Origin: Clostridiales bacterium
GTDB lineage: Bacteria; Bacillota; Clostridia; Saccharofermentanales; Saccharofermentanaceae
Length of the DNA stretch: 64,000 nucleotides
NCBI GenBank assembly: GCA_017552455.1
Contig: JAFZPX010000038.1
Span: 1 to 64,000, forward strand
Reading direction: 5' to 3'
Shown: in pieces, positions 1 to 64,000 of the stretch
Layout of the letters: every line of letters starts with the position of its first letter
Position numbering within the stretch: position 1 is the stretch's first letter
Translations under genes and position numbers: made by a program
The notes under the pieces: model-generated
Seen by the model: only the letters and a program-made list of their open reading frames with translations
Database searches by the model: none
Told to the model about the DNA's origin: nothing

Positions 1-74
1 ACTTCTTGAAGAGGCGATAATTATCGACTTTCTGCCAGATTGTACCTAAAGTGGTGTATATCTGGTGTATAAAT

Positions 75-97
75 GGGCCTCTCGTACGTTGAGGCCC
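75..97 (+). terminator. Terminator-like hairpin
   Basis: A perfect 7-bp stem (GGGCCTC / GAGGCCC) around a 9-nt loop is followed by a weak T-containing run. It would end a transcript entering from outside the window on the plus strand. Confidence 0.45.
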
Positions 98-131
98 TTG
101 TAATTAGGGCATTTCTCAGCCGATGGACTTT

Positions 132-150
132 AGTGTCGGGACTCAACTAA
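132..150. repeat. Left arm of imperfect direct repeat flanking the element remnant
   Basis: AGTGTCGGGA followed by CTCAACTAA. The same 10-mer followed by a similar tail (TTGACAACTAA) occurs at 3062-3082, so the two copies bracket the XRE/ImmA/DUF4417 genes. They could be remnant attachment sites or ends of the inserted DNA. The exact match is short, so chance is not excluded. Confidence 0.3.
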
Positions 151-181
151 CGAAACCAGTCATAAGACTATTTATAAACAC

Positions 182-328
182 TCAAGAACTATCATAATTA
201 GCACTCATTTTATTAATCGGACACAAACTAATTTTAGCCCAATCAAGAGCGTCTTTCATTGGCTTACAAACAGGTTTAATGTTATTGATAACCTTATGAT
301 AATTACAATCCAAACATATGTAACCATA
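182..328 (-). pseudogene. Possible 5'-truncated small Cys-rich ORF
   Basis: An open frame of 48 codons on the minus strand reads like protein (a CLDC pair, then further Cys residues, with Lys/Asn/Ile-rich composition like the neighbouring element genes) and ends in TGA at 182-184. It begins right after an in-frame stop and has no ATG near its start and no ribosome binding site. It may be the decayed C-terminus of a small zinc-binding element protein. Not recognised, and it could be chance. Confidence 0.2.
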
Positions 329-433
329 TCAACCTAAATTTGAAATTCCATTTTCGATTGACTGATTGCAGTTTTGCAATTATTATATTGATGTAGTGTA
401 TTGTTCGATACGAAGTAAAAAGGAGTGCCAACG

Positions 434-751
434 ATGAAATGGAATGAAAAGGTTAAAGAACTAATGAAGAAGAAAGGTATCAATCAAAAAGAACTTGCCT
501 TTCTTAGTGGCATAACGGAAAGCTCTATCTCCCGCTATCTTGCAGGAGATAAGAATCCTCGTATGGATATCATTGTAAATGTAGCAAAAGCATTAGAAGT
601 ATCAACCGACTACTTTCTTGAAGATGAGCAGAAATGCGAATCAGCATATACCGCCATTGCTACAGCCATTGCAAGAAAAGGTAATGAGTTGTCACCGGAA
701 GAAAAGAACAAACTGATTCTTCTGCTTCTGGGAGAGGGAGGATCTCAGTGA
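434..751 (+). CDS. XRE-family HTH transcriptional regulator
   Basis: A 105-residue Cro/C1-type repressor. A helix-turn-helix domain spans about residues 8-62, with the typical pattern of helix 2 (NQKELAFLSG), recognition helix (ESSISRYLAG) and the NPRMD / ALEVSTDYF tail. The C-terminal 35 residues are a small charged helix. I start it at ATG 434, 8 nt after AAGGAG; a GTG at 425 overlaps the ribosome binding site and is less likely. Its stop overlaps the GTG start of the ImmA-like peptidase by 4 nt, the standard repressor/antirepressor arrangement of conjugative elements, in which the peptidase cleaves the repressor after DNA damage or other signals. It probably represses the lost transfer or excision genes. 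Confidence 0.88.
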   Translation: MKWNEKVKELMKKKGINQKELAFLSGITESSISRYLAGDKNPRMDIIVNVAKALEVSTDYFLEDEQKCESAYTAIATAIARKGNELSPEEKNKLILLLLGEGGSQ

Positions 752-1350
752 GACACGGCTCGGAATATGATGAGATAGTTAAAGAAATCATTCCTATCTA
801 CATTGATTACGACATCAAATCCTTTCCTTTAGATTTGGAAAGAATATGTCGTCTTTTAGGTGTTGCCCTTATTCCCTATTCAGAGTGTGGACCGGAAGCA
901 AAGGATCTTTTGCTTAAGAAGACTAAGAAGGGATTCTTTGTAAGAGGAACCCATGAAAGCGCTCCCGCCATCTACTATAACGACTATATGGTTAGTGTAG
1001 GAGAAATGCGCTATACAATCGCACATGAAATCAAGCATTATGTCTATGACGAATGTGCAGATGATACTGATAATGATGATCTGGCGGATTACTTTGCCAG
1101 ATTCTTTTTGTGTCCAATCCCATACCTAATCGTTAAAGGAATTCATTCTCAAGATGATATCAAATCCCATTGCAATGTAAGCCTAACGGCCGCAAGCAAT
1201 GCAGCTTCAAATATCAGAGAACGAATGAGATGGCGTGGTTATACAATATTAGATTTTGAGATTCCTCTTTTGGAACATTTAGCACCTAAAGAATTCGAAC
1301 TTTATAAAAGCGAACATTTTGATTCAGTGGCTGGGAGGTGGTTAAAATGA
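748..1350 (+). CDS. ImmA/IrrE-family zinc metallopeptidase
   Basis: 200 residues with the zinc-binding HExxH motif at residues 93-97 (HEIKH) and a following acidic helix (DDLADYFARFFLCP) that supplies the third-ligand region. In ImmA systems this protease cleaves the partner XRE repressor and switches on the mobile element. The GTG start at 748 overlaps the stop of the XRE gene (GTGA), with GGGAGG about 8 nt before it, so the two are translationally coupled. It is A+T-rich like its partner and unlike the rest of the window, which fits horizontal origin. No integrase or transfer gene remains nearby, so the pair is probably a leftover. Confidence 0.85.
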   Translation: MRHGSEYDEIVKEIIPIYIDYDIKSFPLDLERICRLLGVALIPYSECGPEAKDLLLKKTKKGFFVRGTHESAPAIYYNDYMVSVGEMRYTIAHEIKHYVYDECADDTDNDDLADYFARFFLCPIPYLIVKGIHSQDDIKSHCNVSLTAASNAASNIRERMRWRGYTILDFEIPLLEHLAPKEFELYKSEHFDSVAGRWLK

Positions 1351-1385
1351 TTGTTTTAGTTTGCCAAAAGGAAAAGCGTTCTTGA
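1347..1385 (+). CDS. 12-codon mini-ORF after immA
   Basis: ATG at 1347 overlaps the ImmA stop (ATGA) and sits behind GGGAGGTGG, a strong ribosome binding site with suitable spacing. The frame encodes only MIVLVCQKEKRS and stops inside the left arm of the hairpin at 1373-1418. It is either the start of a coupled gene whose body has been lost or a tiny leader-type peptide. The translation signals are visible; a function is not. Confidence 0.25.
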   Translation: MIVLVCQKEKRS

Positions 1386-1418
1386 GCCATACTATTGCAG
1401 TAGTATGAAGAACGCTTT
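1373..1418 (+). terminator. Large two-tier hairpin after the immA operon
   Basis: Outer arms AAAGCGTTCTT (1373-1383) and AAGAACGCTTT (1408-1418) pair over 11 bp. Inside, CATACTA (1388-1394) and TAGTATG (1401-1407) pair over 7 bp. There is no downstream T-run, so it is either an imperfect terminator or an RNA-stabilising structure at the operon end. Confidence 0.5.
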
Positions 1419-1595
1419 GGGATAAGTATTACATACTTGATCGTATCGTAAATTTATCACACCCCCTTTTGGCTGTCTATAAGAATCTTTATCAATCAGA
1501 GGTATTTACCTCGGAAAGGCTTAATATGCATAAAATTCAAATCAAGCAACAACTTAATGACAATATTCTCACTCTAAACAAAGGAGGCTCAATTT

Positions 1596-2225
1596 ATGAA
1601 GTCGATAGAATACAGAAATGATCCACTGTTTTTAAGAAATGAATTTGATTCTGATAATCAGTGGGGATTCCCAATTATAAAAAAACATTCTTTGGATCTC
1701 GATTCAATAGAACTTATATCCTGTGCGGACATAAGTTCTAAAGATACTAACAATCTCCACAAAGGAATCCATCATTTCGTAGATGACTATAGATTTGAGG
1801 GGCTATACTCCCACCCCTATAGGTGTATTAATACTTATTCAAAGTATAGATTTGCACTAACACCAGATTACTCATTGTATTCAGAAATGAATCTGTGGAG
1901 GCAGATTGAATCTGTAGGCAAATCCAGATGGGTTGGAGCCAATTGGCAAAAACACGGGATAACCGCAATTGCTACCGTTAGTTGGGGGCAACCATCCAGC
2001 TATTCATTTTGCTTTGATGGCATTGAAAAACATAGCATTGTAGCTGTTGGTATGATAGGATGCAAGCAAAGCAGACCATCATATATGCGCGGCTATTACG
2101 CTATGCTAGAAGCGATAGAACCCGATGCCATAATATGCTTAGGCACTCCCTTTCCAGAAATGGAGGGGCACTTAATTCCTGTGGATTATATAGAATCAAG
2201 GAGGGTTAAGCGAAATGGGAGGTAG
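1596..2225 (+). CDS. DUF4417 domain protein
   Basis: A 209-residue protein of the DUF4417 type found in phages and conjugative elements of Firmicutes. Visible family features are the N-terminal RNDPLFLRNEF followed by W-G-F-P-I-I, the central VGANWQKHG segment, a Phe/Gly-rich core (SYSFCFDGIEKHS) and the CLGTPFPEM strand near the C-terminus. It starts at ATG 1596 behind a perfect AGGAGG. It overlaps the next gene by 11 nt, so the three genes 1596-2864 form one small operon. The molecular function of DUF4417 is not established; there is no signal peptide and no membrane segment. Confidence 0.7.
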   Translation: MKSIEYRNDPLFLRNEFDSDNQWGFPIIKKHSLDLDSIELISCADISSKDTNNLHKGIHHFVDDYRFEGLYSHPYRCINTYSKYRFALTPDYSLYSEMNLWRQIESVGKSRWVGANWQKHGITAIATVSWGQPSSYSFCFDGIEKHSIVAVGMIGCKQSRPSYMRGYYAMLEAIEPDAIICLGTPFPEMEGHLIPVDYIESRRVKRNGR

Positions 2226-2586
2226 AGGAACTTTTGCAGCAGGTAATCCCGTAGCTTATGTTTATAAAACGATAGACAAAATAGCTGGTATGAAGGTATT
2301 GGAAGGAATCGGAGGCAAGCATAGTCTTCCTGAAGAGGCTCATTCAAGCTCGGGCTATATAAAACTTGATAAGAACGGGAACTTTTACGAAATGAGACTA
2401 TATGATAAAGATCACTATCTCTATTTTGAGTTAGCTTACCATCCTGAACCATCTATAGATCCATCGCGTAGGCCTGTCTTGCACTATCATACATACGACA
2501 GGCATTTCAATCGTTCTCGAGCAACAAAAGCCTCAAAAGCAATGAAGAATCATTTTCTGAAATACCTAAGGGGGATTATATCATGA
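2215..2586 (+). CDS. Small element-associated protein beginning MGGRG
   Basis: 123 residues. The N-terminus MGGRGTFAAG is typical of small proteins that follow DUF4417 genes in mobile elements. The middle is beta-rich (SGYIKLDKNGNFYEMRLYD), and the C-terminal third is basic and histidine-rich (LHYHTYDRHFNRSRATKAS). The start at ATG 2215 has GGAGGG about 10 nt upstream. It is coupled to the DUF4417 gene before it (11-nt overlap) and to the 93-residue protein after it (4-nt overlap). No function can be assigned; a toxin/immunity or DNA-binding role is a guess from size and pairing. Confidence 0.55.
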   Translation: MGGRGTFAAGNPVAYVYKTIDKIAGMKVLEGIGGKHSLPEEAHSSSGYIKLDKNGNFYEMRLYDKDHYLYFELAYHPEPSIDPSRRPVLHYHTYDRHFNRSRATKASKAMKNHFLKYLRGIIS

Positions 2587-2864
2587 TTAACGGTAACTTT
2601 AGTGATTTTAAAGACATTCTTTATTATGGTGGAGAAATATTGTTCGAATATGAAAAGAATGATTATTTCATTCAAGGATGGACTGATGACGGATTATGCA
2701 CAATGGTTCTTGATAATCTCTCTCAAACTGATAAAAAAGGGTATATGTGGGAGTATTCTTGTAGCAAAATGATTGATTGTGCAGAACGGTTTTTAAACGA
2801 TCCGATATGGAATGGCAAAACCTTTCTTGAAATCCAAGCGGATGTTATCTGGAAAGACTTCTAA
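2583..2864 (+). CDS. Small acidic hypothetical protein
   Basis: 93 residues, acidic and rich in Tyr, Trp and Asp, with the motif GGEILFEYEKNDYFIQGW near residues 17-34. The start ATG 2583 overlaps the stop of the upstream gene (ATGA) with AGGGGG behind it, so it is co-translated with the basic MGGRG protein. A small acidic partner coupled to a basic protein resembles immunity-like pairs, but there is no sequence proof. I do not recognise the family. Confidence 0.5.
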   Translation: MINGNFSDFKDILYYGGEILFEYEKNDYFIQGWTDDGLCTMVLDNLSQTDKKGYMWEYSCSKMIDCAERFLNDPIWNGKTFLEIQADVIWKDF

Positions 2865-3007
2865 TCCCTCATAATTCGACCTACATCAATCGAACTCAAC
2901 GAGGAACAGAATACATCAATTATAGTGGTGTTAGACCTAAAAAGCCCGATATACCTGCGTTCCGGGATTTTGGTACACAATTGGTGTCAAATGGGGGTAA
3001 AAAATAG
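2831..3007 (+). pseudogene. Possible C-terminal remnant of an element gene
   Basis: A 58-codon open frame ending in TAG at 3005-3007 has coding-like composition (YINRTQRGTEY, RPKKPDIPAFRDF) but begins right after an in-frame stop at 2828-2830, overlaps the 93-residue gene in another frame and has no start codon. It lies at the right end of the A+T-rich element, where an integrase would be expected, so it may be the leftover tail of one. That assignment is inference; the residues do not show a catalytic motif. Confidence 0.25.
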
Positions 3008-3008
3008 A

Positions 3009-3045
3009 GGTCCCAGTCTGGGAACCCCTGATTTTATTATCTTTT
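3009..3045 (+). terminator. Terminator-like hairpin at right end of element
   Basis: GGTCCC and GGG-A-ACC pair with one bulge (3009-3026), followed by a T-rich run (ATTTTATTATCTTTTT). It would end the DUF4417 operon. Confidence 0.45.
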
Positions 3046-3061
3046 TCAATTAATGCTCTTG

Positions 3062-3082
3062 AGTGTCGGGATTGACAACTAA
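3062..3082. repeat. Right arm of imperfect direct repeat
   Basis: AGTGTCGGGA followed by TTGACAACTAA; partner of 132-150. Confidence 0.3.
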
Positions 3083-3110
3083 TAGTAATCGTGTAATGAT
3101 TATCAAGAAT

Positions 3111-3155
3111 AGGCTCGACCCACTGCTGGATAGCGGAGGGCCAAGAGCCTTTTTC
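3111..3155 (+). terminator. Terminator-like hairpin just before the MBL gene
   Basis: AGGCTC (3111-3116) pairs with GAGCCT (3145-3150) and is followed by TTTTTCTT. It ends only 11 nt before the MBL start codon, so transcription entering from the element would stop here. This suggests the MBL gene has lost its own leader. Confidence 0.45.
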
Positions 3156-3165
3156 TTATGCCACT

Positions 3166-3750
3166 ATGTTTACTCTAATCAAATACGGAAACACGAATAC
3201 ATACTTGATTCACGGGACCAGCGGAAATCTGCTGGTTGATACTGACTATGCAGGAACTTTGCAGGGGTTCTATCGTGCTATTAAGGCTCTTGATATTAAG
3301 GTTGGTGATATCACTTATATTCTTGCCACTCACTATCACCCTGATCACATGGGTCTTGTAAGCGAGCTTATGAATCTTGGCGTGAAACTTGTAGTTATGG
3401 ATACACAGCTTGATTATGTTCATTACTCTGATGAAATCTACGCACGAATGCCACAGCTTGGTGTTAAGTCTATAGATGAGTCTTCTGCCCGTATCGTGTC
3501 TGTTGCTGACAGCCGTGCTTTTCTTGCGGAACTCGGGATCGACGGAGAGATCATATCAACGCCTTCACACAGCGCGGACAGTGTGACTGTCATACTCTAT
3601 GACGGTACTGCTATTACAGGCGACCTCGAGCCGCAGTCTTATATTGATGCTTATGCCGATAACGAAGCTCTCAAGGCTGACTGGGAGAAGATAATGAGCT
3701 ATCACCCCCGTCGCATCTTACATGCGCATGCGAATGAGGTTTGTATATAA
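3166..3750 (+). CDS. MBL-fold metallo-hydrolase
   Basis: 194 residues with the metallo-beta-lactamase fold: LLVDTDYAG strand, the metal-binding HxHxDH-like motif THYHPDHMG around residue 57, a second metal-region histidine in TPSHSADS, an aspartate in ITGDLEPQ, and a final histidine in ILHAHANE. The metal motif is complete, so the enzyme is likely active, but the substrate is unknown. It is short for the family, without C-terminal extension. There is no ribosome binding site before ATG 3166 and no promoter next to it. A second copy at 6281-6499 carries the same ends with 122 codons deleted, yet has the -10 box that this one lacks. Confidence 0.75.
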   Translation: MFTLIKYGNTNTYLIHGTSGNLLVDTDYAGTLQGFYRAIKALDIKVGDITYILATHYHPDHMGLVSELMNLGVKLVVMDTQLDYVHYSDEIYARMPQLGVKSIDESSARIVSVADSRAFLAELGIDGEIISTPSHSADSVTVILYDGTAITGDLEPQSYIDAYADNEALKADWEKIMSYHPRRILHAHANEVCI

Positions 3751-3751
3751 T
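3746..3751 (+). promoter_or_regulatory. -10 box for leaderless GNAT gene
   Basis: TATAAT lies 6 nt before the ATG at 3758, and there is no ribosome binding site. Transcription would begin at or next to the start codon. It overlaps the end of the MBL gene. Confidence 0.45.
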
Positions 3752-3757
3752 CTATTC

Positions 3758-4198
3758 ATGGAAGTTTTACGCGCAACAGAAGAATGGCAGAGAGCCGGTG
3801 CTTACTCCGTAAGGATAGAAGGCATGAACCGCCAGCACCACATCTCGTTACGGGATGAATTTGATGAACATGACTGCGATGGTACTAAGTACATCGTCAT
3901 GCTTGATGACGGCTATCCTGTCGCGACATGCAGGTTCTATGAGGTTGATGAGGCAAGTGTCATTATCGGTAGATTGGTTGTATTACCCGATTACAGAGAC
4001 CATCATCTTGGAAGTCGTGTTATCAACGAGGCTGAAGCTTGGATCAAAGAACTCGGGTATAAGACTGTTCTGATCGACAGCCGCCTCGAGACCATAGGCT
4101 TCTATGAGAAGCTCGGATTCGAGCATGTTGATGATACGATCATACGAAGCGGCACATTTGATTGTGTCAGGATGAAGAAGACGGTTAAGTTGTCTTAA
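3758..4198 (+). CDS. GNAT family N-acetyltransferase
   Basis: 146 residues. The acetyl-CoA-binding region is visible as IGRLVVLPDYRDHHLGSRVI (motif A, with the R-D-H-H-L-G-S pyrophosphate loop) followed by ETIGFYEKLGFE (motif B). The N-terminal MNRQHHISLRDEFDEHD segment matches the YjcF/ElaA-type subgroup. The substrate is unknown. I choose ATG 3758 because the fold starts there and a TATAAT box lies 6 nt upstream; upstream ATGs at 3722 and 3734 lie inside the MBL gene and add only a basic stub. The stop overlaps the vapC stop from the opposite strand by 4 nt. Confidence 0.75.
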   Translation: MEVLRATEEWQRAGAYSVRIEGMNRQHHISLRDEFDEHDCDGTKYIVMLDDGYPVATCRFYEVDEASVIIGRLVVLPDYRDHHLGSRVINEAEAWIKELGYKTVLIDSRLETIGFYEKLGFEHVDDTIIRSGTFDCVRMKKTVKLS

Positions 4199-4593
4199 GT
4201 CCAGTCAACTATTTTAAGACTGTCTACTCTCTTGAATTCTTTGGTGTTATTCGTTACCAGTACGCACTCACTTGAAAGTGCATGTGCTGCTATAAGCATA
4301 TCAAGTGGTCCGATGGGCTCTCCTTTACTTTCAAGATCCGCTCTTATCTTTCCATAGTCATTGGCTGCATTCACATCAAAATCGAGAACCTCGATATTCG
4401 CAAGCATAAGAGCTAAGGCGAATCTGTTACGTTCGACCTCTTTACTCTTTTCTACCCCGTGAACAAGTTCCGCATACGTGATAGAAGATATGCATACATC
4501 AGACGGATCGATCTTACTCAGTTGCTTAAGAAGCTTGTCAGATTTCTTTCTAATGCAGTTTATGAGGACATTTGTATCCAACATATACCTCAT
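4195..4593 (-). CDS. vapC: VapC-type PIN-domain ribonuclease toxin
   Basis: 132 residues covering a complete PIN domain. The acidic metal-binding residues are visible: D6 (MLDTNVLI), E42 (YAELVHG) and D98 (GPLDMLIAAHA), with the usual TNNTKEF near residue 114-120. VapC toxins cleave tRNA or rRNA and stop translation when freed from VapB. Its ATG overlaps the vapB stop by 4 nt, so toxin synthesis is coupled to antitoxin. It is convergent with the GNAT gene. Confidence 0.88.
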   Translation of the reverse strand: MRYMLDTNVLINCIRKKSDKLLKQLSKIDPSDVCISSITYAELVHGVEKSKEVERNRFALALMLANIEVLDFDVNAANDYGKIRADLESKGEPIGPLDMLIAAHALSSECVLVTNNTKEFKRVDSLKIVDWT

Positions 4594-4820
4594 AAGGATT
4601 CTCTCTCCTGTGAACCCTGATCAGCTCTGCCATCCTTCATGTAATCTTCAGAGAACATATCAATGGCAGCCATAAAGGTCTTCCATTTCTCGTCCTTTGG
4701 AACCAACATAACTATATCTCCAATCTTATTAACCATAACTTCTTCAGTGCCGAATCTGCACTCCTTGGGTAAGCGAACCGCCTGGCTTCTGCCGTTCTCA
4801 AAAATCTTAGCTGTCATCAT
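4590..4820 (-). CDS. vapB: VapB-type antitoxin
   Basis: 76 residues from ATG 4820 (a second ATG follows at 4817). An AbrB/SpoVT swapped-hairpin DNA-binding domain is visible at the N-terminus (KIFENGRSQAVRLPKECRF), and a C-terminal toxin-binding tail (WKTFMAAIDMFSEDYM). An upstream in-frame start at 4868 would run through the promoter and operator and is rejected. AGGTGAGG precedes the chosen start. VapB binds and inhibits VapC and represses its own promoter. Confidence 0.85.
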   Translation of the reverse strand: MMTAKIFENGRSQAVRLPKECRFGTEEVMVNKIGDIVMLVPKDEKWKTFMAAIDMFSEDYMKDGRADQGSQERESL

Positions 4821-4844
4821 TGTCCTCACCTGCCTTTCACTTAT

Positions 4845-4873
4845 AGTATATATCGTGGTATATATCATTTCAA
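4845..4873 (-). promoter_or_regulatory. vapBC promoter with embedded operator dyad
   Basis: On the minus strand, -35 TTGAAA (4868-4873) and -10 TATACT (4845-4850) are separated by exactly 17 bp. The spacer contains TATATA-CCACGA-TATATA, an inverted repeat covering the promoter, as expected for VapB autorepression. Confidence 0.65.
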
Positions 4874-4903
4874 GATAGCAAGTCGAGGTACCAATGGTTA
4901 TCT

Positions 4904-5180
4904 TTAATCAGCTTTATCGTCTTTCTTCACTATCTGCAAAGAGTATCCAAGATAATCAAGATACTTAAGATATACATCCAGACGAGGCGATATCTTACCT
5001 TTCTCATAATTCGATATTTTGTCCTGACCAATCTTGAGCATCTCTGCCATTTCTGTCTGAGTTACATTGTTTTCAAAGTCCCTATCAAAACCGAAAATGA
5101 TCTTCCGTCCGTTATATTGAGTAGCAAATTTTAGAATACCCGTAGGTTTTGTTCCCCGTAGGTTTTGTTCTATGTATCAT
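4904..5180 (-). pseudogene. HigA-like XRE regulator broken by 16-bp tandem duplication
   Basis: Reading from ATG 5180, the frame starts MIHRTKPTG and then shifts. If one of two identical 16-bp units (5139-5154 and 5155-5170) is removed, an 86-residue XRE protein is restored: KFATQYNGRKIIFGFD, then the HTH TQTEMAEMLKIGQDKIS and the tail SPRLDVYLKYLDYLGYSLQIV, ending at TAA 4904-4906. This is the architecture of HigA-type antitoxins. The duplication shifts the frame, so as written only a 22-residue peptide is made. GGAG precedes the ATG by about 12 nt and lies within a dyad operator. Loss could be reversible by slippage, or a sequencing error. Confidence 0.75.
5139..5170. repeat. Exact 16-bp tandem duplication
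   Basis: Two adjacent identical copies of CCCGTAGGTTTTGTTC. They disrupt the XRE gene 4904-5180; 16 is not a multiple of three. Confidence 0.9.
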
Positions 5181-5187
5181 TACTTTA

Positions 5188-5204
5188 TATACACTCCGTG
5201 TATA
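5188..5204. promoter_or_regulatory. Dyad operator of the broken XRE gene
   Basis: Perfect inverted repeat TATACAC-TCC-GTGTATA (7-bp arms, 3-nt centre) 8 nt upstream of the ATG at 5180. It covers the GGAG ribosome binding site, so bound repressor or RNA folding would block expression. It is typical of antitoxin autoregulation. Confidence 0.55.
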
Positions 5205-5217
5205 GAATACATGTCTT

Positions 5218-5946
5218 TCACTTATAGATCACCTGCTGGTAGTATTCGTATGCGGAATAGGAACCATGCTTTATATAGTATTCCTTTCCCCATGAGGAAA
5301 CTCTTATGAGACCGTTGTCCAGGGCTCCCGTTACGCTCATGGTATGTCCTGCCTTGGATTCATATTTCTTTTTGCCGTTTATATCATATAGTACATTAGG
5401 ACGGACACTCACCATCACAGGACCCTTTTCGAGGAGCTTCGAAAGCATTTCCGGCTTCGCCCTTATGGGTTTGAGGCTGACTTTGATCCCGTGCTTCTTC
5501 ATATAAGTCTCAAACCGCCACTCGGTACTGTCTATGGTGGTCCCATACCCGTTCTCGTATTTTGCATCCTCATTCCGGTCAACGAAGTCAAAACAAAAAA
5601 ATCCGTTGTGATTGTCCGTAGCACAGTAAAAATCAACCAGAAGATCATCAAAATTCAGCCTGCCGTCAGACAGATGCATGGGATAACCAAATATCTTCTC
5701 AAAGTGCTCTTCTTCACCATAAAACTTCAGAAAGATGCTGTTAATGAGTGCTACATATCCGCATCCTTCCTTACTGAGCATACGCAGGCATTTGTTTACG
5801 TCGGTTTCCGTATACTCACTGTGATACTTTTTTACAATGCTTTCAAATCTGCGAGAGTCGTTTTGGGGGGCATTCTGGTTTCCGCCATATAACCCTGCAG
5901 GATCGAATACATATTTATAATTGTCCAGAAAACCGTTTATATTCAT
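5218..5946 (-). CDS. Papain/C39-like cysteine peptidase domain protein
   Basis: 242 residues without signal peptide or membrane segment. A papain-like layout is suggested by Cys62 in KEGCGYVALINS, at the start of a helix, and His201 in KAGHTMSVTGAL, followed by the beta-strands LIRVSSWGKEYYI. The upstream region EKGPVMVSVRPN is the usual strand before the His loop in C39-type peptidases. ATG 5946 follows GGGAGA at proper distance. It lies alone between the broken antitoxin and a noncoding stretch. It may be a stand-alone peptidase or a polymorphic-toxin-like effector; substrate and family are not certain. Confidence 0.5.
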   Translation of the reverse strand: MNINGFLDNYKYVFDPAGLYGGNQNAPQNDSRRFESIVKKYHSEYTETDVNKCLRMLSKEGCGYVALINSIFLKFYGEEEHFEKIFGYPMHLSDGRLNFDDLLVDFYCATDNHNGFFCFDFVDRNEDAKYENGYGTTIDSTEWRFETYMKKHGIKVSLKPIRAKPEMLSKLLEKGPVMVSVRPNVLYDINGKKKYESKAGHTMSVTGALDNGLIRVSSWGKEYYIKHGSYSAYEYYQQVIYK

Positions 5947-6117
5947 ACAAAATCTATCTCCCGGCAGATACCACAGAAATCACTCTTCCTGTAAGGCTCG
6001 AAGGCAAACACCATAATTAAACATAGTAAAAGTATCCATGCTATTCTTCAGTTTTTCTATAAATCTAACATCGCTGCTATTGGTAAAGAATTGATCTTCC
6101 ATAGATATACATTAACT

Positions 6118-6138
6118 CAAAAACCGCCCAAAGGCGGC
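6118..6138 (-). terminator. Rho-independent terminator (minus strand)
   Basis: GCCGCC-TTTG-GGCGGT followed by TTTTTG when read on the minus strand. It has no coding gene upstream, but a TATAAT box at 6224-6229 lies 100 bp before it; see the candidate small RNA. Confidence 0.65.
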
Positions 6139-6217
6139 TCGTGTTCGGTTTAAATCATTCGAAGAAATCTCGAGCTTTTATATCCCGCATCTCGAGTAGC
6201 GGATTCGGTCTTTGACC
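6119..6217 (-). ncRNA. Candidate small RNA between extended -10 and terminator
   Basis: On the minus strand TG-G-TATAAT (6224-6232) is followed about 100 nt later by a strong terminator at 6118-6138, with no reading frame between them. The predicted transcript starts near 6217 and has a GGTC-AAA-GACC stem at its 5' end and paired CTCGAG blocks at 6169-6174 and 6191-6196. I do not recognise a known family; its right end is divergent from the truncated MBL copy. Confidence 0.4.
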
Positions 6218-6223
6218 TAATTA

Positions 6224-6232
6224 ATTATACCA
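6224..6232 (-). promoter_or_regulatory. Extended -10 promoter of candidate small RNA
   Basis: TGGTATAAT on the minus strand; no good -35 is visible, which an extended -10 can tolerate. Confidence 0.45.
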
Positions 6233-6268
6233 TAATCGGATTCATTAATATCGTTGTGTTGCCTCTGC

Positions 6269-6274
6269 TATAAT
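6269..6274 (+). promoter_or_regulatory. -10 box for leaderless MBL copy
   Basis: TATAAT preceded by TGC (extended -10) ends 6 nt before ATG 6281. No ribosome binding site is present. Confidence 0.45.
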
Positions 6275-6280
6275 CTCCCT

Positions 6281-6499
6281 ATGTTTACTCTCATCAAATA
6301 CGGCAACACAAACACATATCTTATTCACGGGGCCAGCGGAAATCTGCTGGTTGATACTGACTATGCAGGAACTTTGCAGGGGTTCTATCGTGCTATTAAG
6401 GCTCTTGATATTAAGGTTGGTGATATCACTTATATTCTTGCCACTCACTATCACCCCCACCGCATCTGCCACGCCCACGCGAATGAGGTTTTTCTATAA
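6281..6499 (+). pseudogene. Second MBL-fold copy with 366-bp in-frame internal deletion
   Basis: This encodes the first 59 residues of the MBL protein at 3166, up to THYHP, joined to its last residues (HRICHAHANEV). In the intact copy the missing block lies between two 9-bp repeats CTATCACCC (3333-3341 and 3699-3707); here a single copy remains at 6448-6456, so the deletion is exactly 366 bp. 124 nt (6333-6456) are identical to 3218-3341, while the sequences outside this block differ at many sites. The protein retains only the first half of the metal site and should be inactive. Confidence 0.85.
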
Positions 6500-6578
6500 G
6501 AACACCACCACTTCATACTTTCGTAATAATAAGTTTTCTTGACTATTTTCCCCTTCTATACGGAAATATAGATGTGAC

Positions 6579-6610
6579 CTTACCCGGACGGAAGGCGTCC
6601 AAAGGGTAAG
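6579..6610 (+). other. 5'-UTR hairpin of the cystatin-like lipoprotein gene
   Basis: CTTACCC-GGACG (6579-6590) and CGTCC-AAA-GGGTAAG (6596-6610) form a long stem with a 5-nt loop, ending 9 nt before the ribosome binding site. No T-run follows. It may stabilise the mRNA or regulate translation. Confidence 0.4.
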
Positions 6611-6633
6611 AACACAGAGGGAGGTTTATTAGC

Positions 6634-7287
6634 ATGAAGAAGACATTATCATTGATCATTACAGCAGCTTTAAGTATGACTGTACTGTGTGCCTGCACTG
6701 ATACAGCTGCAGAAACGACTGTCATACCTGACAGAGAATCAGCACCCGCCGCGGAGACGGAAGCAGCAAGCAGCTTCGATCCGACAATCACGGACGATCT
6801 GCAGAATCTTTTCGATACAGGTATGGAAGGCTTTGTGGGCGTTAACTATGAGCCTGAGCTTTTCCTTGGTGTGCCCGCTGACGACCCGCTCGGCAACTCA
6901 TTCCTGTGCGTGGCTAACGTAGTATCCCCTGACGCGACACCCTACTGGGCTATCGTTACGATGGAGGACGTAGGTTCTGAGGTTACTATCACAGAGATCA
7001 AGGTTATCGACTATGCTGCAGCTTCCACTGACGCTACGGTTACTTTTGCAGAAGATAACGGCGAGCAGCTTCTCGGTGCATGGGAGCCTGTTACTGACAT
7101 CGCAATTCCTGAAGAAGTGCAGAACATTGACGGCCACACTTTCTATGAGGTTCTTGCTACACAGGTTGTTTCCGGCATGAACTACAGCTGCCTGTGCTAT
7201 GAGGACGGACAGTGGGAGATCGTTACTGTTTACGTTGATACTCAGGGAGCAGCTTCTGTAACGAATATCGCAGCTCTGAATTTCTGA
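6634..7287 (+). CDS. Secreted lipoprotein, cystatin-like C-terminus
   Basis: 217 residues. A lipoprotein signal peptide ends at Cys21 (TVLCAC). A short linker is followed by two related segments: LLGAWEP near the middle and ATQVVSGMNYSCLC near residue 175-190. The QVVSG motif followed by Y and a hydrophobic strand is the classic pattern of cystatin-like inhibitors of cysteine proteases, so a similar fold is likely; actual inhibition is not shown. It starts at ATG 6634 behind AGGGAGG. It is monocistronic and convergent with the AlkD gene, whose stop lies directly next to its own. Confidence 0.55.
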   Translation: MKKTLSLIITAALSMTVLCACTDTAAETTVIPDRESAPAAETEAASSFDPTITDDLQNLFDTGMEGFVGVNYEPELFLGVPADDPLGNSFLCVANVVSPDATPYWAIVTMEDVGSEVTITEIKVIDYAAASTDATVTFAEDNGEQLLGAWEPVTDIAIPEEVQNIDGHTFYEVLATQVVSGMNYSCLCYEDGQWEIVTVYVDTQGAASVTNIAALNF

Positions 7288-7980
7288 TCATTTCTTGATC
7301 TTAAGTGAGCGCAGGTATTCCTTCTGCTCCGGCGTGATCCGGTAGCTCTCGATGGATTTCTGAATCGCCTTGTTGTGTGTCCACACGGCAAGGCGGTTTT
7401 CTTTTATGTAAGGGATGACGGCCTCGTACTGCTTGGCAAGCGCCGTCGCGAAATACCACGCGATCATCATGTTGACGTAGTACTCTTCTGAGCGGAGCTT
7501 GCTTACCATCTCGGGATACTTGGGGTCGAAGTCCTCGTCAAGGAAGTGCTCCATGAGCATGCCTACGCCAAAGCGTATCGTGTATGTTTCTTTGGACTTG
7601 ATCCATACTTTTATGTGCTTGAGGAGCTCCGCCTTGTGCTTCTTAAAAACCTTCGGCGACATCTGGTCGCATGTGGCCCAGTTGTTGACGTAAGGCAGGA
7701 ACTTCTCGAGCTCGTCCATACACACATTGTAGTCCTTCATGCCGGAGATAATGAACGCGTGAAGCTGGTCCTCGTCGAAAAACTTATGCGGCACATCTTT
7801 CAGGAAAACGCTCACATCTTCCCTCTTGCCGAGCTCCTTCGCATACGCTCTTAAAGCAGGCGTTCTCACACCTATGATGGAGTCGGGATCTATGTTGTTG
7901 ATCGTCCTCTCCTGAAGAGATTTATAGCCCAAGTCCTGCTGCGCGTAGAGTTCTATACGTATATCGTCGATGATGCTCAT
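7288..7980 (-). CDS. AlkD-like DNA alkylation repair protein
   Basis: 230 residues of HEAT-like helical repeats, the full length of this family. Motifs of AlkD glycosylases are present: NNWATCDQ (the W..D pair), the IRFGVGML helix carrying the key Arg, and MMIAWYFATALAK with Trp. AlkD removes N3- and N7-alkylpurines without base flipping. Its ATG overlaps the stop of the upstream lipoprotein gene by 4 nt, making it the last gene of the metal-importer operon 7288-10969. Why repair is tied to metal uptake is not evident. Confidence 0.8.
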   Translation of the reverse strand: MSIIDDIRIELYAQQDLGYKSLQERTINNIDPDSIIGVRTPALRAYAKELGKREDVSVFLKDVPHKFFDEDQLHAFIISGMKDYNVCMDELEKFLPYVNNWATCDQMSPKVFKKHKAELLKHIKVWIKSKETYTIRFGVGMLMEHFLDEDFDPKYPEMVSKLRSEEYYVNMMIAWYFATALAKQYEAVIPYIKENRLAVWTHNKAIQKSIESYRITPEQKEYLRSLKIKK

Positions 7981-8513
7981 TCAAGTCTGCCCTCCCGTAA
8001 TACATAATAAGTATTACCGTTATCGAGATATGTGTCAAAGGTGCCGATGACGCAGATGTCCTGTCCGTCGACAGGGTAGTCGTCCGGACAGGCATAGTCA
8101 TCTGTTAGTTCGTATTCAATTCCCTGCTGGCAGCAGGCTGTGGCATCCTGTACAACGCAGGCGTAGTACCAGATGTCGTTATCCTCGTCGTGGAAGGATG
8201 AAGAGAGGCCTCGCATCTTCACGACCATGCCCGTGTATTCATCGGGAGCCGTGAGCATGCAGTAGACCATCGAATAGACCATCGTTGAAGATAGGACAGT
8301 AAGATCGATATCGATGCCGTTCTCACCGTTGGTAAATGCCATCTCGGCTGTTACCGGCTGATCCTGCTGTGGATTGGTTACAGCTGTCTGATAGACCTCG
8401 GGGACCGCGAGATAAGCGGTCATGGAAGGATAGGTCTCGACTTGCGGCTGATCACAGCCCGCGATTGTTAACATCATGGATAGGACTATACAAAACGCCA
8501 CGAATCTTCTCAT
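7977..8513 (-). CDS. Lipoprotein of the metal-importer operon
   Basis: 178 residues with a lipoprotein signal (Cys20, TIAGC). The mature part has six further Cys residues, including a CC pair (ATACCQQG), and a C-terminal beta-rich segment (ICVIGTFDTYLDNGNTYYVL) resembling a small OB-like fold. It overlaps the permease gene before it (4 nt) and the AlkD gene after it (4 nt). Position suggests a surface accessory protein of the zinc/manganese importer, perhaps metal binding; family not recognised. Confidence 0.55.
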   Translation of the reverse strand: MRRFVAFCIVLSMMLTIAGCDQPQVETYPSMTAYLAVPEVYQTAVTNPQQDQPVTAEMAFTNGENGIDIDLTVLSSTMVYSMVYCMLTAPDEYTGMVVKMRGLSSSFHDEDNDIWYYACVVQDATACCQQGIEYELTDDYACPDDYPVDGQDICVIGTFDTYLDNGNTYYVLREGRLE

Positions 8514-9355
8514 ACTCTTATTCCTCCTTTAACAGCGCCGATTATCTGGCAGATAAAGAACATCAACACATCAGCTGCGACTATTGTTGATCCTACTGGT
8601 GTGCCCGCGGCTATCGAGACGACAAGGCCTGATAATGCGCAGAATACAGACAGGATAGCTGAGCAGATAGTGACTGATCTGAAGCTTCTGAATATCCTCA
8701 TGGTAGACAGTGCCGGGAAGATAACGAGAGCGGATATCAGAAGCGATCCTACGAGGTTCATAGCGAGTACGATAATGACCGCGATGACCACTGCGATCAT
8801 AAGGTTATACAGATCAGCTTGTATGCCAGTTGCTTTGGCAAAATCCTCATCGAAAGTCACCGCGAATATCTTGTTGTAGAACAGTATGTATATCACGACC
8901 ACGACTACCGACAGGATCGCGCAGATCCACACTTCCGCCTGAGTTAAAGTGAGTATGGAAGTCGAGCCGAACAGCGTGCTGCACACGTCGCCTGTGAGGT
9001 TCGACGAGGTCGAGAAGATATTCATCAACAAGTAACCGAACGCCAGTGCACCGACTGAGATCATAGCGACTGCGGCGTCACCTTTGATCTTCGCATTCTT
9101 GCCGCTTCGAAGAAGCAGTATCGCACATAGTATGGTGGTCGGAAGAACGATCAGCATGTTGTTGGTTAGTTCAAGAACCTCTGCGATGGACATCGCGCCG
9201 AAGGCGACGTGTGATAATCCGTCACCGATGAATGAGAATCTCTTAAGCACCAGCGTGACTCCGAGAAGCGATGAACACAGCGCGATCAGCACGCCTACGA
9301 TCAGCGCATATCGTACGAAAGGAAACTGAAGCGACATCATTAACTTATCGATCAT
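8510..9355 (-). CDS. znuB: ABC-3 family zinc/manganese permease (ZnuB-like)
   Basis: 281 residues with about eight hydrophobic segments and the ABC-3 family signature regions (LLGVTLVLKRFSFIGDGLSH near residue 28-47, GDAAVAMISVGALAFGYL, and NLVGSLLISALVIFPA). It forms the membrane channel of a high-affinity zinc or manganese importer with the ATPase and binding protein encoded just upstream. The start ATG overlaps the ATPase stop (ATGA), behind GGAGGTG. Confidence 0.85.
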   Translation of the reverse strand: MIDKLMMSLQFPFVRYALIVGVLIALCSSLLGVTLVLKRFSFIGDGLSHVAFGAMSIAEVLELTNNMLIVLPTTILCAILLLRSGKNAKIKGDAAVAMISVGALAFGYLLMNIFSTSSNLTGDVCSTLFGSTSILTLTQAEVWICAILSVVVVVIYILFYNKIFAVTFDEDFAKATGIQADLYNLMIAVVIAVIIVLAMNLVGSLLISALVIFPALSTMRIFRSFRSVTICSAILSVFCALSGLVVSIAAGTPVGSTIVAADVLMFFICQIIGAVKGGIRV

Positions 9356-9987
9356 GCGGCATCACCTCCTATGCGGAGGATCTGACTCGAATAGCGAAGT
9401 GCAGCGTTGATGTCGTGCGTGATCATGATGATCGTTATTCCTTCTTCGTTGAGTTCTTTAATCAGCTTATAAAGCTGCTCTGTAACTACAGGGTCGAGTC
9501 CTGATACAGGCTCATCGAGAAGCAGCACTTTACGCGTGGCACACAACGCCCTTGCAAGAAGAACGCGCTGTTGCTGTCCTCCCGAGAGTTCTCTGTAGCA
9601 GCGGTGCGCGAGGTCCTCTATTCCCATGCGCTCCATGTTCTGGTGTGCGAGGAGCTTTTCGCTCTTTGTGTAGAAAGGACGGAATCCGCAGCGTCCCTGA
9701 CATCCGGAGAGAACGATCTCATACACGGATGCCGGGAAGTCTTTCTGCACGACTGTCTGCTGCGGCAGATATCCTATCTCATTGCGCTTGAGGCCGTCAC
9801 CTGTAATTATCTGTCCTGCTATCGGCGCGCGAAGGCCGAGGAGGGTGTTCATGAGCGTTGTCTTGCCCGAGCCGTTCTCGCCTACGATGCAAAGATAATC
9901 GCCTGCATTCACGGTGAAGCTGATGCCCTCCGCGATGGTCCTGTGTTCATATCCGAGTGACAGATCTTTTACGGTGATCAGTGCCAT
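9352..9987 (-). CDS. znuC: Metal ABC transporter ATP-binding protein (ZnuC-like)
   Basis: 211 residues. Walker A GENGSGKTT near residue 36, signature LSGGQQQRV, Walker B VLLLDEP and the ITHD switch histidine are all present, as is the Q-loop YLPQQ. It is short, as usual for the zinc/manganese group. It lies 1 nt after the binding-protein stop, with GGAGG 6 nt before its ATG, and overlaps the permease gene by 4 nt. Confidence 0.87.
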   Translation of the reverse strand: MALITVKDLSLGYEHRTIAEGISFTVNAGDYLCIVGENGSGKTTLMNTLLGLRAPIAGQIITGDGLKRNEIGYLPQQTVVQKDFPASVYEIVLSGCQGRCGFRPFYTKSEKLLAHQNMERMGIEDLAHRCYRELSGGQQQRVLLARALCATRKVLLLDEPVSGLDPVVTEQLYKLIKELNEEGITIIMITHDINAALRYSSQILRIGGDAA

Positions 9988-9988
9988 A

Positions 9989-10969
9989 TTATGCCTCCAA
10001 AGCCTGCCTTAACACATCAAGGTTGCTGCGCATGATACCGATGTAGGATGCGCCGTTATTTACGTCCTGCGCGGTCACAGACTGCATGGAGTCGAGAGTG
10101 AGAATCTGCTGATCATGTGCTGCTGTGTTCTGAATTATCGTCTCTGCTATTCTGTGGTCTGTGCCCTCGATGGCCATGACAGAACTAAGCCCCAACTCGT
10201 CGACTTTGCCCGCAAGGAACATGATCGTCTCGAAGCTTGCTTCCGTCTCAGCAGAGCAGCCGATAAACGCAGCATAGTAGTTAAGCCCGTAGTCTTCTGT
10301 CATGTATCTGAACGGGAACCTGTCACCGAAGAGCAGTGTGTCCGTCGCGCCTTCCGCAACCGCCGCCTCATACTCGCTGTCGAGCTCATTAAGCTCATCA
10401 ATGTAAGCAGCTGCATTTGCTTCATATGCATCTGCGTGCTCGGGGTCGATCTCCTCAAGCTGATCTGCTATGTACTGCGTGAGGACAGCGGCATTACGAA
10501 GCGAAAGCCAGACGTGTTCATCGTACTCAGGTCCTTCCTCCTCTTCGCACTCTTCCTCTTCTTCCTCGCCTTCCATTCCTTCGACGAGCTCTTCTTCAAC
10601 TACCGTGTCGCCGAGAACGTCAATAAGATTGATGACTACCATATCGGGATTGACCGCTTCGGCGAGAGCGTCTTCGACCCACTCATCCGATTCGCCTCCG
10701 ACATAGATAAACAGATCACAAGTTGCCACCTTCATGATGTCGTCGGCGGTCGGCTGGAAGCTGTGAAGATCGACTCCCGTATCAAGGAGCATCGTAACAT
10801 CAGCATTATCTGCCTCATCGCCTAAGACATTCATCACCCAGTCGTATTCGGGGAAGATGGTCGTGACTATCTGTAACTTCTCATTGGATGCGTCTTCTGT
10901 TGTGCTGCATGACGCGAATATGCCTGCCGCCAAAGATGCGGCAACGATAATAGAAAGGATTTTTTTCAT
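9989..10969 (-). CDS. znuA: Zinc/manganese-binding lipoprotein (ZnuA-like)
   Basis: 326 residues, cluster A-I solute-binding protein with a lipobox at Cys21 (FASC). Metal-region residues include H69 (GVDLHSFQ), H152 (EYDEHVWLSL) and D/H in EGTDHRIAE; the third usual His is replaced by Asp-Arg in FGDRFPFRY. Between them is a very acidic loop (about residues 125-150, mostly Glu with one Cys) where other ZnuA proteins have a His-rich loop. It binds the metal outside the cell and delivers it to the permease. It heads the operon znuA-C-B-lipoprotein-alkD. The 53 bp upstream contain no obvious Zur box. Confidence 0.85.
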   Translation of the reverse strand: MKKILSIIVAASLAAGIFASCSTTEDASNEKLQIVTTIFPEYDWVMNVLGDEADNADVTMLLDTGVDLHSFQPTADDIMKVATCDLFIYVGGESDEWVEDALAEAVNPDMVVINLIDVLGDTVVEEELVEGMEGEEEEEECEEEEGPEYDEHVWLSLRNAAVLTQYIADQLEEIDPEHADAYEANAAAYIDELNELDSEYEAAVAEGATDTLLFGDRFPFRYMTEDYGLNYYAAFIGCSAETEASFETIMFLAGKVDELGLSSVMAIEGTDHRIAETIIQNTAAHDQQILTLDSMQSVTAQDVNNGASYIGIMRSNLDVLRQALEA

Positions 10970-11022
10970 TCTAAAACCTCCGTTTGTACTGTTAATTGTT
11001 TATGCAGTTCAAACGTGAGGTA

Positions 11023-11334
11023 TTAATTATTAAGTCTTACCTTTAATGAAACGGGTGTTGTGCCTGTGTATGTGCCTGTAAGGATTACAGCCGCAAGAAG
11101 CGGGATAAGTGCCAGTGCGCCGGGCACTACAGATGATGATGCCTTGAAGCCGAGTTTCTGAAGGATGCCCGCACAGATCTCGATGCACTCGCAGACCTGA
11201 CAGTGTTCGCCTTCGCAGTCGTGGTCAGCCTCAGCGACAACGTAGATGAAAGAGAACAGCACAAGTGCGATCATCAACAATGAGATGATCACTGCGGCTA
11301 TCTTCTTTGCAGTTGTCTTAGATGATCTATGCAC
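11023..11334 (-). CDS. Small membrane protein with Cys/His metal-binding-like loop
   Basis: 103 residues. A basic N-terminus and a membrane segment (about residues 11-35) are followed by a short loop DHDCEGEHCQVCECIEIC containing 2 His and 5 Cys, then a second hydrophobic stretch (about 65-90). It starts at GTG 11334 with GGGGAG six bases upstream. It lies 53 nt upstream of znuA on the same strand and has a strong promoter with a palindrome between -35 and -10. The loop looks made to bind a thiophilic metal, so a metal chaperone or sensor role for the importer is a reasonable inference. Confidence 0.55.
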   Translation of the reverse strand: MHRSSKTTAKKIAAVIISLLMIALVLFSFIYVVAEADHDCEGEHCQVCECIEICAGILQKLGFKASSSVVPGALALIPLLAAVILTGTYTGTTPVSLKVRLNN

Positions 11335-11364
11335 GCTTTACTCCCCTGCTTCAGAGTCGCCACG

Positions 11365-11394
11365 ATTATAGAATTACCCTTCACGTGAAGTCAA
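11365..11394 (-). promoter_or_regulatory. Promoter with internal palindrome before the Cys/His protein
   Basis: On the minus strand -35 TTGACT (11389-11394) and -10 TATAAT (11365-11370) are 18 bp apart, and the spacer contains the perfect 12-bp palindrome CTTCACGTGAAG (11379-11390). A long spacer with a centred dyad is the layout used by MerR-family activators; a simple repressor is also possible. Confidence 0.55.
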
Positions 11395-11416
11395 GGTTAT
11401 CCATGGCTAATAATGC

Positions 11417-11422
11417 TATAAT
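11417..11422 (+). promoter_or_regulatory. -10 box for leaderless phosphoesterase gene
   Basis: TGC-TATAAT; 9 nt separate it from ATG 11432 and no ribosome binding site is present. Confidence 0.5.
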
Positions 11423-11431
11423 CATTTTGTT

Positions 11432-12142
11432 ATGAAAGTCCTTGTTATTCCTGATGTACATCTGAAGCCTGCGATATTTGACCGGGCGACGGAGCTGATG
11501 AATGAAGGCGCGGCTGACGGGGTCGTGTGTCTTATGGACCTCCCGGATGACTTTCAGAAGGAGCACCAGATCAATCTTTATGAACTGACCTTCGACCGCG
11601 CGATCAAGTTTCAAAAGGACTTCCCCGAGACGCTATGGTGCTATGGCAACCACGACTTAAGTTATGTCTGGGACTGCCTCGAGACGGGGTTCTCAACGTA
11701 TGCCATAAGCACCGTCAACAGCAAGCTTAACCGCCTTAAAGCCGCGCTGCCCACGATGAGTCAGATCGCGTATATGCATAGGGTGGATAATGTGCTTTTC
11801 GCACATGCGGGGCTGACGCAGAAGTTTGTCGAGACGCATGTGGAAGAGAACCGCCGCGACGACGTGGATAAAGTGATCCGTGCCGTGAACAGGCTCGGAC
11901 GCGACGTGATGTGGAGCGAGGACTCCCCTATCTGGTTCAGGCCGCAGTATTCTGAGGAGCCCATGTACGGTGAGGGCGAGTTTACGCAGGTCGTCGGCCA
12001 CACGCCCGTGAAGGCTGTTTTTAAACACCAAAACGTCATTTCCTGCGACGTTTTCTCCACTTATCGCGACGGATCCCCCATAGGAACGTGCGAATTTGCT
12101 ATAATCGATTCGGTTACGGGCGGGTTCACGTCTGTAAAGTAA
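11432..12142 (+). CDS. Calcineurin-like metallophosphoesterase
   Basis: 236 residues with the metallophosphatase motifs in order: IPDVHLK (DxH, residues 8-10), LMDLPDD, YGNHDLS (GNHD), LFAHAG and VVGHTPV. All metal ligands are present, so it should be a two-metal phosphatase of the PPP-like type; the substrate (protein, dinucleotide polyphosphate or other) cannot be told. It has no signal peptide, so it acts in the cytoplasm. The start lies 9 nt after an extended -10 box. Confidence 0.8.
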   Translation: MKVLVIPDVHLKPAIFDRATELMNEGAADGVVCLMDLPDDFQKEHQINLYELTFDRAIKFQKDFPETLWCYGNHDLSYVWDCLETGFSTYAISTVNSKLNRLKAALPTMSQIAYMHRVDNVLFAHAGLTQKFVETHVEENRRDDVDKVIRAVNRLGRDVMWSEDSPIWFRPQYSEEPMYGEGEFTQVVGHTPVKAVFKHQNVISCDVFSTYRDGSPIGTCEFAIIDSVTGGFTSVK

Positions 12143-12174
12143 CTTATAAAGCTGCTTAAGAAGGGACTTAGCCC

Positions 12175-12840
12175 ATGTTCGGATTATTCACAATTACCAA
12201 AGAGCCCAAGCTCATGACTATCATCAGAGGCGCGATCGTCGGCGTTGTCGGCATCGTATTCATCGTGCTCGGATGCATAGATATCGCGAAGATCAATGCG
12301 AAACCTATCGATCTTAACGAGACTCACATGGACTGGAACCAGCTTCATAACGGGCAGCACGTCGAGATGGACGTCAACGTGCTGATCGGACAGTATATGT
12401 ACACTACCGAGAACGGTTCTGAGGTGTCTCGCGACTACCTGATGCCTCACATGGTTTACGATTCCCACAACGACCGCTACTATGTCGACCGCGTTATCGG
12501 AGTGAAGGTCAACAAATCCTCCGGCGACTTCGATACAGCGGAGGCAATCGTGGATAATACAGTCGATTTTTTCTTCCACCAGACGGAAGATTACGAGTTT
12601 AACACTGTTACAATCCACGTAGATGGCTACTTACAGAAGTTAGACGACGATCAGATGAAATACGTCAAGCAGGCCATGGAGGCGGCAGGTTTTACCCCTC
12701 ATGACATCGCTGCGATGATCGTTCCCTACTATATCTGCGACAATTCTTCCTCGGGTCCGGTGCTTCTGGGCATCGGAATCTTCTGCCTGCTGCTTGGCGG
12801 CGGCGTAGCACTCTACGGCTATAAAAAGAATCCACTATAG
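12175..12840 (+). CDS. Membrane protein with large extracytoplasmic domain
   Basis: 221 residues. A membrane segment at about 19-38 and another near 195-213 enclose a polar domain of about 155 residues, presumably outside the cell, ending in a basic tail. The domain begins LNETHMDWNQLHNGQHVEMDV, a pattern I associate with DUF6709-like clostridial proteins but cannot confirm. AAGGGA precedes ATG 12175. It lies 32 nt after the phosphoesterase and may share its transcript. Confidence 0.5.
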   Translation: MFGLFTITKEPKLMTIIRGAIVGVVGIVFIVLGCIDIAKINAKPIDLNETHMDWNQLHNGQHVEMDVNVLIGQYMYTTENGSEVSRDYLMPHMVYDSHNDRYYVDRVIGVKVNKSSGDFDTAEAIVDNTVDFFFHQTEDYEFNTVTIHVDGYLQKLDDDQMKYVKQAMEAAGFTPHDIAAMIVPYYICDNSSSGPVLLGIGIFCLLLGGGVALYGYKKNPL

Positions 12841-12843
12841 TGA

Positions 12844-12879
12844 TCCACCAAAAATGCTTTTCGAGCGCGAAAAGGTGGA
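12844..12879. repeat. Palindromic REP-like repeat, copy 1
   Basis: TCCACC (12844-12849) and GGTGGA (12874-12879) enclose a second stem CTTTTCG-AGCG-CGAAAAG. It sits between convergent genes. Relatives occur at 32411-32446, 33314-33349, and, in a variant form, 18961-19051. Confidence 0.6.
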
Positions 12880-12883
12880 ATTA

Positions 12884-13975
12884 TTACCCCGCGTTCTGCC
12901 CGCGAAGCTTCTTCCAAAGCTTTGCAAGGAAGTAAGACACAGGAATTAGCAGCAAAGAGAACAAATACATCTCGGGAAAGCTTAACTGCAGCTCGTGAAG
13001 CCTTACTACGAAGCTGTCGAAGTTGCCGAGGATTATCCAGTGAATACAGTAGATCACGAGCACGTTTTTGCTCATGGTGCGCACGATTTTGGCAAAGCGC
13101 GGGAGCTTCTCGGGGCGCACGAAGTTGTATAAAGACAGGAACAGCAGGTCTATCGAGATAACTCCGATAACTTCAGGGATGCTCATGGCGTAATACCAGT
13201 GGTACTTGTTCATAAAGAAGATGCCGAAGAAGTACGAGAGAGCCGCGTAGACAGCTGCGATGCACAAAGAAACCACCAGCAGGCGCTTGTAGAACTTATC
13301 GACCTCCTTCACCCTCTTCAGGATCCGCCCGAAGAAAAGTCCGAAGCCTACGAAGATGTACCAGTTAAAGAGCGTGAAACAGGAAGTCCAGCCGTCGATG
13401 GTCACGAAGAAGTGGCCGATGATGTAATTCGGGATGTATTTGCCGGTGTCGAAGACGAATGCGAGCGGCGCTCCGATGGCACACATGATGATGCTGATGA
13501 TGAAGATCGTTTTCTCATCGAGGTGCAGCAGTTGAAGCACACCGGTCAGTATAAGTGCGAGCCCAGCAAAGTACAGGATGTCCTGGCTCATAAAGCAGTA
13601 CGTCGACCACTCATCCCAGACTCCCTGAGAACAAAGCAAATACAACGGATACGCGCCGTATCTTAAAGCATTCAGGATGTAACCGAGGATATAGATGCAC
13701 ACGCCGCGCTTGATGAGAAACTCGGGGGTACTCTTCTTCGAGAACACAATGCCGATTCCCATCGCGAACATGAATGCGTGCGCGCTCGGCAAGTATGAGC
13801 CGCAGATGTAGACCGAGATGAAATACCAGATACTTCCCATCGCCTCCACCGGGCGCGTCTGCGTGAACTCCAGAACAGGATGGCAAAGTATCATAAAAAC
13901 GATCGCCGTTGCCTTGAGCAGATCAAGGTTAAACTGACGACCGTTGTTAACTTCTTCTCGTGAGAGAAATCTCAT
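12884..13975 (-). CDS. Multi-pass membrane acyltransferase-like protein
   Basis: 363 residues with about ten membrane segments. The N-terminal motif DLLKATAIVFMILCHPVLE (K-A-x-A-I with H and E) and the HAFMFAMGIGIVFSK motif match the heparan-alpha-glucosaminide acetyltransferase-like (DUF1624) group, which moves acetyl groups across the membrane onto sugars. Two more members lie in this window at 25300-26379 and fused to a kinase domain at 28031-29539. The start ATG 13975 lacks a ribosome binding site and follows the SPFH-like gene by 12 nt, suggesting coupled translation. Confidence 0.6.
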   Translation of the reverse strand: MRFLSREEVNNGRQFNLDLLKATAIVFMILCHPVLEFTQTRPVEAMGSIWYFISVYICGSYLPSAHAFMFAMGIGIVFSKKSTPEFLIKRGVCIYILGYILNALRYGAYPLYLLCSQGVWDEWSTYCFMSQDILYFAGLALILTGVLQLLHLDEKTIFIISIIMCAIGAPLAFVFDTGKYIPNYIIGHFFVTIDGWTSCFTLFNWYIFVGFGLFFGRILKRVKEVDKFYKRLLVVSLCIAAVYAALSYFFGIFFMNKYHWYYAMSIPEVIGVISIDLLFLSLYNFVRPEKLPRFAKIVRTMSKNVLVIYCIHWIILGNFDSFVVRLHELQLSFPEMYLFSLLLIPVSYFLAKLWKKLRGQNAG

Positions 13976-13987
13976 AGAAAGGAAAAA

Positions 13988-14488
13988 TTACTGCTGAGCA
14001 GCCTTCTTCTGATCGACGATCTGACGGCTCTCAGGTGTGAGATTGATGGAAGCGATGCTTACAGACAAGGGCTGAATGTTCTTCTCCTTGAGAGCATCGT
14101 TGCACATCTGGCGGATCTCGTTGATATGGCGGGAAAGCTCCATAGCGGGAACCTTCTGGTTGCCGAGGTCCATGACAGCCTTCTTAACGTTGGATGTAAT
14201 TACGCTTGCGATGAAATCGCTGCCCTTGGGGTCCTTAGCCCAGCTCTCGGATATAACAGTAGCGAAACCGTTGAATGATACCTCGAGAGATCCGAATTCA
14301 GGATCGTAGTAAGGCATCTTATCACCGAACTTGGCTTTGATCTGATCCTTGGGAGCAGGCGCAGGAGCTGCCTTAGGCTTAGCTGCAGCAGTAGGAGCAG
14401 GTGCGGGTGCTTCCTTTACCATAGTGGAAGTCGCAGGACCCTTAACCACCTGATCTTTCATGTTCTTTAAAGAATCTAATAAACCCAT
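13988..14488 (-). CDS. C-terminal SPFH-type protein with Ala/Pro linker
   Basis: 166 residues. After a short amphipathic N-terminus (MGLLDSLKNMKDQVV) comes an Ala/Pro/Lys-rich linker (about residues 24-50), then a domain like the C-terminal half of SPFH/virion-core proteins: YDPEFGSLEVSFNGF, IASVITSNVKKAVMDL, NEIRQMCNDALKEKNIQP and the ending INLTPESRQIVDQKKAAQQ. Full SPFH proteins are about twice as long and carry C-terminal zinc ribbons; here both the first half and the ribbons are missing. GGAGG lies upstream of ATG. Function unknown; perhaps a scaffold at the membrane. Confidence 0.5.
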   Translation of the reverse strand: MGLLDSLKNMKDQVVKGPATSTMVKEAPAPAPTAAAKPKAAPAPAPKDQIKAKFGDKMPYYDPEFGSLEVSFNGFATVISESWAKDPKGSDFIASVITSNVKKAVMDLGNQKVPAMELSRHINEIRQMCNDALKEKNIQPLSVSIASINLTPESRQIVDQKKAAQQ

Positions 14489-14578
14489 TCCTTATTTATC
14501 CTCCATTCTTTAACCACACAATGATACCACGATTATAAAAATTATTTAATTAATTGAAGGAATTGTAACATTACAACA

Positions 14579-14600
14579 GCCCCTCCCGATTGGAAGGGGC
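14579..14600 (-). terminator. Terminator of the ABC-2 exporter operon
   Basis: GCCCCT and AGGGGC form a stem with a 10-nt loop, followed on the minus strand by a T-containing run. It lies 32 nt after the stop of the last permease gene. Confidence 0.6.
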
Positions 14601-14631
14601 CGCCATGGGTGGTTAGGAGTCATTGGCCTGA

Positions 14632-15441
14632 TTACGAGCCTGTGAAGTCATATTTACGCACGCCGAGCATCCAGAACTTGTAGCTTAACCAGAAGAACAG
14701 CACTCCCAGCAAAGGCGACAGCCAAGACAGCAGCGGCACGTTATCCGGCTCGAGGATAACGAGACTCGGGTAGTATGCTACAAACGCGATCGGGATGATG
14801 AACGTGAACAGGAAGCTGAATACGCCCGAGAAGATAGATGACGGGTATTTCGCGAAGTCCTTGAACCTGAACATGATTACCATTACATAGCCCGAGTTAC
14901 GGATCCAGAAACATGTAGCCGCAGCTGCGTTCATCAGAGCGATCATGAACAGCGATGCCGTGAGCAGGAACACGATGAGCTTAGCTATGACAAGCGGCGT
15001 CACCGGGATTCCGATGTGAACCCACGCGTAGATCAGCGTGCCTATTCCAAATGCGAGCTGACCTAAGCCCTTTACATCGAACACCTCCGACATGAAGTAG
15101 AAGAACACGTTCACCGGTCTGAAGCAGTACTTGATGAAGTCACCGCTCGTGACGTGGAATCTAAGGTTCCAGTTGTTGTCGAAGAAGCACTGCACGGGAG
15201 TCAGAGCCACAAGCGAGAATCCGTACAGGAACAGCATATGGTAGTAGTCCCAGCCGTTGATCGTCGGGAAGTTTCTGAAAAGGATCAGGAACGTTACGAA
15301 GCCCGACAGGTTGACCATGATCATACCGATAGTTGATATGATGAAGTCCGCGCGGTAGCTCATCTTCGTCTTCAGATCCTGCACTAGGATCTTCCTGTAT
15401 ATGTCCGCGTAGAAGCGCAAGCCTCTTTTCTTCTTTTCCAT
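14632..15441 (-). CDS. ABC-2 type permease (second subunit)
   Basis: 269 residues with about six membrane segments, of the ABC-2/DUF990 type. Charged N-terminus EKKKRGLRFYADIYRKILVQ followed by TKMSYRADFI before the first membrane segment, as usual for this group. It lies 1 nt after the other permease gene of almost identical length, so the two form a heterodimeric channel with the ATPase encoded at 16249. Substrate unknown; related systems export drugs, lipids or sugars. Confidence 0.75.
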   Translation of the reverse strand: MEKKKRGLRFYADIYRKILVQDLKTKMSYRADFIISTIGMIMVNLSGFVTFLILFRNFPTINGWDYYHMLFLYGFSLVALTPVQCFFDNNWNLRFHVTSGDFIKYCFRPVNVFFYFMSEVFDVKGLGQLAFGIGTLIYAWVHIGIPVTPLVIAKLIVFLLTASLFMIALMNAAAATCFWIRNSGYVMVIMFRFKDFAKYPSSIFSGVFSFLFTFIIPIAFVAYYPSLVILEPDNVPLLSWLSPLLGVLFFWLSYKFWMLGVRKYDFTGS

Positions 15442-15442
15442 A

Positions 15443-16252
15443 TCAGCCTCCGTTCACGGTGATCTTCTTCACCGAGTAGTTCCAGAAAAGCGTACCCGCT
15501 GCCGTCAGGATTACGATCCACAGCAGCTGGAAGCCAAACATCGGCAACAGCCCCTGCAGCGTATCGGAACCGTTCTTCTGGAGCAAGATAGTGAGCGGGA
15601 TGTCATACACAGCGCGAAAAGGCATGTAGTCCACCACAGCCCTCAACTTCTCCGGGAAGAATGCGAGAGGGATAGATGCACCGGAGAGGAGCAGCACTAT
15701 AGTCTCCTTTACGATGTTGATACCCCACGTTGATTCTGTGTAAAGGCAGATCGTTGCGACGATCATCTCGATGTTGAAGTTAACGATCAGCGCGAATAAA
15801 GTCGCGATGATGAAGTACACGAGGTTCATGCCGATCGGGATCGCACCCTTGGTGATGATCATTACTACGATGAAAGTAGGAATGAACGTCATGATGAACG
15901 ATACTACGTGGCTTCCCGAATAACTCCAGAATGTGTATGCTCTGAACTTCATGGGCTTTAGAAGATCGAGGATGATCTTTCCCGACTGGATCGAGCGGCT
16001 CATGTCCCAGACTACGAACATCTCGAGGAAGTTAAAAAGCGACGTCGCGAGGATCAGGTAGATCATCGTATCTGTGAAGGTCATGCCGTTGACGACGTCG
16101 ACTCCCGAAGAAGCGTAGATTGCCTTCCAAAGGTAGTACACGAGTACGAGGTAAATGAGGTTCGCGAACAGCGTAACGAATGTACCGAGCCTGTAGTGCA
16201 GCGACTCCATTATGCCCGCACGTGTCAGTGCAAAAAGTTTTCGCGGATTCAT
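15443..16252 (-). CDS. ABC-2 type permease (first subunit)
   Basis: 269 residues with six predicted membrane segments and an N-terminal ALTRAGIMESLHYRLG segment preceding the first one. It is the partner of the downstream permease. Its ATG overlaps the ATPase stop by 4 nt. Confidence 0.75.
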   Translation of the reverse strand: MNPRKLFALTRAGIMESLHYRLGTFVTLFANLIYLVLVYYLWKAIYASSGVDVVNGMTFTDTMIYLILATSLFNFLEMFVVWDMSRSIQSGKIILDLLKPMKFRAYTFWSYSGSHVVSFIMTFIPTFIVVMIITKGAIPIGMNLVYFIIATLFALIVNFNIEMIVATICLYTESTWGINIVKETIVLLLSGASIPLAFFPEKLRAVVDYMPFRAVYDIPLTILLQKNGSDTLQGLLPMFGFQLLWIVILTAAGTLFWNYSVKKITVNGG

Positions 16253-17190
16253 ACTGCTTCTCCTTCGTAGATCTTCTTGATGACCTCCTCTGTGGAGATC
16301 TCCTCAAGACGGATGTCCTTTATCTTCGTGACTTTCTGTTTCTCTGTGATGACCTGCATAACGTCAGTTGTCTTCTCGTCGATTAGCATCTGCTCCCACG
16401 TGTCGTCTGCAAGCTTCATGTGCAGTGTTCTGTAGGAACCGAAGTAGCCCTTGAGGTGCTCGATGTCGTTGTCGTAGATCTTCGTTCCCTTATCGATGAT
16501 AACGATCCTTCGGCAGAGCGCGTCGACGTCACCCATGTCGTGAGTCGTGAGAATTACTGTTGTGTTCTTCTCCTTATTAAGGCCCTTGATGAGCGCACGG
16601 ATCTTGTCCTTCATCGATACGTCGAGACCGATTGTCGGCTCGTCGAGGAAGACGATCGCAGGGTTATGGATGAACGCTGCAAGGATGTCAGAGAGTGTTC
16701 TCTGGCCCAAGGACATCTGACGCACGGGCTTGTTGATGATCGGCTCGATATCAACGAGTGAGCGGTACAGCTCGATCATGTCCTCGTACTGCTTCTCGGG
16801 AACCATGTAGAGGTCGCGGAGGAGCTTGAAGGACTCGATGAGCGGCAGTGACCACCAAAGCTGTGAACGCTGTCCGAAAACAACACCGATGTTCTCGCAG
16901 TTCTCTGTTCTGTTCTTGTAAGGCACCTTTCCGTTGACGAGGATCTCGCCGGATGTAGGCTCAAGTACGCCGGTCATCATCTTGATGGTTGTTGACTTAC
17001 CTGCACCGTTAGGTCCCAAGTAGCCGATGATCTCTCCCCTTGCAACTTCAAGCGACACGTCCTTGACCGCGCTTATGGTCTTGTAGTCACGTGAGAAAAG
17101 ATCCTGGATGCTTCCCTTCAAACCTTCGTGGCGGTTCAGCACCTTGAAATCTTTGCAGACATTCTTCATTACCAAAGCCTGATCTTCCAT
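16249..17190 (-). CDS. ABC transporter ATPase of DrrA/Nod type
   Basis: 313 residues: Walker A GPNGAGKST (about residue 60), signature MSLGQRT in the LSLGQR variant seen in ABC-2 exporters, Walker B IVFLDEPTIGLD, and LTTHD. The C-terminal 80 residues (RTLHMKLADDTWEQM onward) form the extra domain typical of these ATPases. It drives the two ABC-2 permeases encoded downstream. It is divergent from an AraC regulator, with repeated sites between them. Confidence 0.82.
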   Translation of the reverse strand: MEDQALVMKNVCKDFKVLNRHEGLKGSIQDLFSRDYKTISAVKDVSLEVARGEIIGYLGPNGAGKSTTIKMMTGVLEPTSGEILVNGKVPYKNRTENCENIGVVFGQRSQLWWSLPLIESFKLLRDLYMVPEKQYEDMIELYRSLVDIEPIINKPVRQMSLGQRTLSDILAAFIHNPAIVFLDEPTIGLDVSMKDKIRALIKGLNKEKNTTVILTTHDMGDVDALCRRIVIIDKGTKIYDNDIEHLKGYFGSYRTLHMKLADDTWEQMLIDEKTTDVMQVITEKQKVTKIKDIRLEEISTEEVIKKIYEGEAV

Positions 17191-17244
17191 AATTGCCTCC
17201 CAATTTCTCTTGTTTTGTTGTTCTGTAATCAGTATATTGGTGTT

Positions 17245-17345
17245 ATAGTTATAAAAATAGTGTGTTTATAGGCGGTTTTAATAACTATATTCCACGCCGA
17301 TAGAAGATAGTTATAGTTTTGCATAAGGAGGACAAAGATAGTTAT
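17245..17345. promoter_or_regulatory. Four ATAGTTAT boxes between exporter and AraC gene
   Basis: The octamer ATAGTTAT occurs at 17245, 17307 and 17338 and inverted (ATAACTAT) at 17281, all within 101 bp. The last overlaps the araC start codon. They are likely operator sites for the AraC protein, controlling itself and the divergent ABC exporter. Confidence 0.5.
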
Positions 17346-18258
17346 GAATGTCGAACAGATGGGTCTTATCATCAAGCGTGACGACGGTTCTGAGGTCGTA
17401 AACTACGACAATCCCTCTTTCCCCTCTTACATCTACGACGGCTGGGTCGAGCCTAACTGCACATGGGAGCGCGTCCCCCATTACCACGAAGATCTTGAGA
17501 TCGTAACCGTAAGAGAAGGCACGATGGCATATTCCGTCAACGGCCGCACGCTCGTACTCCGTGAGGGTGACACCATCATCGTTAACTCCAATCAGATCCA
17601 CTACAGCATGTCGCTCGACGGGCAGCTTGCGAAGTATGTCATCTTCGTCGTCCACCCTTCTATCCTGATGTCTTCAGTAACTGTTGAGATGGAAGCGATC
17701 CGCCCAATCATCGATAACCCGGATCTTCCGTTCATGCGATTCAGATATATCAATACTTATACTAAGGATTTCTATAACCTGATGATTGATCTTCCCAACT
17801 ACCGTCACAACGCCTTCGAGGTCACGAAGCGGCTGTTCCTGATGTGGGACCTTATCATGAAGAAGACTGAGGATTACGGACCGCGTCCCGAAGATACCAA
17901 CTACGATCCGCGTATGATGTCGTTCAAGGCGATGCTTCACTTCATGAACGTTAACTATAAGGAGACGATCACGCTCGAAGACATCACGCACGCAGGTAAT
18001 GTAAGTAAGTCACAGTGTAATAACCTGTTTAATCAATTCGTCGGCGAGTCGCCTATTAATTACCTGATGCACCTGCGCGCACGCAAGGTCGCGGAGCTTC
18101 TGCGTACAGGTAATTACACGCTCAAGCAGATCGCCGATCTTACCGGATTCAACGGCGTCAGCTACATGTCCGAGACATTCAAGAAGTTCTTCGGTCAGTC
18201 ACCGCGCGACTACAAAAAACAGTGGCTCGGTATATTATCCGAGCCAACTGATGAGTGA
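17344..18258 (+). CDS. AraC-family transcriptional regulator with cupin sensor
   Basis: 304 residues. The N-terminal 150 residues contain a cupin-type ligand domain (HYHEDLEIVTVREGTM, then VLREGDTIIVNSNQIHYSM). The C-terminus has two AraC HTH motifs (TLEDITHAGNVSKSQCNNLFNQ and TLKQIADLTGFNGVSYMSETF) and the FKKFFGQSPRDYKK signature. The start ATG 17344 follows AGGAGG. It is divergent from the exporter operon, which it probably controls in response to a small molecule such as a sugar. Confidence 0.85.
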   Translation: MNVEQMGLIIKRDDGSEVVNYDNPSFPSYIYDGWVEPNCTWERVPHYHEDLEIVTVREGTMAYSVNGRTLVLREGDTIIVNSNQIHYSMSLDGQLAKYVIFVVHPSILMSSVTVEMEAIRPIIDNPDLPFMRFRYINTYTKDFYNLMIDLPNYRHNAFEVTKRLFLMWDLIMKKTEDYGPRPEDTNYDPRMMSFKAMLHFMNVNYKETITLEDITHAGNVSKSQCNNLFNQFVGESPINYLMHLRARKVAELLRTGNYTLKQIADLTGFNGVSYMSETFKKFFGQSPRDYKKQWLGILSEPTDE

Positions 18259-18265
18259 TCTGAAT

Positions 18266-18856
18266 TCAGTTCTGATCTATAAGGTATGCCCTGCACGGAG
18301 CTCCGTCGCACCCGCCCAGGTTCAGCGGCGCCGCGCTTAAGAAATACTTTCCTTCCTTAACTCCCTTAAGCACCACGCCTTCAAGAAGACAGATACCCTT
18401 CCCGAGCATGATATGGTGCACTGCACTCGCATCCTCCATCGGGCCCACGGTCTGGCTCTCGTTACCGTACAGCAGCATGTCCGTCTTCGCGAACTCCGCG
18501 GCGCCCTCTTCAGTCATCGTCGCTTCGCCCTCTACGAGGATCCTTCGCGCCGTGCCTGTTGCCTGCGCCTTAGCAATAATCTCCTTTGCAGCTTCCGCAG
18601 TAACGTCGCCATCATGATGCGCCACGTAGCACTCACCAACATAGGGCTCAAGTCCCACTTGATCTATGGTCTTGCCATCATTCTCAAAATGAAAAGGCGC
18701 GTCCACGTGAGTGCCGTTGTGCGCACACATCTCGAACTTCGTAAGGTTGCAGATGTCGCCGTTCCCGATGCTCATGACGTGCGTCATAACAGGCTGCGGA
18801 TCGCCGGGGAAAACGTTGCAGGTAAAAACCTCCTGCGAGATGTCGATAATACCCAT
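18266..18856 (-). CDS. Cyclase family protein (kynurenine formamidase-like)
   Basis: 196 residues. The metal-binding signature AHNGTHVDAPFHF (H46, H50, D52, H56) of the KynB-like cyclase/hydrolase family is intact. Such enzymes hydrolyse formyl or amide bonds; the substrate is unknown and no tryptophan genes are nearby. An upstream in-frame start would add an Arg-rich stretch that covers the promoter; I choose ATG 18856 with GGAGGAGGTG before it. Confidence 0.8.
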   Translation of the reverse strand: MGIIDISQEVFTCNVFPGDPQPVMTHVMSIGNGDICNLTKFEMCAHNGTHVDAPFHFENDGKTIDQVGLEPYVGECYVAHHDGDVTAEAAKEIIAKAQATGTARRILVEGEATMTEEGAAEFAKTDMLLYGNESQTVGPMEDASAVHHIMLGKGICLLEGVVLKGVKEGKYFLSAAPLNLGGCDGAPCRAYLIDQN

Positions 18857-18874
18857 GGTGCACCTCCTCCTTAC

Positions 18875-18880
18875 ATTATA
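18875..18880 (-). promoter_or_regulatory. -10 box of the cyclase gene
   Basis: TATAAT on the minus strand, placing the transcription start just before the ribosome binding site. Confidence 0.5.
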
Positions 18881-18960
18881 ACAGGCGCTCGTCTTCTCCG
18901 TTCCTCTCCGACGCCTCCCCCAGCGCTTCTTCCCTCGACTCAGCGCTTCTTCCCTCTCCC

Positions 18961-19051
18961 CCAGTGCCAAAAGTGGTGACTTTTCGCGAAAAGTGGCACT
19001 GGTTTTGTCTCTACGGAGCTCTCAGCGCCAAATTCGGTGACATTTCTCGAA
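18961..19051. repeat. Tandem pair of palindromic repeats, variant form
   Basis: Copy one: CCAGTGCCA (18961-18969) pairs with TGGCACTGG (18994-19002) around the perfect 14-bp palindrome CTTTTCGCGAAAAG (18980-18993). Copy two lies 61 bp later (AGCGCCA to TGGCACT, 19024-19051) with some mismatches. The inner CTTTTCG/CGAAAAG stem is shared with the element at 12844. They lie between divergent genes and could also act as transcription barriers. Confidence 0.6.
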
Positions 19052-19085
19052 AAGTGGCACTGGTTCTGTCACTGTCTTTTACTGC

Positions 19086-19091
19086 TATACT
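19086..19091 (+). promoter_or_regulatory. -10 box of the P1 peptidase gene
   Basis: TGC-TATACT, an extended -10, 17 nt before ATG 19109 with AGGAGG in between. Confidence 0.45.
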
Positions 19092-19108
19092 ATAAAAAGG
19101 AGGACAGC

Positions 19109-20083
19109 ATGGACGAGATTAGGATTCAGGACGTCAGCGACGTTCGTATCGGACAGGTCGAGGACAGGGCCGTGGGCACCGGCTGCACGGTGTTTGTGAA
19201 GCCTGATGGCATGCGCGCGGGCTTGAATGTCAGCGGCGGCGGACCTGCTTCACGCGAGAGTACATTGCTCGATCCTCTGACGGCGGCTGATTTGATTCAC
19301 GGAATAACTATTAGCGGCGGCAGCGCCTTCGGTCTGTCGGCTGCAAGCGGTGTTATGAGATATCTTGAAGAACAGAACATAGGCTTCGATGTCGGTGTCA
19401 CCAAGGTGCCGCTCGTCGCACAGTCGTCGCTGTTCGATCTTACTGTCGGTGATGCATCCGTAAGACCTGACGAGCAGATGGGATATGAGGCGTGCCGAAT
19501 CGCGATGGAGGCACAGAATTATAAGGACGGCAATTTCGGCGCGGGGTGCGGGGCAACTGTCGGCAAGATTGCCGGCATGGATTACTGCATGAAGACCGGC
19601 ATCGGAAGTTATGCCGTTGACAATCACGGACTTAAGGTAGGTGCAGTGGTCGCGCTGAACGCATTAGGCGATATATTCGACTGGAAGACGGGCAAGCAGA
19701 TCGCGGGACTTCTGAAGGAAGACAAGAAGACATTCAGAAGCTCGCCGCAGTACATCGAAGAGAGCATCAAGGTAGTCAGCGACCGGTTCGCTCAATTGTC
19801 GAAGATGAACACAACACTCGCGGTACTTATAACCAATGCGCACTTTGAGAAGCCGCAGCTGTGCAAGATCGCAGGCATGTGTCAGGACGGCCTTGCAAGG
19901 TCTATAAGACCCGTACATACATCTTTCGACGGCGACACCGTTTACGCCGTATCTGCAGGCGATCTTAAGGCCGATCAGGAAGTCGTGGGAACGCTCGCAG
20001 CTGAAGTTATAAGCGAAGCGATAATACGCGCAGTAACAAGCGCAGAATCCGCATACGGCTTCCCTGCAGCGCGCGACTTATAA
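19109..20083 (+). CDS. P1-family (S58, DmpA-like) aminopeptidase
   Basis: 324 residues. N-terminal nucleophile hydrolase of the P1 family: NVSGGGPASRESTLL near the N-terminus, ITISGGSAFGLSAASGVM, the GNFGAGCGATVGK segment, and NTTLAVLITNA, where the second Thr is at the position of the self-cleavage nucleophile. These enzymes release N-terminal D- or beta-amino acids or act on cyclic peptides; the specificity is unknown. Start ATG 19109 follows AGGAGG; an earlier in-frame start runs back into the repeats and promoter and is rejected. Confidence 0.82.
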   Translation: MDEIRIQDVSDVRIGQVEDRAVGTGCTVFVKPDGMRAGLNVSGGGPASRESTLLDPLTAADLIHGITISGGSAFGLSAASGVMRYLEEQNIGFDVGVTKVPLVAQSSLFDLTVGDASVRPDEQMGYEACRIAMEAQNYKDGNFGAGCGATVGKIAGMDYCMKTGIGSYAVDNHGLKVGAVVALNALGDIFDWKTGKQIAGLLKEDKKTFRSSPQYIEESIKVVSDRFAQLSKMNTTLAVLITNAHFEKPQLCKIAGMCQDGLARSIRPVHTSFDGDTVYAVSAGDLKADQEVVGTLAAEVISEAIIRAVTSAESAYGFPAARDL

Positions 20084-20143
20084 GCTTAAGAAACAGTCGA
20101 GTTAAAGCTTCCCAGGAAGCTTACGCGTGCATCCCATAAGTAA

Positions 20144-20165
20144 AGCGGCGGACAAAGCCGCCGCT
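20144..20165. terminator. Bidirectional terminator
   Basis: AGCGGCGG and CCGCCGCT pair over 8 bp around a 6-nt loop, between the convergent peptidase and nucleotidase genes. Confidence 0.65.
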
Positions 20166-20184
20166 ATTAAAGAATTCTTTCTCA

Positions 20185-21963
20185 TCATTCGTTGATTACG
20201 ATCCTTCCCTGACCGTACGGATCAGCATACTGTTCGCCGATCTCGCCTCCGAGTGTCTCGGTCAGATAATCGATCAATGCCTGAAGATCAAGGATGACAC
20301 TATCATTAATAATCTCGCTCTCAGCGAACATCGTAAATCCGTCTCCCTTATCGATCAGATAGTCCTGAATACATACTGTGTATGTAGCATCCTCATCGAT
20401 TGGATCATCACCGACCATTACGTTGCTTACTCTTCTGTCACCTACAATACTCTGGAGGCAGTTATCCTCATCAGTTACACAGCCGGACTCTATAGATACA
20501 TCAACCTCATACGACAGTCCGGATACCTGCAGGAAAGCTCCGGCCTCATCAGGCAGAGCTCTGGCGCCCCACTCCAAAGCATCTAGGATCTGCTGACCTG
20601 TCATCTCTACAATTACCAGATCATCACCGAACGGGAATACATCCGCCAGATCACCATAAGTAACATCGCCTAATCCAACATCAGTTCTTACAGATCCGCC
20701 GGTCAGAAGTGCAATGTCTGCTCCGCTTTGATCTCTCATTGCATCAGCACAGAAGTCACCAAGATTGGTCTCTGCTCTTCTTACCATTCGTATGGGATTA
20801 CCTGCATCATCCTCAACATTAGGATCATAAATAGTTAAGTTTACAGATGAAGTTCCAATAACCACATTAAGAGTATCCTCGTACTGAGCCATAATCTCTT
20901 CAATAAACGCACTCGTATCGTTAGTAATGTTAAGAAGATCTGCCGCACTCTCTGTATTGGTCCATGTCCAGATACCTGTCTCGATGATCGTACCTTCAGC
21001 ATCGATATGGCTGTAACCGATGCAGTCCATTCTGTAACCGACTGCGCTTCTTGTTACTTCCTCACCGTCTGCATTAAGCATGACGACCTGATCATCATCA
21101 TGGCTGTGACCGTCGAGGCAGACATCGATGCCTGTCGTATTGCTCAGGACGTCCGCATAAGTCCAGGGAGAACATACATCACTGTTACCAAGGTGCGCCA
21201 TCAGATAAACAAGATCTGCACCCTCTTCCCGCGCTTCATCAACAGCATTCTGAACAGCTTCATAAACTTCCTCGCCCGTCTGATCTTCTTCCATGAACCC
21301 GTAGATATATTCACCGTCATCATCCTGGAAGAACGAAGGACGTACGGTAGATATGGTCTTAGGTGTGGTTACACCGACAAAAGCGATATCAATGCCATTC
21401 GCATTAACGATAGTGTACGGAGCGAAGACCAACTCGTCTTCATGCGTGAAATTACATGACAAATACTCGAAGTCTGACTCAGAAGCAAGCTCAAGCAGTC
21501 TGTCAACGCCGTAATCAAAGTCGTGATTACCGGGAATTACGATATCGTATCCGACCTGATTCATAATCTCTATGATCGATTCACCCTGATCGACAGAACC
21601 GATCGGCGCGCCCTGCAGGAAATCGCCGTCATCAACCAGAATAACCTGATATCCCTGCGCCTCCAGATCATCTCTTATCTGAGCGAGACCAGCATAGCCG
21701 AAGCCTGCATCAACTCCGCAGTGAACATCACTTGTAAACAGGATATAAGTCTCACCGTTCGGCGCTGCAGTAGTAACAACCGGTTCAGTCTCAACGGGAA
21801 CCGTTTCTTCAGTCTCAGCAGCCATCTCGGGCAGTGATATCTCAATATGATCGGGATCCTGACCAGACGGAATCTGGCCCCACGGATTCTCCGAAGCGCA
21901 TGAACTACATGCAAATAGAATACTAACGGCCGTAAAAGCCGCCAATGTTTTCCTTATATTCAT
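20185..21963 (-). CDS. Surface 5'-nucleotidase/2',3'-cyclic phosphodiesterase lipoprotein
   Basis: 592 residues. Lipoprotein signal (Cys19 or Cys22), a Glu/Thr/Pro-rich linker, then the metallophosphatase domain (FTSDVHCG, VDDGDFLQGAP, PGNHDFDYG, YLMAHLGN, DGHSHDDD) and the C-terminal 5'-nucleotidase domain (LGDFCADAMRDQSGADIALLTGGSVR and KGDGFTMF). It would release nucleosides and phosphate from extracellular nucleotides at the cell surface. There is no cell-wall anchor motif. AAGGGG precedes the ATG and lies in the right arm of an inverted repeat. Confidence 0.85.
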   Translation of the reverse strand: MNIRKTLAAFTAVSILFACSSCASENPWGQIPSGQDPDHIEISLPEMAAETEETVPVETEPVVTTAAPNGETYILFTSDVHCGVDAGFGYAGLAQIRDDLEAQGYQVILVDDGDFLQGAPIGSVDQGESIIEIMNQVGYDIVIPGNHDFDYGVDRLLELASESDFEYLSCNFTHEDELVFAPYTIVNANGIDIAFVGVTTPKTISTVRPSFFQDDDGEYIYGFMEEDQTGEEVYEAVQNAVDEAREEGADLVYLMAHLGNSDVCSPWTYADVLSNTTGIDVCLDGHSHDDDQVVMLNADGEEVTRSAVGYRMDCIGYSHIDAEGTIIETGIWTWTNTESAADLLNITNDTSAFIEEIMAQYEDTLNVVIGTSSVNLTIYDPNVEDDAGNPIRMVRRAETNLGDFCADAMRDQSGADIALLTGGSVRTDVGLGDVTYGDLADVFPFGDDLVIVEMTGQQILDALEWGARALPDEAGAFLQVSGLSYEVDVSIESGCVTDEDNCLQSIVGDRRVSNVMVGDDPIDEDATYTVCIQDYLIDKGDGFTMFAESEIINDSVILDLQALIDYLTETLGGEIGEQYADPYGQGRIVINE

Positions 21964-21967
21964 AACA

Positions 21968-22018
21968 TAACCCCTTCAATACCCTGTGATTATACTACCA
22001 CATTGATTGAAGGGGTTA
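21968..22018 (-). promoter_or_regulatory. 13-bp inverted repeat enclosing the nucleotidase promoter
   Basis: Perfect arms TAACCCCTTCAAT (21968-21980) and ATTGAAGGGGTTA (22006-22018). The loop contains a minus-strand TATAAT (21989-21994), and the arm nearest the gene contains the ribosome binding site AAGGGG. Read-through RNA from metY would hide that site, whereas RNA made from the internal promoter would leave it free. Confidence 0.55.
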
Positions 22019-22046
22019 AATTGTTAATTATCTATAAGATTCAGAA

Positions 22047-23324
22047 TCAGATTGCTGCAAAACCCTTCTCGAGGTCTGCAATTATGTCATCAATGTGCTC
22101 TGTACCGATGGACAGACGGATCGTGCTCTCAGAGATTCCTACACTTGCGAGCTCCTCAGCAGAAAGCTGTGAGTGAGTTGTTGAGTAAGGGTGGATTACG
22201 AGAGACTTAACATCTGCTACGTTAGCAAGCAGTGAGAAGATCTCGAGGCTGTCGATGAACTTGAATGCTTCCTCCTTGCCGCCCTTGATGTCGAATGTGA
22301 AGATGGAACCTGCACCATTCGGGAAAAGTCTCTTATAAACCTCATGATCAGGGTGATCTGCAAGTGCAGGGTGATTAACCTTAGCAACCTTGGGGTGATT
22401 TACCAGGAAATCGATAACCTTCTTTGTGTTCTCTACGTGACGGTCAAGTCTTAAGGACAAAGTCTCGATGCCCTGGAGAAGCAGGAATGCATTGAAAGGT
22501 GAGATGGATGCGCCTGTGTCTCTAAGCAGGATTGCGCGGATGTAAGTAACAAATGCTGCGGGACCTACTGCATCGAAGAATGAAACACCGTGATAAGAAG
22601 GGTTAGGATCAGCGATGTTCGGATACTTGCCACTGGCCTTCCAGTCGAACTTACCGGACTCAACGATGATACCGCCGAGTGTTGTACCGTGGCCGCCCAG
22701 GAACTTAGTAGCGGAATGAACTACGATGCCTGCGCCGTGCTCGAAAGGTCTGATCAGATAAGGTGTACCGAATGTGTTATCAACTACTACGGGAAGTCCA
22801 TGCTTGTGAGCGATCTCGGAAACTGCGTCGATATCAGGGATATCACTGTTAGGATTACCGAGTGTCTCGAGGTAGATGGCTCTTGTATTTTCCTTGATGG
22901 CGCCCTCTACTTCTGCGAGGTTATGTGCGTCTACAAATGTTGTCTCGATACCGTACTGGGGCAGTGTGTGTGCGAGGAGGTTAAAGGAACCGCCGTAGAT
23001 TGTCTTCTGTGCTACGATGTGACCGCCGTTAGCTGCGAGAGCCTGTATCGTATAAGCGATAGATGCTGCGCCGGATGCTACTGCAAGTGCTGCGGATCCG
23101 CCTTCGAGTGCTGCCACTCTCTCTTCGAGAACTCCCTGTGTGGAGTTTGTAAGTCTTCCGTAGATGTTGCCGCCTGCTCTCAAGTTGAATCTTGCTTCTG
23201 CGTCCTCACTGTCATGGAAGACATAAGATGTTGTCTGATAGATCGGCACCGCTCTTGCATCTGATGCGGAATCGGGCTTCTCCTGTCCTACGTGTAACTG
23301 TAATGTTTCGAACTTGTATGCCAT
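22047..23324 (-). CDS. metY: O-acetylhomoserine sulfhydrylase
   Basis: 425 residues, full length for the Cys/Met-metabolism PLP family. The PLP lysine is K207 in HSATKFLGGHGT; ETLGNPNSDIPDI and VDNTFGTPYLI are family motifs, and the long form with GVSFFDAVGPAAF and the C-terminal STTHSQLSAEE is that of MetY. It makes homocysteine from O-acetylhomoserine and sulfide in the cytoplasm. A good AAGGAG precedes the ATG. No SAM riboswitch or T-box is visible in the 100 bp upstream; the LysR regulator encoded just before it is a candidate controller. Confidence 0.9.
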   Translation of the reverse strand: MAYKFETLQLHVGQEKPDSASDARAVPIYQTTSYVFHDSEDAEARFNLRAGGNIYGRLTNSTQGVLEERVAALEGGSAALAVASGAASIAYTIQALAANGGHIVAQKTIYGGSFNLLAHTLPQYGIETTFVDAHNLAEVEGAIKENTRAIYLETLGNPNSDIPDIDAVSEIAHKHGLPVVVDNTFGTPYLIRPFEHGAGIVVHSATKFLGGHGTTLGGIIVESGKFDWKASGKYPNIADPNPSYHGVSFFDAVGPAAFVTYIRAILLRDTGASISPFNAFLLLQGIETLSLRLDRHVENTKKVIDFLVNHPKVAKVNHPALADHPDHEVYKRLFPNGAGSIFTFDIKGGKEEAFKFIDSLEIFSLLANVADVKSLVIHPYSTTHSQLSAEELASVGISESTIRLSIGTEHIDDIIADLEKGFAAI

Positions 23325-23416
23325 GTTTTTGATCTCCTTTGGTCATGTGTTTTTGTTTTTGATGACCCAAGTATGACATATCAATTCACGCTTGAATAAT
23401 TCCGAATAATGATAAA

Positions 23417-23441
23417 GGGTTATCAATTACTTTGATAACCC
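23417..23441 (-). terminator. Terminator at the end of the lysR operon
   Basis: GGGTTATCAA and TTGATAACCC form a perfect 10-bp stem with a 5-nt loop overlapping the LysR stop codon, followed by a T-rich run on the minus strand. Confidence 0.6.
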
Positions 23442-24359
23442 CTCCATACCTTCTAAGAACTTCTTTAATTCATCTATATAGCGCCTTCCCGGCTCGCTAA
23501 GGATATTATTCTTCTTAGTTATATATCCAATCTGCATAGCCGAATTCGGGTGGTCCTTATCCGCCTTGAACGGTATCGCCTTATACCCGTCGCCGTTGAT
23601 GTCGTCAGAGATAATTCCCGAACACAGCGTGTAGCCGTGCATGCCTTGCATCATGTTAAGCATCGTCGCGCGGTCATTACACTTGATCGTACGCGGGTAC
23701 TCATACTCCGACAGGATCTCCTCCGAGAAATAATACTTATCCTCTCCCTGCTCGAACATCAGACACGGATACGGCTCTAAGTCCTTGAACTTAATATTCT
23801 TCTTAGATGCCAGCGGATGGTCCTCACTTAAATACACATACGCATCGCAGCTTATAAGAGGCGTAAACACAAGCTCGTTCTCATCCATGAGCTTGCGCAG
23901 CACACGCTCATTCTTAGAAGACAGATACAGGATTCCGATCTCACTTCGAAGCGCACCTACATCCTCTATTACATCGCGCGTCCTCGTCTCCCTCACAGCG
24001 AAATCAAACTCGTTTACATCGTACTGCTTCGCCATCTTTATAAAAGCATTCACCGCGAAAGAGTAGTGCTGCGTGGAAACCGCAAACTTACGCTTGTAGT
24101 TGCCGTCACCCTCATACTTATGTACGAGCGTGTAGTAGTGCCCCTCAAGACCTCTTATATCATTAAGGAACTCTCTTCCCTCCGGTGTCGGCGTAACACC
24201 CTTAGGGCCTCTTACGAAGATCGTGATGCCGACCTCCTTTTCGAGTTCCTTCATGGAAGCCGTGAGCGCGGACTGCACCATGAACAGCTTCTCCGCTGCC
24301 TTGTTCATCGAGCCGCATTCTTCTATCGTAAGCGCGTAATGTATCTGCTGTAGTGTCAT
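23427..24359 (-). CDS. LysR-family transcriptional regulator
   Basis: 310 residues. The N-terminal HTH (MTLQQIHYALTIEECGSMNKAAEKLFMVQSALTASMKELE) and GVTPTPEGREFL are typical, followed by a two-lobed effector domain. Its ATG overlaps the stop of the CPBP gene (ATGA), so it is the last gene of the partner-switch/acyltransferase operon, and it ends about 100 bp before metY. It could control either that operon or sulfur metabolism; nothing in the sequence decides. Confidence 0.85.
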   Translation of the reverse strand: MTLQQIHYALTIEECGSMNKAAEKLFMVQSALTASMKELEKEVGITIFVRGPKGVTPTPEGREFLNDIRGLEGHYYTLVHKYEGDGNYKRKFAVSTQHYSFAVNAFIKMAKQYDVNEFDFAVRETRTRDVIEDVGALRSEIGILYLSSKNERVLRKLMDENELVFTPLISCDAYVYLSEDHPLASKKNIKFKDLEPYPCLMFEQGEDKYYFSEEILSEYEYPRTIKCNDRATMLNMMQGMHGYTLCSGIISDDINGDGYKAIPFKADKDHPNSAMQIGYITKKNNILSEPGRRYIDELKKFLEGMEGLSK

Positions 24360-25285
24360 GTTTCCTCTACCAGGATGTCCTTTGATGATTTACAGAAATA
24401 CACTATAACGATGCCAATTGCAAGGATAATCGTAACCGCGAGTCCTCCCTCGAGGCCGAAGTCGCCGCCGTTGATGAGGCTCTTGCTCATGTCGGGCGTG
24501 GTCTCCATTACGGACTGGCCGAAGCTGTTGCCGCTGACGAGCACGCCGAAGATGTTGCCCTGCGTGAAGTTCCAGATTGTGTGGATGGCGCTGACCATCC
24601 AGATGTTGCCGGTTCTTAAGAACACGAGGCTCATGAACAGGCCGAACAGCACGAGGTTAACGAACGCGAGAATCGTGAGGCCGGAGTTAAAAAGGTGCAG
24701 GCAGCCGAAGATTATCGAGTTGATGATAATACCCATGATGACCGAGTATCTTCTTGTGACGGACACGAAGATGCAGCCTCTGCACAGAACCTCTTCCTCG
24801 TTGCCCTGGAAGATGTAACCGATGAACAGCGCGAGCAGGCAGAATACGTTGAAGCCGTCAGCGCTGAGCTCGACTTCAGACGCGCCAGTGATAACGCAGA
24901 TAAGAAGCGCCGCACCGAACATGCCGAAGCCTACGAGAAGTCCGATGAGATAATGCTTTACGGCATTCTTCTTTGTAAAGCCGAATGTGTGGATCTTTCT
25001 TCCCGATACGAACTTACCCCACAGAATAACAGGGATCGTGCACGCGAGCGTTCCTGCAAGAAGGAAAGCCACGGTGATACTGTCCGCATTGGCTCCTTTA
25101 AGATGAAAAAGCGAAGCGAATAACGCGCCGATGATCATCGTGAAACCGCAGCCGCACTGAGTGATAATCCACATTACCGCTGCGAACAGGAACTCGAGCA
25201 GGAAGAAACAACCTGTTTTGCCCGTCTTCGGGTTAAGGCTCGCGGCCTTAGCCTCGTCCATGATCTTAAGTCTTTGTAATCTCAT
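24356..25285 (-). CDS. CPBP-family intramembrane protein
   Basis: 309 residues with about eight membrane segments. The CPBP (CAAX protease/bacteriocin-processing, Abi) motifs are present: EE-x3-R in GNEEEVLCRG, a His in FGCLHLFNSG and another in SAIHTIWNF. They form the metal site of a putative intramembrane glutamic/metalloprotease. I choose ATG 25285 (AGGGGA upstream, 14 nt after the acyltransferase stop) over an earlier in-frame start inside that gene. Coupled to lysR downstream. Confidence 0.75.
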   Translation of the reverse strand: MRLQRLKIMDEAKAASLNPKTGKTGCFFLLEFLFAAVMWIITQCGCGFTMIIGALFASLFHLKGANADSITVAFLLAGTLACTIPVILWGKFVSGRKIHTFGFTKKNAVKHYLIGLLVGFGMFGAALLICVITGASEVELSADGFNVFCLLALFIGYIFQGNEEEVLCRGCIFVSVTRRYSVIMGIIINSIIFGCLHLFNSGLTILAFVNLVLFGLFMSLVFLRTGNIWMVSAIHTIWNFTQGNIFGVLVSGNSFGQSVMETTPDMSKSLINGGDFGLEGGLAVTIILAIGIVIVYFCKSSKDILVEET

Positions 25286-25299
25286 TTCAGAATTATCCC

Positions 25300-26379
25300 C
25301 TATTCTCTGTTGAACTTTACCCAAAGCTGAACGAGTGCGAGTGTCGCGACGAACACTGCAAGTGCGATCAGATTGTTGATCCAGATGTTAGTTACGTGGA
25401 TCAAAAGGAGGAACAGCGGGCTTACAAAGAGCCAGTGGCAGCAGAATATCTTCATGACATTGCGGCTCATGCTCGCAAGAAGCGGATGCAGCCTTCCTTT
25501 GGCAAGTGTCATTATACCAAAAACAACTGCGACCTCGAGGCAGAGCACGCCGACAGCGCCGACGATGTTGTTCGCGGAAAGTGCGTAGTAGTCAGTTCCG
25601 CTCTCGATCCAGCCGGGGTTAAGAACAGCCTGCGGCCACTCGTTGATCTTATTGATAATTCCTGAGACAGGCGTCAGCACGGCTCCGATAGCAAGTGCTG
25701 TCAAAGCGAACTTCTTTCTGTTATCCCACTTGCGGTAAAGCTTGCCCGCACCGTAGCCCATGATGGGGAACGTGCCCCACGGAACTATCGGGAACCAGGA
25801 ATAGTGATTCTCGCGGAAGACGATGCCGATGAGCGTTGCCGCCCAGCCGTTGCCCTCGTATGCTTCCGGCGTGAAAAGAAGGTCAACAGCAAAGATAAAC
25901 GCGATGATCGCGATGCAGATCGCGGCCTTGATTCCGGGCTTGCCTTCAAGCTTCTTCATCAGCGCGAAGAAAAGCATGCTGAGGGTCGCGAACGTGTAGA
26001 TATTGCAGCCTATTACTGCCCACGGGTGCTCGCTCAACGCACCGAAATGTTCAGGGTTGATGAGCCCCGGGAAGATCGCGTACACGAAGTTTACATAGAA
26101 AAGCAGAAGGCCTAAGATGCCTGCCCTCTTGAGGTACTTGCGCACCGTGGTTCTATCCGAGAAAGCGGCACCCCAACCCATCGCGAAAGTAAACGCTCCC
26201 GCAGCAGGGATGCAGCCGAAGAATTCGATGACTGTATAGGAGATGCTTCCGGGCAGCTCCCACGCGTTCTCGAAGACTTCCATGGAGCCCTCCAGAACAT
26301 GCACGAAGACCATGCCGATAATGGCGATGGCCTTCATAAGTTCGATCTCAGGTATTCTCTTGGTCTTAGCTAATTCCAT
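25300..26379 (-). CDS. Membrane acyltransferase-like protein (stand-alone)
   Basis: 359 residues with about ten membrane segments. N-terminal ELMKAIAIIGMVFVHVLEGS and the AAGAFTFAMGWGAAFSDR motif mark it as a paralogue of the proteins at 12884 and in the C-terminal part of 28031-29539. Membership of the HGSNAT/DUF1624-like acyltransferases is inferred from topology and the conserved H and E of the first segment. It begins 2 nt after the phosphatase stop, behind GGGGAA. Confidence 0.6.
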   Translation of the reverse strand: MELAKTKRIPEIELMKAIAIIGMVFVHVLEGSMEVFENAWELPGSISYTVIEFFGCIPAAGAFTFAMGWGAAFSDRTTVRKYLKRAGILGLLLFYVNFVYAIFPGLINPEHFGALSEHPWAVIGCNIYTFATLSMLFFALMKKLEGKPGIKAAICIAIIAFIFAVDLLFTPEAYEGNGWAATLIGIVFRENHYSWFPIVPWGTFPIMGYGAGKLYRKWDNRKKFALTALAIGAVLTPVSGIINKINEWPQAVLNPGWIESGTDYYALSANNIVGAVGVLCLEVAVVFGIMTLAKGRLHPLLASMSRNVMKIFCCHWLFVSPLFLLLIHVTNIWINNLIALAVFVATLALVQLWVKFNRE

Positions 26380-26381
26380 AA

Positions 26382-28034
26382 TCAGTTCCCCGTTTCCTGC
26401 TCGTCTTCAGAAGCTTCAGGCTCCTCGGGCTTAGTCGCGTCAGGACCGTTATATGTGATGCTAAGCATCGTGATATCGTCGAACTGCTCGGCATCCTTAA
26501 CGAATTCGTCGATGCCGTCCATTACATTCTTAAGGATCTCCTTCGGCTTCGCGTCAGGATTCTTATTCAAAGCTTCGAGCATTCTCTCAGCGCCGTACAG
26601 TTCGTTATTGGAGTCTGTAGCCTCCGCAACACCGTCCGTATATACGAAAAGCGAATCGCCGGGGAACAGCTCGAACTCGTGCTCTTTGAACTTCATTCTC
26701 TTCATCGTTGCGACCGGCGGAGAATGCTTATATACAACGAGTTCATACTTACCGTTAGCGCGTCTTATAGCAGGGTGCTCGTGGCCTGCATTAGCCGCGA
26801 TACCTTTACCTGTCTTAAGGTCTATAACTGCAAGCCATACAGTAACGAACTGGTGAGCCGCGTTATTCTGCATAAGCTGTGCATTCGTGTTATTAAGAGC
26901 CTCCGCAGGGCTCTCACCCATCATAACGCGGCTCTGAATAAGGAGCTTACTGATCATCATGAACAACGAAGCCGGGATGCCCTTTCCGGAAACGTCTGCC
27001 ATAACGAGTGCGAGGTGATCCTCGTCTACGAGGAAGAAGTCATAGAAGTCGCCGCCGACGGTTTTCGCCGGGGTCATGGAAGCGTAGATGTCGAAGTCGT
27101 AACGGCCGGGGAAAGCCGGGAACGTGCTCGGCAGCTGGCTTTCCTGAATGTTTGCAGCCGTGTCAAGATCCGCGTTAATTCTTTCCTGTGCAGCCGTGAT
27201 ATTCATGTTCTGATCGATGTAATCACGAAGCTCGACGTCCATCTTCTCAAACGCGAGCGAGAGTTCTTCAAGCTCGTCCTGAGTATGAATGTCGGACTTG
27301 TATGCGTGGTCCTTGTCGAGGTTCTCGGTGAGCTCCTTGGCTGCTGTCGTAAGCTTCTCGATAGGACGGACGAGGTGCCTGTTAGCGAAGGTTGAGTAAA
27401 CCACGATGAAGATGAGCATCAACGTAAATACACAGGTAACGATGATGAGGTTCATCGTGAGAACTTCAGTGTTGATCTGGTCTACGAGGAAGTCGACGCA
27501 GACGAGAGCTACGGGACGGCCCTGACTGTTGTGTACAGGATAAGCTGCAGTCGCGATCTGTCCGAATACCGGGTCATCAACGAACTTCAGAAGCTCATCT
27601 TCACGACCGTAGAGTCTTCCCTGCATCCACTCCTTACCGCCCTGGGCGTACCCGGTGGTAAAGCCGATGGTCTCCTCACCCGAGAAGTGGTCGGACCAGA
27701 TGTAGAGAACGTCATTCTCCTCAGGGATACAAACGTAGATATAAAGCGCATCGAACTGTTCCTGAGTCGTGTTGATCTCATCGAGAACGATGTCGTAGTA
27801 ACCGTCAGGCTCACCGGCGTTAAGGTATCTCATGATCTGGTCGCCGTTCAATCTGTTGGCGATAGTGGAAGTGATACCCATGCCGACGTATTCATAACGC
27901 TCAATGATCTTGGCGCGGTATGAAGTCGAAGTAACGTAGCAGATGATACCTGCGATAATTATCGTAGTCAGAACGAAGCCCGCAAGGAGCTTATTACGAA
28001 TGCTTCTCGCGAATGCAGGCCTCTTGAATCTCAT
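26382..28034 (-). CDS. Sensor-HAMP-PP2C (SpoIIE/RsbU-type) serine phosphatase
   Basis: 550 residues. A membrane segment at about 15-36, an extracytoplasmic sensor region of about 160 residues, a second segment near 200-222, a HAMP linker (RHLVRPIEKLTTAAKEL), a short coiled coil and the PPM phosphatase domain with its metal motifs VGGDFYDFF, DVSGKGIPASLFM, DGVAEATD and QFDDITML. The acidic tail (residues 532-550) is unusual. Such enzymes dephosphorylate a STAS antagonist and release it to bind the RsbW kinase. Its ATG overlaps the kinase-acyltransferase stop by 4 nt. Confidence 0.85.
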   Translation of the reverse strand: MRFKRPAFARSIRNKLLAGFVLTTIIIAGIICYVTSTSYRAKIIERYEYVGMGITSTIANRLNGDQIMRYLNAGEPDGYYDIVLDEINTTQEQFDALYIYVCIPEENDVLYIWSDHFSGEETIGFTTGYAQGGKEWMQGRLYGREDELLKFVDDPVFGQIATAAYPVHNSQGRPVALVCVDFLVDQINTEVLTMNLIIVTCVFTLMLIFIVVYSTFANRHLVRPIEKLTTAAKELTENLDKDHAYKSDIHTQDELEELSLAFEKMDVELRDYIDQNMNITAAQERINADLDTAANIQESQLPSTFPAFPGRYDFDIYASMTPAKTVGGDFYDFFLVDEDHLALVMADVSGKGIPASLFMMISKLLIQSRVMMGESPAEALNNTNAQLMQNNAAHQFVTVWLAVIDLKTGKGIAANAGHEHPAIRRANGKYELVVYKHSPPVATMKRMKFKEHEFELFPGDSLFVYTDGVAEATDSNNELYGAERMLEALNKNPDAKPKEILKNVMDGIDEFVKDAEQFDDITMLSITYNGPDATKPEEPEASEDEQETGN

Positions 28035-29539
28035 ATTACGGAGTTCCTGCCTCTCTTACGCTTCTTTAACTGCTTCTGATAGAACACACCAATCAGAACA
28101 GAAGCGACGCTCAGGATCAATCCGAGGATGAGAGTCGGCAAGGAGCCGAGATACTTGTCTCCCCTGATAACGTAGATGAATACGTTAACGGTCCACCATA
28201 CAAGCACCCACTGTGCGAAGTAAACGCTCGTGATCGCACGGCTTATTGTCTCTATAACCCCCATGACCTTGGCAGGAAGGAATTTGCATATATAGTAGCA
28301 AGCTCCGAGCATCGCGAACTCTGTGCAGATGCAAAGGAACATCTCGGGAGTCGTCAGATGATAGAAGACGTTCGCACCGGGGCCGCCCATCATGCCGAAC
28401 TGGTTATAGTACTCGAAGATATAGACCGATGTGGACAGGATGAAGCACGGGATAGAGAACCACTTATAGAATGTCTCTTTCTGTGCTGTCGTGATGTGCT
28501 TGATGTGGTCACCGAACGCAAGTCCTGAGGCATACATCAGGAACCAGATGAACAGCGGGAAGTCAGACATGACAATCTCTTCACCAGTAGGATCATTGAC
28601 ACCGACGAAGTGACCGAGGATAACATTAAGAGGCATGTTATCGAGCCACAGGTCGTTGAAGAACATCGCGATTATATTGATGCCCAACGCGACGAAGAAA
28701 ATCTTCCACGGCGTCAGCTTCAGGAGCTTCATGAATGACATCAGAAGCATCGCGAGTGCCGCGAACTGCAGAAGGTCATTGCCGAAGAACAGGTACGGCA
28801 GTCTCTCTAGGTAGAACTCCGCATCATATGTTGCCGCATAACCTACGAGCGACGGGATCAAGAACCTTAATACATTAAGAAACAGGCCTACGATGAAGAT
28901 GTTGATGCTTCGTATGAACAGGTCTTTCGCTTTGTTGCGCGTTGTGAACGCGAGTCCGATACCCATCGAGAAGATGAACATCGGAGCAGCCCAGGGACCG
29001 CCGAGGATACTGTCGAAGAAATACGGCAGTCCGTGCCACAGCGCATCATCGGTGGAACACTCAACGAATGCGTGGATGGTCGCGAGGAAGAAGATGACCA
29101 GAGCTTTGGTCATGTCAACCTCAGGCTGTCTTAAAACGACTTTACGAAGAGTCAGGATGTTGCGGCCGTCTTTGTATTCGTAGTCGACCTCATCCATGAA
29201 TTTCTTGGTCATAAAAATGCCAAGTCCTCCGCGCTTACGTTCAGACGCGGACAACTTGACATTCGGGTCAGGTTTGGCGAGAGGGTCATACTGCTTGCCC
29301 TGATCGATAAAGCTCATGCTGACAGACAGAGGATTATCGTTAAGCTCTACCCTAATTGTCGCAGTACCGATCTTAGGGTCGTATGCATAACCTGCGATAT
29401 TCGCGAAAATCTCCTCTACCGCTACCTCAATCTGATTACGTTCCTTCTCAGTACATTCGAGTTCATCGAGGTTCTCCTTAACGAACGTAAGGACTTCGGG
29501 CAGATTCTCAGGCAGCGCCTGAATATCTAACTCTCTCAT
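28031..29539 (-). CDS. RsbW-type kinase domain fused to membrane acyltransferase
   Basis: 502 residues. Residues 1-137 are a GHKL serine kinase/anti-sigma domain: N-box EVAVEEIFANIAG (Asn47), G1 box IDQGKQYDP (Asp79) and G2 box KRGGLGIFMTKKF (103-114). From residue 141 follows a multi-pass domain of about ten segments starting DMTKALVIFFLATIHAFVE, with the APMFIFSMGIGLAFTTR motif of the acyltransferases at 25300 and 12884. The reading frame is continuous through the junction. In known systems RsbW is soluble and binds a sigma factor; here its output seems to be a membrane enzyme. STAS partner and phosphatase flank it. Confidence 0.8.
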   Translation of the reverse strand: MRELDIQALPENLPEVLTFVKENLDELECTEKERNQIEVAVEEIFANIAGYAYDPKIGTATIRVELNDNPLSVSMSFIDQGKQYDPLAKPDPNVKLSASERKRGGLGIFMTKKFMDEVDYEYKDGRNILTLRKVVLRQPEVDMTKALVIFFLATIHAFVECSTDDALWHGLPYFFDSILGGPWAAPMFIFSMGIGLAFTTRNKAKDLFIRSINIFIVGLFLNVLRFLIPSLVGYAATYDAEFYLERLPYLFFGNDLLQFAALAMLLMSFMKLLKLTPWKIFFVALGINIIAMFFNDLWLDNMPLNVILGHFVGVNDPTGEEIVMSDFPLFIWFLMYASGLAFGDHIKHITTAQKETFYKWFSIPCFILSTSVYIFEYYNQFGMMGGPGANVFYHLTTPEMFLCICTEFAMLGACYYICKFLPAKVMGVIETISRAITSVYFAQWVLVWWTVNVFIYVIRGDKYLGSLPTLILGLILSVASVLIGVFYQKQLKKRKRGRNSVI

Positions 29540-29578
29540 ATTAAGTTTTCCTTCTATTTTGATAGAGGCTAGCCGGGA

Positions 29579-29875
29579 TTATTCGATGTTGAGGATATCG
29601 TCGAAGCCAGTAACGCTGAATACATCCATAACAGCATCCCCGGGATTAGTAACCTTCATGTTACCCTGCTTCTCCATTACCTGCGCAAGGCCGAGGAGGA
29701 CACGCAGTCCTGCAGATGAGATGTACTCGAGATCCTTCAGATCAAGAACGAGATCTGTGATACCTGCGAGTTCGGGCTCGAGACCCTTCTCGAGATCAGG
29801 TGCTGAAAGTGTATCGAGACGTCCGGCAATAGCTACCGTCAACTTTGTGTCTTCCTTAGTTGTCTTAAATTCCAT
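29579..29875 (-). CDS. STAS-domain anti-sigma factor antagonist
   Basis: 98 residues from ATG 29875, which has AGGGG at the correct 9-nt distance (an ATG three codons earlier is too close to it). The STAS fold is complete, with the phosphorylation region DLEYISSAGLRVLL; one of the two Ser residues is the target of the RsbW-type kinase. It is the first gene of the operon, 39 nt before the kinase-acyltransferase gene. Confidence 0.88.
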   Translation of the reverse strand: MEFKTTKEDTKLTVAIAGRLDTLSAPDLEKGLEPELAGITDLVLDLKDLEYISSAGLRVLLGLAQVMEKQGNMKVTNPGDAVMDVFSVTGFDDILNIE

Positions 29876-29917
29876 AGTTAACATCCCCTTTGTCTAGGTA
29901 TTTGAATTTACTCACTA

Positions 29918-29923
29918 ATTATA
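29918..29923 (-). promoter_or_regulatory. -10 box of the partner-switch operon
   Basis: TATAAT on the minus strand about 43 bp before the STAS start. It lies in a palindromic ATTATATAAT between divergent genes; no strong -35 is visible. Confidence 0.4.
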
Positions 29924-29984
29924 TAATAAAAAACTGACATTTTGGCTTAATACTTTCTTAAATTCATTAATGCTTAACATTTGC

Positions 29985-29990
29985 TATACT
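29985..29990 (+). promoter_or_regulatory. -10 box of the DUF3592-like gene
   Basis: TGC-TATACT, an extended -10, 24 nt before ATG 30015. Confidence 0.45.
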
Positions 29991-30014
29991 GACTTTATAA
30001 GGAGGGATAGCACT

Positions 30015-30668
30015 ATGATTTACGACGAAAGATACAGAGAACAGGTCTTTTGGGACGCACCTTACACCCCCGAACTTAGGATTTTGATCGGCATGATCCG
30101 CGATAAAGCTTTAAACAGAACTGAGATCATCTACCCGCCGGCGGGCAAGGATATGAAGACATTAGGCATTGGACTTGGCTGCTCCGCGTTATTCGCGCTT
30201 CTTGCAGGCGGCCTCACATTTCTCATCACCAAAGTAGGACTCGCAGCCTTTATCGTAGGCTTCATCGGATTGTTCATGGGATTCACGGTAACGGCATTCC
30301 TTATCGCCCGTGACAGGCTTCTTATCAGGCCCCAGCTCATGACTTCACAAGTCAACGCGGTCTGCGTAGGCCACTCCCTCACAGGCGGCGACGGACACAT
30401 GAACAGATGCCCCGTCTTCAAGTACACATACAACGGACGCGAGTATCTTGCTTACGACGGCAACTATTCGAACCGCACGAAGCTTCCTGATATCGATGAG
30501 AAGTTAACGATCAAGATCGACCCCGAGCACCCCGAAGAGCTTATGTGGAACGAAGGACACAACAAGAACTCATTCTTCTTTGCCGCCCTCGTATGCGCCA
30601 TCATCTTCTTAGGTGAGATCGGCATGATAGCCGTAACTCTCTGCGACAAAGGAATTATGGGAGGTTAA
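30015..30668 (+). CDS. DUF3592-like membrane protein
   Basis: 217 residues from ATG 30015 (GGAGGG upstream; an earlier in-frame start would span the promoter). Two close membrane segments (about residues 50-93), then a beta-rich domain with CPVFKYTYNGREYLAYDG and VTIKIDPEHPEELMW-like pattern, which is the DUF3592 arrangement, and a last membrane segment near 195-212. Function unknown. Confidence 0.55.
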   Translation: MIYDERYREQVFWDAPYTPELRILIGMIRDKALNRTEIIYPPAGKDMKTLGIGLGCSALFALLAGGLTFLITKVGLAAFIVGFIGLFMGFTVTAFLIARDRLLIRPQLMTSQVNAVCVGHSLTGGDGHMNRCPVFKYTYNGREYLAYDGNYSNRTKLPDIDEKLTIKIDPEHPEELMWNEGHNKNSFFFAALVCAIIFLGEIGMIAVTLCDKGIMGG

Positions 30669-30676
30669 TTCTTCCC

Positions 30677-32323
30677 TTAATCCTTCTTACGCTTAGCTGC
30701 GACACAGTCCTCAAGGTTAGGATAGAAGTGCTCACGGCCGACGGTTTCCTGGAAACCAATCTTCTCGAGAGCCCTGTTGATGTCGTTGTTTAATCCAACG
30801 AAACAGAAATCAGAGCCGAGTCCCTTGATGTAATCGATTGCTTCAAGGAACTCTGTCTCTGCAGAAATATCTACAAATACAACGCCTCTGAAGGAGAGGA
30901 TGTAGGTCTCGTAGCGCTTTTCGCACTTTTCGATGGCCTTCTTGAGCTGCTTGCCGTTCGCGAAGAAGTAAGCGCCGACGCTGTAAACGATGGCAGCGTC
31001 CTTATCCTCGATGAGAGTTTCTTCTTCGATGTTAACGTTGATGTCGGCGAGCTTGCTGATCGTGATGATCATGGAGAGCGCGACGCCGATTACGATCGCG
31101 TATGTCAGGTCGAGCACGACTGTTGCCGCCATTGTGACGAAGCACAGTGCGAGCGCGTCCTTGAGGCCGTGTGTAAAGTAGCCCTTGATTGTCTTGATGT
31201 CGTTCATCTTGTACGCAGTCATGAAGAGCACGCCTGCGAGCGCGGAGTACGGAACCATGCCGATGAGCGGCGCGAGAACGAACATGCAAAGGATCAGGAA
31301 GATCGACTGGAACACGGATGTAAGTCTTGTTCTGCAGCCGCTCTTGATGGCAACGGATGTTCTTGCGATGGCTGCCGTGGAAGGCACGCCGCCTGCGAAC
31401 GGAACTGCCATGTTAGCGATACCCTGTGCGATGAGCTCGACGTTGGAGTCGAACTTTTCTTTCTTCATGGAAGCCGCAGCAGTACCGCACAGGAGGCTCT
31501 CGATCATGCCGAGGAGAGCGATGGTGATCGAATACTTAGCGATGGAGCTGAGCATTGGGATGTCGACTGCTGCTATGTTGAGAACCTCCGAGTTGATGAT
31601 CGAGCTCGGGATGGAGCCGATTGTCTTAACGTCGAGGCTTGTGATCTTTACTACTGCCGTAGCGATGATGATAGCTACGAGTGAAGCAGGCACATACTTG
31701 CTGAGCTTCTTAGGGTACAGCGCCATGATGACTACTACCATTGCTGCTACTCCGAGTGTCGGCAGGCTCGTGTCTTTAATGTTGCTTATGAATGTCATGA
31801 CCTTGCCGACCGTGCCCTCGCCTGCCGCATTAACTCCGAATGCGTTGCCAAGCTGGCCGATCGCGATAACGAGCGCGATACCCGACGTGAAGCCCGTGAC
31901 TACCGGCTTCGGGATAAACTGAACGAATCGTCCGAATCTTAGTAATCCGGCAATTAGAAGAATTATTCCCGAGATGAACGTCGCCATGAACATGCCCTGG
32001 AGGCCGTACTCACCGGAAACTATCGTTCCGAGGATTACTGCCATGGCTCCCGTAGGACCGGAGATCTGGAATGAGCCGCCTCCGAGAAGGCCGGAGATCA
32101 AGCCCGCGATAATAGCTGTGATGAGGCCTCCCGCGATACCGATCGCAAGGTGATCCTGATCCACACTCGCCGCACCAAAAGCCAGCGCCAGAGGGAGCGC
32201 CACTGCACCTACAGTGATACCCGCAGTCAAGTCGTTGATAAAGAACTTGCTGTTATACCCTTTAAACTCATTTCTGAAAATCTTCGCGTAGTGCGAGAAA
32301 AACGGTCTCTTCTTCTTAGCCAT
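30677..32323 (-). CDS. SulP-family anion transporter with STAS domain
   Basis: 548 residues. The N-terminal 430 residues form the SLC26/SulP membrane domain (LTAGITVGAVALPLALAFG, GPTGAMAVILG, GFTSGIALVIAIGQL, GGVPSTAAIARTS). The last 110 residues are a STAS domain (DAAIVYSVGAYFFANGKQL, LSFRGVVFVDISAETEFLEA). It would import sulfate, bicarbonate or another anion; the sequence does not tell which. Start ATG 32323 is preceded by AAGGA; a GTG two codons earlier is less well placed. Confidence 0.85.
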   Translation of the reverse strand: MAKKKRPFFSHYAKIFRNEFKGYNSKFFINDLTAGITVGAVALPLALAFGAASVDQDHLAIGIAGGLITAIIAGLISGLLGGGSFQISGPTGAMAVILGTIVSGEYGLQGMFMATFISGIILLIAGLLRFGRFVQFIPKPVVTGFTSGIALVIAIGQLGNAFGVNAAGEGTVGKVMTFISNIKDTSLPTLGVAAMVVVIMALYPKKLSKYVPASLVAIIIATAVVKITSLDVKTIGSIPSSIINSEVLNIAAVDIPMLSSIAKYSITIALLGMIESLLCGTAAASMKKEKFDSNVELIAQGIANMAVPFAGGVPSTAAIARTSVAIKSGCRTRLTSVFQSIFLILCMFVLAPLIGMVPYSALAGVLFMTAYKMNDIKTIKGYFTHGLKDALALCFVTMAATVVLDLTYAIVIGVALSMIITISKLADINVNIEEETLIEDKDAAIVYSVGAYFFANGKQLKKAIEKCEKRYETYILSFRGVVFVDISAETEFLEAIDYIKGLGSDFCFVGLNNDINRALEKIGFQETVGREHFYPNLEDCVAAKRKKD

Positions 32324-32410
32324 AATCACATTCCTTTCAAAACAGAGTGTATTTTAACACTCGTGTATATTATTGGAATTGTGATTTTGCACAGGATTCC
32401 ACTACTCTGA

Positions 32411-32446
32411 TCCACCAAAAACTCGTTTCAAGTCCAAAAAGGTGGA
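32411..32446. repeat. Palindromic REP-like repeat, copy 2
   Basis: TCCACC (32411-32416) and GGTGGA (32441-32446), with GTTTCAAG in the loop. It lies 88 bp upstream of the nuclease-like gene. Confidence 0.6.
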
Positions 32447-32533
32447 ATCTCTCGCGCACCCTTTGTCGTTTTTTGTCGAAAATTGTAGTCAATTGTCGAA
32501 AAATAACGCTTCTTAACCTGCTACACTCGGGGT

Positions 32534-33388
32534 ATGGAATATCGGAATACTTTACAACTTAAGATCTCATACTGCTTACACTTGATGAATACGCTTCCAA
32601 AAGGGAATGTGGGCACCTACAGACAACGCCAAGTTGTATTAATCTCTCGCGACCCGGAAAGGCCCAATGTTACCCAAAACAGGAAACGCCGTCTCTATAC
32701 TAACGGCAAAGAAGGCGCTAAGTATTTGAAGCTGATCAACCTGCATCAGAAAGCACTACTCGAATACAAGCGGCTTATGAACGAGTGGAAGACTTACTAC
32801 GCAGGAGAACCTAAGATTATTCAATTCCCTCTCGATCCTACTTTGCTAACTGGGTTAAGTCCCGAGTTCTATAAGCAAGCTCGCCCCAACCGGAACTCAT
32901 ATGAACGCAAGGAAAAGATCCAGGAGAATAATCAGGTTTTAAGATCTAAGAACGAGCTTCTCGCAGTTAAAGAAATCGAGAAGATGGGCTTCGAATGGAA
33001 GACCGAGATCAAGGTCTCAATTAACGGCAAAAACTTCTATCCTGATGTCACTTTTCTGGTGCCTTATATCCAGTGCGCACTTATGATGGAGATAGACGGA
33101 ATCATGGAAGATAAGGAATACAGATACAAAGCGATCGACCGCGAGCACAAGTATTATAAAGCAGGGTTCAGTCTGTTTGATGATGTGTTAATTTACAGGA
33201 CAAAGAGCAGCAATTCTTTTGATGCTGAGCTGTTACGATTCGAGATAAACATGGCAATCGAGCGAATTGCGGAACGAATCGTGAAAGGAACGCCGGAAAT
33301 TCCACCAAACCGATCCACCAAAATTGCGTTTCAAGCTGAAAATAGTGGAATCTTTCTTCTAGACGACGAAGAAGAGGAAGACTTCTAG
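32534..33388 (+). CDS. PD-(D/E)XK nuclease-like protein
   Basis: 284 residues. A restriction-endonuclease-like core is suggested by the order Glu in SKNELLAVKEIEKMGFEW, Asp in NFYPDVTFLVP and the E-x-D of LMMEIDGIMED, followed by KAIDREHKYYKAG and DDVLIYR. The N-terminal 130 residues are basic and contain a putative nucleic-acid-binding region (RQRQVVLISRDPERPNV, NRKRRLYTNG). The last 25 codons contain a palindromic repeat and a poly-acidic tail (DDEEEEDF). ATG 32534 has weak Shine-Dalgarno (GGGG at -12). There is no methyltransferase nearby, so it is not an ordinary restriction enzyme. Family not recognised. Confidence 0.5.
   Translation: MEYRNTLQLKISYCLHLMNTLPKGNVGTYRQRQVVLISRDPERPNVTQNRKRRLYTNGKEGAKYLKLINLHQKALLEYKRLMNEWKTYYAGEPKIIQFPLDPTLLTGLSPEFYKQARPNRNSYERKEKIQENNQVLRSKNELLAVKEIEKMGFEWKTEIKVSINGKNFYPDVTFLVPYIQCALMMEIDGIMEDKEYRYKAIDREHKYYKAGFSLFDDVLIYRTKSSNSFDAELLRFEINMAIERIAERIVKGTPEIPPNRSTKIAFQAENSGIFLLDDEEEEDF
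33314..33349. repeat. Palindromic REP-like repeat, copy 3, inside a coding sequence
   Basis: TCCACC (33314-33319) and AGTGGA (33344-33349) with GTTTCAAG between; same orientation as copy 2, on the other side of the nuclease-like gene and translated as part of its C-terminus. Confidence 0.55.
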
Positions 33389-33576
33389 TGCCCGATCAGG
33401 CATAACATAGTCCCGAAGACACCGAACACCCAGTGCACGATCCACACACCGAAGATGTTCTGCTGCTTCGCATACACGATCCCGCCGTTAATATCGAGCA
33501 CAAGAACAGGGGAGCTGATATCACGCAGAACTCTCCCGGCAAATGTCTCCATGTTGTTCGATTCAGTTTTAACCAT
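33385..33576 (-). CDS. Small hydrophobic protein, uncertain
   Basis: 63 residues. A polar N-terminus is followed by VLVLDINGGIVYAKQQN and a hydrophobic C-terminal segment (IFGVWIVHWVFGVFGTMLCLI) that could cross the membrane. Codon use resembles neighbouring genes. It overlaps the end of the nuclease-like gene by 4 nt (convergent). No good ribosome binding site, so it is uncertain; an internal ATG at 33552 is an alternative start. Confidence 0.35.
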   Translation of the reverse strand: MVKTESNNMETFAGRVLRDISSPVLVLDINGGIVYAKQQNIFGVWIVHWVFGVFGTMLCLIGH

Positions 33577-33664
33577 GACCACATTCTAATCTGAGTTGAA
33601 TATAAATTCAGCGATAAACAGCTCAAAACCGGTAGGCAATTTTACCCTAATCTGTTGCTTATCC

Positions 33665-33686
33665 AACACATTGATATTGATGTGTT
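33665..33686. promoter_or_regulatory. Operator-like inverted repeat before the SBP gene
   Basis: AACACAT and ATGTGTT, 7-bp arms with an 8-bp spacer (TGATATTG), 44 bp upstream of the TATATT box of the solute-binding lipoprotein gene. Confidence 0.4.
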
Positions 33687-33729
33687 GACCGTGCCCCATT
33701 TTTGCCACAATTTACCTCATTTGCACTGC

Positions 33730-33735
33730 TATATT
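33730..33735 (+). promoter_or_regulatory. -10 box of the SBP gene
   Basis: TGC-TATATT, 59 nt before ATG 33795. Confidence 0.4.
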
Positions 33736-33794
33736 CCACGACGACAACTCAAGAAAAAACGACAAACAAAACGACTCAGAAAGAAAGGAATGTT

Positions 33795-36197
33795 ATGAAC
33801 AAGATTAAGATCATCGCTGCAGCACTTGCAGCAACAATGATGCTCCCCCTTGCAGCTGCGTGCAGCAAAGGCGGAAACAGCACAGGCGATGCGTCGTCAT
33901 CCATTTATACTGATACGAACGCATGGTACAACTTTACCGAGATCCAGCTTGACACTGACTTAAGCCGTGAGAAATACGATTTTGTCAATTGCGATACTGT
34001 CGGTGCTTTTGACGATATACTCGTCGTGCACAAATCAGGATCTCTTCTCACACCGGCAGACGCAGATATTGATATGGATTACTCTGAATTCGTAGTTCAG
34101 GACATCGAATTCTTCGACATGAACGGTGCGATGATCAACTCTATATCCCTTCAGGATTATTTAAGAGAGAACGACCTCGCCCAGACATCATACATCGAGC
34201 GCGTTACAAAGCAGGATGACATGATATCCGTCACGGTTTCTTCTTATGATGTTCAGACTGATACGATCACGAAGTACCAGCTCACTATCGACCCTGCAAC
34301 TTACGAGTTAAGTGCACTCGAGCCGAGGGTAGGCACTGACCTGTCATCATACCTTAACGGACTTGATGTCAGTGAGGAGGATCCCTCAGTTATAGGAACC
34401 ACTACTTTCAGAAAATTCTGGAAGTACAACGATAGTGTTTTCTCATACATCGTTTTCATGATCGATGAGAACAACAACGTTACTGAATTCGATTTTTCCG
34501 AGCTGTTCCCGGATAAGGAAATCTTCGACATCAACTGCTTCCTTGACATCGGGAACGACAGAGCGTTGGTAGTCGCTAACTCCAGCAGCTACAAGACTTT
34601 CTACCTCATCGACATCAACAACAAGACAGTTACTGATGTAACAGCCGACATGAGCTGGTTCAATCTCGAGATCAACGGCTTCCAGCAGGTAGACGGTATC
34701 GGAACAGTCATTAAGGACAACAACGGTATCTATGCTGTTGATTACGACAGCCAGACAGTAAGACCTGTCTTCCTTTATGAGAATTCTTATGTAAACCTTT
34801 CTCACATCATGGGCGCAACACCCATCTACATAACAGAGGACAAGTGCATCTTCTCTGCCGATATCACACCTGCTGACGGCGATAACAGCGCGCAGCGTCA
34901 GGCTATGATCATCGTCTTCGAGAAGTCAGACACAAACCCTAACGATGGCAAGACAATGCTCAGACTCGCTTCAATCGATTACCTCACAGACCCTGTCTGC
35001 GATGCAATCTGCGAGTTCAACCAGACAAACGATCAGTACTACATCCGTGTAGACAATTCCTACCGCTTCAGTGCGACTGAGAGCCAGGTTGCAGCTTCCG
35101 ATACAGACCCCGAGCTTGTCTACGATACTGCAAGCGCAGATCTCGGCAGCAGACTCGCGATCGACCTCATGTCCGGCGACGGCCCAGACATCATCATCAA
35201 CGGCTCTTCCATGCCTATGCTCAACAACGATACTTACCTTGTAAATATCAATGATTTCGTCGCTGAGAACTTCACAGCAGACGCATACTTTACAAATGTT
35301 TTCGAGTCGGCAAAGACCGGTGACGCTATCTACCAGCTGCCTCTGGCCTTCGAGATCTTCGGTATCATGACAAGCGAAGACAGCCTCGCTCCCGGCCAGA
35401 TTGGATTCACTTTCGAGCAGTTCCGTGATTACGTGGCCGGCCCCTGCAACGGCGTTAACCCTGTCGGTTCAACGCAGATGGACGTGTTCCTCAACACATT
35501 GAGCTGCATGCAGGATCAGGTTATCATTGACGGTCACGTTTCTTATAACAACCCTGCTTTCACAGAACTTGCACAGTACACAGCCGAGTCCGTTACAGAC
35601 GAGCTTGTTGCAGTTGAAGGCGACGGCTATGATGGCATGGGGGCAGACGCCTCCACAATGCTCATAAGAAGAGCAAACGACTACTATGGTAATGTATCTT
35701 CCGGCAAGGCTCTCGTAGGTCTGCCTTCACCTGACGGAAGAGGTCCTGTATTCTGCGGCTCCGCTTCTGTAGGTATCTCTGCCACATCACAGGCAGTAGA
35801 CGGCTGTAAGGAGTTCATCAAGATTCTCATGAGCGAGTCCATCCAGGAGAAGTTCGGTGTTTACGATGGTCTCTCCGTAAACCGCACAGCTTTCCACAAC
35901 AACGGTATCGCATACATGAACTCTCACAACACAGACCTTGAGGTTCTGCGCAGATACTACACAGACAGCGAGCTCATCAGCTTCGGCTGGGGTTCACAGC
36001 CCATGCAGGAATCTGACGTTGACGCTTTCACAGAAGTAATTAACAACATGAGCGGATGGCAGTCCAACGACGGCGCTATCAACGCGATCATCCGCGAGGA
36101 GATGCCCGCTTACTTTGCAGGACAGAAGACCCTTGATCAGGTTATCCCCGTCCTCGAGGACCGCGCACAGACAGTCCTCAGCGAGAGATTAGGTTAA
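33795..36197 (+). CDS. Large lipoprotein: N-terminal beta-rich domain plus solute-binding domain
   Basis: 800 residues from ATG 33795 (GAAAGGA upstream). Lipobox at Cys23 (LAAACSK). Residues about 50-390 are beta-rich with repeated LxxIDxxxxTVTDV-type blades, resembling a propeller. Residues about 400-800 are a family-1 extracellular solute-binding domain (RLASIDYLTDPVCDAICEFN, GDGPDIIINGSSMPMLNN, YQLPLAFEIFGIMTS, GCKEFIKILMSESIQEKFG). Typical sugar-binding proteins have only the second part, about 430 residues. No ABC permease or ATPase lies nearby, so it must share a distant one or act only as a sensor or scavenger. Confidence 0.72.
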   Translation: MNKIKIIAAALAATMMLPLAAACSKGGNSTGDASSSIYTDTNAWYNFTEIQLDTDLSREKYDFVNCDTVGAFDDILVVHKSGSLLTPADADIDMDYSEFVVQDIEFFDMNGAMINSISLQDYLRENDLAQTSYIERVTKQDDMISVTVSSYDVQTDTITKYQLTIDPATYELSALEPRVGTDLSSYLNGLDVSEEDPSVIGTTTFRKFWKYNDSVFSYIVFMIDENNNVTEFDFSELFPDKEIFDINCFLDIGNDRALVVANSSSYKTFYLIDINNKTVTDVTADMSWFNLEINGFQQVDGIGTVIKDNNGIYAVDYDSQTVRPVFLYENSYVNLSHIMGATPIYITEDKCIFSADITPADGDNSAQRQAMIIVFEKSDTNPNDGKTMLRLASIDYLTDPVCDAICEFNQTNDQYYIRVDNSYRFSATESQVAASDTDPELVYDTASADLGSRLAIDLMSGDGPDIIINGSSMPMLNNDTYLVNINDFVAENFTADAYFTNVFESAKTGDAIYQLPLAFEIFGIMTSEDSLAPGQIGFTFEQFRDYVAGPCNGVNPVGSTQMDVFLNTLSCMQDQVIIDGHVSYNNPAFTELAQYTAESVTDELVAVEGDGYDGMGADASTMLIRRANDYYGNVSSGKALVGLPSPDGRGPVFCGSASVGISATSQAVDGCKEFIKILMSESIQEKFGVYDGLSVNRTAFHNNGIAYMNSHNTDLEVLRRYYTDSELISFGWGSQPMQESDVDAFTEVINNMSGWQSNDGAINAIIREEMPAYFAGQKTLDQVIPVLEDRAQTVLSERLG

Positions 36198-36223
36198 GCT
36201 TATCCTCCCTGCACATATCTATC

Positions 36224-36258
36224 GAAAAGCCTCGGTCCACGTTGAGCCGGGGCTTTTC
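36224..36258 (+). terminator. Terminator of the SBP gene
   Basis: GAAAAGCC-T-CGG and CCG-G-GGCTTTTC pair around an 11-nt loop, with T residues at the right end. Confidence 0.7.
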
Positions 36259-36312
36259 TTATGCTATTTTATAAAAAGTTATTTACATCTTAGGATGAGT
36301 TAGGAGAACATT

Positions 36313-37281
36313 ATGCTGTTTGCTTTGGCGCTGGTTCCGGTTATCGCACTGTTAGTTTTTATCTACCTTAAGGACAAAAAAGAGAAAGAGCCTATCGGCC
36401 TTCTCATCGGCCTCTTCTTCGCAGGTATGGGAACTATCATCACTGCCATCATCATCGAGCTTATAGGAGAGGTTATACTTGAAGCCATCTTCCCTTACAC
36501 ACCCGTGCTTAAAGCGATCCTTCTCGCGATGCTCGTCGTAGGTCCCGCAGAGGAGCTCGGCAAGTTCGCAGTACTGCGCCTCATCACATGGAAAAACAAA
36601 GCTTTCAACTACAGCTACGACGCGATCGTTTATGCTGTGTTCGTTTCGCTCGGTTTTGCTTGTCTTGAGAACGTCGGCTATGTTTTCCAGAACGGCCTCA
36701 GCACTGCGCTTCTTCGTATGTTTACGGCAGTTCCGGGCCACGCTTGCTTCGCAGTATTCATGGGTTACTTCTACAGCAGAGCTAAGTTTGCTTCCCTCAC
36801 AAACAAGAAGGGCGACTACACCAAGAACATGTGGCTTACGCTCCTCATCCCTATCGTAGGACACGGTATCTATGATGGAATTCTTTTCGCAGCTCAGGCT
36901 TCAGGTGCAGACATCATCGAAGGTCTCGGTGCGCTCCTGTGGATCGCATATGTAGTCGTACTCTTCGTGTTCTCTTTCATACTCGTAATCAAGTCTGCCA
37001 AGAACGACTTCTGCATCGTTACGCTTCCTACACAGCAGCAGACTGTCTACAGACCTCAGGTTGCCGGAAACTGGACTTGCAGCTGCGGCGTGATCAACAG
37101 CTTCAACTTCTGCTCAGCATGCGGAAAGCCGCGTCCGATGGGCAACACATGGAACTGCCCTACATGCGGCACACTTTGCACATATAATTTCTGTGGTAAC
37201 TGCGGCTGTCCAAAGCCCGCGGCAAACCCGGTTCCGATGCCAGTTCAGCAGGCACCCGTTCCGCCGGCTCCCGGAGTTTAA
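36313..37281 (+). CDS. PrsW-family intramembrane protease with double zinc ribbon
   Basis: 322 residues. About eight membrane segments in the first 235 residues carry the PrsW motifs: GPAEELGKF (Glu80, Glu81), CLENVGYV, GHACFAVFMGYFYSRAKF and GHGIYDGILF. PrsW cleaves an anti-sigma factor in other Firmicutes. The C-terminal 80 residues hold two four-Cys zinc ribbons (WTCSCG...FCSACGK and WNCPTCG...FCGNCG), then a Pro-rich tail. The ribbons are an added module that could bind a partner or nucleic acid. Confidence 0.8.
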   Translation: MLFALALVPVIALLVFIYLKDKKEKEPIGLLIGLFFAGMGTIITAIIIELIGEVILEAIFPYTPVLKAILLAMLVVGPAEELGKFAVLRLITWKNKAFNYSYDAIVYAVFVSLGFACLENVGYVFQNGLSTALLRMFTAVPGHACFAVFMGYFYSRAKFASLTNKKGDYTKNMWLTLLIPIVGHGIYDGILFAAQASGADIIEGLGALLWIAYVVVLFVFSFILVIKSAKNDFCIVTLPTQQQTVYRPQVAGNWTCSCGVINSFNFCSACGKPRPMGNTWNCPTCGTLCTYNFCGNCGCPKPAANPVPMPVQQAPVPPAPGV

Positions 37282-37282
37282 C

Positions 37283-37798
37283 TCACCTTAACGAGTTAAT
37301 ATAATCTTCGTATCTTAAGTTATGGGCTGTCATGGCTTCGTCCGAATCGACGTAGTCAAGCAGCCCTTTCTTATCGACCCATTTGTATGCTGTGGTCTCG
37401 CCCTCCTGCAAGGTAACGGAATCTTTGTCACACGAGACGCGCGCAAGATATGAGTAATACATCGCGTGACTTGTGTCCTTGAAAGAGATGTTAATAAGCT
37501 CGATCGAATCCGCCTCGAGACCGGTCTCTTCTTTCAGCTCTCTGATGCCTGCCTCGAGAGGCTCCTCGCCGCTTAAAGCAGAGCCGCCTGCGCTCGCCTC
37601 CCAGTAGCCCGGGTAAACGTCTTTGATATCACTTCTCTTTGTAAGCAAGTACGTGCCGTCCTCGTGCAGCACAAGTATGTCTACCACAAGGTGATAACGG
37701 TCATCGGGGATGTTCTTGAAGCTCATGAAGCTTCTCTCGAATGTCTCGCCTGTCCTCCTGCCTTCTCTGTCGTAAAGATCCCAAATCTCCATCCTCAT
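37283..37798 (-). CDS. NUDIX hydrolase (Idi/YfcD-like)
   Basis: 171 residues. The Nudix box is intact: G-x5-E-x7-RELKEETGL, starting at GSALSGEEPLEAG. The N-terminal WDLYDREGRRTGE and the HLVVDILVLHEDG segment are those of the isopentenyl-diphosphate isomerase-like/YfcD subgroup. It would hydrolyse a nucleotide-sugar or similar diphosphate. The start shares 1 nt with the stop of the radical SAM gene. Confidence 0.82.
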   Translation of the reverse strand: MRMEIWDLYDREGRRTGETFERSFMSFKNIPDDRYHLVVDILVLHEDGTYLLTKRSDIKDVYPGYWEASAGGSALSGEEPLEAGIRELKEETGLEADSIELINISFKDTSHAMYYSYLARVSCDKDSVTLQEGETTAYKWVDKKGLLDYVDSDEAMTAHNLRYEDYINSLR

Positions 37799-38895
37799 TA
37801 CTCCTGTTCAATCAGTTTCTCGACTTCTTCGCGGCGGCTGTAAAGTGTGCATCCGCCGGGGTGATCTTCGAGCAGATATCCGCCGTCGCGAAGCTTCGTA
37901 AACAACCTCGACTTCATCGCTTCTCTTAACGACGTGTCACGCACGTTAATGTCGGAATACGGCGAGAACGGACAAGGTTCTGCGCCACCATGAGAATTGA
38001 TATGGAAGAATCCGCGCCCCGCCGCGACACAACCGCCTGAGTTCTTCTCATCGCCAGGGAAAGAGATAAACACCATACCGTCATCGCGCGACCTGAGATC
38101 ATCAATCGCGTTCTTGATATACTCGCGTTCCTTATCGCCCGGCGCGAGCTCATCACTCTCTTCAGTCACCGGAACATACTCGACAAATATCACCGCCTTG
38201 CAGCCTCTGTCGTAAATTGTCGAGAGGAACTCCTCCGACGTCACTTCACGGTAATTCTCCGTGGTCACCGTAACGGAAGCTCCGAAGATCAGCCCGCGCG
38301 CCTTAAATGCCTCCATACTCTTCACAAGCTTGTCGTAAACACCCGCACCGCGCCTTGCATCCGTGACGTCTCTTCCGCCCTCGATACTTAAGATCGGGAT
38401 CAGGTTACGGCTCTTGTCAAAAAGCTCCAGATACGCGTCATTAAGGAAGGTGCCGTTCGTAAACACGGGGAAAAGAATATTCTGTCTTCGCGCCGCCTCC
38501 TCGATAACGTCCTTTCTTAACATCGGCTCACCGCCCGCAAGCAGGATAAAGCTCACACCGAGCTCATCCGCCTCGTCGAAAACCTTCTCCCACTCAACTG
38601 TACTCATCTGCAAAACAGGCTCTTCATCTGAAGTCGCGTTAGTGCACCTCGAGTAGCATCCCGCGCAGTGAAGATTACACTGGCTGGTTATCGAAGCGAT
38701 GAGAAACGGCGGGATGTGTTCACCCTGTTCCTGCGCGAGCTTACGCTTCTTGGAAGCAGCCTTACTTGCCATCGCGAACTTCGCCATGAAGACTGACTCC
38801 TTGGGGTTACTGAGCGTCGCTTTGACCGCATCAGCAACGACGCGTTCCACGCCTCTCGTCATATAGGCCTGAATGTCGAATTCTTTGTTATCCAT
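37798..38895 (-). CDS. Radical SAM protein
   Basis: 365 residues. The iron-sulfur motif CNLHCAGC (Cys73, Cys77, Cys80) is followed by the SAM-binding LLAGGEPML motif. The C-terminus has CVAAGRGFFHINSHGGAEPCPF and a later Cys (HPGGCTLY), reminiscent of SPASM-like auxiliary sites but incomplete. The substrate is unknown. It overlaps the serine hydrolase gene upstream by 8 nt and the NUDIX gene downstream by 1 nt. Confidence 0.82.
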   Translation of the reverse strand: MDNKEFDIQAYMTRGVERVVADAVKATLSNPKESVFMAKFAMASKAASKKRKLAQEQGEHIPPFLIASITSQCNLHCAGCYSRCTNATSDEEPVLQMSTVEWEKVFDEADELGVSFILLAGGEPMLRKDVIEEAARRQNILFPVFTNGTFLNDAYLELFDKSRNLIPILSIEGGRDVTDARRGAGVYDKLVKSMEAFKARGLIFGASVTVTTENYREVTSEEFLSTIYDRGCKAVIFVEYVPVTEESDELAPGDKEREYIKNAIDDLRSRDDGMVFISFPGDEKNSGGCVAAGRGFFHINSHGGAEPCPFSPYSDINVRDTSLREAMKSRLFTKLRDGGYLLEDHPGGCTLYSRREEVEKLIEQE

Positions 38896-39874
38896 CTAAC
38901 AGTGACTTTAACACATACTCTTCAATAAAATCGACTCTGTCGAAGATTGTCGGTTTGAAGTAAGAAGCGACAGAAACTACGACATTCTTGTCGGGGTTTA
39001 CATAGATGACGTTACCGCTGTTGCCTATGGCCGCGTAGATATTCTTCTCCGGATTGGTGATCCACCAAAGGTATCCGTACATCATGCCGCGCCACATCTG
39101 ACCTTCAATCTTACGCGGGCGTGTCATATCTTTGATCCATGAAGATGAGATGATCTGCTTTCCTTCCCACACGCCTTCGTTAAGACAGAGCTGACCAATC
39201 TTCGCCATATCCTTGGCGCACATGCAAAGGCCGTATCCGGGCGTCCCGAGGCCGTCGCGGTCAGCGAACCAGACGTTAGTCTTGGGCTCCTTATCAATCG
39301 TGAAATGTTTGTGTTCTTCCGCAGACTTCGCGTAGTAGTTCTCGTGTTCCGCGATACCGAGCGGCTTAAACAGATACTCGTTCGCATAGTCGACCGTCGT
39401 CATACCGGTGGCCTTATACAGGATTCCCGACAGGATATGAAGGCAGACTGTCTTGTAGTTAAACTCATCCGTGAGTCCGCCTCTTCCACCGAGGAAATCA
39501 AGCGATGCATACGTCCAGTTCTCACTGATGCAGACCTTCGACCACGGGTCTCCCTTTCCCTTATACGGCGCTCTCATAGTAAGCAGATGACGGATGGTGA
39601 CATCGTATATCGTCTTCTCTGCGCGTTTAACCTGATAATCGGGGAAATACGACAGTACCTTATCGTCGATACTTGCGATCTGCCCGCGGTCAACAGCGAT
39701 TCCGACCAGAAGCGCGACGATACTCTTAGTAGCAGACATGATATGCGTACAGTCAGTGTCCTTATATCCGTTCCATTCATCTGAAAAGACGAGCTTACCG
39801 TCGCGGTACGCCGCGACCTGGCAGATATTAGGCTGCTTCGCCTTTATAAGTTCGTGTAATTGTGCTTTGTTCAA
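38888..39874 (-). CDS. Beta-lactamase-like serine hydrolase
   Basis: 328 residues with the S-x-x-K motif SATK (Ser47, Lys50), a Tyr-containing second motif region (EFNYKTVCLHILSGIL) and a C-terminal GNSGNVIYVNPD in the place of the KTG box. This is the class C/esterase type. There is no signal peptide, so it acts in the cytoplasm, probably as an esterase or amidase. First gene of the three-gene run 37283-39874. Confidence 0.75.
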   Translation of the reverse strand: MNKAQLHELIKAKQPNICQVAAYRDGKLVFSDEWNGYKDTDCTHIMSATKSIVALLVGIAVDRGQIASIDDKVLSYFPDYQVKRAEKTIYDVTIRHLLTMRAPYKGKGDPWSKVCISENWTYASLDFLGGRGGLTDEFNYKTVCLHILSGILYKATGMTTVDYANEYLFKPLGIAEHENYYAKSAEEHKHFTIDKEPKTNVWFADRDGLGTPGYGLCMCAKDMAKIGQLCLNEGVWEGKQIISSSWIKDMTRPRKIEGQMWRGMMYGYLWWITNPEKNIYAAIGNSGNVIYVNPDKNVVVSVASYFKPTIFDRVDFIEEYVLKSLLDG

Positions 39875-40009
39875 GGTTTTCTCCCTCTTACCGGTAACAA
39901 AAGATTCAGTACTGTTAGTAAGACGATAAGTTAATTAAAAATTGTTTTCAAGCATTAAATCAGTATATAATTCAAACATAGTTTGCTATAGGGTTTTGGG
40001 GAAAAGACT

Positions 40010-41809
40010 ATGGTTATTAATAATCTGAACCAGCTTTATAAGCCGGACAGGTTGCTGTTCTACATTGACGCGACCGAGTCTGATGTGCAGGATTTCGCGC
40101 GCGGTATTATCCCTGAAGCAATATCAAAGTATGCCGATTCTTACGGCACTTACGACCACCCCGGTGTCTTCTATATCAAGGATCTGAACAATCCTGTGAT
40201 AGGCATCGAGTTCAGAGCTGACGATGACAAGGCAGACTATCCCAAGGAACTTAATACGATAACGATAAAAGGCTCTTACTATTTCTCTTTGGAAACAGAT
40301 GATGAGGTCGATATAACCCGCGATGCGATCACTAAGTTATTTGGCAGCATCGCAGGTGACGGAATCGCGCACAGACTGTACAGCGACCTGTCGCTCAAGG
40401 ATGAATCAGACGTCATTGCAGTATTTAACAACTCCAATAAGATCCGAATTCTCTATGAGTGCGTCTTCGAAGATGAGATCGCGAGAGACATCATCTCCGG
40501 CGACCCCGACAGATTCGATAAGGCCGTGCTTTACAAGATGGCATTCACGGAGCCCATCACCGATCACTATAACTGGAATCATCTCGTGGCTTTCCTCGAG
40601 ATGCCGACGGACAGCGGAATCAGCGATTATGCATTCGTTCACTTCGACATCAAGGAGTTCCGCGTAATCAACGAGATCTACGGGCATAACGTAGCTAACC
40701 GCGTGCTTCGTAATGTAGTCAACTCCATGAACAACGCAGACTTCGTCTACGCGAGTGCAAGGTGCCATAATGATAATTTCGCGATGATGATAAAGGATAT
40801 GCCGGAGGACGAGACTTTACGGGTGCTCGGAGACTTTTTCGAGTCTATATCGCACCTGCCGGAGGATCCTAACTACAAGATCTACTTCAGGTGCGGCTTC
40901 GTTCCGATGCAAAGAACGATCCTGTCCGGTAACCGTGTCGCGGATGCTGCCAAGATGGCGCAGGCGCTCGGCACGAAGAAGAACGAGACGGAGATCACAA
41001 TCTACACGGACAAGATGCACGACGACATCACGTGGGGCGATTTTATCAAGGCTTATGTGGATACGGCAGTCGCCAAGGACGAGTTCCGCGTTTACCTGCA
41101 GCCGAAGTTCGACATCAACCGCGAAGTCGTGGAAGGCGCGGAGGCGCTTATCCGCTGGAATTACAAGGGCAAGGAGCTGCTGTCTCCCGGCAGGTTCATA
41201 CCGTTCTTCGAGCGTGACGGATCCATCGGCAAGATCGACGATATCGTTCTCGATAAAGTATGTGCGGCGCTCGCACGCTGGAAGGAAGAGGGCAAGCCTC
41301 TCTATCCCGTCTCCGTCAACCTGTCGCGCAAGAGACTTTACGATCCGAACCTAATCGATCACCTGGTCGGAATAATCGACGGTTACGGCGTCGACCACGC
41401 ATTGATTGACTTCGAGCTTACGGAGAGCGCGACTTACGATAATACGGACCATATGCTAAGTGTCCTCGAAGAGTTGAGGAGCCGCGGCTTCAAGATCTCG
41501 ATGGACGACTTCGGAACAGGCTACTCTTCCCTGTCGCTTCTTACGGAGATGCCGCTTGATACGTTGAAGATTGATAAGAGCTTCGTTGATAAGCTCGGCA
41601 CTTCTAACGAGCACGAAGAGGACGTTATCGTAATACGTCTGATAATCGCTCTTGCAAGAGAGCTGGGGTTCGTTTGTCTTGCTGAGGGAGCTGAGCACAA
41701 GGAGCAGGTTGACCGCCTGCGAGAGCTCGGTTGCGACGTGATTCAGGGCTATTACTACAGCAAGCCGATCACGATTGAAGACTTCGATGAGAAGTACCTA
41801 AAAAAGTAA
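40010..41809 (+). CDS. Degenerate GGDEF plus EAL cyclic-di-GMP phosphodiesterase
   Basis: 599 residues, no membrane segment. Residues about 1-170 are an uncharacterised N-terminal domain. Residues about 190-330 resemble a GGDEF domain, but the signature is SARCHNDNF, so it cannot be a cyclase. The EAL domain (about 345-595) has all key motifs: EGAEALIRW, NLSRKRL, DFELTES, DDFGTGYSSL, KIDKSFV, EGAE and QGYYYSKP. It should hydrolyse cyclic-di-GMP. GGGGA precedes ATG 40010. Confidence 0.85.
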   Translation: MVINNLNQLYKPDRLLFYIDATESDVQDFARGIIPEAISKYADSYGTYDHPGVFYIKDLNNPVIGIEFRADDDKADYPKELNTITIKGSYYFSLETDDEVDITRDAITKLFGSIAGDGIAHRLYSDLSLKDESDVIAVFNNSNKIRILYECVFEDEIARDIISGDPDRFDKAVLYKMAFTEPITDHYNWNHLVAFLEMPTDSGISDYAFVHFDIKEFRVINEIYGHNVANRVLRNVVNSMNNADFVYASARCHNDNFAMMIKDMPEDETLRVLGDFFESISHLPEDPNYKIYFRCGFVPMQRTILSGNRVADAAKMAQALGTKKNETEITIYTDKMHDDITWGDFIKAYVDTAVAKDEFRVYLQPKFDINREVVEGAEALIRWNYKGKELLSPGRFIPFFERDGSIGKIDDIVLDKVCAALARWKEEGKPLYPVSVNLSRKRLYDPNLIDHLVGIIDGYGVDHALIDFELTESATYDNTDHMLSVLEELRSRGFKISMDDFGTGYSSLSLLTEMPLDTLKIDKSFVDKLGTSNEHEEDVIVIRLIIALARELGFVCLAEGAEHKEQVDRLRELGCDVIQGYYYSKPITIEDFDEKYLKK

Positions 41810-41825
41810 CACTGTTACTCTTTTT
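41805..41825. terminator. Bidirectional terminator between EAL and methyltransferase genes
   Basis: AGTAACA-C-TGTTACT followed by CTTTTT on the plus strand, and by TTTTTTA on the minus strand; it overlaps the stop codon of the EAL gene. Confidence 0.6.
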
Positions 41826-42672
41826 ACTTCTTCATTAACTCCCAGAAAATAACTGCACTCGCGGCAGCTACGTTCAAAGAATCGACTCCGTGGTACATCG
41901 GGATCATGCAGCGGTAGTCGCACGCGGCGATCACTTCCTTAGGTAAGCCCGTCCCCTCTGTACCGAGCAGAACGGCGACTTTCTCATTCGCGCGGATCTC
42001 ATCATTATCCACACTCGTTGAGTCCTCTGTAAGTGCCATCGCGACTGTCTTGAACCCGTATGAATTAAGAAGCTTGATCACTTTGAGTCCTTCTGACTCC
42101 TGCAAACCCGCATGCACCCAGGGAATCTGGAAAACAGTGCCCATGCTCACTCTCGTCGCACGTCTTGTAAGCGGGTCGACAGAAGCATGCGTAAGCAGCA
42201 CGCCGTCCATCCCGAGCGCCGCCGCAGACCTTGTGATCGCACCTACATTCGTGGGATTAACGACATCCATCAACACAGCGATGCGCTTCTTGTCCTTGCA
42301 GAATTCTTCTATGGAAATCTTCGACTTTCTTCGCATCGCCATCCAAAGGCCGCGCACCAGAGCATAACCCGTCATGTCCACAACGATATCGTGGTCCGCG
42401 ACGTAGACAGGGATACTTTCCGCCTTATCCTTACCGCAGTACTTCTCTATGGCCTCCAGAACGGGCGCCGCCTCTATCTCAAGGCGTTCCTTCTCGACAA
42501 GCATCTCGAGCGGCTCATATCCGTTCTCAAGCGCCAGCCTTATCACATACGCACTCTCGGCTATAAACATCCCTTCCTTGGGGTCTTCGCACGTTCTAAG
42601 CTCACGCTCGGTAACCCTTGCGAAAACATCCATCTGCGGTGCATTAATGTCAGTTATCTCTATAAGATTCAT
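41824..42672 (-). CDS. TrmH/SpoU-family RNA 2'-O-methyltransferase
   Basis: 282 residues. An N-terminal substrate-binding domain (about 1-110) and the SPOUT methyltransferase domain with its three motifs: NPTNVGAITRSAAALG, LLGTEGTGLP and IPMYHGVDSLNVAAASA. It would methylate a ribose in rRNA or tRNA. There is no ribosome binding site before ATG 42672, but a TATAAT lies 11 nt upstream, so the mRNA has little or no leader. Confidence 0.82.
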   Translation of the reverse strand: MNLIEITDINAPQMDVFARVTERELRTCEDPKEGMFIAESAYVIRLALENGYEPLEMLVEKERLEIEAAPVLEAIEKYCGKDKAESIPVYVADHDIVVDMTGYALVRGLWMAMRRKSKISIEEFCKDKKRIAVLMDVVNPTNVGAITRSAAALGMDGVLLTHASVDPLTRRATRVSMGTVFQIPWVHAGLQESEGLKVIKLLNSYGFKTVAMALTEDSTSVDNDEIRANEKVAVLLGTEGTGLPKEVIAACDYRCMIPMYHGVDSLNVAAASAVIFWELMKK

Positions 42673-42683
42673 ACGTGGGTTTA

Positions 42684-42689
42684 ATTATA
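42684..42689 (-). promoter_or_regulatory. -10 box of the near-leaderless methyltransferase gene
   Basis: TATAAT on the minus strand, 11 nt before the ATG. Confidence 0.4.
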
Positions 42690-42763
42690 CATCAGCACAC
42701 ATATTGTTGTGAAAAGCGGCCTTTTAAGCGATAATGCTTTGAGGAAACAGGAGGTATAAAACC

Positions 42764-43630
42764 TTGAAAAGAATAAGTATAAAGACAATTACAACATTCG
42801 TGCTCGCTTTGGCTTTGCTCGCTCCATTTACAGCATGCTCCACAAAGGAAAACGAGCGTGAGACAGAAGATACTTTAGAAGAGACAGAAGCAGCGAAAAC
42901 ACCCGAGACTTCTGCTGCGGAAATGCCCGCCGAGACGGCAGCGGAGGCTGTGGCTGAGGTGCTTTTCGCAGATGATGACACAAGGTATGCGGCTTTCTTC
43001 CAGGATCAGTACCCTACCCTTGCAAGCAGCATGATGCTCGATGTGAACAATATAGCGGTGCTTATCGCTTATGCGGACCTTGATGCTGACGGCACGAACG
43101 AGCTTATGATAGGAGACGCAGAAGGCGTGTATGCAGTGGTTTCTGAAGCGGACGGTCTTTATCATGTGACTGAGTTCAATGGATGGAGAACTCAGTACGG
43201 CGCTGTGCCGTGTGAGTATGTCGGCAACGGCTGTTTCCTTACATCGATCTATAACGGCAATAACTACGGCGGAGAGTTCTGTGTAGACGTACTTTGGAGA
43301 TATGATTCTTCCACTGTAGTAGGCCGCGTGGTACTCGCCAGACTTTCAGGTTCCTGGGATCCTTCCAACTTAAGTGAGAACTTGAGCAAATGGGAGCTTT
43401 ATGTCGCAGCTGATGAGAACGGCAGCCTCGCTGAGAACTCGGATGGTTTCATCCCGGATTACCCTAACTATAACTATTCCATGATCGACTTCGGCGACAA
43501 CTATCAGTTCGAGAACGGCGAGCGCGTTTATAATGAGATTGAGACTGAGTTTTACGCTTATGTGGATGCACACCGCGAGGCTGATCCGCTCAGTTCATTC
43601 ACATGGAGATCAATAGACGAGGTATTGTGA
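42764..43630 (+). CDS. Acidic lipoprotein
   Basis: 288 residues, starting at TTG 42764 with GGAGG nine bases upstream. Lipobox at Cys25 (PFTACS), then a Glu/Thr/Ala-rich linker to about residue 65. The mature domain contains YADLDADGTNELMIGD, an EF-hand-like or VCBS-like calcium loop. It is followed 1 nt later by an alpha/beta hydrolase gene, so the two are probably co-expressed. Family not recognised. Confidence 0.55.
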   Translation: MKRISIKTITTFVLALALLAPFTACSTKENERETEDTLEETEAAKTPETSAAEMPAETAAEAVAEVLFADDDTRYAAFFQDQYPTLASSMMLDVNNIAVLIAYADLDADGTNELMIGDAEGVYAVVSEADGLYHVTEFNGWRTQYGAVPCEYVGNGCFLTSIYNGNNYGGEFCVDVLWRYDSSTVVGRVVLARLSGSWDPSNLSENLSKWELYVAADENGSLAENSDGFIPDYPNYNYSMIDFGDNYQFENGERVYNEIETEFYAYVDAHREADPLSSFTWRSIDEVL

Positions 43631-43631
43631 T

Positions 43632-44441
43632 ATGCAGACCGCCACAGTAATCACAGACAAGATATCGATGGACTATTTTAAGTTCGGAAACGGCGCGAAG
43701 AGTCTCGTAATCATCCCCGGACTTAGTGCAGAAAGCATCCTTAATTATGCGGATGCTGTGTCTGCCGCCTACGCTTCTGCGACTGAGGATTTTACTATCT
43801 ATGTAATCGACAGAAGAAGCAATGTTCCCGAGTCTTATACGATCAAAGACATGGCGCGCGATACGCTTGTTGCGATAGATGCACTGGGGCTTTCCGAGAT
43901 CTACCTGTTCGGCGCTTCTCAGGGCGGAATGATTTCCATGGAGATCGCTGTCGCAAGGCCTGAACTCGTTAAGAAACTGATCCTCGGCTCCACCTCTTCC
44001 TGCTTTGACGAAGAGCACTATAATGCGACGGTCGGTCCTTGGGTTCAGATGGCAAAAGAAGGACGCGCGGAAGACCTTTATCTTTCCTTCGGCGAAGCAC
44101 TCTATCCGCAGGCTGTGTTTGAACAGGCGCGCAGTGTTCTTATAGAGAGTGCGAAGAAGATAACTGATAAGGACTTGAAGAAATTTATCATCATCGCTGA
44201 AGGAATCAGAGGATTCGATCTGACCGGTGAGATTAGCAAGATCGCCTGCCCCGTGCTGGTGCTCGGTGCCAACGATGATAACGTGGTCGGCGGGCAGGCC
44301 TCACACATCATATATGACCAACTCGCGGGTCGCGGAGACTGTGAGATATACATGTATGACGGATTCGGGCATGCCGTTTACGACCTCGCACCGGATTACA
44401 GGGAAAGAATGCTTAAGTTCTTCCTGGCGGGATGTCAGTAA
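43632..44441 (+). CDS. Alpha/beta-fold hydrolase
   Basis: 269 residues. Nucleophile elbow GASQGG with Ser96, oxyanion region IIPGLSAES, acid residue in VLGANDDNVVG and catalytic His in DGFGHAVYD. The layout is that of small esterases or lipases of the MhpC type. No signal peptide. Substrate unknown. Confidence 0.78.
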   Translation: MQTATVITDKISMDYFKFGNGAKSLVIIPGLSAESILNYADAVSAAYASATEDFTIYVIDRRSNVPESYTIKDMARDTLVAIDALGLSEIYLFGASQGGMISMEIAVARPELVKKLILGSTSSCFDEEHYNATVGPWVQMAKEGRAEDLYLSFGEALYPQAVFEQARSVLIESAKKITDKDLKKFIIIAEGIRGFDLTGEISKIACPVLVLGANDDNVVGGQASHIIYDQLAGRGDCEIYMYDGFGHAVYDLAPDYRERMLKFFLAGCQ

Positions 44442-44445
44442 TACT

Positions 44446-46497
44446 TTATCTGACTTCCCTGCCCTCTTTAAGCTCGACTTTGTTGGCATACATAGCGTCA
44501 TCTGCACGCTTGTAGATATCCGCTACTGCATCGCCTTTACTGTACTTTGCAGTACCACAGGCTATTACTACGCCACCGGAAGCAACTGCTTCCTTGTTGT
44601 GATCTCTGATTACCTGTACAAGCTCTTCGAGGTTCTCGTAATCATCTCCCTGAGAGATAACACAGAACTCATCGCCGCCGACACGGAAAACAGGACTGTG
44701 CTTGAATGTCGTACATACTATACGGCAAGCCTCACGGATCCACTTATCTCCGGCCTGATGTCCCATATTGTCATTAACGTACTTCAAGTCGTTAATGTCG
44801 ATGATGCTTATAGCAAACTTAGGCTCCTCTGTTTCTTTGATCGTGTACTCAAGGCGAGTCTCATACTCGAGGTAAGCATGCTTATTACGAACTCCTGTCA
44901 TGGAGTCGATGTTCGCCTGGCGCTGTGCTGCAGACAGACGTCGTGTCAAGTCTGCTTCTCTTAACAGATCCTGCGCACGGCGGACCTTCATCTCTTCATC
45001 AACATCTGAAACACCGATAACAAGTACGTTTTTATCATCTAGTGCACGTGTGGCTCGCATTCTTACGAAGAAAGGTTCGCCATCCTTAGGAACACGGTAT
45101 GTCATCTCGAAAGATCTCCTCGAATCGATCTGTTCAAGCAACGTCTCGCGCACCATTGACTTGCTGAACATATCACGGTCCGGCTCACATACAAGTCTGT
45201 TCACCTCTACCTGGCATGAATCAAAGAACTTCGGTCCGCGGCGCTTCTCAAAGAGCTTTCCGTCATAGTCTGTACCGTAGTTGATATAGTCCTCAGTATC
45301 GAGACGCACATAGAAGATCTCATCGTATCCGTAAGCCAGAGCCTGAGCGAGGTGGTTGTAGATAATACTGTTAACCTTTGCCTCCTCATACTCTTTCTTT
45401 GTGGAAGCGAACTCACGTCTCATGAGAGTTATATCGGTTATTTCAGAAGCCATACACATTACACAGACTCTTCCGAATGCATCGGTGTACTTAAGCTTTG
45501 TAGTTCTAAACTGTCTCGTATTGCCGTCATTATCGATAATATCCTCGACAAATACATACGGTTCATCCATCGACATTGCAAGACGGTCATCTTTGGCAAA
45601 ACGCTTGCCCATCTCTTCGTCGAAAAGATCTGCATCGGTAAGTCCGATTACCTCTTTCGGACTTTTCTTGCCCGCAAATTCGGCAAAAGCCTGATTGCAT
45701 GCAAGGTACATACTTGTCTCCGGCTCTTTCGTAAAGGTTATGGCCGGCATATTATCGATCAAAGAAGCAACAGTTTTGCTAAGCTCGGCAGCTCTCTTTT
45801 GTTTCGTTATATCCTGCTTGTACTCTTCTACCTCGTCGCCGATTACAAAGACTCTGACCAGGCTCGTACCCATCAGGTAAGCAACGGCATAAAGAGGAAG
45901 ATACGGGAACCACAGCTGGATTGAGAGAAACGCTGCCATGATAAGTCCGAACAGAGCGACCGTACGATAGCGGGGCTTGAGTTTATCCTGCCTATCCTTA
46001 ACTCTTTTATAAGCCGTGGCTGCGTATATAGATATAATGAACAGGAGAATAATCTGAGCTATGAGAAGAGCATCCCTTAAAGGCAAACCAGTATAAACAC
46101 ACGCATCATCAACAGTAAACATGATCGGTATGAAGATGTTTATGAGAGTTATCGCCGTTATAATAGTCGCCAGGATACGTCCGGTTATAAGAAGGAAACG
46201 TACGAATCTTCCGTTCTCCTTAAGATAATAGAAAACGCAAGCGGTCCATAGAACAAGTCCTGACGCCATGGCAATAAAGTAAACGGTGGTGTCGAAGAAC
46301 AGAAGCTTAGAAAGCTTATAGTATTCGATGATGCCCCACAGTGTATCGGTTATATAGTAAACAAGAACAGCTAACAGGAAACGCCTGTATAACATCCAGG
46401 TCTTGATCTTCAATTTCTTGTCCATATTGAAGATGATGTCCTGATTCTCTATAAGCAATATCAGTATTGCTATAAGATCTATCGAAGCATAATACAT
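44446..46497 (-). CDS. Membrane PAS-GGDEF diguanylate cyclase
   Basis: 683 residues. About seven membrane segments fill residues 1-230. A PAS domain follows (about 240-360; MPAITFTKEPETSMYLACNQAFAEF), then a second PAS-like segment, a coiled-coil linker and the GGDEF domain at the C-terminus with intact GGDEF at 607-611 and TGVRNKHAYLEYE at its start. It should make cyclic-di-GMP in response to a membrane or PAS signal. GGGGGA precedes the ATG. The EAL enzyme 3 kb away would be its counterpart. Confidence 0.85.
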   Translation of the reverse strand: MYYASIDLIAILILLIENQDIIFNMDKKLKIKTWMLYRRFLLAVLVYYITDTLWGIIEYYKLSKLLFFDTTVYFIAMASGLVLWTACVFYYLKENGRFVRFLLITGRILATIITAITLINIFIPIMFTVDDACVYTGLPLRDALLIAQIILLFIISIYAATAYKRVKDRQDKLKPRYRTVALFGLIMAAFLSIQLWFPYLPLYAVAYLMGTSLVRVFVIGDEVEEYKQDITKQKRAAELSKTVASLIDNMPAITFTKEPETSMYLACNQAFAEFAGKKSPKEVIGLTDADLFDEEMGKRFAKDDRLAMSMDEPYVFVEDIIDNDGNTRQFRTTKLKYTDAFGRVCVMCMASEITDITLMRREFASTKKEYEEAKVNSIIYNHLAQALAYGYDEIFYVRLDTEDYINYGTDYDGKLFEKRRGPKFFDSCQVEVNRLVCEPDRDMFSKSMVRETLLEQIDSRRSFEMTYRVPKDGEPFFVRMRATRALDDKNVLVIGVSDVDEEMKVRRAQDLLREADLTRRLSAAQRQANIDSMTGVRNKHAYLEYETRLEYTIKETEEPKFAISIIDINDLKYVNDNMGHQAGDKWIREACRIVCTTFKHSPVFRVGGDEFCVISQGDDYENLEELVQVIRDHNKEAVASGGVVIACGTAKYSKGDAVADIYKRADDAMYANKVELKEGREVR

Positions 46498-46595
46498 AGA
46501 GTTCCCCCTAACATGTTTGTTATAACCCCACTCTATGGTTTAAGTTTATTGGTGATAGGGGTTAAAATCTTCAATTAAATGTAAATTTTTAGTGA

Positions 46596-46601
46596 TAAAA
46601 T
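46596..46601 (+). promoter_or_regulatory. -10 box of a leaderless membrane-protein gene
   Basis: TG-A-TAAAAT, 10 nt before ATG 46612; no ribosome binding site. Confidence 0.35.
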
Positions 46602-46611
46602 GACTATTAAT

Positions 46612-47655
46612 ATGAACGAGATTGTTTTTGAGAACAAAAATTCCAAGTTGAAAGCGTTCCTGATGCCTGTCATCGGATCGGTGATTCTTTATCTTATTTA
46701 CGGTATTCCGAGAATGCTGATGAAGGATCCCTCTTCCCTTAGCAAGAACGTAAAGGTCTATCTGATCCTTCTTGGTGCTTTCTTGCTGATTGGTCTGGCA
46801 GCAGGCCTGCACTCGGCTGTAAGGATCAAGAAGATGCGGATTACCATCAACGATGAAGGAATAGACGTTATTAAGGGCAAGGCTCACGGCTTCTACCCTT
46901 TAGATACTTTCTTAAGATGCCAGCGCGAGACTCAGAGTGCAGGAAGAAGTGTCAAGGTTGTAAAGAGTCTTGTTTTCGACGGGGATGAAGGTCTTCTCTA
47001 TATCGACTGCGACGGGTTCTCGGACAGCGAGTTTTTAAGGATGTCGGATGCGATCAGCATAAGAAAGCATGACGTGTCGGAGTGTGATGAAGATTCTGAC
47101 GAACAGCTTTCCGACGGACGATATGTAGGAACGTATGAGTTGGCGTTCCCCAGCGCGCTTCTGAGATTATCAGGTTTCTTTGGCGTAGCAATACTGTTTG
47201 CGTGGGGGGCAGCTATCTACTTAATATCGAAGTCAGGATTAGACCGTTCTATGATTATCCTACTGGGTTTGATCACATTCGGCACTATATCGGCTGTAGT
47301 TTTGTTCCTCTCACTGTCTTTGTACTACAAGAAACAGGGTAAGAATGTAATTAAGACGCTGCAGATAGGGCTTATCGACCTTAAGGTGAATGACGATACT
47401 TGGGTTATCAACAACATCCGTGATCTTTATATCACGCCGCCGTTTCTGACAGATCTTGCCGGCGACCACCGCGTGCTGGTAATTAAGGTGAGAGATTCAT
47501 CTCAGGTTAAGAAGTATATTATTGAACCGAAGCCTAAGACCTATAATGCCAATGATCCTTATATCAAGCTTTATAAGAGCATTGTCGATATGTGCGAGTC
47601 ACATGGAATACATATGAATGTGTTTGATGATACAACAGGTAAAATGAGTTTGTGA
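46612..47655 (+). CDS. Four-segment membrane protein, unknown
   Basis: 347 residues from ATG 46612; an ATG at 46600 is in frame but overlaps the -10-like sequence. Membrane pairs at about 17-36/50-70 and 185-205/215-238 are separated by a cytoplasmic-type beta-rich domain, and followed by a second such domain (LQIGLIDLKVNDDTWVINNIRDLYITPPF). The repeated layout resembles bPH2/YdbT-like membrane proteins, but I cannot confirm this. Confidence 0.5.
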   Translation: MNEIVFENKNSKLKAFLMPVIGSVILYLIYGIPRMLMKDPSSLSKNVKVYLILLGAFLLIGLAAGLHSAVRIKKMRITINDEGIDVIKGKAHGFYPLDTFLRCQRETQSAGRSVKVVKSLVFDGDEGLLYIDCDGFSDSEFLRMSDAISIRKHDVSECDEDSDEQLSDGRYVGTYELAFPSALLRLSGFFGVAILFAWGAAIYLISKSGLDRSMIILLGLITFGTISAVVLFLSLSLYYKKQGKNVIKTLQIGLIDLKVNDDTWVINNIRDLYITPPFLTDLAGDHRVLVIKVRDSSQVKKYIIEPKPKTYNANDPYIKLYKSIVDMCESHGIHMNVFDDTTGKMSL

Positions 47656-47709
47656 CCTTCTTGTCAGGTTCTCCGTCTTAAGGGCATAGCGAATAAAAGG
47701 AGAACGATT

Positions 47710-48213
47710 ATGAAGAGATTTATTGCTTTGGTATTAACACTGGTTATGCTTTCAGGTAGTGTAGGTTGCGCTAATTCTGAAAGGAATGGAAGACGCGGTT
47801 CAGGTTCTGAGTCCGGATCAGGAAACAAGTCTGAGCAGATTGAAGAACTGCAGTCACACGAAGGCACTATGCTTGAGATTGTTTCTACTGTACGTTTGCC
47901 TGTCGAAGAAGGCTCAGATATCGAGAACACGGTTATTGTCGAATACAGCGGTGATGCTTATGAGGTTGATACTAACTACTTGAATTGCCATCTGTCTGAT
48001 GAAGAGTATCTTACGATCTACAACTTCTGTGTCGAGAGCGTCGAGAATGATACATTCGCTGATTACTATGAGGACGCATGCGACGGTATTACTTACAGAT
48101 TCACATTCTACGATGAAGATGGAAACGCTCACCTTATCTACGACGGCTACATCTACGAGAACGCAGAGCTGAACTCCATCATCGGCATCTTCGGAAATTA
48201 CTACATTGATTGA
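47710..48213 (+). CDS. Small lipoprotein
   Basis: 167 residues. Lipobox at Cys20 (GSVGC), a Gly/Ser/Arg-rich linker (RRGSGSESGSGN) and an acidic, Tyr-rich domain of about 110 residues. AGGAG precedes ATG 47710, 55 nt after the membrane protein. Not recognised. Confidence 0.5.
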   Translation: MKRFIALVLTLVMLSGSVGCANSERNGRRGSGSESGSGNKSEQIEELQSHEGTMLEIVSTVRLPVEEGSDIENTVIVEYSGDAYEVDTNYLNCHLSDEEYLTIYNFCVESVENDTFADYYEDACDGITYRFTFYDEDGNAHLIYDGYIYENAELNSIIGIFGNYYID

Positions 48214-48236
48214 GCGATTACTATTCCTCGTTAATC

Positions 48237-48347
48237 GTTAATGTTCGTGTTAATGTTTTGGTCAAAACATTAACAGTTACCTAAACAAACAGGAGAATGT
48301 TAATGTTAGCGTTAATGTTTTTCAAAAACATTAACAGTTACCTTAAC
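48237..48347. repeat. Tandem pair of palindromic units
   Basis: Unit one (48237-48286) and unit two (48299-48347), 62 bp apart, share GTTAATGTT, then a hairpin (GTTAATGTTTT with AAAACATTAAC) and a CAGTTACCT tail. The arms are 11-12 bp with 1-4-nt loops. The central hairpin loops differ, but the stems stay complementary, so the structure seems to be kept. Confidence 0.7.
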
Positions 48348-48414
48348 AGTTTCCCTACTAAACCATCAAAGGGGCTGCAAAATGAGCTTTGTTTAGGGAA
48401 CAGTACAAAAGAAA

Positions 48415-48443
48415 ATCCCGAATGCTGTAAACAGCTTCGGGAT
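48415..48443 (-). terminator. Terminator after the tRNA-Ser remnant
   Basis: ATCCCGAA-GCTGT and ACAG-TTCGGGAT-type stem followed by TTTTCTTTT on the minus strand. It lies next to the 3' end of the tRNA-Ser fragment. Confidence 0.65.
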
Positions 48444-48455
48444 CCTTCTTTTGCA

Positions 48456-48612
48456 CTCTGGCGGAGATGATGGGATTCGACCGGCAGCGGCGCAAGCTAG
48501 CTGCCTGTGACCTTGTTCGACTTCGTCTCACTGCGGTCGCCTGAGTGCACGAAGCTTCCACCGGAAGCTTCTCTTCGGCACTCAGTCCCCTCGCGGGTTC
48601 GAATCCCCTCGC
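48456..48612 (-). pseudogene. Scrambled tRNA-Ser remnant with inserted palindrome
   Basis: The 25 bp at 48456-48480 are identical to the 3' end (acceptor, CCA and part of the T-arm) of the intact tRNA-Ser at 48664-48688 and its flank. Beyond 48480 the sequence is unrelated: no matching 5' acceptor GGAGATG exists. Instead a large hairpin occurs (CTGAGTGC to GCACTCAG, with inner GAAGCTTCC/GGAAGCTTC), then GCGGGTTCGAATCCCC near 48590, a T-arm-like sequence in the opposite orientation. Two tRNA-gene ends therefore flank a palindromic insert. Confidence 0.55.
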
Positions 48613-48628
48613 ACAACCGTTAAAGCAT

Positions 48629-48660
48629 AAAAAATGACACCCTTACAGGTGTCATTTTTT
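48629..48660. terminator. Bidirectional terminator after tRNA-Ser
   Basis: AAAAAATGACACC and GGTGTCATTTTTT form a 13-bp stem around a 6-nt loop directly after the tRNA 3' end. Confidence 0.75.
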
Positions 48661-48666
48661 ATACTC

Positions 48667-48755
48667 TGGCGGAGATGATGGGATTCGAACCCATGAGCCC
48701 CGGAGGGCTAACGCATTTCGAGTGCGCCCCGTTATGACCACTTCGATACATCTCC
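48667..48755 (-). tRNA. tRNA-Ser (anticodon CGA)
   Basis: On the minus strand the acceptor GGAGATG pairs with CATCTCC, followed by discriminator G and encoded CCA. The anticodon arm reads GCA-CTCGAAA-TGC (anticodon CGA, codon UCG). A long variable arm (TAGCCCTCCGGGGCT) and the T-arm ATGGGTTCGAATCCCAT identify a class II tRNA, here serine. All helices are intact. Confidence 0.92.
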
Positions 48756-48798
48756 GTGCGTTTGTGCCGTCATATTTTATATTGAACAGGCTGAAAAT

Positions 48799-49389
48799 TC
48801 AATCTGCAATCGGCTTCGTCTTGCTGCCGCGCTTGAGCCACGCAGAGTGGATAGGCTTCTCGATATAGTAAGAAGCAAAGCCAGTCAAAAGACCGAGCAG
48901 CATGCCAGCAAGAACATCCGTAGGATAATGAACACCAACGTACATTCTAGAGAACGCGAGCAGCAAAGAGTAAAGCAACAACACCAACGAGATCACATTA
49001 TTCTTCTTCATGTCATCAAGACCGGGCATACCCTTGACTAGCGCAAAGATGATCGCACCTGCAAAAGCGAACGTGATACCAGAGTGACCTGAAGGAAATG
49101 AGTAATCCGGCTGCTTGCCGATCAATATCTCAAGCTCCTCGATAACATCGTAAGGCCTTGTACGTGCCACAGCATTCTTGATGATTCCGTTATTGATGAT
49201 GAACTCGATCGCTAGGCCGATCGCCGTAACATGACCTAACCGGCGCGTCTTAGGCACAATGATCAATATAGCAGCCAAAACTATGCACAGTATGCCGTAA
49301 TCACCCGTATGAGTGATAAAGATCATGAACGGATCAAGGATGTCGTTACGGACAAAATTCTGAAGGAACAGCAGAAATTCAGCTTCCAT
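48799..49389 (-). CDS. PAP2-family membrane phosphatase
   Basis: 196 residues with five to six membrane segments. The three phosphatase motifs are present: KNAVARTRP, PSGHS and SRMYVGVHYPTD. Such enzymes dephosphorylate undecaprenyl diphosphate or phosphatidate at the outer membrane face. Its ATG shares one base with the stop of the DUF4214 lipoprotein gene (TAATG). Confidence 0.85.
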   Translation of the reverse strand: MEAEFLLFLQNFVRNDILDPFMIFITHTGDYGILCIVLAAILIIVPKTRRLGHVTAIGLAIEFIINNGIIKNAVARTRPYDVIEELEILIGKQPDYSFPSGHSGITFAFAGAIIFALVKGMPGLDDMKKNNVISLVLLLYSLLLAFSRMYVGVHYPTDVLAGMLLGLLTGFASYYIEKPIHSAWLKRGSKTKPIAD

Positions 49390-50558
49390 TATTCGGGTTC
49401 ACTCACATTCTCAAGGCTGTACTCGATCATTACCGCTGTTCCGAGCGTGATCTGTGTATCCGTTCCGTTGACGAAGAATACGTCCTCACCATCATCCGCA
49501 GTGTCTTCATAGTATGCGATCTCATCTTCACTGATATTCAGCGTAATGATGCCGTCGTTAAGGGCGAATGTGCATACGCCGTTTACATAAGTGAAGCTTC
49601 CGTCATCAGATGCAGGCGCATAACCGGACTCAGCAAGCATCGCGTCGAGATCGAGGATGAAGTTACCGTCATCATCGAGAGTAACGAACTGGAATACTCT
49701 TCTGTGGATCGTAACCGTGCGTCCGTCTACGATGTAGTTGAATGAAGATGAAGGAATACCGTCATTGATGATAGGTGCAGCACCCGTTATATGACCGTTT
49801 CCGAGGTCGATGCCAAGTGAAGTACAAATGTTATCAAACTCACCGCCCGGCACGTCCATGATGCCGTTAGCAAGCTCGAGACGATCCATGCCGTTCCACA
49901 AAAGGTTAACGTTGTACCACAGGCCGTCCTCATCCGCATTACGGTTAAGAACACCAAGATAGAAAGCCTGCACGAAAGCAACCTCATCAAGCTCTCTTGC
50001 TGTGAACTCGGGGCTGCCGATAATGATGTTAACAAGCTCCATGCCGCTGCGGCTTCCGCTTCTTAATCTTCTTACGTTATCTGTCATCTCATCGAGAGTA
50101 GGATATCTTCCGAGAAGATGTACATAGAGGCGGTCAACAAATGAGATAAGACCTGCATTCTCTTCCTGATCGCAGACCTCATCGCCTGTGATGATATTAA
50201 ATGTAAGAGCCAGCGAACCCGTTACAGAGGAACCGTTACCTTCAACATATACAGTAGCAGTTCCGATATTAACGTTCTGCTCGTATGTAAGCGTGTAATC
50301 CGTGCCTGCTTCAAGCTCGTGTCCGTCAGCAGTGATCACGGGAACCGGGCAGATAATGTCGCCCGTATAGATCTCATCAGGAAGCGCCTCTACATCAGCA
50401 TAACCGAGGTCGACCGGAGCCACTTCAGTCTCTGTCTCCTCAACAGTCTCCACTGCTTCTTCTGTGCCTTCAGACTCACCGCCTGTTACACCGCTGCACG
50501 AAGCAGACAGAAGCATAGTTCCTACAAGTACACATGAGATAAAGACTTTACGTTTCAT
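49389..50558 (-). CDS. DUF4214 lipoprotein with Ig-like domain
   Basis: 389 residues. Lipobox at Cys21 (LSASC), a Glu/Thr/Val linker, an Ig-like domain (about 75-140; AGTDYTLTYEQNVNIGTATVYVEG), and a DUF4214 domain (about 150-255; FVDRLYVHLLGRYPTLDEM and FVQAFYLGVLNRNADEDGLWY), then about 130 beta-rich residues. DUF4214 occurs in surface and S-layer-like proteins, where it may bind glycans. GGGAGG precedes ATG. Confidence 0.75.
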   Translation of the reverse strand: MKRKVFISCVLVGTMLLSASCSGVTGGESEGTEEAVETVEETETEVAPVDLGYADVEALPDEIYTGDIICPVPVITADGHELEAGTDYTLTYEQNVNIGTATVYVEGNGSSVTGSLALTFNIITGDEVCDQEENAGLISFVDRLYVHLLGRYPTLDEMTDNVRRLRSGSRSGMELVNIIIGSPEFTARELDEVAFVQAFYLGVLNRNADEDGLWYNVNLLWNGMDRLELANGIMDVPGGEFDNICTSLGIDLGNGHITGAAPIINDGIPSSSFNYIVDGRTVTIHRRVFQFVTLDDDGNFILDLDAMLAESGYAPASDDGSFTYVNGVCTFALNDGIITLNISEDEIAYYEDTADDGEDVFFVNGTDTQITLGTAVMIEYSLENVSEPE

Positions 50559-50599
50559 GTTACGTCCTCCCGCTGTTCTTCAATCGTTCTTCAATAAGC

Positions 50600-51826
50600 T
50601 CACAGATCGAGCTTGATGATATTATCGAATCCAGCGCTCTTAGCGCGTGAATAGAACTTATCCGTCTTCTTAGGGTTAGTAACGAGCATCAATGTAACGT
50701 CGTACTCACCCTCGAGCTTCTCAGACTCTCTTATAGCCTTGAGGATATCCTCAGCCTTGTACAGGATCGCTGCACGGGGCCTTGAGCCGGAAAGCTCGAT
50801 GTTATTCTCAGTAACGATAGAAAAGATTCTCTCGAAGCCGATAGAGAAGCCTACAGCAGGGATCTGCTCGCCTGTGAATCTTCCGATCAATCCGTCATAT
50901 CTTCCGCCGCCTGCGACTGTGCCTCCGAACTTCTCGGAAGCAACCTCGAATACAGTTCCTGTGTAGTAACCCTGGCCTCTTACGAGTGACGGGTCGAATA
51001 CTACATCGTATTCATCAGACAGCTGGTTGGATGTCTCGATAATCGTGCGCAAAGAAGCAATAGCCTCAGCCGCTTCATCCTTGCAGTAGGAAGCCATGTC
51101 ATCGAGTGTGATCGAATCCTTACAAATCAAAGAAGACAGGCTCTCGATGGCGGATGCGGGCATACCCTTCTCGGTAAGCTCAGCAGCAACGCCGTCAGCA
51201 CCGATCTTATCGAGCTTATCAAACGTTACGCATACTGTATCCAGTGAATCTTCCGGGAAACCCATAGTGCGAAGCGTACCACGCAGGATACGGCGGTCGT
51301 TAACGCGTACGAAGAACTTGCCGATACCGATCTTGCCCAGAGCCTTCGCCGTAACCGAGATAAGCTCGATCTCACAGCAGATGGAGTCGGAACCTAAGAT
51401 ATCGATATCGCACTGTACGAACTCTCTAAGACGTCCTCTCTGAGGGCGCTCTGCACGGTAAACCTTATCGATCTGAATGCACTTGAAAGGATTCGGCAGG
51501 TTGTTGCGGTTATTCGCATAGTAACGTGACAGCGGCAGCGTCAGGTCGTAACGCAGACCTAAGTCACTTAACTCCTTCTCGTCGATGGGCGTCTGCGATA
51601 AAGCAGCCTCGAGCTTCTCGCCTCTCTTTAAGATCTTAAAGATCAAGTTCAGGTTATCACCGCCGTCACTCTTGTCGAGGTTCTCTGCACTCTCGACGGC
51701 AGGTGTGTAGATCCTTGTAAAACCACAACTTGTGTAGGTCTCAAGGATGGTATTCATAAGCAGATCGCGCTTTGCTGCGGCTTCAGGAAGATACTCCTGC
51801 ATGCCCTTCTGAGGTTTAATGTTCAT
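50600..51826 (-). CDS. hisS: Histidyl-tRNA synthetase
   Basis: 408 residues. Class II core with the HisRS motifs: GMQEYLPEAAAKR, LRYDLTLPLSRYYA, motif 2 VYRAERPQRGRLREFVQCD, the HisA region LVRGQGYYTGTVFEV, and motif 3 AVGFSIGFERI. The C-terminal anticodon-binding domain is short. It charges tRNA-His. No T-box lies upstream; the 39-bp gap to the glycosyltransferase holds only AAGGAAG, so it is probably co-transcribed with the genes before it. Confidence 0.92.
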   Translation of the reverse strand: MNIKPQKGMQEYLPEAAAKRDLLMNTILETYTSCGFTRIYTPAVESAENLDKSDGGDNLNLIFKILKRGEKLEAALSQTPIDEKELSDLGLRYDLTLPLSRYYANNRNNLPNPFKCIQIDKVYRAERPQRGRLREFVQCDIDILGSDSICCEIELISVTAKALGKIGIGKFFVRVNDRRILRGTLRTMGFPEDSLDTVCVTFDKLDKIGADGVAAELTEKGMPASAIESLSSLICKDSITLDDMASYCKDEAAEAIASLRTIIETSNQLSDEYDVVFDPSLVRGQGYYTGTVFEVASEKFGGTVAGGGRYDGLIGRFTGEQIPAVGFSIGFERIFSIVTENNIELSGSRPRAAILYKAEDILKAIRESEKLEGEYDVTLMLVTNPKKTDKFYSRAKSAGFDNIIKLDL

Positions 51827-51865
51827 ACTCTACTTCCTTTTTTAAGTTACATAAAAATTATAGCA

Positions 51866-52549
51866 TTATATCTTGTTGGACAACTCCGCCTTGCGATAAA
51901 AGTGCTCCAGCATGGACGCTATGGGCTTCGGCCAGAACTTGCGAAACATAAGCAAATCCTCGTTACTCCTTCCGGAGTTCTCTATCTGCCTTGTAGTCTC
52001 GGAGCCCTCATGGATTCGATGGAACATCAGCGTCTCGTGCACATACACGAAGCTTCCCTTGAGCCTCGACAGCTGCTCCCATGCAGCCCAATCAAGCGAC
52101 ACCTGGTAATTCTTGTCGAAAAGCTTCTCCGGCACCCTCTCAGACACGTAAGAGACAGAAGGACAGCTTATGGGAGACCCAAAAGACAGCACTCTTCTTC
52201 TCACCCACTTGCTTGTATGAAAGCAACGAGCCCTTAGAGGGAACAGCAGGAACTTCTTTATGCGAAGAAGCTTATTGGAAGTTACCTTCTGCCCTTCACG
52301 AAGCTCGCCGTAATCCGTGAACAGGATTATCGGATCCTTAGCCTTCTTATAAGCCTCCACGACCTTCTCGGCATATGTGCTCTCATACACATCGTCCTGA
52401 TGGGCGATCATGGTTATCGGGGCGTCGCTTACGCTAAGCGCGAAGTTCCAGTCTCCCGCGATTCCCGACTCGCCTGTATTCACACTAACAGGGATGTCGT
52501 AACGCTCGGATAAAGCCTTAATATGGTCGTTGAGGGTCGACGTAGCCAT
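51866..52549 (-). CDS. Family-2 glycosyltransferase, N-terminal start unclear
   Basis: From ATG 52549 the frame encodes 227 residues with the GT-A features MIAHQDDVYES (DxD-like) and SLDWAAWEQL. It lacks the nucleotide-binding first strand. The same frame is open upstream to about 52664 and encodes exactly the missing part (DICFVICAYNESPYLEDC, then IRSLKAQS), but contains no ATG, GTG or TTG. The true start may be a non-standard codon such as ATC at 52642, just after the stop codons of the upstream gene; otherwise the copy is damaged. Confidence 0.65.
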   Translation of the reverse strand: MATSTLNDHIKALSERYDIPVSVNTGESGIAGDWNFALSVSDAPITMIAHQDDVYESTYAEKVVEAYKKAKDPIILFTDYGELREGQKVTSNKLLRIKKFLLFPLRARCFHTSKWVRRRVLSFGSPISCPSVSYVSERVPEKLFDKNYQVSLDWAAWEQLSRLKGSFVYVHETLMFHRIHEGSETTRQIENSGRSNEDLLMFRKFWPKPIASMLEHFYRKAELSNKI

Positions 52550-52649
52550 CTTGATGCCTGCATTAATGCTCTGAGCCTTCAGAGAACGTATGCAGTCCTC
52601 AAGATAAGGACTTTCATTGTATGCACATATGACGAAACAGATGTCGTTA

Positions 52650-53012
52650 TTAGTGCTCGTCTTTCTTTACCTCCAGTTCCCTGATCCTCTCCTCGAGAAG
52701 TGCCTGTGACTGAACAAGGGCACGGATCCTCTCGGACTGTCTTGAGACAATGGCCGTAAGGGACATGATTATCGTGAGTATAAAGAACAGCAATACGCTG
52801 AACAGACCGTTCATAGGAGACTCAACGCCGAACATCCACATGAAGCGCCACATAAGGCTCGGAACGGATGTAAAGACGATCATAACGATACCGAACACAA
52901 GCCACAGCAAAGAGTACTTGATCGACAGCATCTTCTTTCTAAGAAAATAGAAGATCATGGCGAAGTACACAAGCTCAGCGACTATCATTGATATCTGCAA
53001 AGTTAATGACAT
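52650..53012 (-). CDS. DUF2304 membrane protein
   Basis: 120 residues: three membrane segments (about 5-25, 33-50, 68-90) and a C-terminal charged coiled coil (RQSERIRALVQSQALLEERIRELE), the DUF2304 pattern. These small proteins usually sit next to DPM-like glycosyltransferases, as here, and may anchor or regulate them. Confidence 0.75.
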   Translation of the reverse strand: MSLTLQISMIVAELVYFAMIFYFLRKKMLSIKYSLLWLVFGIVMIVFTSVPSLMWRFMWMFGVESPMNGLFSVLLFFILTIIMSLTAIVSRQSERIRALVQSQALLEERIRELEVKKDEH

Positions 53013-53024
53013 GTGTTTACTCCT

Positions 53025-53711
53025 TTACTGAAGACGGCGAAGCATGATCGCGATGGATACCTTGATCATGTAGTACACGGAATTAAGGAACTTGATCGAG
53101 CTCTGACCGCCGGATCTGTCTCTCATAACGACCGGGATTTCCTTAATCTTCATCTTATGCATCTTAGCCATTACGATGGCTTCAGGTTCCGGATAGTCAG
53201 TCGGATACTCACCGCCGTATATAACGATAAGTCTTCTTGATACAGCACGGAATCCGCTCGTCGCATCGGTTACCTTGACGCCGCACACCAGACGGATGAG
53301 TCCGTTAAGGAACTTGATACCGAAGCGGCGAAGACTGCTCGTCTGGAAACCTTCCTTCTCGATGAATCTCGAGCCTGTAACGAGATCAGCCTCACCTGCG
53401 ACGATGGGGGCGATAAGGTCTTTAAGGAATGCGGGATCATGCTGACCGTCAGCATCGAGCTGAACAGCGACATCATATCCGTTAAGATCTGCGAACTTAT
53501 ATCCTGCCTGAACGGCACCTCCGATGCCCAAATTGATCGGAAGTCTTAAGTGCTTGACGTTAAGCTCAGTGAGGATATCCTGCGTGGCGTCGGTAGAGCA
53601 GTCATTAACTGCGAGTATATCGACATCAGGTGCCTGCTCACGAAGTTCGTTCACGGTGGCCCTGATACTGCTCTCCTCATTATATGAAGGTATGATTACC
53701 AATACACGCAT
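53025..53711 (-). CDS. DPM/DPG-type family-2 glycosyltransferase
   Basis: 228 residues. N-terminal VLVIIPSYNEESSI, then VNDCSTDAT, AVQLDADGQHDP (DxD) and the TDATSGFRAVSR motif of dolichyl-/polyprenyl-phosphate hexose synthases. It has no membrane tail; the DUF2304 protein encoded 12 nt later likely provides one. It would transfer a sugar from a nucleotide to a lipid phosphate. Confidence 0.82.
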   Translation of the reverse strand: MRVLVIIPSYNEESSIRATVNELREQAPDVDILAVNDCSTDATQDILTELNVKHLRLPINLGIGGAVQAGYKFADLNGYDVAVQLDADGQHDPAFLKDLIAPIVAGEADLVTGSRFIEKEGFQTSSLRRFGIKFLNGLIRLVCGVKVTDATSGFRAVSRRLIVIYGGEYPTDYPEPEAIVMAKMHKMKIKEIPVVMRDRSGGQSSIKFLNSVYYMIKVSIAIMLRRLQ

Positions 53712-53751
53712 ATGACTATTATATATTTAATATTTATATTTTTGAATAAAA

Positions 53752-53778
53752 AAGGAGTTGGCCATTGACCAACTCCTT
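53752..53778 (-). terminator. Terminator of rplM-rpsI
   Basis: AAGGAGTTGG and CCAACTCCTT form a 10-bp stem with a 7-nt loop, followed on the minus strand by TTTTTTATT. Confidence 0.8.
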
Positions 53779-53799
53779 GTGATCGACAGATCTTTGAGA

Positions 53800-54210
53800 T
53801 TATCTCTTGGAGAACTGTGAAGCCTTACGAGCCTTCTTCAAGCCGTACTTCTTTCTCTCCTTCATACGAGCGTCTCTTGTGAGGAAGCCCGCAGACTTAA
53901 GTGTTGCCTTGTAAGCATCAGCATCAGCCTCTACGAGAGCCTTAGCGATACCGTGACGGATAGCACCAGCCTGACCGGAGATACCGCCGCCAACAGCCTT
54001 AGCGATTACGTCGAACTTACCTGTTGTATCTGTAGCAACGAGGGGCTGACGAACGATGAGCTTCAATGTATCAAGACCGAAATACTCGTCGATATCCTTG
54101 CCGTTGATTGTGATCTTACCGGAACCGGGTACGAGACGTACACAAGCTGTAGCGTCCTTACGACGGCCGGTGCCATAGAAATATACTTTGTTTGATTTCT
54201 TAGTAGCCAT
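53800..54210 (-). CDS. rpsI: 30S ribosomal protein S9
   Basis: 136 residues, full length. [33 protein letters not shown] at the start (in part the S9 signature), [14 protein letters not shown] in the middle and the basic tail [24 protein letters not shown], whose final SKR reaches the decoding site. Encoded 16 nt after rplM. Confidence 0.96.
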
Positions 54211-54225
54211 TTTCTATCCTCCGAA

Positions 54226-54660
54226 TTACTGCTCGAATGTGTACTCAACGGGCTTCTGAGCAGCCTGCTCGTGCTCGGGGCCTGCGTATACATGAAGCTT
54301 TCTGAACATCTGGCGTCCGAGTGAGTTCTTAGGGAGCATTCCCTTAACTGCGAGCTCGAGAACCTTCTCAGGCTTCTTTTCCATCATTGTCTTGTAATCG
54401 ATCTCTGTCATTCCGCCCGGGAAACCGGAGTGATGACGATAGAGCTTCTGATCAAGCTTCTTACCTGTAAGAACCATCTTAGAAGCGTTAACTACGATAA
54501 CGTAATCACCTGTATCTGCGAAAGGTGTGTAAGTGGGCTTATGCTTACCGCGGAGAAGTCTTGCAACTTCTGTAGCGAGACGACCGAGAGTCTTACCCTC
54601 TGCGTCGATTACAAGCCACTGTCTCTCGATATTTGAAGGTGTAGCAACAAATGTCTTCAT
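54226..54660 (-). CDS. rplM: 50S ribosomal protein L13
   Basis: 144 residues from ATG 54660, the usual length; an earlier in-frame start would read through the leader. Signatures [34 protein letters not shown] and [22 protein letters not shown] are present. AAGGAG lies about 10 nt upstream. Co-transcribed with rpsI. Confidence 0.96.
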
Positions 54661-54689
54661 ATGACTGTAACTCCTTATTTCTTTATAAA

Positions 54690-54705
54690 AGCGCTTCAAA
54701 GCGCT
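54690..54705 (-). promoter_or_regulatory. Leader hairpin of rplM
   Basis: AGCGCTT and AAGCGCT are perfectly complementary and almost adjacent, in the 5' leader right after the transcription start, followed by TTTATAAAG. It may be a ribosomal-protein autoregulation site like known L13 leaders or only a stabilising hairpin. Confidence 0.4.
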
Positions 54706-54710
54706 CAAGT

Positions 54711-54739
54711 ATATTACTTGCTTGTAAACCCCAAGTCAA
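54711..54739 (-). promoter_or_regulatory. rplM promoter
   Basis: -35 TTGACT (54734-54739), 17-bp spacer, -10 TAATAT (54711-54716). The palindrome TTCACGTGAA lies directly upstream of the -35 (54743-54752). Confidence 0.65.
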
Positions 54740-54801
54740 TACTTCACGTGAAAAAAGTTTGTAATCCTCAAGAATTCGTCGATATTCGACGATATTCTCC
54801 T

Positions 54802-55383
54802 TTATCCTACGATGGCAGTGTAAGTAATTGCTACTACTTTTCCGTCCTCGAAGATGAAAGAAATGAAGCTGTCGCCTCTTGTATACTCGATACCGGAAGC
54901 ACCCTCTGTGCCGTCCTCGCCGTATGCTGCGCGTACTTCTTCCTCTGTGGAACCGATGCGGATACCCTCAGCTGTAGCAACTGTGTCATCCTTGAGCTCT
55001 ACTGCAGCGATGTAATCAACGCCGTCTCTTGTATAGGAACGTACTACGATTGAGTTGTATGTATACACCTTATCCATACCCTCGTAAGCACATGAAGGCG
55101 CCTCGAAATAAGAAGGATCTCCTCCTAAAGCTGCGATAATCTCATCAGCCTGAGCGTTCATCTCGATTACGATGCCGTTATATGTAAATACATAAGCATC
55201 AGAGCTTGCTTCAGCAGAACCGCCGGGATACTGTGCACCGTTGCCGCCTTCAACAGATACACTCTCTGCAGCCTGTCCGCCTGACAGAACTACGGGAGCT
55301 GTATCCTCATCGCCGCCGGAGCAGGCAACAACAGACAAAGCCATAACAGATGCCATCATTACTGACAAAAACTTCTTGTTCAT
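54802..55383 (-). CDS. Small lipoprotein at the end of the Dlt-like operon
   Basis: 193 residues with lipobox Cys21 (SVVACS), a Gly/Glu linker and a domain with two repeats of a KVYTYNSIVVRSY-type strand followed by GIRIGSTEEEVRAAYG, resembling BamE/SmpA-like lipoproteins of Firmicutes. AAGGAG precedes ATG. It lies 16 nt after the SGNH-like gene and is probably the last gene of the operon. Confidence 0.55.
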   Translation of the reverse strand: MNKKFLSVMMASVMALSVVACSGGDEDTAPVVLSGGQAAESVSVEGGNGAQYPGGSAEASSDAYVFTYNGIVIEMNAQADEIIAALGGDPSYFEAPSCAYEGMDKVYTYNSIVVRSYTRDGVDYIAAVELKDDTVATAEGIRIGSTEEEVRAAYGEDGTEGASGIEYTRGDSFISFIFEDGKVVAITYTAIVG

Positions 55384-55398
55384 AGAAATACTCCTTCT

Positions 55399-56502
55399 TT
55401 AACTCTCAATAGCGTTCGCACCCCAGGATCTGAGCTCTCCGTACTGGGCAAGCTCCGCATTCTGGGCATCGCGAAGTTGATCGTAGAATAATATATCATC
55501 CTCCCACAAGCGTGCAACTTCAGGCACCTCGCGGTAATCCGTAAGATCGAAGCTGTCTGTGAGGTACTGACCTATGAAATCAGCGAACTTCTCGGCACCT
55601 GTCAGATTAAGGTGAAGACCTGCATCGTAGGTGTCGACAGTCATATCAAGACCGATCTGGTCTCTAAGATATATATAGTTGATATAAGTAAGGTTATGAG
55701 CATCAGCAAAATCTCTTACCTGGTCATCCCACTGCTCATACCAGTAAGGATATAAAGTAGGCGCCTTGATAAGGATGAGCTCGATGCCGTTCTGCTCACA
55801 AAGCTCAGCCATGCGCTCGAGGTATTCCATCGAAGTCTCAGGCAAAGTGTAATCGACAAGCGGAGTCGGATCCGGGAACACGGCCTCAGGCATGATATCA
55901 GTTCTCATGTAGTAGCCGTTGATCGTAACGGGATCCTTATCCATTACATGCTCATAATCCGCAGCCGTAAGCTCGCTCCACCTTGAGTGATAACGAAGGA
56001 ACGGGAAGATATAATCGATCATGTTCTCATCTTCTGTCATGGATGCTTCGATGGCATTCCACTTACTCATGGACCACTCCATGCCGTCGAGTGTCATACG
56101 GTTATAAGACTCGCTCTGAGGCTCGCCGTACTTCAATGCGAGAACATTAAAGACAACTACCTCCGGTGTCTCATAGCGAAGCGTATCTTCGAGAAGATAG
56201 TAAGACTGCCATGTAAGCTGCTGTGCACTTCCTCTTATGTAAGATGAGATACCGTAGTCGCGGTACAAAGCGACAGTAGAGATATTCTCATACACTTCGC
56301 AGTCGCCCAAGAAGATAACCTCGTGAGGCTTCTCATCATCGTAGTACTCCTCGATCATGGATCCCTCGACGACTCCCCTTTGATACTTGGGAACGAGCAG
56401 CCTTTGCAGATACCAAAGAGAAACTACCGTAAGTGCTATTCCTGCTATCGTGCACAGAGGGAGAAGCACGTCGCGCTTATTAAGTTCTTTCATACTCTTC
56501 AT
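55399..56502 (-). CDS. DltD-position SGNH-like protein with Cys at the nucleophile
   Basis: 367 residues. One membrane segment at about 12-32 places the rest outside. The SGNH block I region reads VIFLGDCEVYENIS: the usual Ser of GDS is Cys68. The C-terminal block DAGLHLNLTGAEKFADFI keeps the Asp/His pair. It takes the place DltD has in dlt operons, the final acyl-transfer step at the cell surface. The Cys suggests a thioester instead of an ester intermediate. GGAGGAG precedes ATG. Confidence 0.6.
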   Translation of the reverse strand: MKSMKELNKRDVLLPLCTIAGIALTVVSLWYLQRLLVPKYQRGVVEGSMIEEYYDDEKPHEVIFLGDCEVYENISTVALYRDYGISSYIRGSAQQLTWQSYYLLEDTLRYETPEVVVFNVLALKYGEPQSESYNRMTLDGMEWSMSKWNAIEASMTEDENMIDYIFPFLRYHSRWSELTAADYEHVMDKDPVTINGYYMRTDIMPEAVFPDPTPLVDYTLPETSMEYLERMAELCEQNGIELILIKAPTLYPYWYEQWDDQVRDFADAHNLTYINYIYLRDQIGLDMTVDTYDAGLHLNLTGAEKFADFIGQYLTDSFDLTDYREVPEVARLWEDDILFYDQLRDAQNAELAQYGELRSWGANAIES

Positions 56503-56517
56503 AAGTGCTCCTCCTTG

Positions 56518-58101
56518 TCAGAATTGGTTATATATGAACTGCGAAGCATCGAAGCCCGCACCATATGCGCCGAACACGAGCGTGGATACAAGAAGAACCA
56601 CGCATACCAATACAAACAACGGATACTTCTGATACAGGAACACACGGATGTCCTCCCCTATCAAAGCCTTGTACAGACTTACGAGGAAGATGAATACGAT
56701 CGCGATGGCAGCGACCTCATAGTCCGCACTCGTAAGACCTAACTCAAGCAAAGATCCGTTAAAGAGTTTACCGATATTGAATGTATAAAACATCGAGCCG
56801 AACATCTTGAAAGTAAGGCCGACATCTCTGTAGCAATCGAAAAGCTTCAGTGAGCTCATGAGAAGGAACGTTCTTGCTATCTCGAAGATGGCATACCCCT
56901 TCTTCTCCTTGAGATGGAACTTGCCGTGGAACTTCGCATACACAGGCTCAAGTTCCTGCGAAGCCATGATGACAACGAAGTTCATGAGACCCCACACAAC
57001 AAAGTGCCACGCCGCACCGTGCCAGATACCCGTAGCAAGCCACACAGCGAAACATGAGATGTACACCGTTACTCTCTTTCCTACGGCGTTGCCCAAGTGC
57101 TGGCGGGACCATTTCGAGAGCTTGAGCATGGTGGGAGAAACTGACAAGGGGTAGAAGATGTAGTCCGTAAACCACGTTCCCATAGTGATGTGCCAACGGT
57201 TCCAGTATTCCTTGATATTCTTGGAGAAGTACGGGAGGTTGAAGTTCTCCTTCACGGTGATGCCGAGCATCTGTGCGATACCGATAGTGATGTCGATACC
57301 ACCCGTGAAGTCGCAGTAAAGCTGTGCTGCGTAGAGCATCATTACCACGAATACATACGCACCCTTGTACTCGTCCGGGGACTCGGTAAGAGTCTTCAAT
57401 GCGATGACGAGTCTGTCGGCTACAACGAGTTTCTTGAAGTAACCCCAGAGTATCCTCATGAAGCCGTAGGAGACGTTCTGGAACTCGAATTTCTTAGGCT
57501 CATACAGAGTCTGCGAGAGGTCCTCGTATCTGCTGATAGGACCCTGCACAAGCTGCGGGAAGAACGAGACGAACAGCAGGAACTTTAAGAAGTTACGCTG
57601 CGCCTTTATCGTGCCTCTGCAGATGTCGATCGAGTAGGATACAGTCTGGAATGTGTAGAAAGAGATACCCATCGGAACGATGATGTTCACGAAGGATAAA
57701 GGCTCGGTCCTCCATGAGTTCATGGTGTCGATGACGAAGTTGGTGTATTTCGTGACCGCGAGGATGCCGAGGTTGATAAGAAGCGCGAGAAGCATGAGAA
57801 GCTTTGTGACACGCGCTGTAGTGTTCTTGTATTTCTTCTTGGAATCCGTGTCGAAGGATTCCTTGTTGGCTTTAAGATAAGCCTTGCGCTTGGCGTTATA
57901 GTCTTCAGTGATTATCGCGAAGACATAAGCTGTCAGTGCGGTGACGCCGATGAAGATTAAGTATCTCGGGTCGGCGAAGAAATAGAAAGCGAGGGACGCC
58001 ATGAGAAGCAGCGCCCATCTTTCCTTATACGGCGTGAATGCATAGTAGACTAAGATCAGCGCCGCGACGAATACTATAAACGGAAGCGAAGTAAAGAGCA
58101 T
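56518..58101 (-). CDS. MBOAT-family O-acyltransferase (DltB-like)
   Basis: 527 residues with about eleven membrane segments. The MBOAT motif region PYFSKNIKEYWNRWHITMGTWFTDYIFYP (shown in part) and the catalytic His in GIWHGAAWHFVVWG are present. Residues about 60-95 form a Lys-rich cytoplasmic loop. It would move an acyl group from the carrier protein across the membrane. ATG shares a base with the stop of the carrier gene (TGATG). Confidence 0.82.
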   Translation of the reverse strand: MLFTSLPFIVFVAALILVYYAFTPYKERWALLLMASLAFYFFADPRYLIFIGVTALTAYVFAIITEDYNAKRKAYLKANKESFDTDSKKKYKNTTARVTKLLMLLALLINLGILAVTKYTNFVIDTMNSWRTEPLSFVNIIVPMGISFYTFQTVSYSIDICRGTIKAQRNFLKFLLFVSFFPQLVQGPISRYEDLSQTLYEPKKFEFQNVSYGFMRILWGYFKKLVVADRLVIALKTLTESPDEYKGAYVFVVMMLYAAQLYCDFTGGIDITIGIAQMLGITVKENFNLPYFSKNIKEYWNRWHITMGTWFTDYIFYPLSVSPTMLKLSKWSRQHLGNAVGKRVTVYISCFAVWLATGIWHGAAWHFVVWGLMNFVVIMASQELEPVYAKFHGKFHLKEKKGYAIFEIARTFLLMSSLKLFDCYRDVGLTFKMFGSMFYTFNIGKLFNGSLLELGLTSADYEVAAIAIVFIFLVSLYKALIGEDIRVFLYQKYPLFVLVCVVLLVSTLVFGAYGAGFDASQFIYNQF

Positions 58102-58328
58102 CAGTCTTCCTCAAGTCTTGAGATAAGATCCCAGAGTGCCTTAGCGGAATTGAAGTTCTCGGGAACGAGCTCCTTAGCGGGGATCGCTACATCGAATCTG
58201 TCGTTGACCTCAGATACGATCGATACGATATCGAACGAGTCAAGGATCTTGTCGTCGATAAGTGTTGTGCATGTGTCGAAGTCTACGTCTGAGTGCAGAT
58301 CCTTCAAGATCTCGATAAGTTCATCCAT
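58101..58328 (-). CDS. Acyl carrier protein (DltC-like)
   Basis: 75 residues, acidic, one carrier domain. The phosphopantetheine attachment motif is DSFDIV with Ser31. It would carry the activated acyl or aminoacyl group from the adenylation enzyme to the MBOAT protein. GGAG precedes ATG 58328, 24 nt after the adenylation gene. Confidence 0.85.
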   Translation of the reverse strand: MDELIEILKDLHSDVDFDTCTTLIDDKILDSFDIVSIVSEVNDRFDVAIPAKELVPENFNSAKALWDLISRLEED

Positions 58329-58352
58329 TGTTCGTTTCTCCTATTTATTAAT

Positions 58353-59855
58353 TTACTTTCCTTCTGATAAAGCAGTCAGGCCCTTGCGGTCCGTCTTGCC
58401 GTTAGGTGTCAGAGGCAGGCGGTCGAGCTTATGCACCTTGGTAGGCACCATGTAGCGCGGCAGCTTCTCCTTGAGGTAGGAAAGGAGCTCCTTCTCCTCA
58501 GGCCTGCCCTCATAGTATAACTCAATCCTGTCTTTCTTCTTAAGATAAACGGCACATGAGTTTCTTACGCCCTTTATCGAGTTAACGTCAGCCTCGATCT
58601 CGCCGAGCTCAACGCGGTGGCCCATATGCTTGATCTGGAAGTCTTTACGCGATACGAAGACGAGCTCTCCCCTGTCGTTTCTTCTGGCGATATCGCCCGT
58701 TCTGTAGATAAGCTCGGGATATCTGTCGTTAAGAGGATTTTGGACGAATGCCTGAGAAGTTCTCTCGGGATCCTGGTAGTAACCCAGGGTTACGCACGTT
58801 CCTCTCATGCAGATCTCACCCTCGTCAGCAAGCTTGTTGTTCTCATCAAGAAGGAAGATGTCTACGTTCTCGAAGGCCTTGCCGAGCGGGATAACATCGT
58901 CATCCTCGAAGTCACGGTCGACCTCGTAGTACATCGATACACCCGTTGTCTCAGTAGGACCATAGAGGTTGATGTAGCGCACATCGGGCAGAGCCTTCTT
59001 CCACTTCCTGTACTGCTTAATGGGGAATACTTCGCCGCCGAAACCTACGATCTTAAGATACTTCGGCAGCACCTCATCGAGAGCGCCGAAGGCAGAGATC
59101 ATGGTAAGCGCGGAGACAACCCAGCACAGCGTGTTGATCTTATATTCGTTAAGAAATTCCACGAGCTTTATCGGGAACATGAACAGCGTGTGAGGAACGA
59201 TGACCGTCTCGCATCCGAGCTTGATCGTAGGATAGATATCCTTGAGCGAAGCATCGAAATAAAACGGTGTCTGTGAACCGAAGACAGTCTCCTCATCGAA
59301 CTTCATGACATCGCAGAATGACTCGATGTAGTCGATGAGACTTCTGTGGCATACGGCAACACCCTTCGGGATACCTGTAGAACCGGATGTGTACATGATG
59401 TAGCAAGGATCAGTGTCGATCATGGTCGCACGAAGATCGTTAAGCTTAACTTCATCGTGAGTTGTATCCTTGATCTCGTCCCAGACGAAGATCTTCGCAT
59501 CGCCTGCAAGCTGCTCGGCATTGGCCTTAGTTGACTCATCACAGATAACAGCGCGGGGCTGCAGATTCTCGAAGATCAGCCTGATTCTCATCTGAGGCAT
59601 CTCATCGTCGATCGGTACATAGAAGCATCCTGCTTCGAGAGCGGACATGAATGCTGCGATCTGCCCAGGAGTCTTGCTCATGTAGACTGCGACAGGCTCT
59701 CTGACGATACCTTCATTAAGAAGCACCGTACCGCCGGACATTGCCTGTGATCTTAATTCAGCGAATGTGAGTGCCGTCTTCTCATCGCGGAAACTTACCT
59801 TATCGGGAAGTCTTGATGCCGTGTTATCAAGATAATCGAGGACTGTTCTTCTCAT
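58353..59855 (-). CDS. Amino acid adenylation enzyme (DltA-like)
   Basis: 500 residues, a stand-alone adenylation domain: A3 YTSGSTGIPKG, A5 NLYGPTETT, A7 YRTGD, A8 HRVELGEIEADV and the A10 Lys in TPNGKTDRKG. It activates a carboxylate, by analogy D-alanine, and loads it on the carrier protein; the substrate pocket cannot be read by eye with confidence. ATG overlaps the stop of the preceding transglutaminase-like gene by 1 nt. Confidence 0.8.
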   Translation of the reverse strand: MRRTVLDYLDNTASRLPDKVSFRDEKTALTFAELRSQAMSGGTVLLNEGIVREPVAVYMSKTPGQIAAFMSALEAGCFYVPIDDEMPQMRIRLIFENLQPRAVICDESTKANAEQLAGDAKIFVWDEIKDTTHDEVKLNDLRATMIDTDPCYIMYTSGSTGIPKGVAVCHRSLIDYIESFCDVMKFDEETVFGSQTPFYFDASLKDIYPTIKLGCETVIVPHTLFMFPIKLVEFLNEYKINTLCWVVSALTMISAFGALDEVLPKYLKIVGFGGEVFPIKQYRKWKKALPDVRYINLYGPTETTGVSMYYEVDRDFEDDDVIPLGKAFENVDIFLLDENNKLADEGEICMRGTCVTLGYYQDPERTSQAFVQNPLNDRYPELIYRTGDIARRNDRGELVFVSRKDFQIKHMGHRVELGEIEADVNSIKGVRNSCAVYLKKKDRIELYYEGRPEEKELLSYLKEKLPRYMVPTKVHKLDRLPLTPNGKTDRKGLTALSEGK

Positions 59856-61138
59856 CAGTATCCCTCCACTTCAAGTGTGTAGTAGTTAACTCTGTTCTGT
59901 ATAGAATCCTGAGCGATGATGACCGAAGGGTCGTACTGTTCTGTATCGTAACCGTGGTCTTCGTGGTTCAGGTCGTTATATGCATACATGAAGTAATAAC
60001 CTTCGTGATAGTAAGCGTAGCAAGCATCGCAGTGATACCAGATACCGTCGAACTCGACGAGGTTCCAGTAGTGGTTGCACCAGCCTTCCGTATTACGTGT
60101 GCAAAGAAGGTTCGGGATACCGACGTGATCGAGGAACGCACGGCAGACTGAATAATAAGTGAAGCAGTCACCGTGCAGTGTCGTCATGCCGTCGTAAGCA
60201 CCGACCGTCCAGTCGATCTTATCTGATGTATCGATATAGTGGATGTTGTTGTGAGCCCAGTTGAAGATTCTGAATGCGATCTCTACGTCTGTCATGGTGT
60301 CAGGATCGTAGATGTTATAAAGCTCATTAAGCTGATCGCACAGCTCGTACAGCTCCTCAGGCTCGTGATATCTTTCAGGTCTTACACGAAGATGGAGATT
60401 AACCGTAACAGATGACTGATTACCATTCTCATCTGTCGCGATATAAGTTACCGGGAACGTGGATGAGATATTCGTATTAACCTGTGAATTATCAACTGTG
60501 ATCTGAGGATTCGGATCGTAGTTATCGGTAACTGTGATGCCGTCAAGATATGTGACTGCCTCACCGACGAATGCTTCGAGATCATGAGCTCCGTAGATCA
60601 GAGGAGCCGTATGGTCATCGATTACCGTGAAAGGAACATCGACGATCTTCTCATTGCCTGATGCATCCTTTACGGACACCTGGAATACATACTCACCGCC
60701 TGTTGATACATCAGGCTCTGTGACGTATGAGACAGTTACTGCAGCGAGGTCATTTACAGCTGTAACGACCTGATCTGCCGGAGGCAGCTGATCGCAGTAG
60801 ATAGTCTGCGGGATGGCTTCAGCTGAAGGAGCTGTCGTATCGACAATGTTAAGGATGACATTCTGACGGAATCTCCAGAAACCGATCGCCAGCTGATAGG
60901 AACCCGGAACATTGGTGTTGATGCCGGATATGTCAGTGATCATTCTTGAACTTGCTACAGGCTCGATGAAGAAATCATCGAACACGATAGGCGTTCCTGT
61001 CTCGATAGTAAGTTCATCACGGATCCTCGAACACTGCTTGGTGTAGTATCCGTATACGAATATTCCCGCGCCGACAGCAATTCCTGCCAGTGCACATCCT
61101 GTGTACAAAAGAATCTTCTTCCACTTCAACTTCTTCAT
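59855..61138 (-). CDS. Membrane-anchored Ig-like/transglutaminase-like protein 1
   Basis: 427 residues. Membrane anchor at about 9-30, two Ig-like beta domains of the HYR/DUF5011 type (about 35-185 and 190-265; VPFTVIDDHTAPLIYG begins the second), then a transglutaminase-like domain with the triad Cys325 (HGDCFTYY), His356 (WCNHYWNL) and Asp371 (WYHCDAC). It faces outward. Such domains act as cysteine proteases or crosslinking enzymes on the cell wall. It ends the run of three paralogues and is coupled to the DltA-like gene. Confidence 0.78.
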   Translation of the reverse strand: MKKLKWKKILLYTGCALAGIAVGAGIFVYGYYTKQCSRIRDELTIETGTPIVFDDFFIEPVASSRMITDISGINTNVPGSYQLAIGFWRFRQNVILNIVDTTAPSAEAIPQTIYCDQLPPADQVVTAVNDLAAVTVSYVTEPDVSTGGEYVFQVSVKDASGNEKIVDVPFTVIDDHTAPLIYGAHDLEAFVGEAVTYLDGITVTDNYDPNPQITVDNSQVNTNISSTFPVTYIATDENGNQSSVTVNLHLRVRPERYHEPEELYELCDQLNELYNIYDPDTMTDVEIAFRIFNWAHNNIHYIDTSDKIDWTVGAYDGMTTLHGDCFTYYSVCRAFLDHVGIPNLLCTRNTEGWCNHYWNLVEFDGIWYHCDACYAYYHEGYYFMYAYNDLNHEDHGYDTEQYDPSVIIAQDSIQNRVNYYTLEVEGY

Positions 61139-61139
61139 A

Positions 61140-62489
61140 TTACTGTTCTGCCTCGCTTATAACAGTCTGCGTCGAATAATCGAGCATGTCCTGAACAGAT
61201 TCCGTTGCAACGACAACGCCGTCGGGCAGAGTCTCAGGATCGTAACTGTTGTTATATGGATCGAGCTCGGCATCTGTATACATGAAGATGTACGAGATCT
61301 CGGTCATGCTTAAGAAAACACACGCATCGCAGTGATACCACTGACCGTCGATGCAGATAAGATTCCAGTAGTGGCTCGATACATTGATCGGATAGCGCTC
61401 GACTGTGATGCTGTCGATGCCCATCGCACCGTACATCGCACGGCACATAGCCATGTAGTTAAAGCAGTCGCCGTACATGGTCGTCAGTGCATCATAAGCA
61501 CCTGCCGTCCAGTCACACTTATCGGAATCCATCATGTAGTGGATATGCGTGCTTACCCATGCTGTTATGCGGAAAGCCTGTTCCATCTGGCTCATCGAAT
61601 CATCGCAGATGTCATTATCCTCGATGATCTGACGTGCGAGCTCATAGATCTCCTCAGGCTCATAATATCTTTCAGGCTTAACTCTCAAGTGAAGAGTTAC
61701 TGTTGTCGAAGTCGAGTTTCCCTGCTCATCAGTCGCAGTGTAAGTAACGGGATAGTATCCCTCTTCGGTGACATTAACCTGTGTCGTATCAACCTCGATC
61801 GTAGGATCAGTATCGTAGTCATCCTCGACTGTGATGCCGTCGAGATAAGTTATCGCATCACCGATGAAAGCTTCGAAGTCACGGCATCCGTAGATCAAAG
61901 GAGCTGTGTGATCGTCGATTACCGTGAAAGGCACATTGATGATCGTCTCATTTCCGTAAGCATCAGTAAGCTTAACAGGAACATCATACTCTCCGCCCTC
62001 AAGAATGGAGGGCATCTCATTGGCATAAGTGACAGTAACTGAAGAAAAATCTGTGATGCCTTCAACCGTCATCTCAGGTGCAGGAAGACCATCAGTATAG
62101 ATAGTCTGCGGAATCGCCTGTGCAACAGGCGCTGTCGTATCAACGATGTTAAGAACAACGTCTCTTGTGACATGGATCTTATCGCCTACGCTTACCTTCA
62201 CGCCGTAGCTTGCAGGTACATTCGTGTTGATGCCTGATACATCAGTAATCAAAGATGCATTCGGAGCACCAGCTTCCGTGAACAAAGATATATCGATCGG
62301 AGAACCCGCTTCGATCGTAACAACTTCATAGATCTTATTCATCAGGTGATGCGTGTAGAGTCTGTAACCCATGAATGCGCATCCTGCGATAAGAACAACA
62401 ACGACGCCTGCCGTTATCGCTCTCTTTCTTCGTTCTCTATATACTCGCTGAGGAGTTATCTGCTTATGTTCGCCTTCGTGTCTCTTCAT
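61140..62489 (-). CDS. Membrane-anchored Ig-like/transglutaminase-like protein 2
   Basis: 449 residues, same layout as its neighbours: basic N-terminus (RRKRAITAG), membrane segment near 24-43, two Ig-like domains, transglutaminase-like domain with Cys342 (YGDCFNYM), His373 (SSHYWNL) and Asp388 (WYHCDAC). The second Ig-like domain is nearly the same as in protein 1. It lies 1 nt upstream of protein 1. Confidence 0.78.
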   Translation of the reverse strand: MKRHEGEHKQITPQRVYRERRKRAITAGVVVVLIAGCAFMGYRLYTHHLMNKIYEVVTIEAGSPIDISLFTEAGAPNASLITDVSGINTNVPASYGVKVSVGDKIHVTRDVVLNIVDTTAPVAQAIPQTIYTDGLPAPEMTVEGITDFSSVTVTYANEMPSILEGGEYDVPVKLTDAYGNETIINVPFTVIDDHTAPLIYGCRDFEAFIGDAITYLDGITVEDDYDTDPTIEVDTTQVNVTEEGYYPVTYTATDEQGNSTSTTVTLHLRVKPERYYEPEEIYELARQIIEDNDICDDSMSQMEQAFRITAWVSTHIHYMMDSDKCDWTAGAYDALTTMYGDCFNYMAMCRAMYGAMGIDSITVERYPINVSSHYWNLICIDGQWYHCDACVFLSMTEISYIFMYTDAELDPYNNSYDPETLPDGVVVATESVQDMLDYSTQTVISEAEQ

Positions 62490-63787
62490 TATTCCTCTAT
62501 GTCGTTCATCGTAAAGTTAGTAAAATCCAGCCTGTCCTGAACAGATACATTGGATGTTGCAGGGACTGTGGCTGCATTGAATTCATGATGATGGTCAAGC
62601 TCGGAATCGATCTGCATGAATACGAATCCTGACGTATCCGCGAAGTTACATGCATCGCAGTGATACCACTGACCGTCGATCTTGATAAGGTTCCAGTAAT
62701 GGGGAGAAGTTGTGATCGGATACCTCTCCACTCTTACGTTCTCGATACCTGCCACATCGAGCATCGCTCTGCACACTGCATAGTATGTATAGCAGTCGCC
62801 TGTGTGAGTATCGAATCCGTCGATCGCAGCGATAGTCCAGTCGGACTTATCGGAAGTTCCTGTATAGCTGATATTACGGTATGCCCAGTCGAAGATCCTG
62901 AATGCGATCTCGACCTGCGAGAAGCTCTCGACAGGCTCGCCTCCGAGCACCGTGTTATAAAGAACATCAGCGCTTCTGCCATAGACTTCGCTTCTTTCCA
63001 AAGAAGTCTCGGGCATCTGCTCGAGGATAAGATCCGAAGGCTTTGAGACGCTGTTGCCGTGCGCATCCGTCGCCGTGTATGTGATCTGGTAAACACCTGC
63101 CGTCTCGGGATCAACCTGCGACAGATCAACCGTAACAACAGGCTCCGGATCGAAGTCATCGCTTACAGTTACATTCTCGAGATAAGATGTACTTCCTCCG
63201 ATGAAAGCATAGATGCAAGTAGGCACCTGCAATGAAGGTGCCGTAGTATCTGCCGTAACATCAAAAGGAACATTGACTATTGTCTGATTGCCGTAAGGAT
63301 CTGAAAGACTTACGGGAACGTCGTAGATTCCGCCTTCCATGGGTACAGTCATCTCATTCACATAAGCTATCGTGACAGGTGCAAGATCAGATACACCCGT
63401 AACAACATCTGATGCCAGAGGAAGATCGTCCTGGAACAGAACCTGTGCAACCGGCTCGCCCACAGGAGCCGTAGTATCAACGATATCGAGAATTACATCT
63501 CTTGCGATACCGAGTGTCTTCACGCGAAGACCGTATGTGCCCGGCACCATGTTATCGATCAACGAGACGTCCGTTATAAAGGAGCATCCCGGAATATCTT
63601 CAGTAACGAAAAGGTCGATAGTAACAGGTGTGCCCGTCTCTATCGTAACCTGCTCATTGAGGCAGCCTTTTACTTTCTTGTAGTACATGACCCCGTAGCC
63701 CGCATCGAGGACAACAAGTCCTAACGCGACTACTATCAAAAGTGCGTTCATCGTAGACAGACCGCGCTTTGAAAGATCACTTCTCAA
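62489..63787 (-). CDS. Membrane-anchored Ig-like/transglutaminase-like protein 3
   Basis: 432 residues from TTG 63787, with GGGAGGAGGGG at the proper distance; this start lies inside the 3' end of purF. Membrane segment near 14-32, two Ig-like domains, and a transglutaminase-like domain with Cys332 (TGDCYTYY), His363 (SPHYWNL) and Asp378 (WYHCDAC). It is the most divergent of the three and lacks the RVRPERYxEPEE linker of the others. First gene of the operon after purF. Confidence 0.76.
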   Translation of the reverse strand: MRSDLSKRGLSTMNALLIVVALGLVVLDAGYGVMYYKKVKGCLNEQVTIETGTPVTIDLFVTEDIPGCSFITDVSLIDNMVPGTYGLRVKTLGIARDVILDIVDTTAPVGEPVAQVLFQDDLPLASDVVTGVSDLAPVTIAYVNEMTVPMEGGIYDVPVSLSDPYGNQTIVNVPFDVTADTTAPSLQVPTCIYAFIGGSTSYLENVTVSDDFDPEPVVTVDLSQVDPETAGVYQITYTATDAHGNSVSKPSDLILEQMPETSLERSEVYGRSADVLYNTVLGGEPVESFSQVEIAFRIFDWAYRNISYTGTSDKSDWTIAAIDGFDTHTGDCYTYYAVCRAMLDVAGIENVRVERYPITTSPHYWNLIKIDGQWYHCDACNFADTSGFVFMQIDSELDHHHEFNAATVPATSNVSVQDRLDFTNFTMNDIEE

Positions 63788-64000
63788 GTGCTGCCCCTCC
63801 TCCCTCAAGAAGGTCTATACCCGTGTCGATGTTGGGGTAGTCACCCGTGAAGCATGCGTCGCAGTAGCATTTCGAAGAGCCTTCGGGAAGACCTAACATC
63901 GCAGTCAGGCTGTTAACGTCGAGGTAGCCCAGAGAGTCTGCTCCTATCTTCTCGCAGATCTCATCTACCGTGTACTTACGCGCGATGAGCTTGTCTGTGG
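63777..64000 (-). CDS. purF: Amidophosphoribosyltransferase, C-terminal part
   Basis: Partial: the 5' part lies outside the window. The last 74 residues read DEICEKIGADSLGYLDVNSL, then CYCDACFTGDYP near the end, which are C-terminal PurF motifs including the iron-sulfur/Cys region. PurF makes 5-phosphoribosylamine, the first step of purine synthesis. Its stop (63777-63779) overlaps the start of the first transglutaminase-like gene, so those genes may ride on purF transcripts. Confidence 0.85.
   Translation of the reverse strand, partial: TDKLIARKYTVDEICEKIGADSLGYLDVNSLTAMLGLPEGSSKCYCDACFTGDYPNIDTGIDLLEGGGAALEK

Follow-up and report, generated by a model that had tools for sequence, protein, structure and literature searches.

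The locus lies on the minus strand between positions 54802 and 63808 of the window, that is, of the whole stretch of 64,000 nucleotides that was analysed. After the 3′ end of purF (63777..63998; TIGR01134, E 2.2e-06 over a 73-residue fragment), also on the minus strand, come three genes for anchored transglutaminase-like proteins (TG1, TG2 and TG3), followed by those for a DltA-like adenylation enzyme (ADN), an acyl or aminoacyl carrier, a DltB-like MBOAT acyltransferase, a DltD-like SGNH-fold protein and a lipoprotein. The packing is tight: TG1 and TG2 overlap by 1 nt, TG2 and TG3 are 1 nt apart, and TG3 overlaps the ADN gene by 1 nt; downstream, ADN and carrier are separated by 24 nt, carrier and MBOAT overlap by 1 nt, and gaps of 15 nt flank the SGNH gene on either side. 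A previous sequence-only reading had described this gene set and order, with 0–1-nt junctions among the TG and ADN genes, and both descriptions are borne out, the domains by profile matches. TG1 as listed starts at a TTG (63808) inside purF, with an in-frame ATG some 19 codons further on. The rplM and rpsI genes come after the lipoprotein gene. Judged by its nearest loci, the host is a Saccharofermentans-like rumen Clostridia genome.

The three TG proteins (TG1: 439 residues, 62489..63808, PF01841 E 2.9e-06; TG2: 449 residues, 61140..62489, E 3.4e-09; TG3: 427 residues, 59855..61138, E 1.3e-06) all score above the Pfam Transglut_core cut-off. Each has a complete Cys-His-Asp triad (GDC, HYWN and HCD in TG1), as do all 101 TG proteins that were aligned, and the catalytic cysteine is Cys339 in TG1 (62792–62794), Cys342 in TG2 (61464–61466) and Cys325 in TG3 (60164–60166). 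The AF2 model of TG2 (pLDDT 90.3) consists of an N-terminal membrane helix (residues 13–50), three beta domains and the TG core (approximately 277–437). The intact triad had been recognised from the sequence in all three anchored paralogues; the two Ig-like domains assigned to them at the same time do not agree with the TG2 model, in which there are three extracytoplasmic beta domains. The paralogues fall into three orthologous groups, each of them old and conserved on its own in about eight related species, and two of the groups are also found in one more distant species; this retention suggests that TG1–TG3 have lasting, distinct roles. It would be compatible with the earlier suggestion that the three-fold duplication may reflect different acceptors. 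A plasmid collection searched with TG2 gave nothing relevant.

The closest structural match to TG2 is TglA of S. pyogenes (PDB 9crn; Z 14.5 over 148 residues, rmsd 3.2, 14% identity), and further matches to the core include LapG, factor XIII, PeiP, PNGase, arylamine N-acetyltransferase and other transglutaminases. Transglutaminases, LapG, PeiP, PNGase and arylamine N-acetyltransferase are cysteine enzymes of acyl transfer or hydrolysis; enzymes of this fold act via a Cys acyl-enzyme, and the superfamily contains both transferases and hydrolases. It is conceivable, with a probability well short of even, that TG1–TG3 are hydrolases of editing or turnover: the Dlt-like half would install an aminoacyl group and the TG proteins would cut it, or a nearby peptide or amide, off. 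Proteases and amidases are common among bacterial enzymes of the TG fold, our matches include LapG, PeiP and PNGase, and LapG and the pseudomurein endoisopeptidases are analogues for such cutting.

ADN (58353..59855, minus strand; PF00501, E 2.2e-64) exceeds the cut-off of TIGR01733 (323.6 bits) and falls below that of the DltA model TIGR01734 (281.3 bits against 559.85). Its ten pocket residues are D201, A202, K205, C244, G271, G273, L297, G305, V306 and K487 (D-A-K-C-G-G-L-G-V-K); the equivalent segments of B. cereus DltA (3fcc) read FDLSVMDIY, VWTSTPS, FLFCGEV and NTYGPTEATV. Lys205 (59241–59243) takes the position of a Met or Leu in DltA (Met in 3fcc) and Gly273 that of the DltA Cys. The pocket departs from the D-L-M/L-...-L-C pattern of DltA, with which the earlier reading had proposed to compare it. 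Asp201, the residue that in amino-acid-activating enzymes binds the substrate amino group, is retained. Glutamate-activating A domains carry a lysine at the position equivalent to 205, and the pocket presumably resembles their DAK... code, with the remaining positions different. The carrier (58101..58328, minus strand; 75 residues) is just below the PF00550 cut-off (E 0.0014), scores 19.9 bits against the DltC model TIGR01688 (cut-off 52.35), and has an intact phosphopantetheine serine context (Ser31 in LDSFD).

A search in which ADN was the sole query gave 80 relatives, the loci of which were read. The pocket is of the DAKC or DARC type in 64 of them, 59 of these having a TG in the locus, and of the DAIR type in 11, none with a TG or a racemase gene. 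A racemase gene is found in 45 of the 80 loci, normally between TG and ADN; three examples score 203, 178 and 207 bits with the Asp-type model TIGR00035 (cut-off 93) and also pass the cysteate racemase model. The gene directly after SGNH encodes a D-aminoacyl-tRNA deacylase in 13 Pseudobutyrivibrio-type loci, and asparagine synthase lies within the cluster in seven other loci. With racemase, D-aminoacyl-tRNA deacylase and asparagine synthase as operon companions, we suggest that the substrate of ADN is most likely an acidic amino acid (Asp or Glu), in many relatives the D-isomer. The window contains no racemase gene, and its own genome (69% complete) and that of a relative, G012 (99% complete), lack one as well, a weak MurI-like match being the sole hit; the D-form is therefore uncertain for this organism, and the substrate in its clade may be D-Glu supplied by MurI or an L-amino acid. 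ADN residue 306 covaries with the racemase, a pattern confounded by phylogeny (Met or Ile in 42 loci with and 6 without the gene, Val in 3 with and 13 without), and the window's clade has Val and no racemase.

The MBOAT protein (56518..58101, minus strand; 527 residues; PF03062, E 1.7e-15) scores 152.8 bits against the DltB model TIGR04091, for which the cut-off is 375. It ends in the hexapeptide FIYNQF (56521..56538), and a C-terminal hexapeptide of this FIY type is present on nearly all intact MBOAT proteins surveyed. In the PatA and Dlt systems it is through the tyrosine of the hexapeptide that the acyl group reaches the SGNH protein, at its serine (PMC12148441). No separate DltX gene is found in the operon, where the junctions are too tight for one and the motif is fused to the C-terminus of MBOAT; a near-canonical dlt locus that served as control (L229) has FIYNGF on a separate 70-residue DltX-like ORF before dltA. 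The earlier proposal, export of an activated aminoacyl group, finds support in the shuttle motif, in the ADN pocket and in two enzymes of related operons, the racemase and D-aminoacyl-tRNA deacylase. We also looked for a second, canonical dlt operon, as had been recommended, and found none; the window's own genome (69% complete) has no second MBOAT, and its second adenylation enzyme (contig C67; code DLQVLCLEAK, with the DltA-like Cys) belongs to a polysaccharide-type cluster that includes a carrier.

The AF2 model of the SGNH protein (55399..56502, minus strand; pLDDT 92.6, pTM 0.90) matches TesA (Z approximately 12) and DltD (3bma, Z 11.2), and GDSL-type profiles match 21 of 26 relatives, mostly weakly. 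Residue 59 of the model aligns with residue 1 of TesA, which places Cys68 (56299–56301) on the catalytic Ser10 provided that there is no gap; the GDC motif at this point (GDS in TesA) supports the gap-free placement, and His297 is retained, with Asp290 and Asp293 as the candidate acids. The fold assigned in the sequence-only reading is thus correct, and the nucleophile position is occupied by cysteine, not serine. Among 128 SGNH relatives the residue at this position is Cys in 79 of 79 members of the window's own group and Ser in 49 of 49 of the other, and the Cys is kept in proteins whose mutual identity falls to 39%. A TG is nearby for 73 of the 79 Cys-type proteins and absent for 48 of the 49 Ser-type ones. 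The tree of the 128 proteins shows just two changes between Cys and Ser, so the co-occurrence of Cys and TG does not amount to repeated independent evidence; the linkage has essentially one origin and is one conserved event. A test of independent pairs (Cys against TG) was not significant, two changes being too few.

The association with TG is strongly conserved, as the neighbourhood survey that had been called for makes clear: a TG family member is found in 59 of the 80 loci of the ADN search, most often as the first or second gene upstream of ADN, and the relatives without one are mainly of the DAIR type (11), with a few outliers and incomplete contigs. The order TG, [racemase], ADN, carrier, MBOAT, SGNH, lipoprotein, in which the racemase is optional, is kept in Lachnospiraceae, Oscillospiraceae and Saccharofermentans-like genomes. 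A sample independent of ADN was obtained by searching 397 Lachnospiraceae genomes with SGNH; 202 had some match, and 60 loci, from strong to weak, were read. Of the 24 Cys-type loci 20 had a TG, against one of the 36 Ser-type loci (Fisher p 5e-11, a value that is overstated since the sequences are related). There are exceptions: L186 is a TG locus with a Ser-type SGNH, and the Cys-type loci L173, L176 and L187, on adequate contigs, have no TG in the stretch read. We regard it as very improbable that the TG genes, as unrelated surface genes, are mere passengers of the operon. Such a view would fit the varying position of TG (L079, L084, L167 and L076) and the lack of a TG within 14 kb at a few loci of the Cys type, yet TG stands beside the module in the great majority of Cys-type loci, across many genera, and in L079 and L084 the TG, racemase and SGNH genes have been rearranged together.

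The lipoprotein (54802..55383, minus strand), for which no known family and no known structure gave a match, has, besides its lipobox cysteine (Cys21), a single invariant cysteine, the extracytoplasmic Cys98 (55090–55092), conserved in all 49 homologues that have a residue at that site. Neither this cysteine, nor Cys68, nor the hexapeptide of MBOAT had been noticed in the sequence-only reading. In genome-wide searches it was found in 10 of 10 other Cys-SGNH genomes tested, sometimes away from the locus, and among 28 genomes sampled for Ser-SGNH there was no strong match and one weak one. In one Cys-SGNH genome the lipoprotein gene adjoins a second TG. Since the presence of the lipoprotein follows that of the Cys-type SGNH even where it is encoded elsewhere, TG, Cys-SGNH and Cys-lipoprotein are one co-inherited surface unit. 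It could be argued that this is ordinary O-aminoacylation: a DltD-like transferase would still form an ester, with Cys68 merely standing in for Ser, and TG and lipoprotein would play an accessory or structural part. Known MBOAT/SGNH systems have the same kind of MBOAT, shuttle motif and SGNH fold, and one locus (L069) combines an acidic-type pocket and a racemase with a Ser-type SGNH and no TG. However, hardly any variation is seen in Cys68, in the TG triad or in Cys98, even at identities as low as 30–40%, and we consider this explanation unlikely.

The unit is not bound to one substrate. Several TG loci have other ADN pockets (L168, L172, L177, L178 and L179), and others have no ADN nearby (L174, L180–L184 and L186), six such genomes having no ADN at all at E 1e-50. 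We therefore rejected the idea that TG is tied to one amino acid; since there are TG/Cys-SGNH loci with a different pocket or no nearby ADN, it seems that several acyl groups are acceptable to the surface unit. The same loci can be read in favour of hydrolysis by TG, which is the main rival to transfer; hydrolysis leaves unexplained, however, why TG and lipoprotein accompany SGNH proteins of the Cys type but not those of the Ser type.

We give an even chance to a Dlt-like envelope acylation pathway with a cysteine-based (thioester) surface half, in which TG is the final transferase or an editor. ADN would activate the amino acid, most likely an acidic one, and load the carrier, and MBOAT would move the group across the membrane, the tyrosine in its C-terminal FIYNQF receiving it. 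Cys68 of SGNH would then take the group over as a thioester, as opposed to the serine ester of DltD, and outside the cell the anchored TG and the Cys98 lipoprotein would act on this thioester. A thioester is a better donor than an ester for the acylation of amines, and this, together with the Cys acyl-enzyme of the TG fold, makes transfer by TG, perhaps to an amine, our first choice: TG would most likely pass the group through its catalytic Cys to an acceptor, possibly an amine, with formation of an amide bond. The more specific relay, in which an acidic (D-)amino acid travels from the MBOAT Tyr to the DltD-like Cys, perhaps by way of Cys98 of the lipoprotein, then to TG and into a surface amide, is put forward tentatively, with a probability well below even. 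If the relay is true, Dlt-type export feeds the formation of surface amides or isopeptides instead of esters.

Envelope acylation by MBOAT/SGNH systems is thought to finish with serine-catalysed ester formation. The change from Ser to Cys, accompanied by TG and an invariant-Cys lipoprotein, in a widespread gut and rumen lineage suggests that both the surface chemistry and the amino acid are different, and the latter would shift surface charge otherwise than D-alanylation does. In the openly licensed literature we found no report of TG with Dlt or MBOAT sets, of a Cys-type SGNH acyltransferase or of TglA. The name of the GSCFA family implies a Cys at block I, and the family is a possible precedent, although the window's SGNH family gave no match to GSCFA in Pfam. 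A review of the SGNH superfamily lists GSCFA as a family without known activity (PMC9487903).

TglA of S. pyogenes shares the TG core fold with TG2 at only 14% identity, and we know of no Dlt-like partner for it. The AdmF-type transglutaminase homologues of antibiotic assembly lines form amides from carrier-bound aminoacyl thioesters; they have the TG fold in common with the window's proteins and are cytoplasmic, whereas the latter are anchored outside. Of the traits of MBOAT–SGNH envelope acyltransferases, the MBOAT with its FIYxxF-type motif and the SGNH fold are present in the window and the serine nucleophile is absent. The dltABCD genes serve the D-alanylation of teichoic acids, and a canonical dlt operon is ruled out here by the model scores, the ADN pocket, the lack of a separate DltX and the Cys nucleophile. 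PatA/PatB-type pairs resemble the window in the fused C-terminal hexapeptide of MBOAT and the separate SGNH protein (PMC12148441), and differ in that the window supplies the acyl group via an adenylation enzyme and carrier, not from acyl-CoA, and has the Cys nucleophile, TG and the lipoprotein. With dltXABCD the window has in common an adenylation enzyme, carrier, MBOAT, tyrosine shuttle motif and SGNH transferase in one operon; it is distinguished by its pocket, by three subunits that fall under the Dlt cut-offs, by the fusion of the shuttle to MBOAT, by the Cys of SGNH, and by the additional TG proteins and Cys-lipoprotein.

Related Dlt-like sets of Lachnospiraceae with the pocket code DAIR (loci L095, L097, L101-L106 and L111) have arginine where the window's adenylation enzyme has Cys244, their SGNH protein is Ser-type wherever seen, and the anchored transglutaminase-like protein and the racemase are both absent. 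They probably use a substrate other than that of the window-type sets. tRNA synthetase genes adjoin several of these loci. The transglutaminase/Cys-type SGNH loci L168, L172, L177, L178 and L179 have pockets (VIHF, NIQF, SMLY, DVKI and VVHF) quite unlike the window's, several without the amino-group Asp, and their acyl groups are therefore likely to differ. No adenylation enzyme was found near the transglutaminase loci L181, L183 and L186, which share an upstream gene for a protein of ~750 aa. L186 combines the transglutaminase and the Cys-lipoprotein with a Ser-type SGNH (GDS), likely a reversion.

Elsewhere, the window encodes a lipoprotein-like protein with a DUF4214 domain (49389-50558; E 1.5e-12) and an 831-aa ORF (33702-36197) with no Pfam match at E 1e-05.

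No second MBOAT was detectable in the window's genome (69% complete), which encodes a second DltA-like adenylation enzyme (contig C67, 87218-88708; locus L113, 11207-12721), adjoined by a carrier protein gene within a polysaccharide-type cluster. The pocket of this enzyme, DLQVLCLEAK, contains the Cys of the DltA kind.
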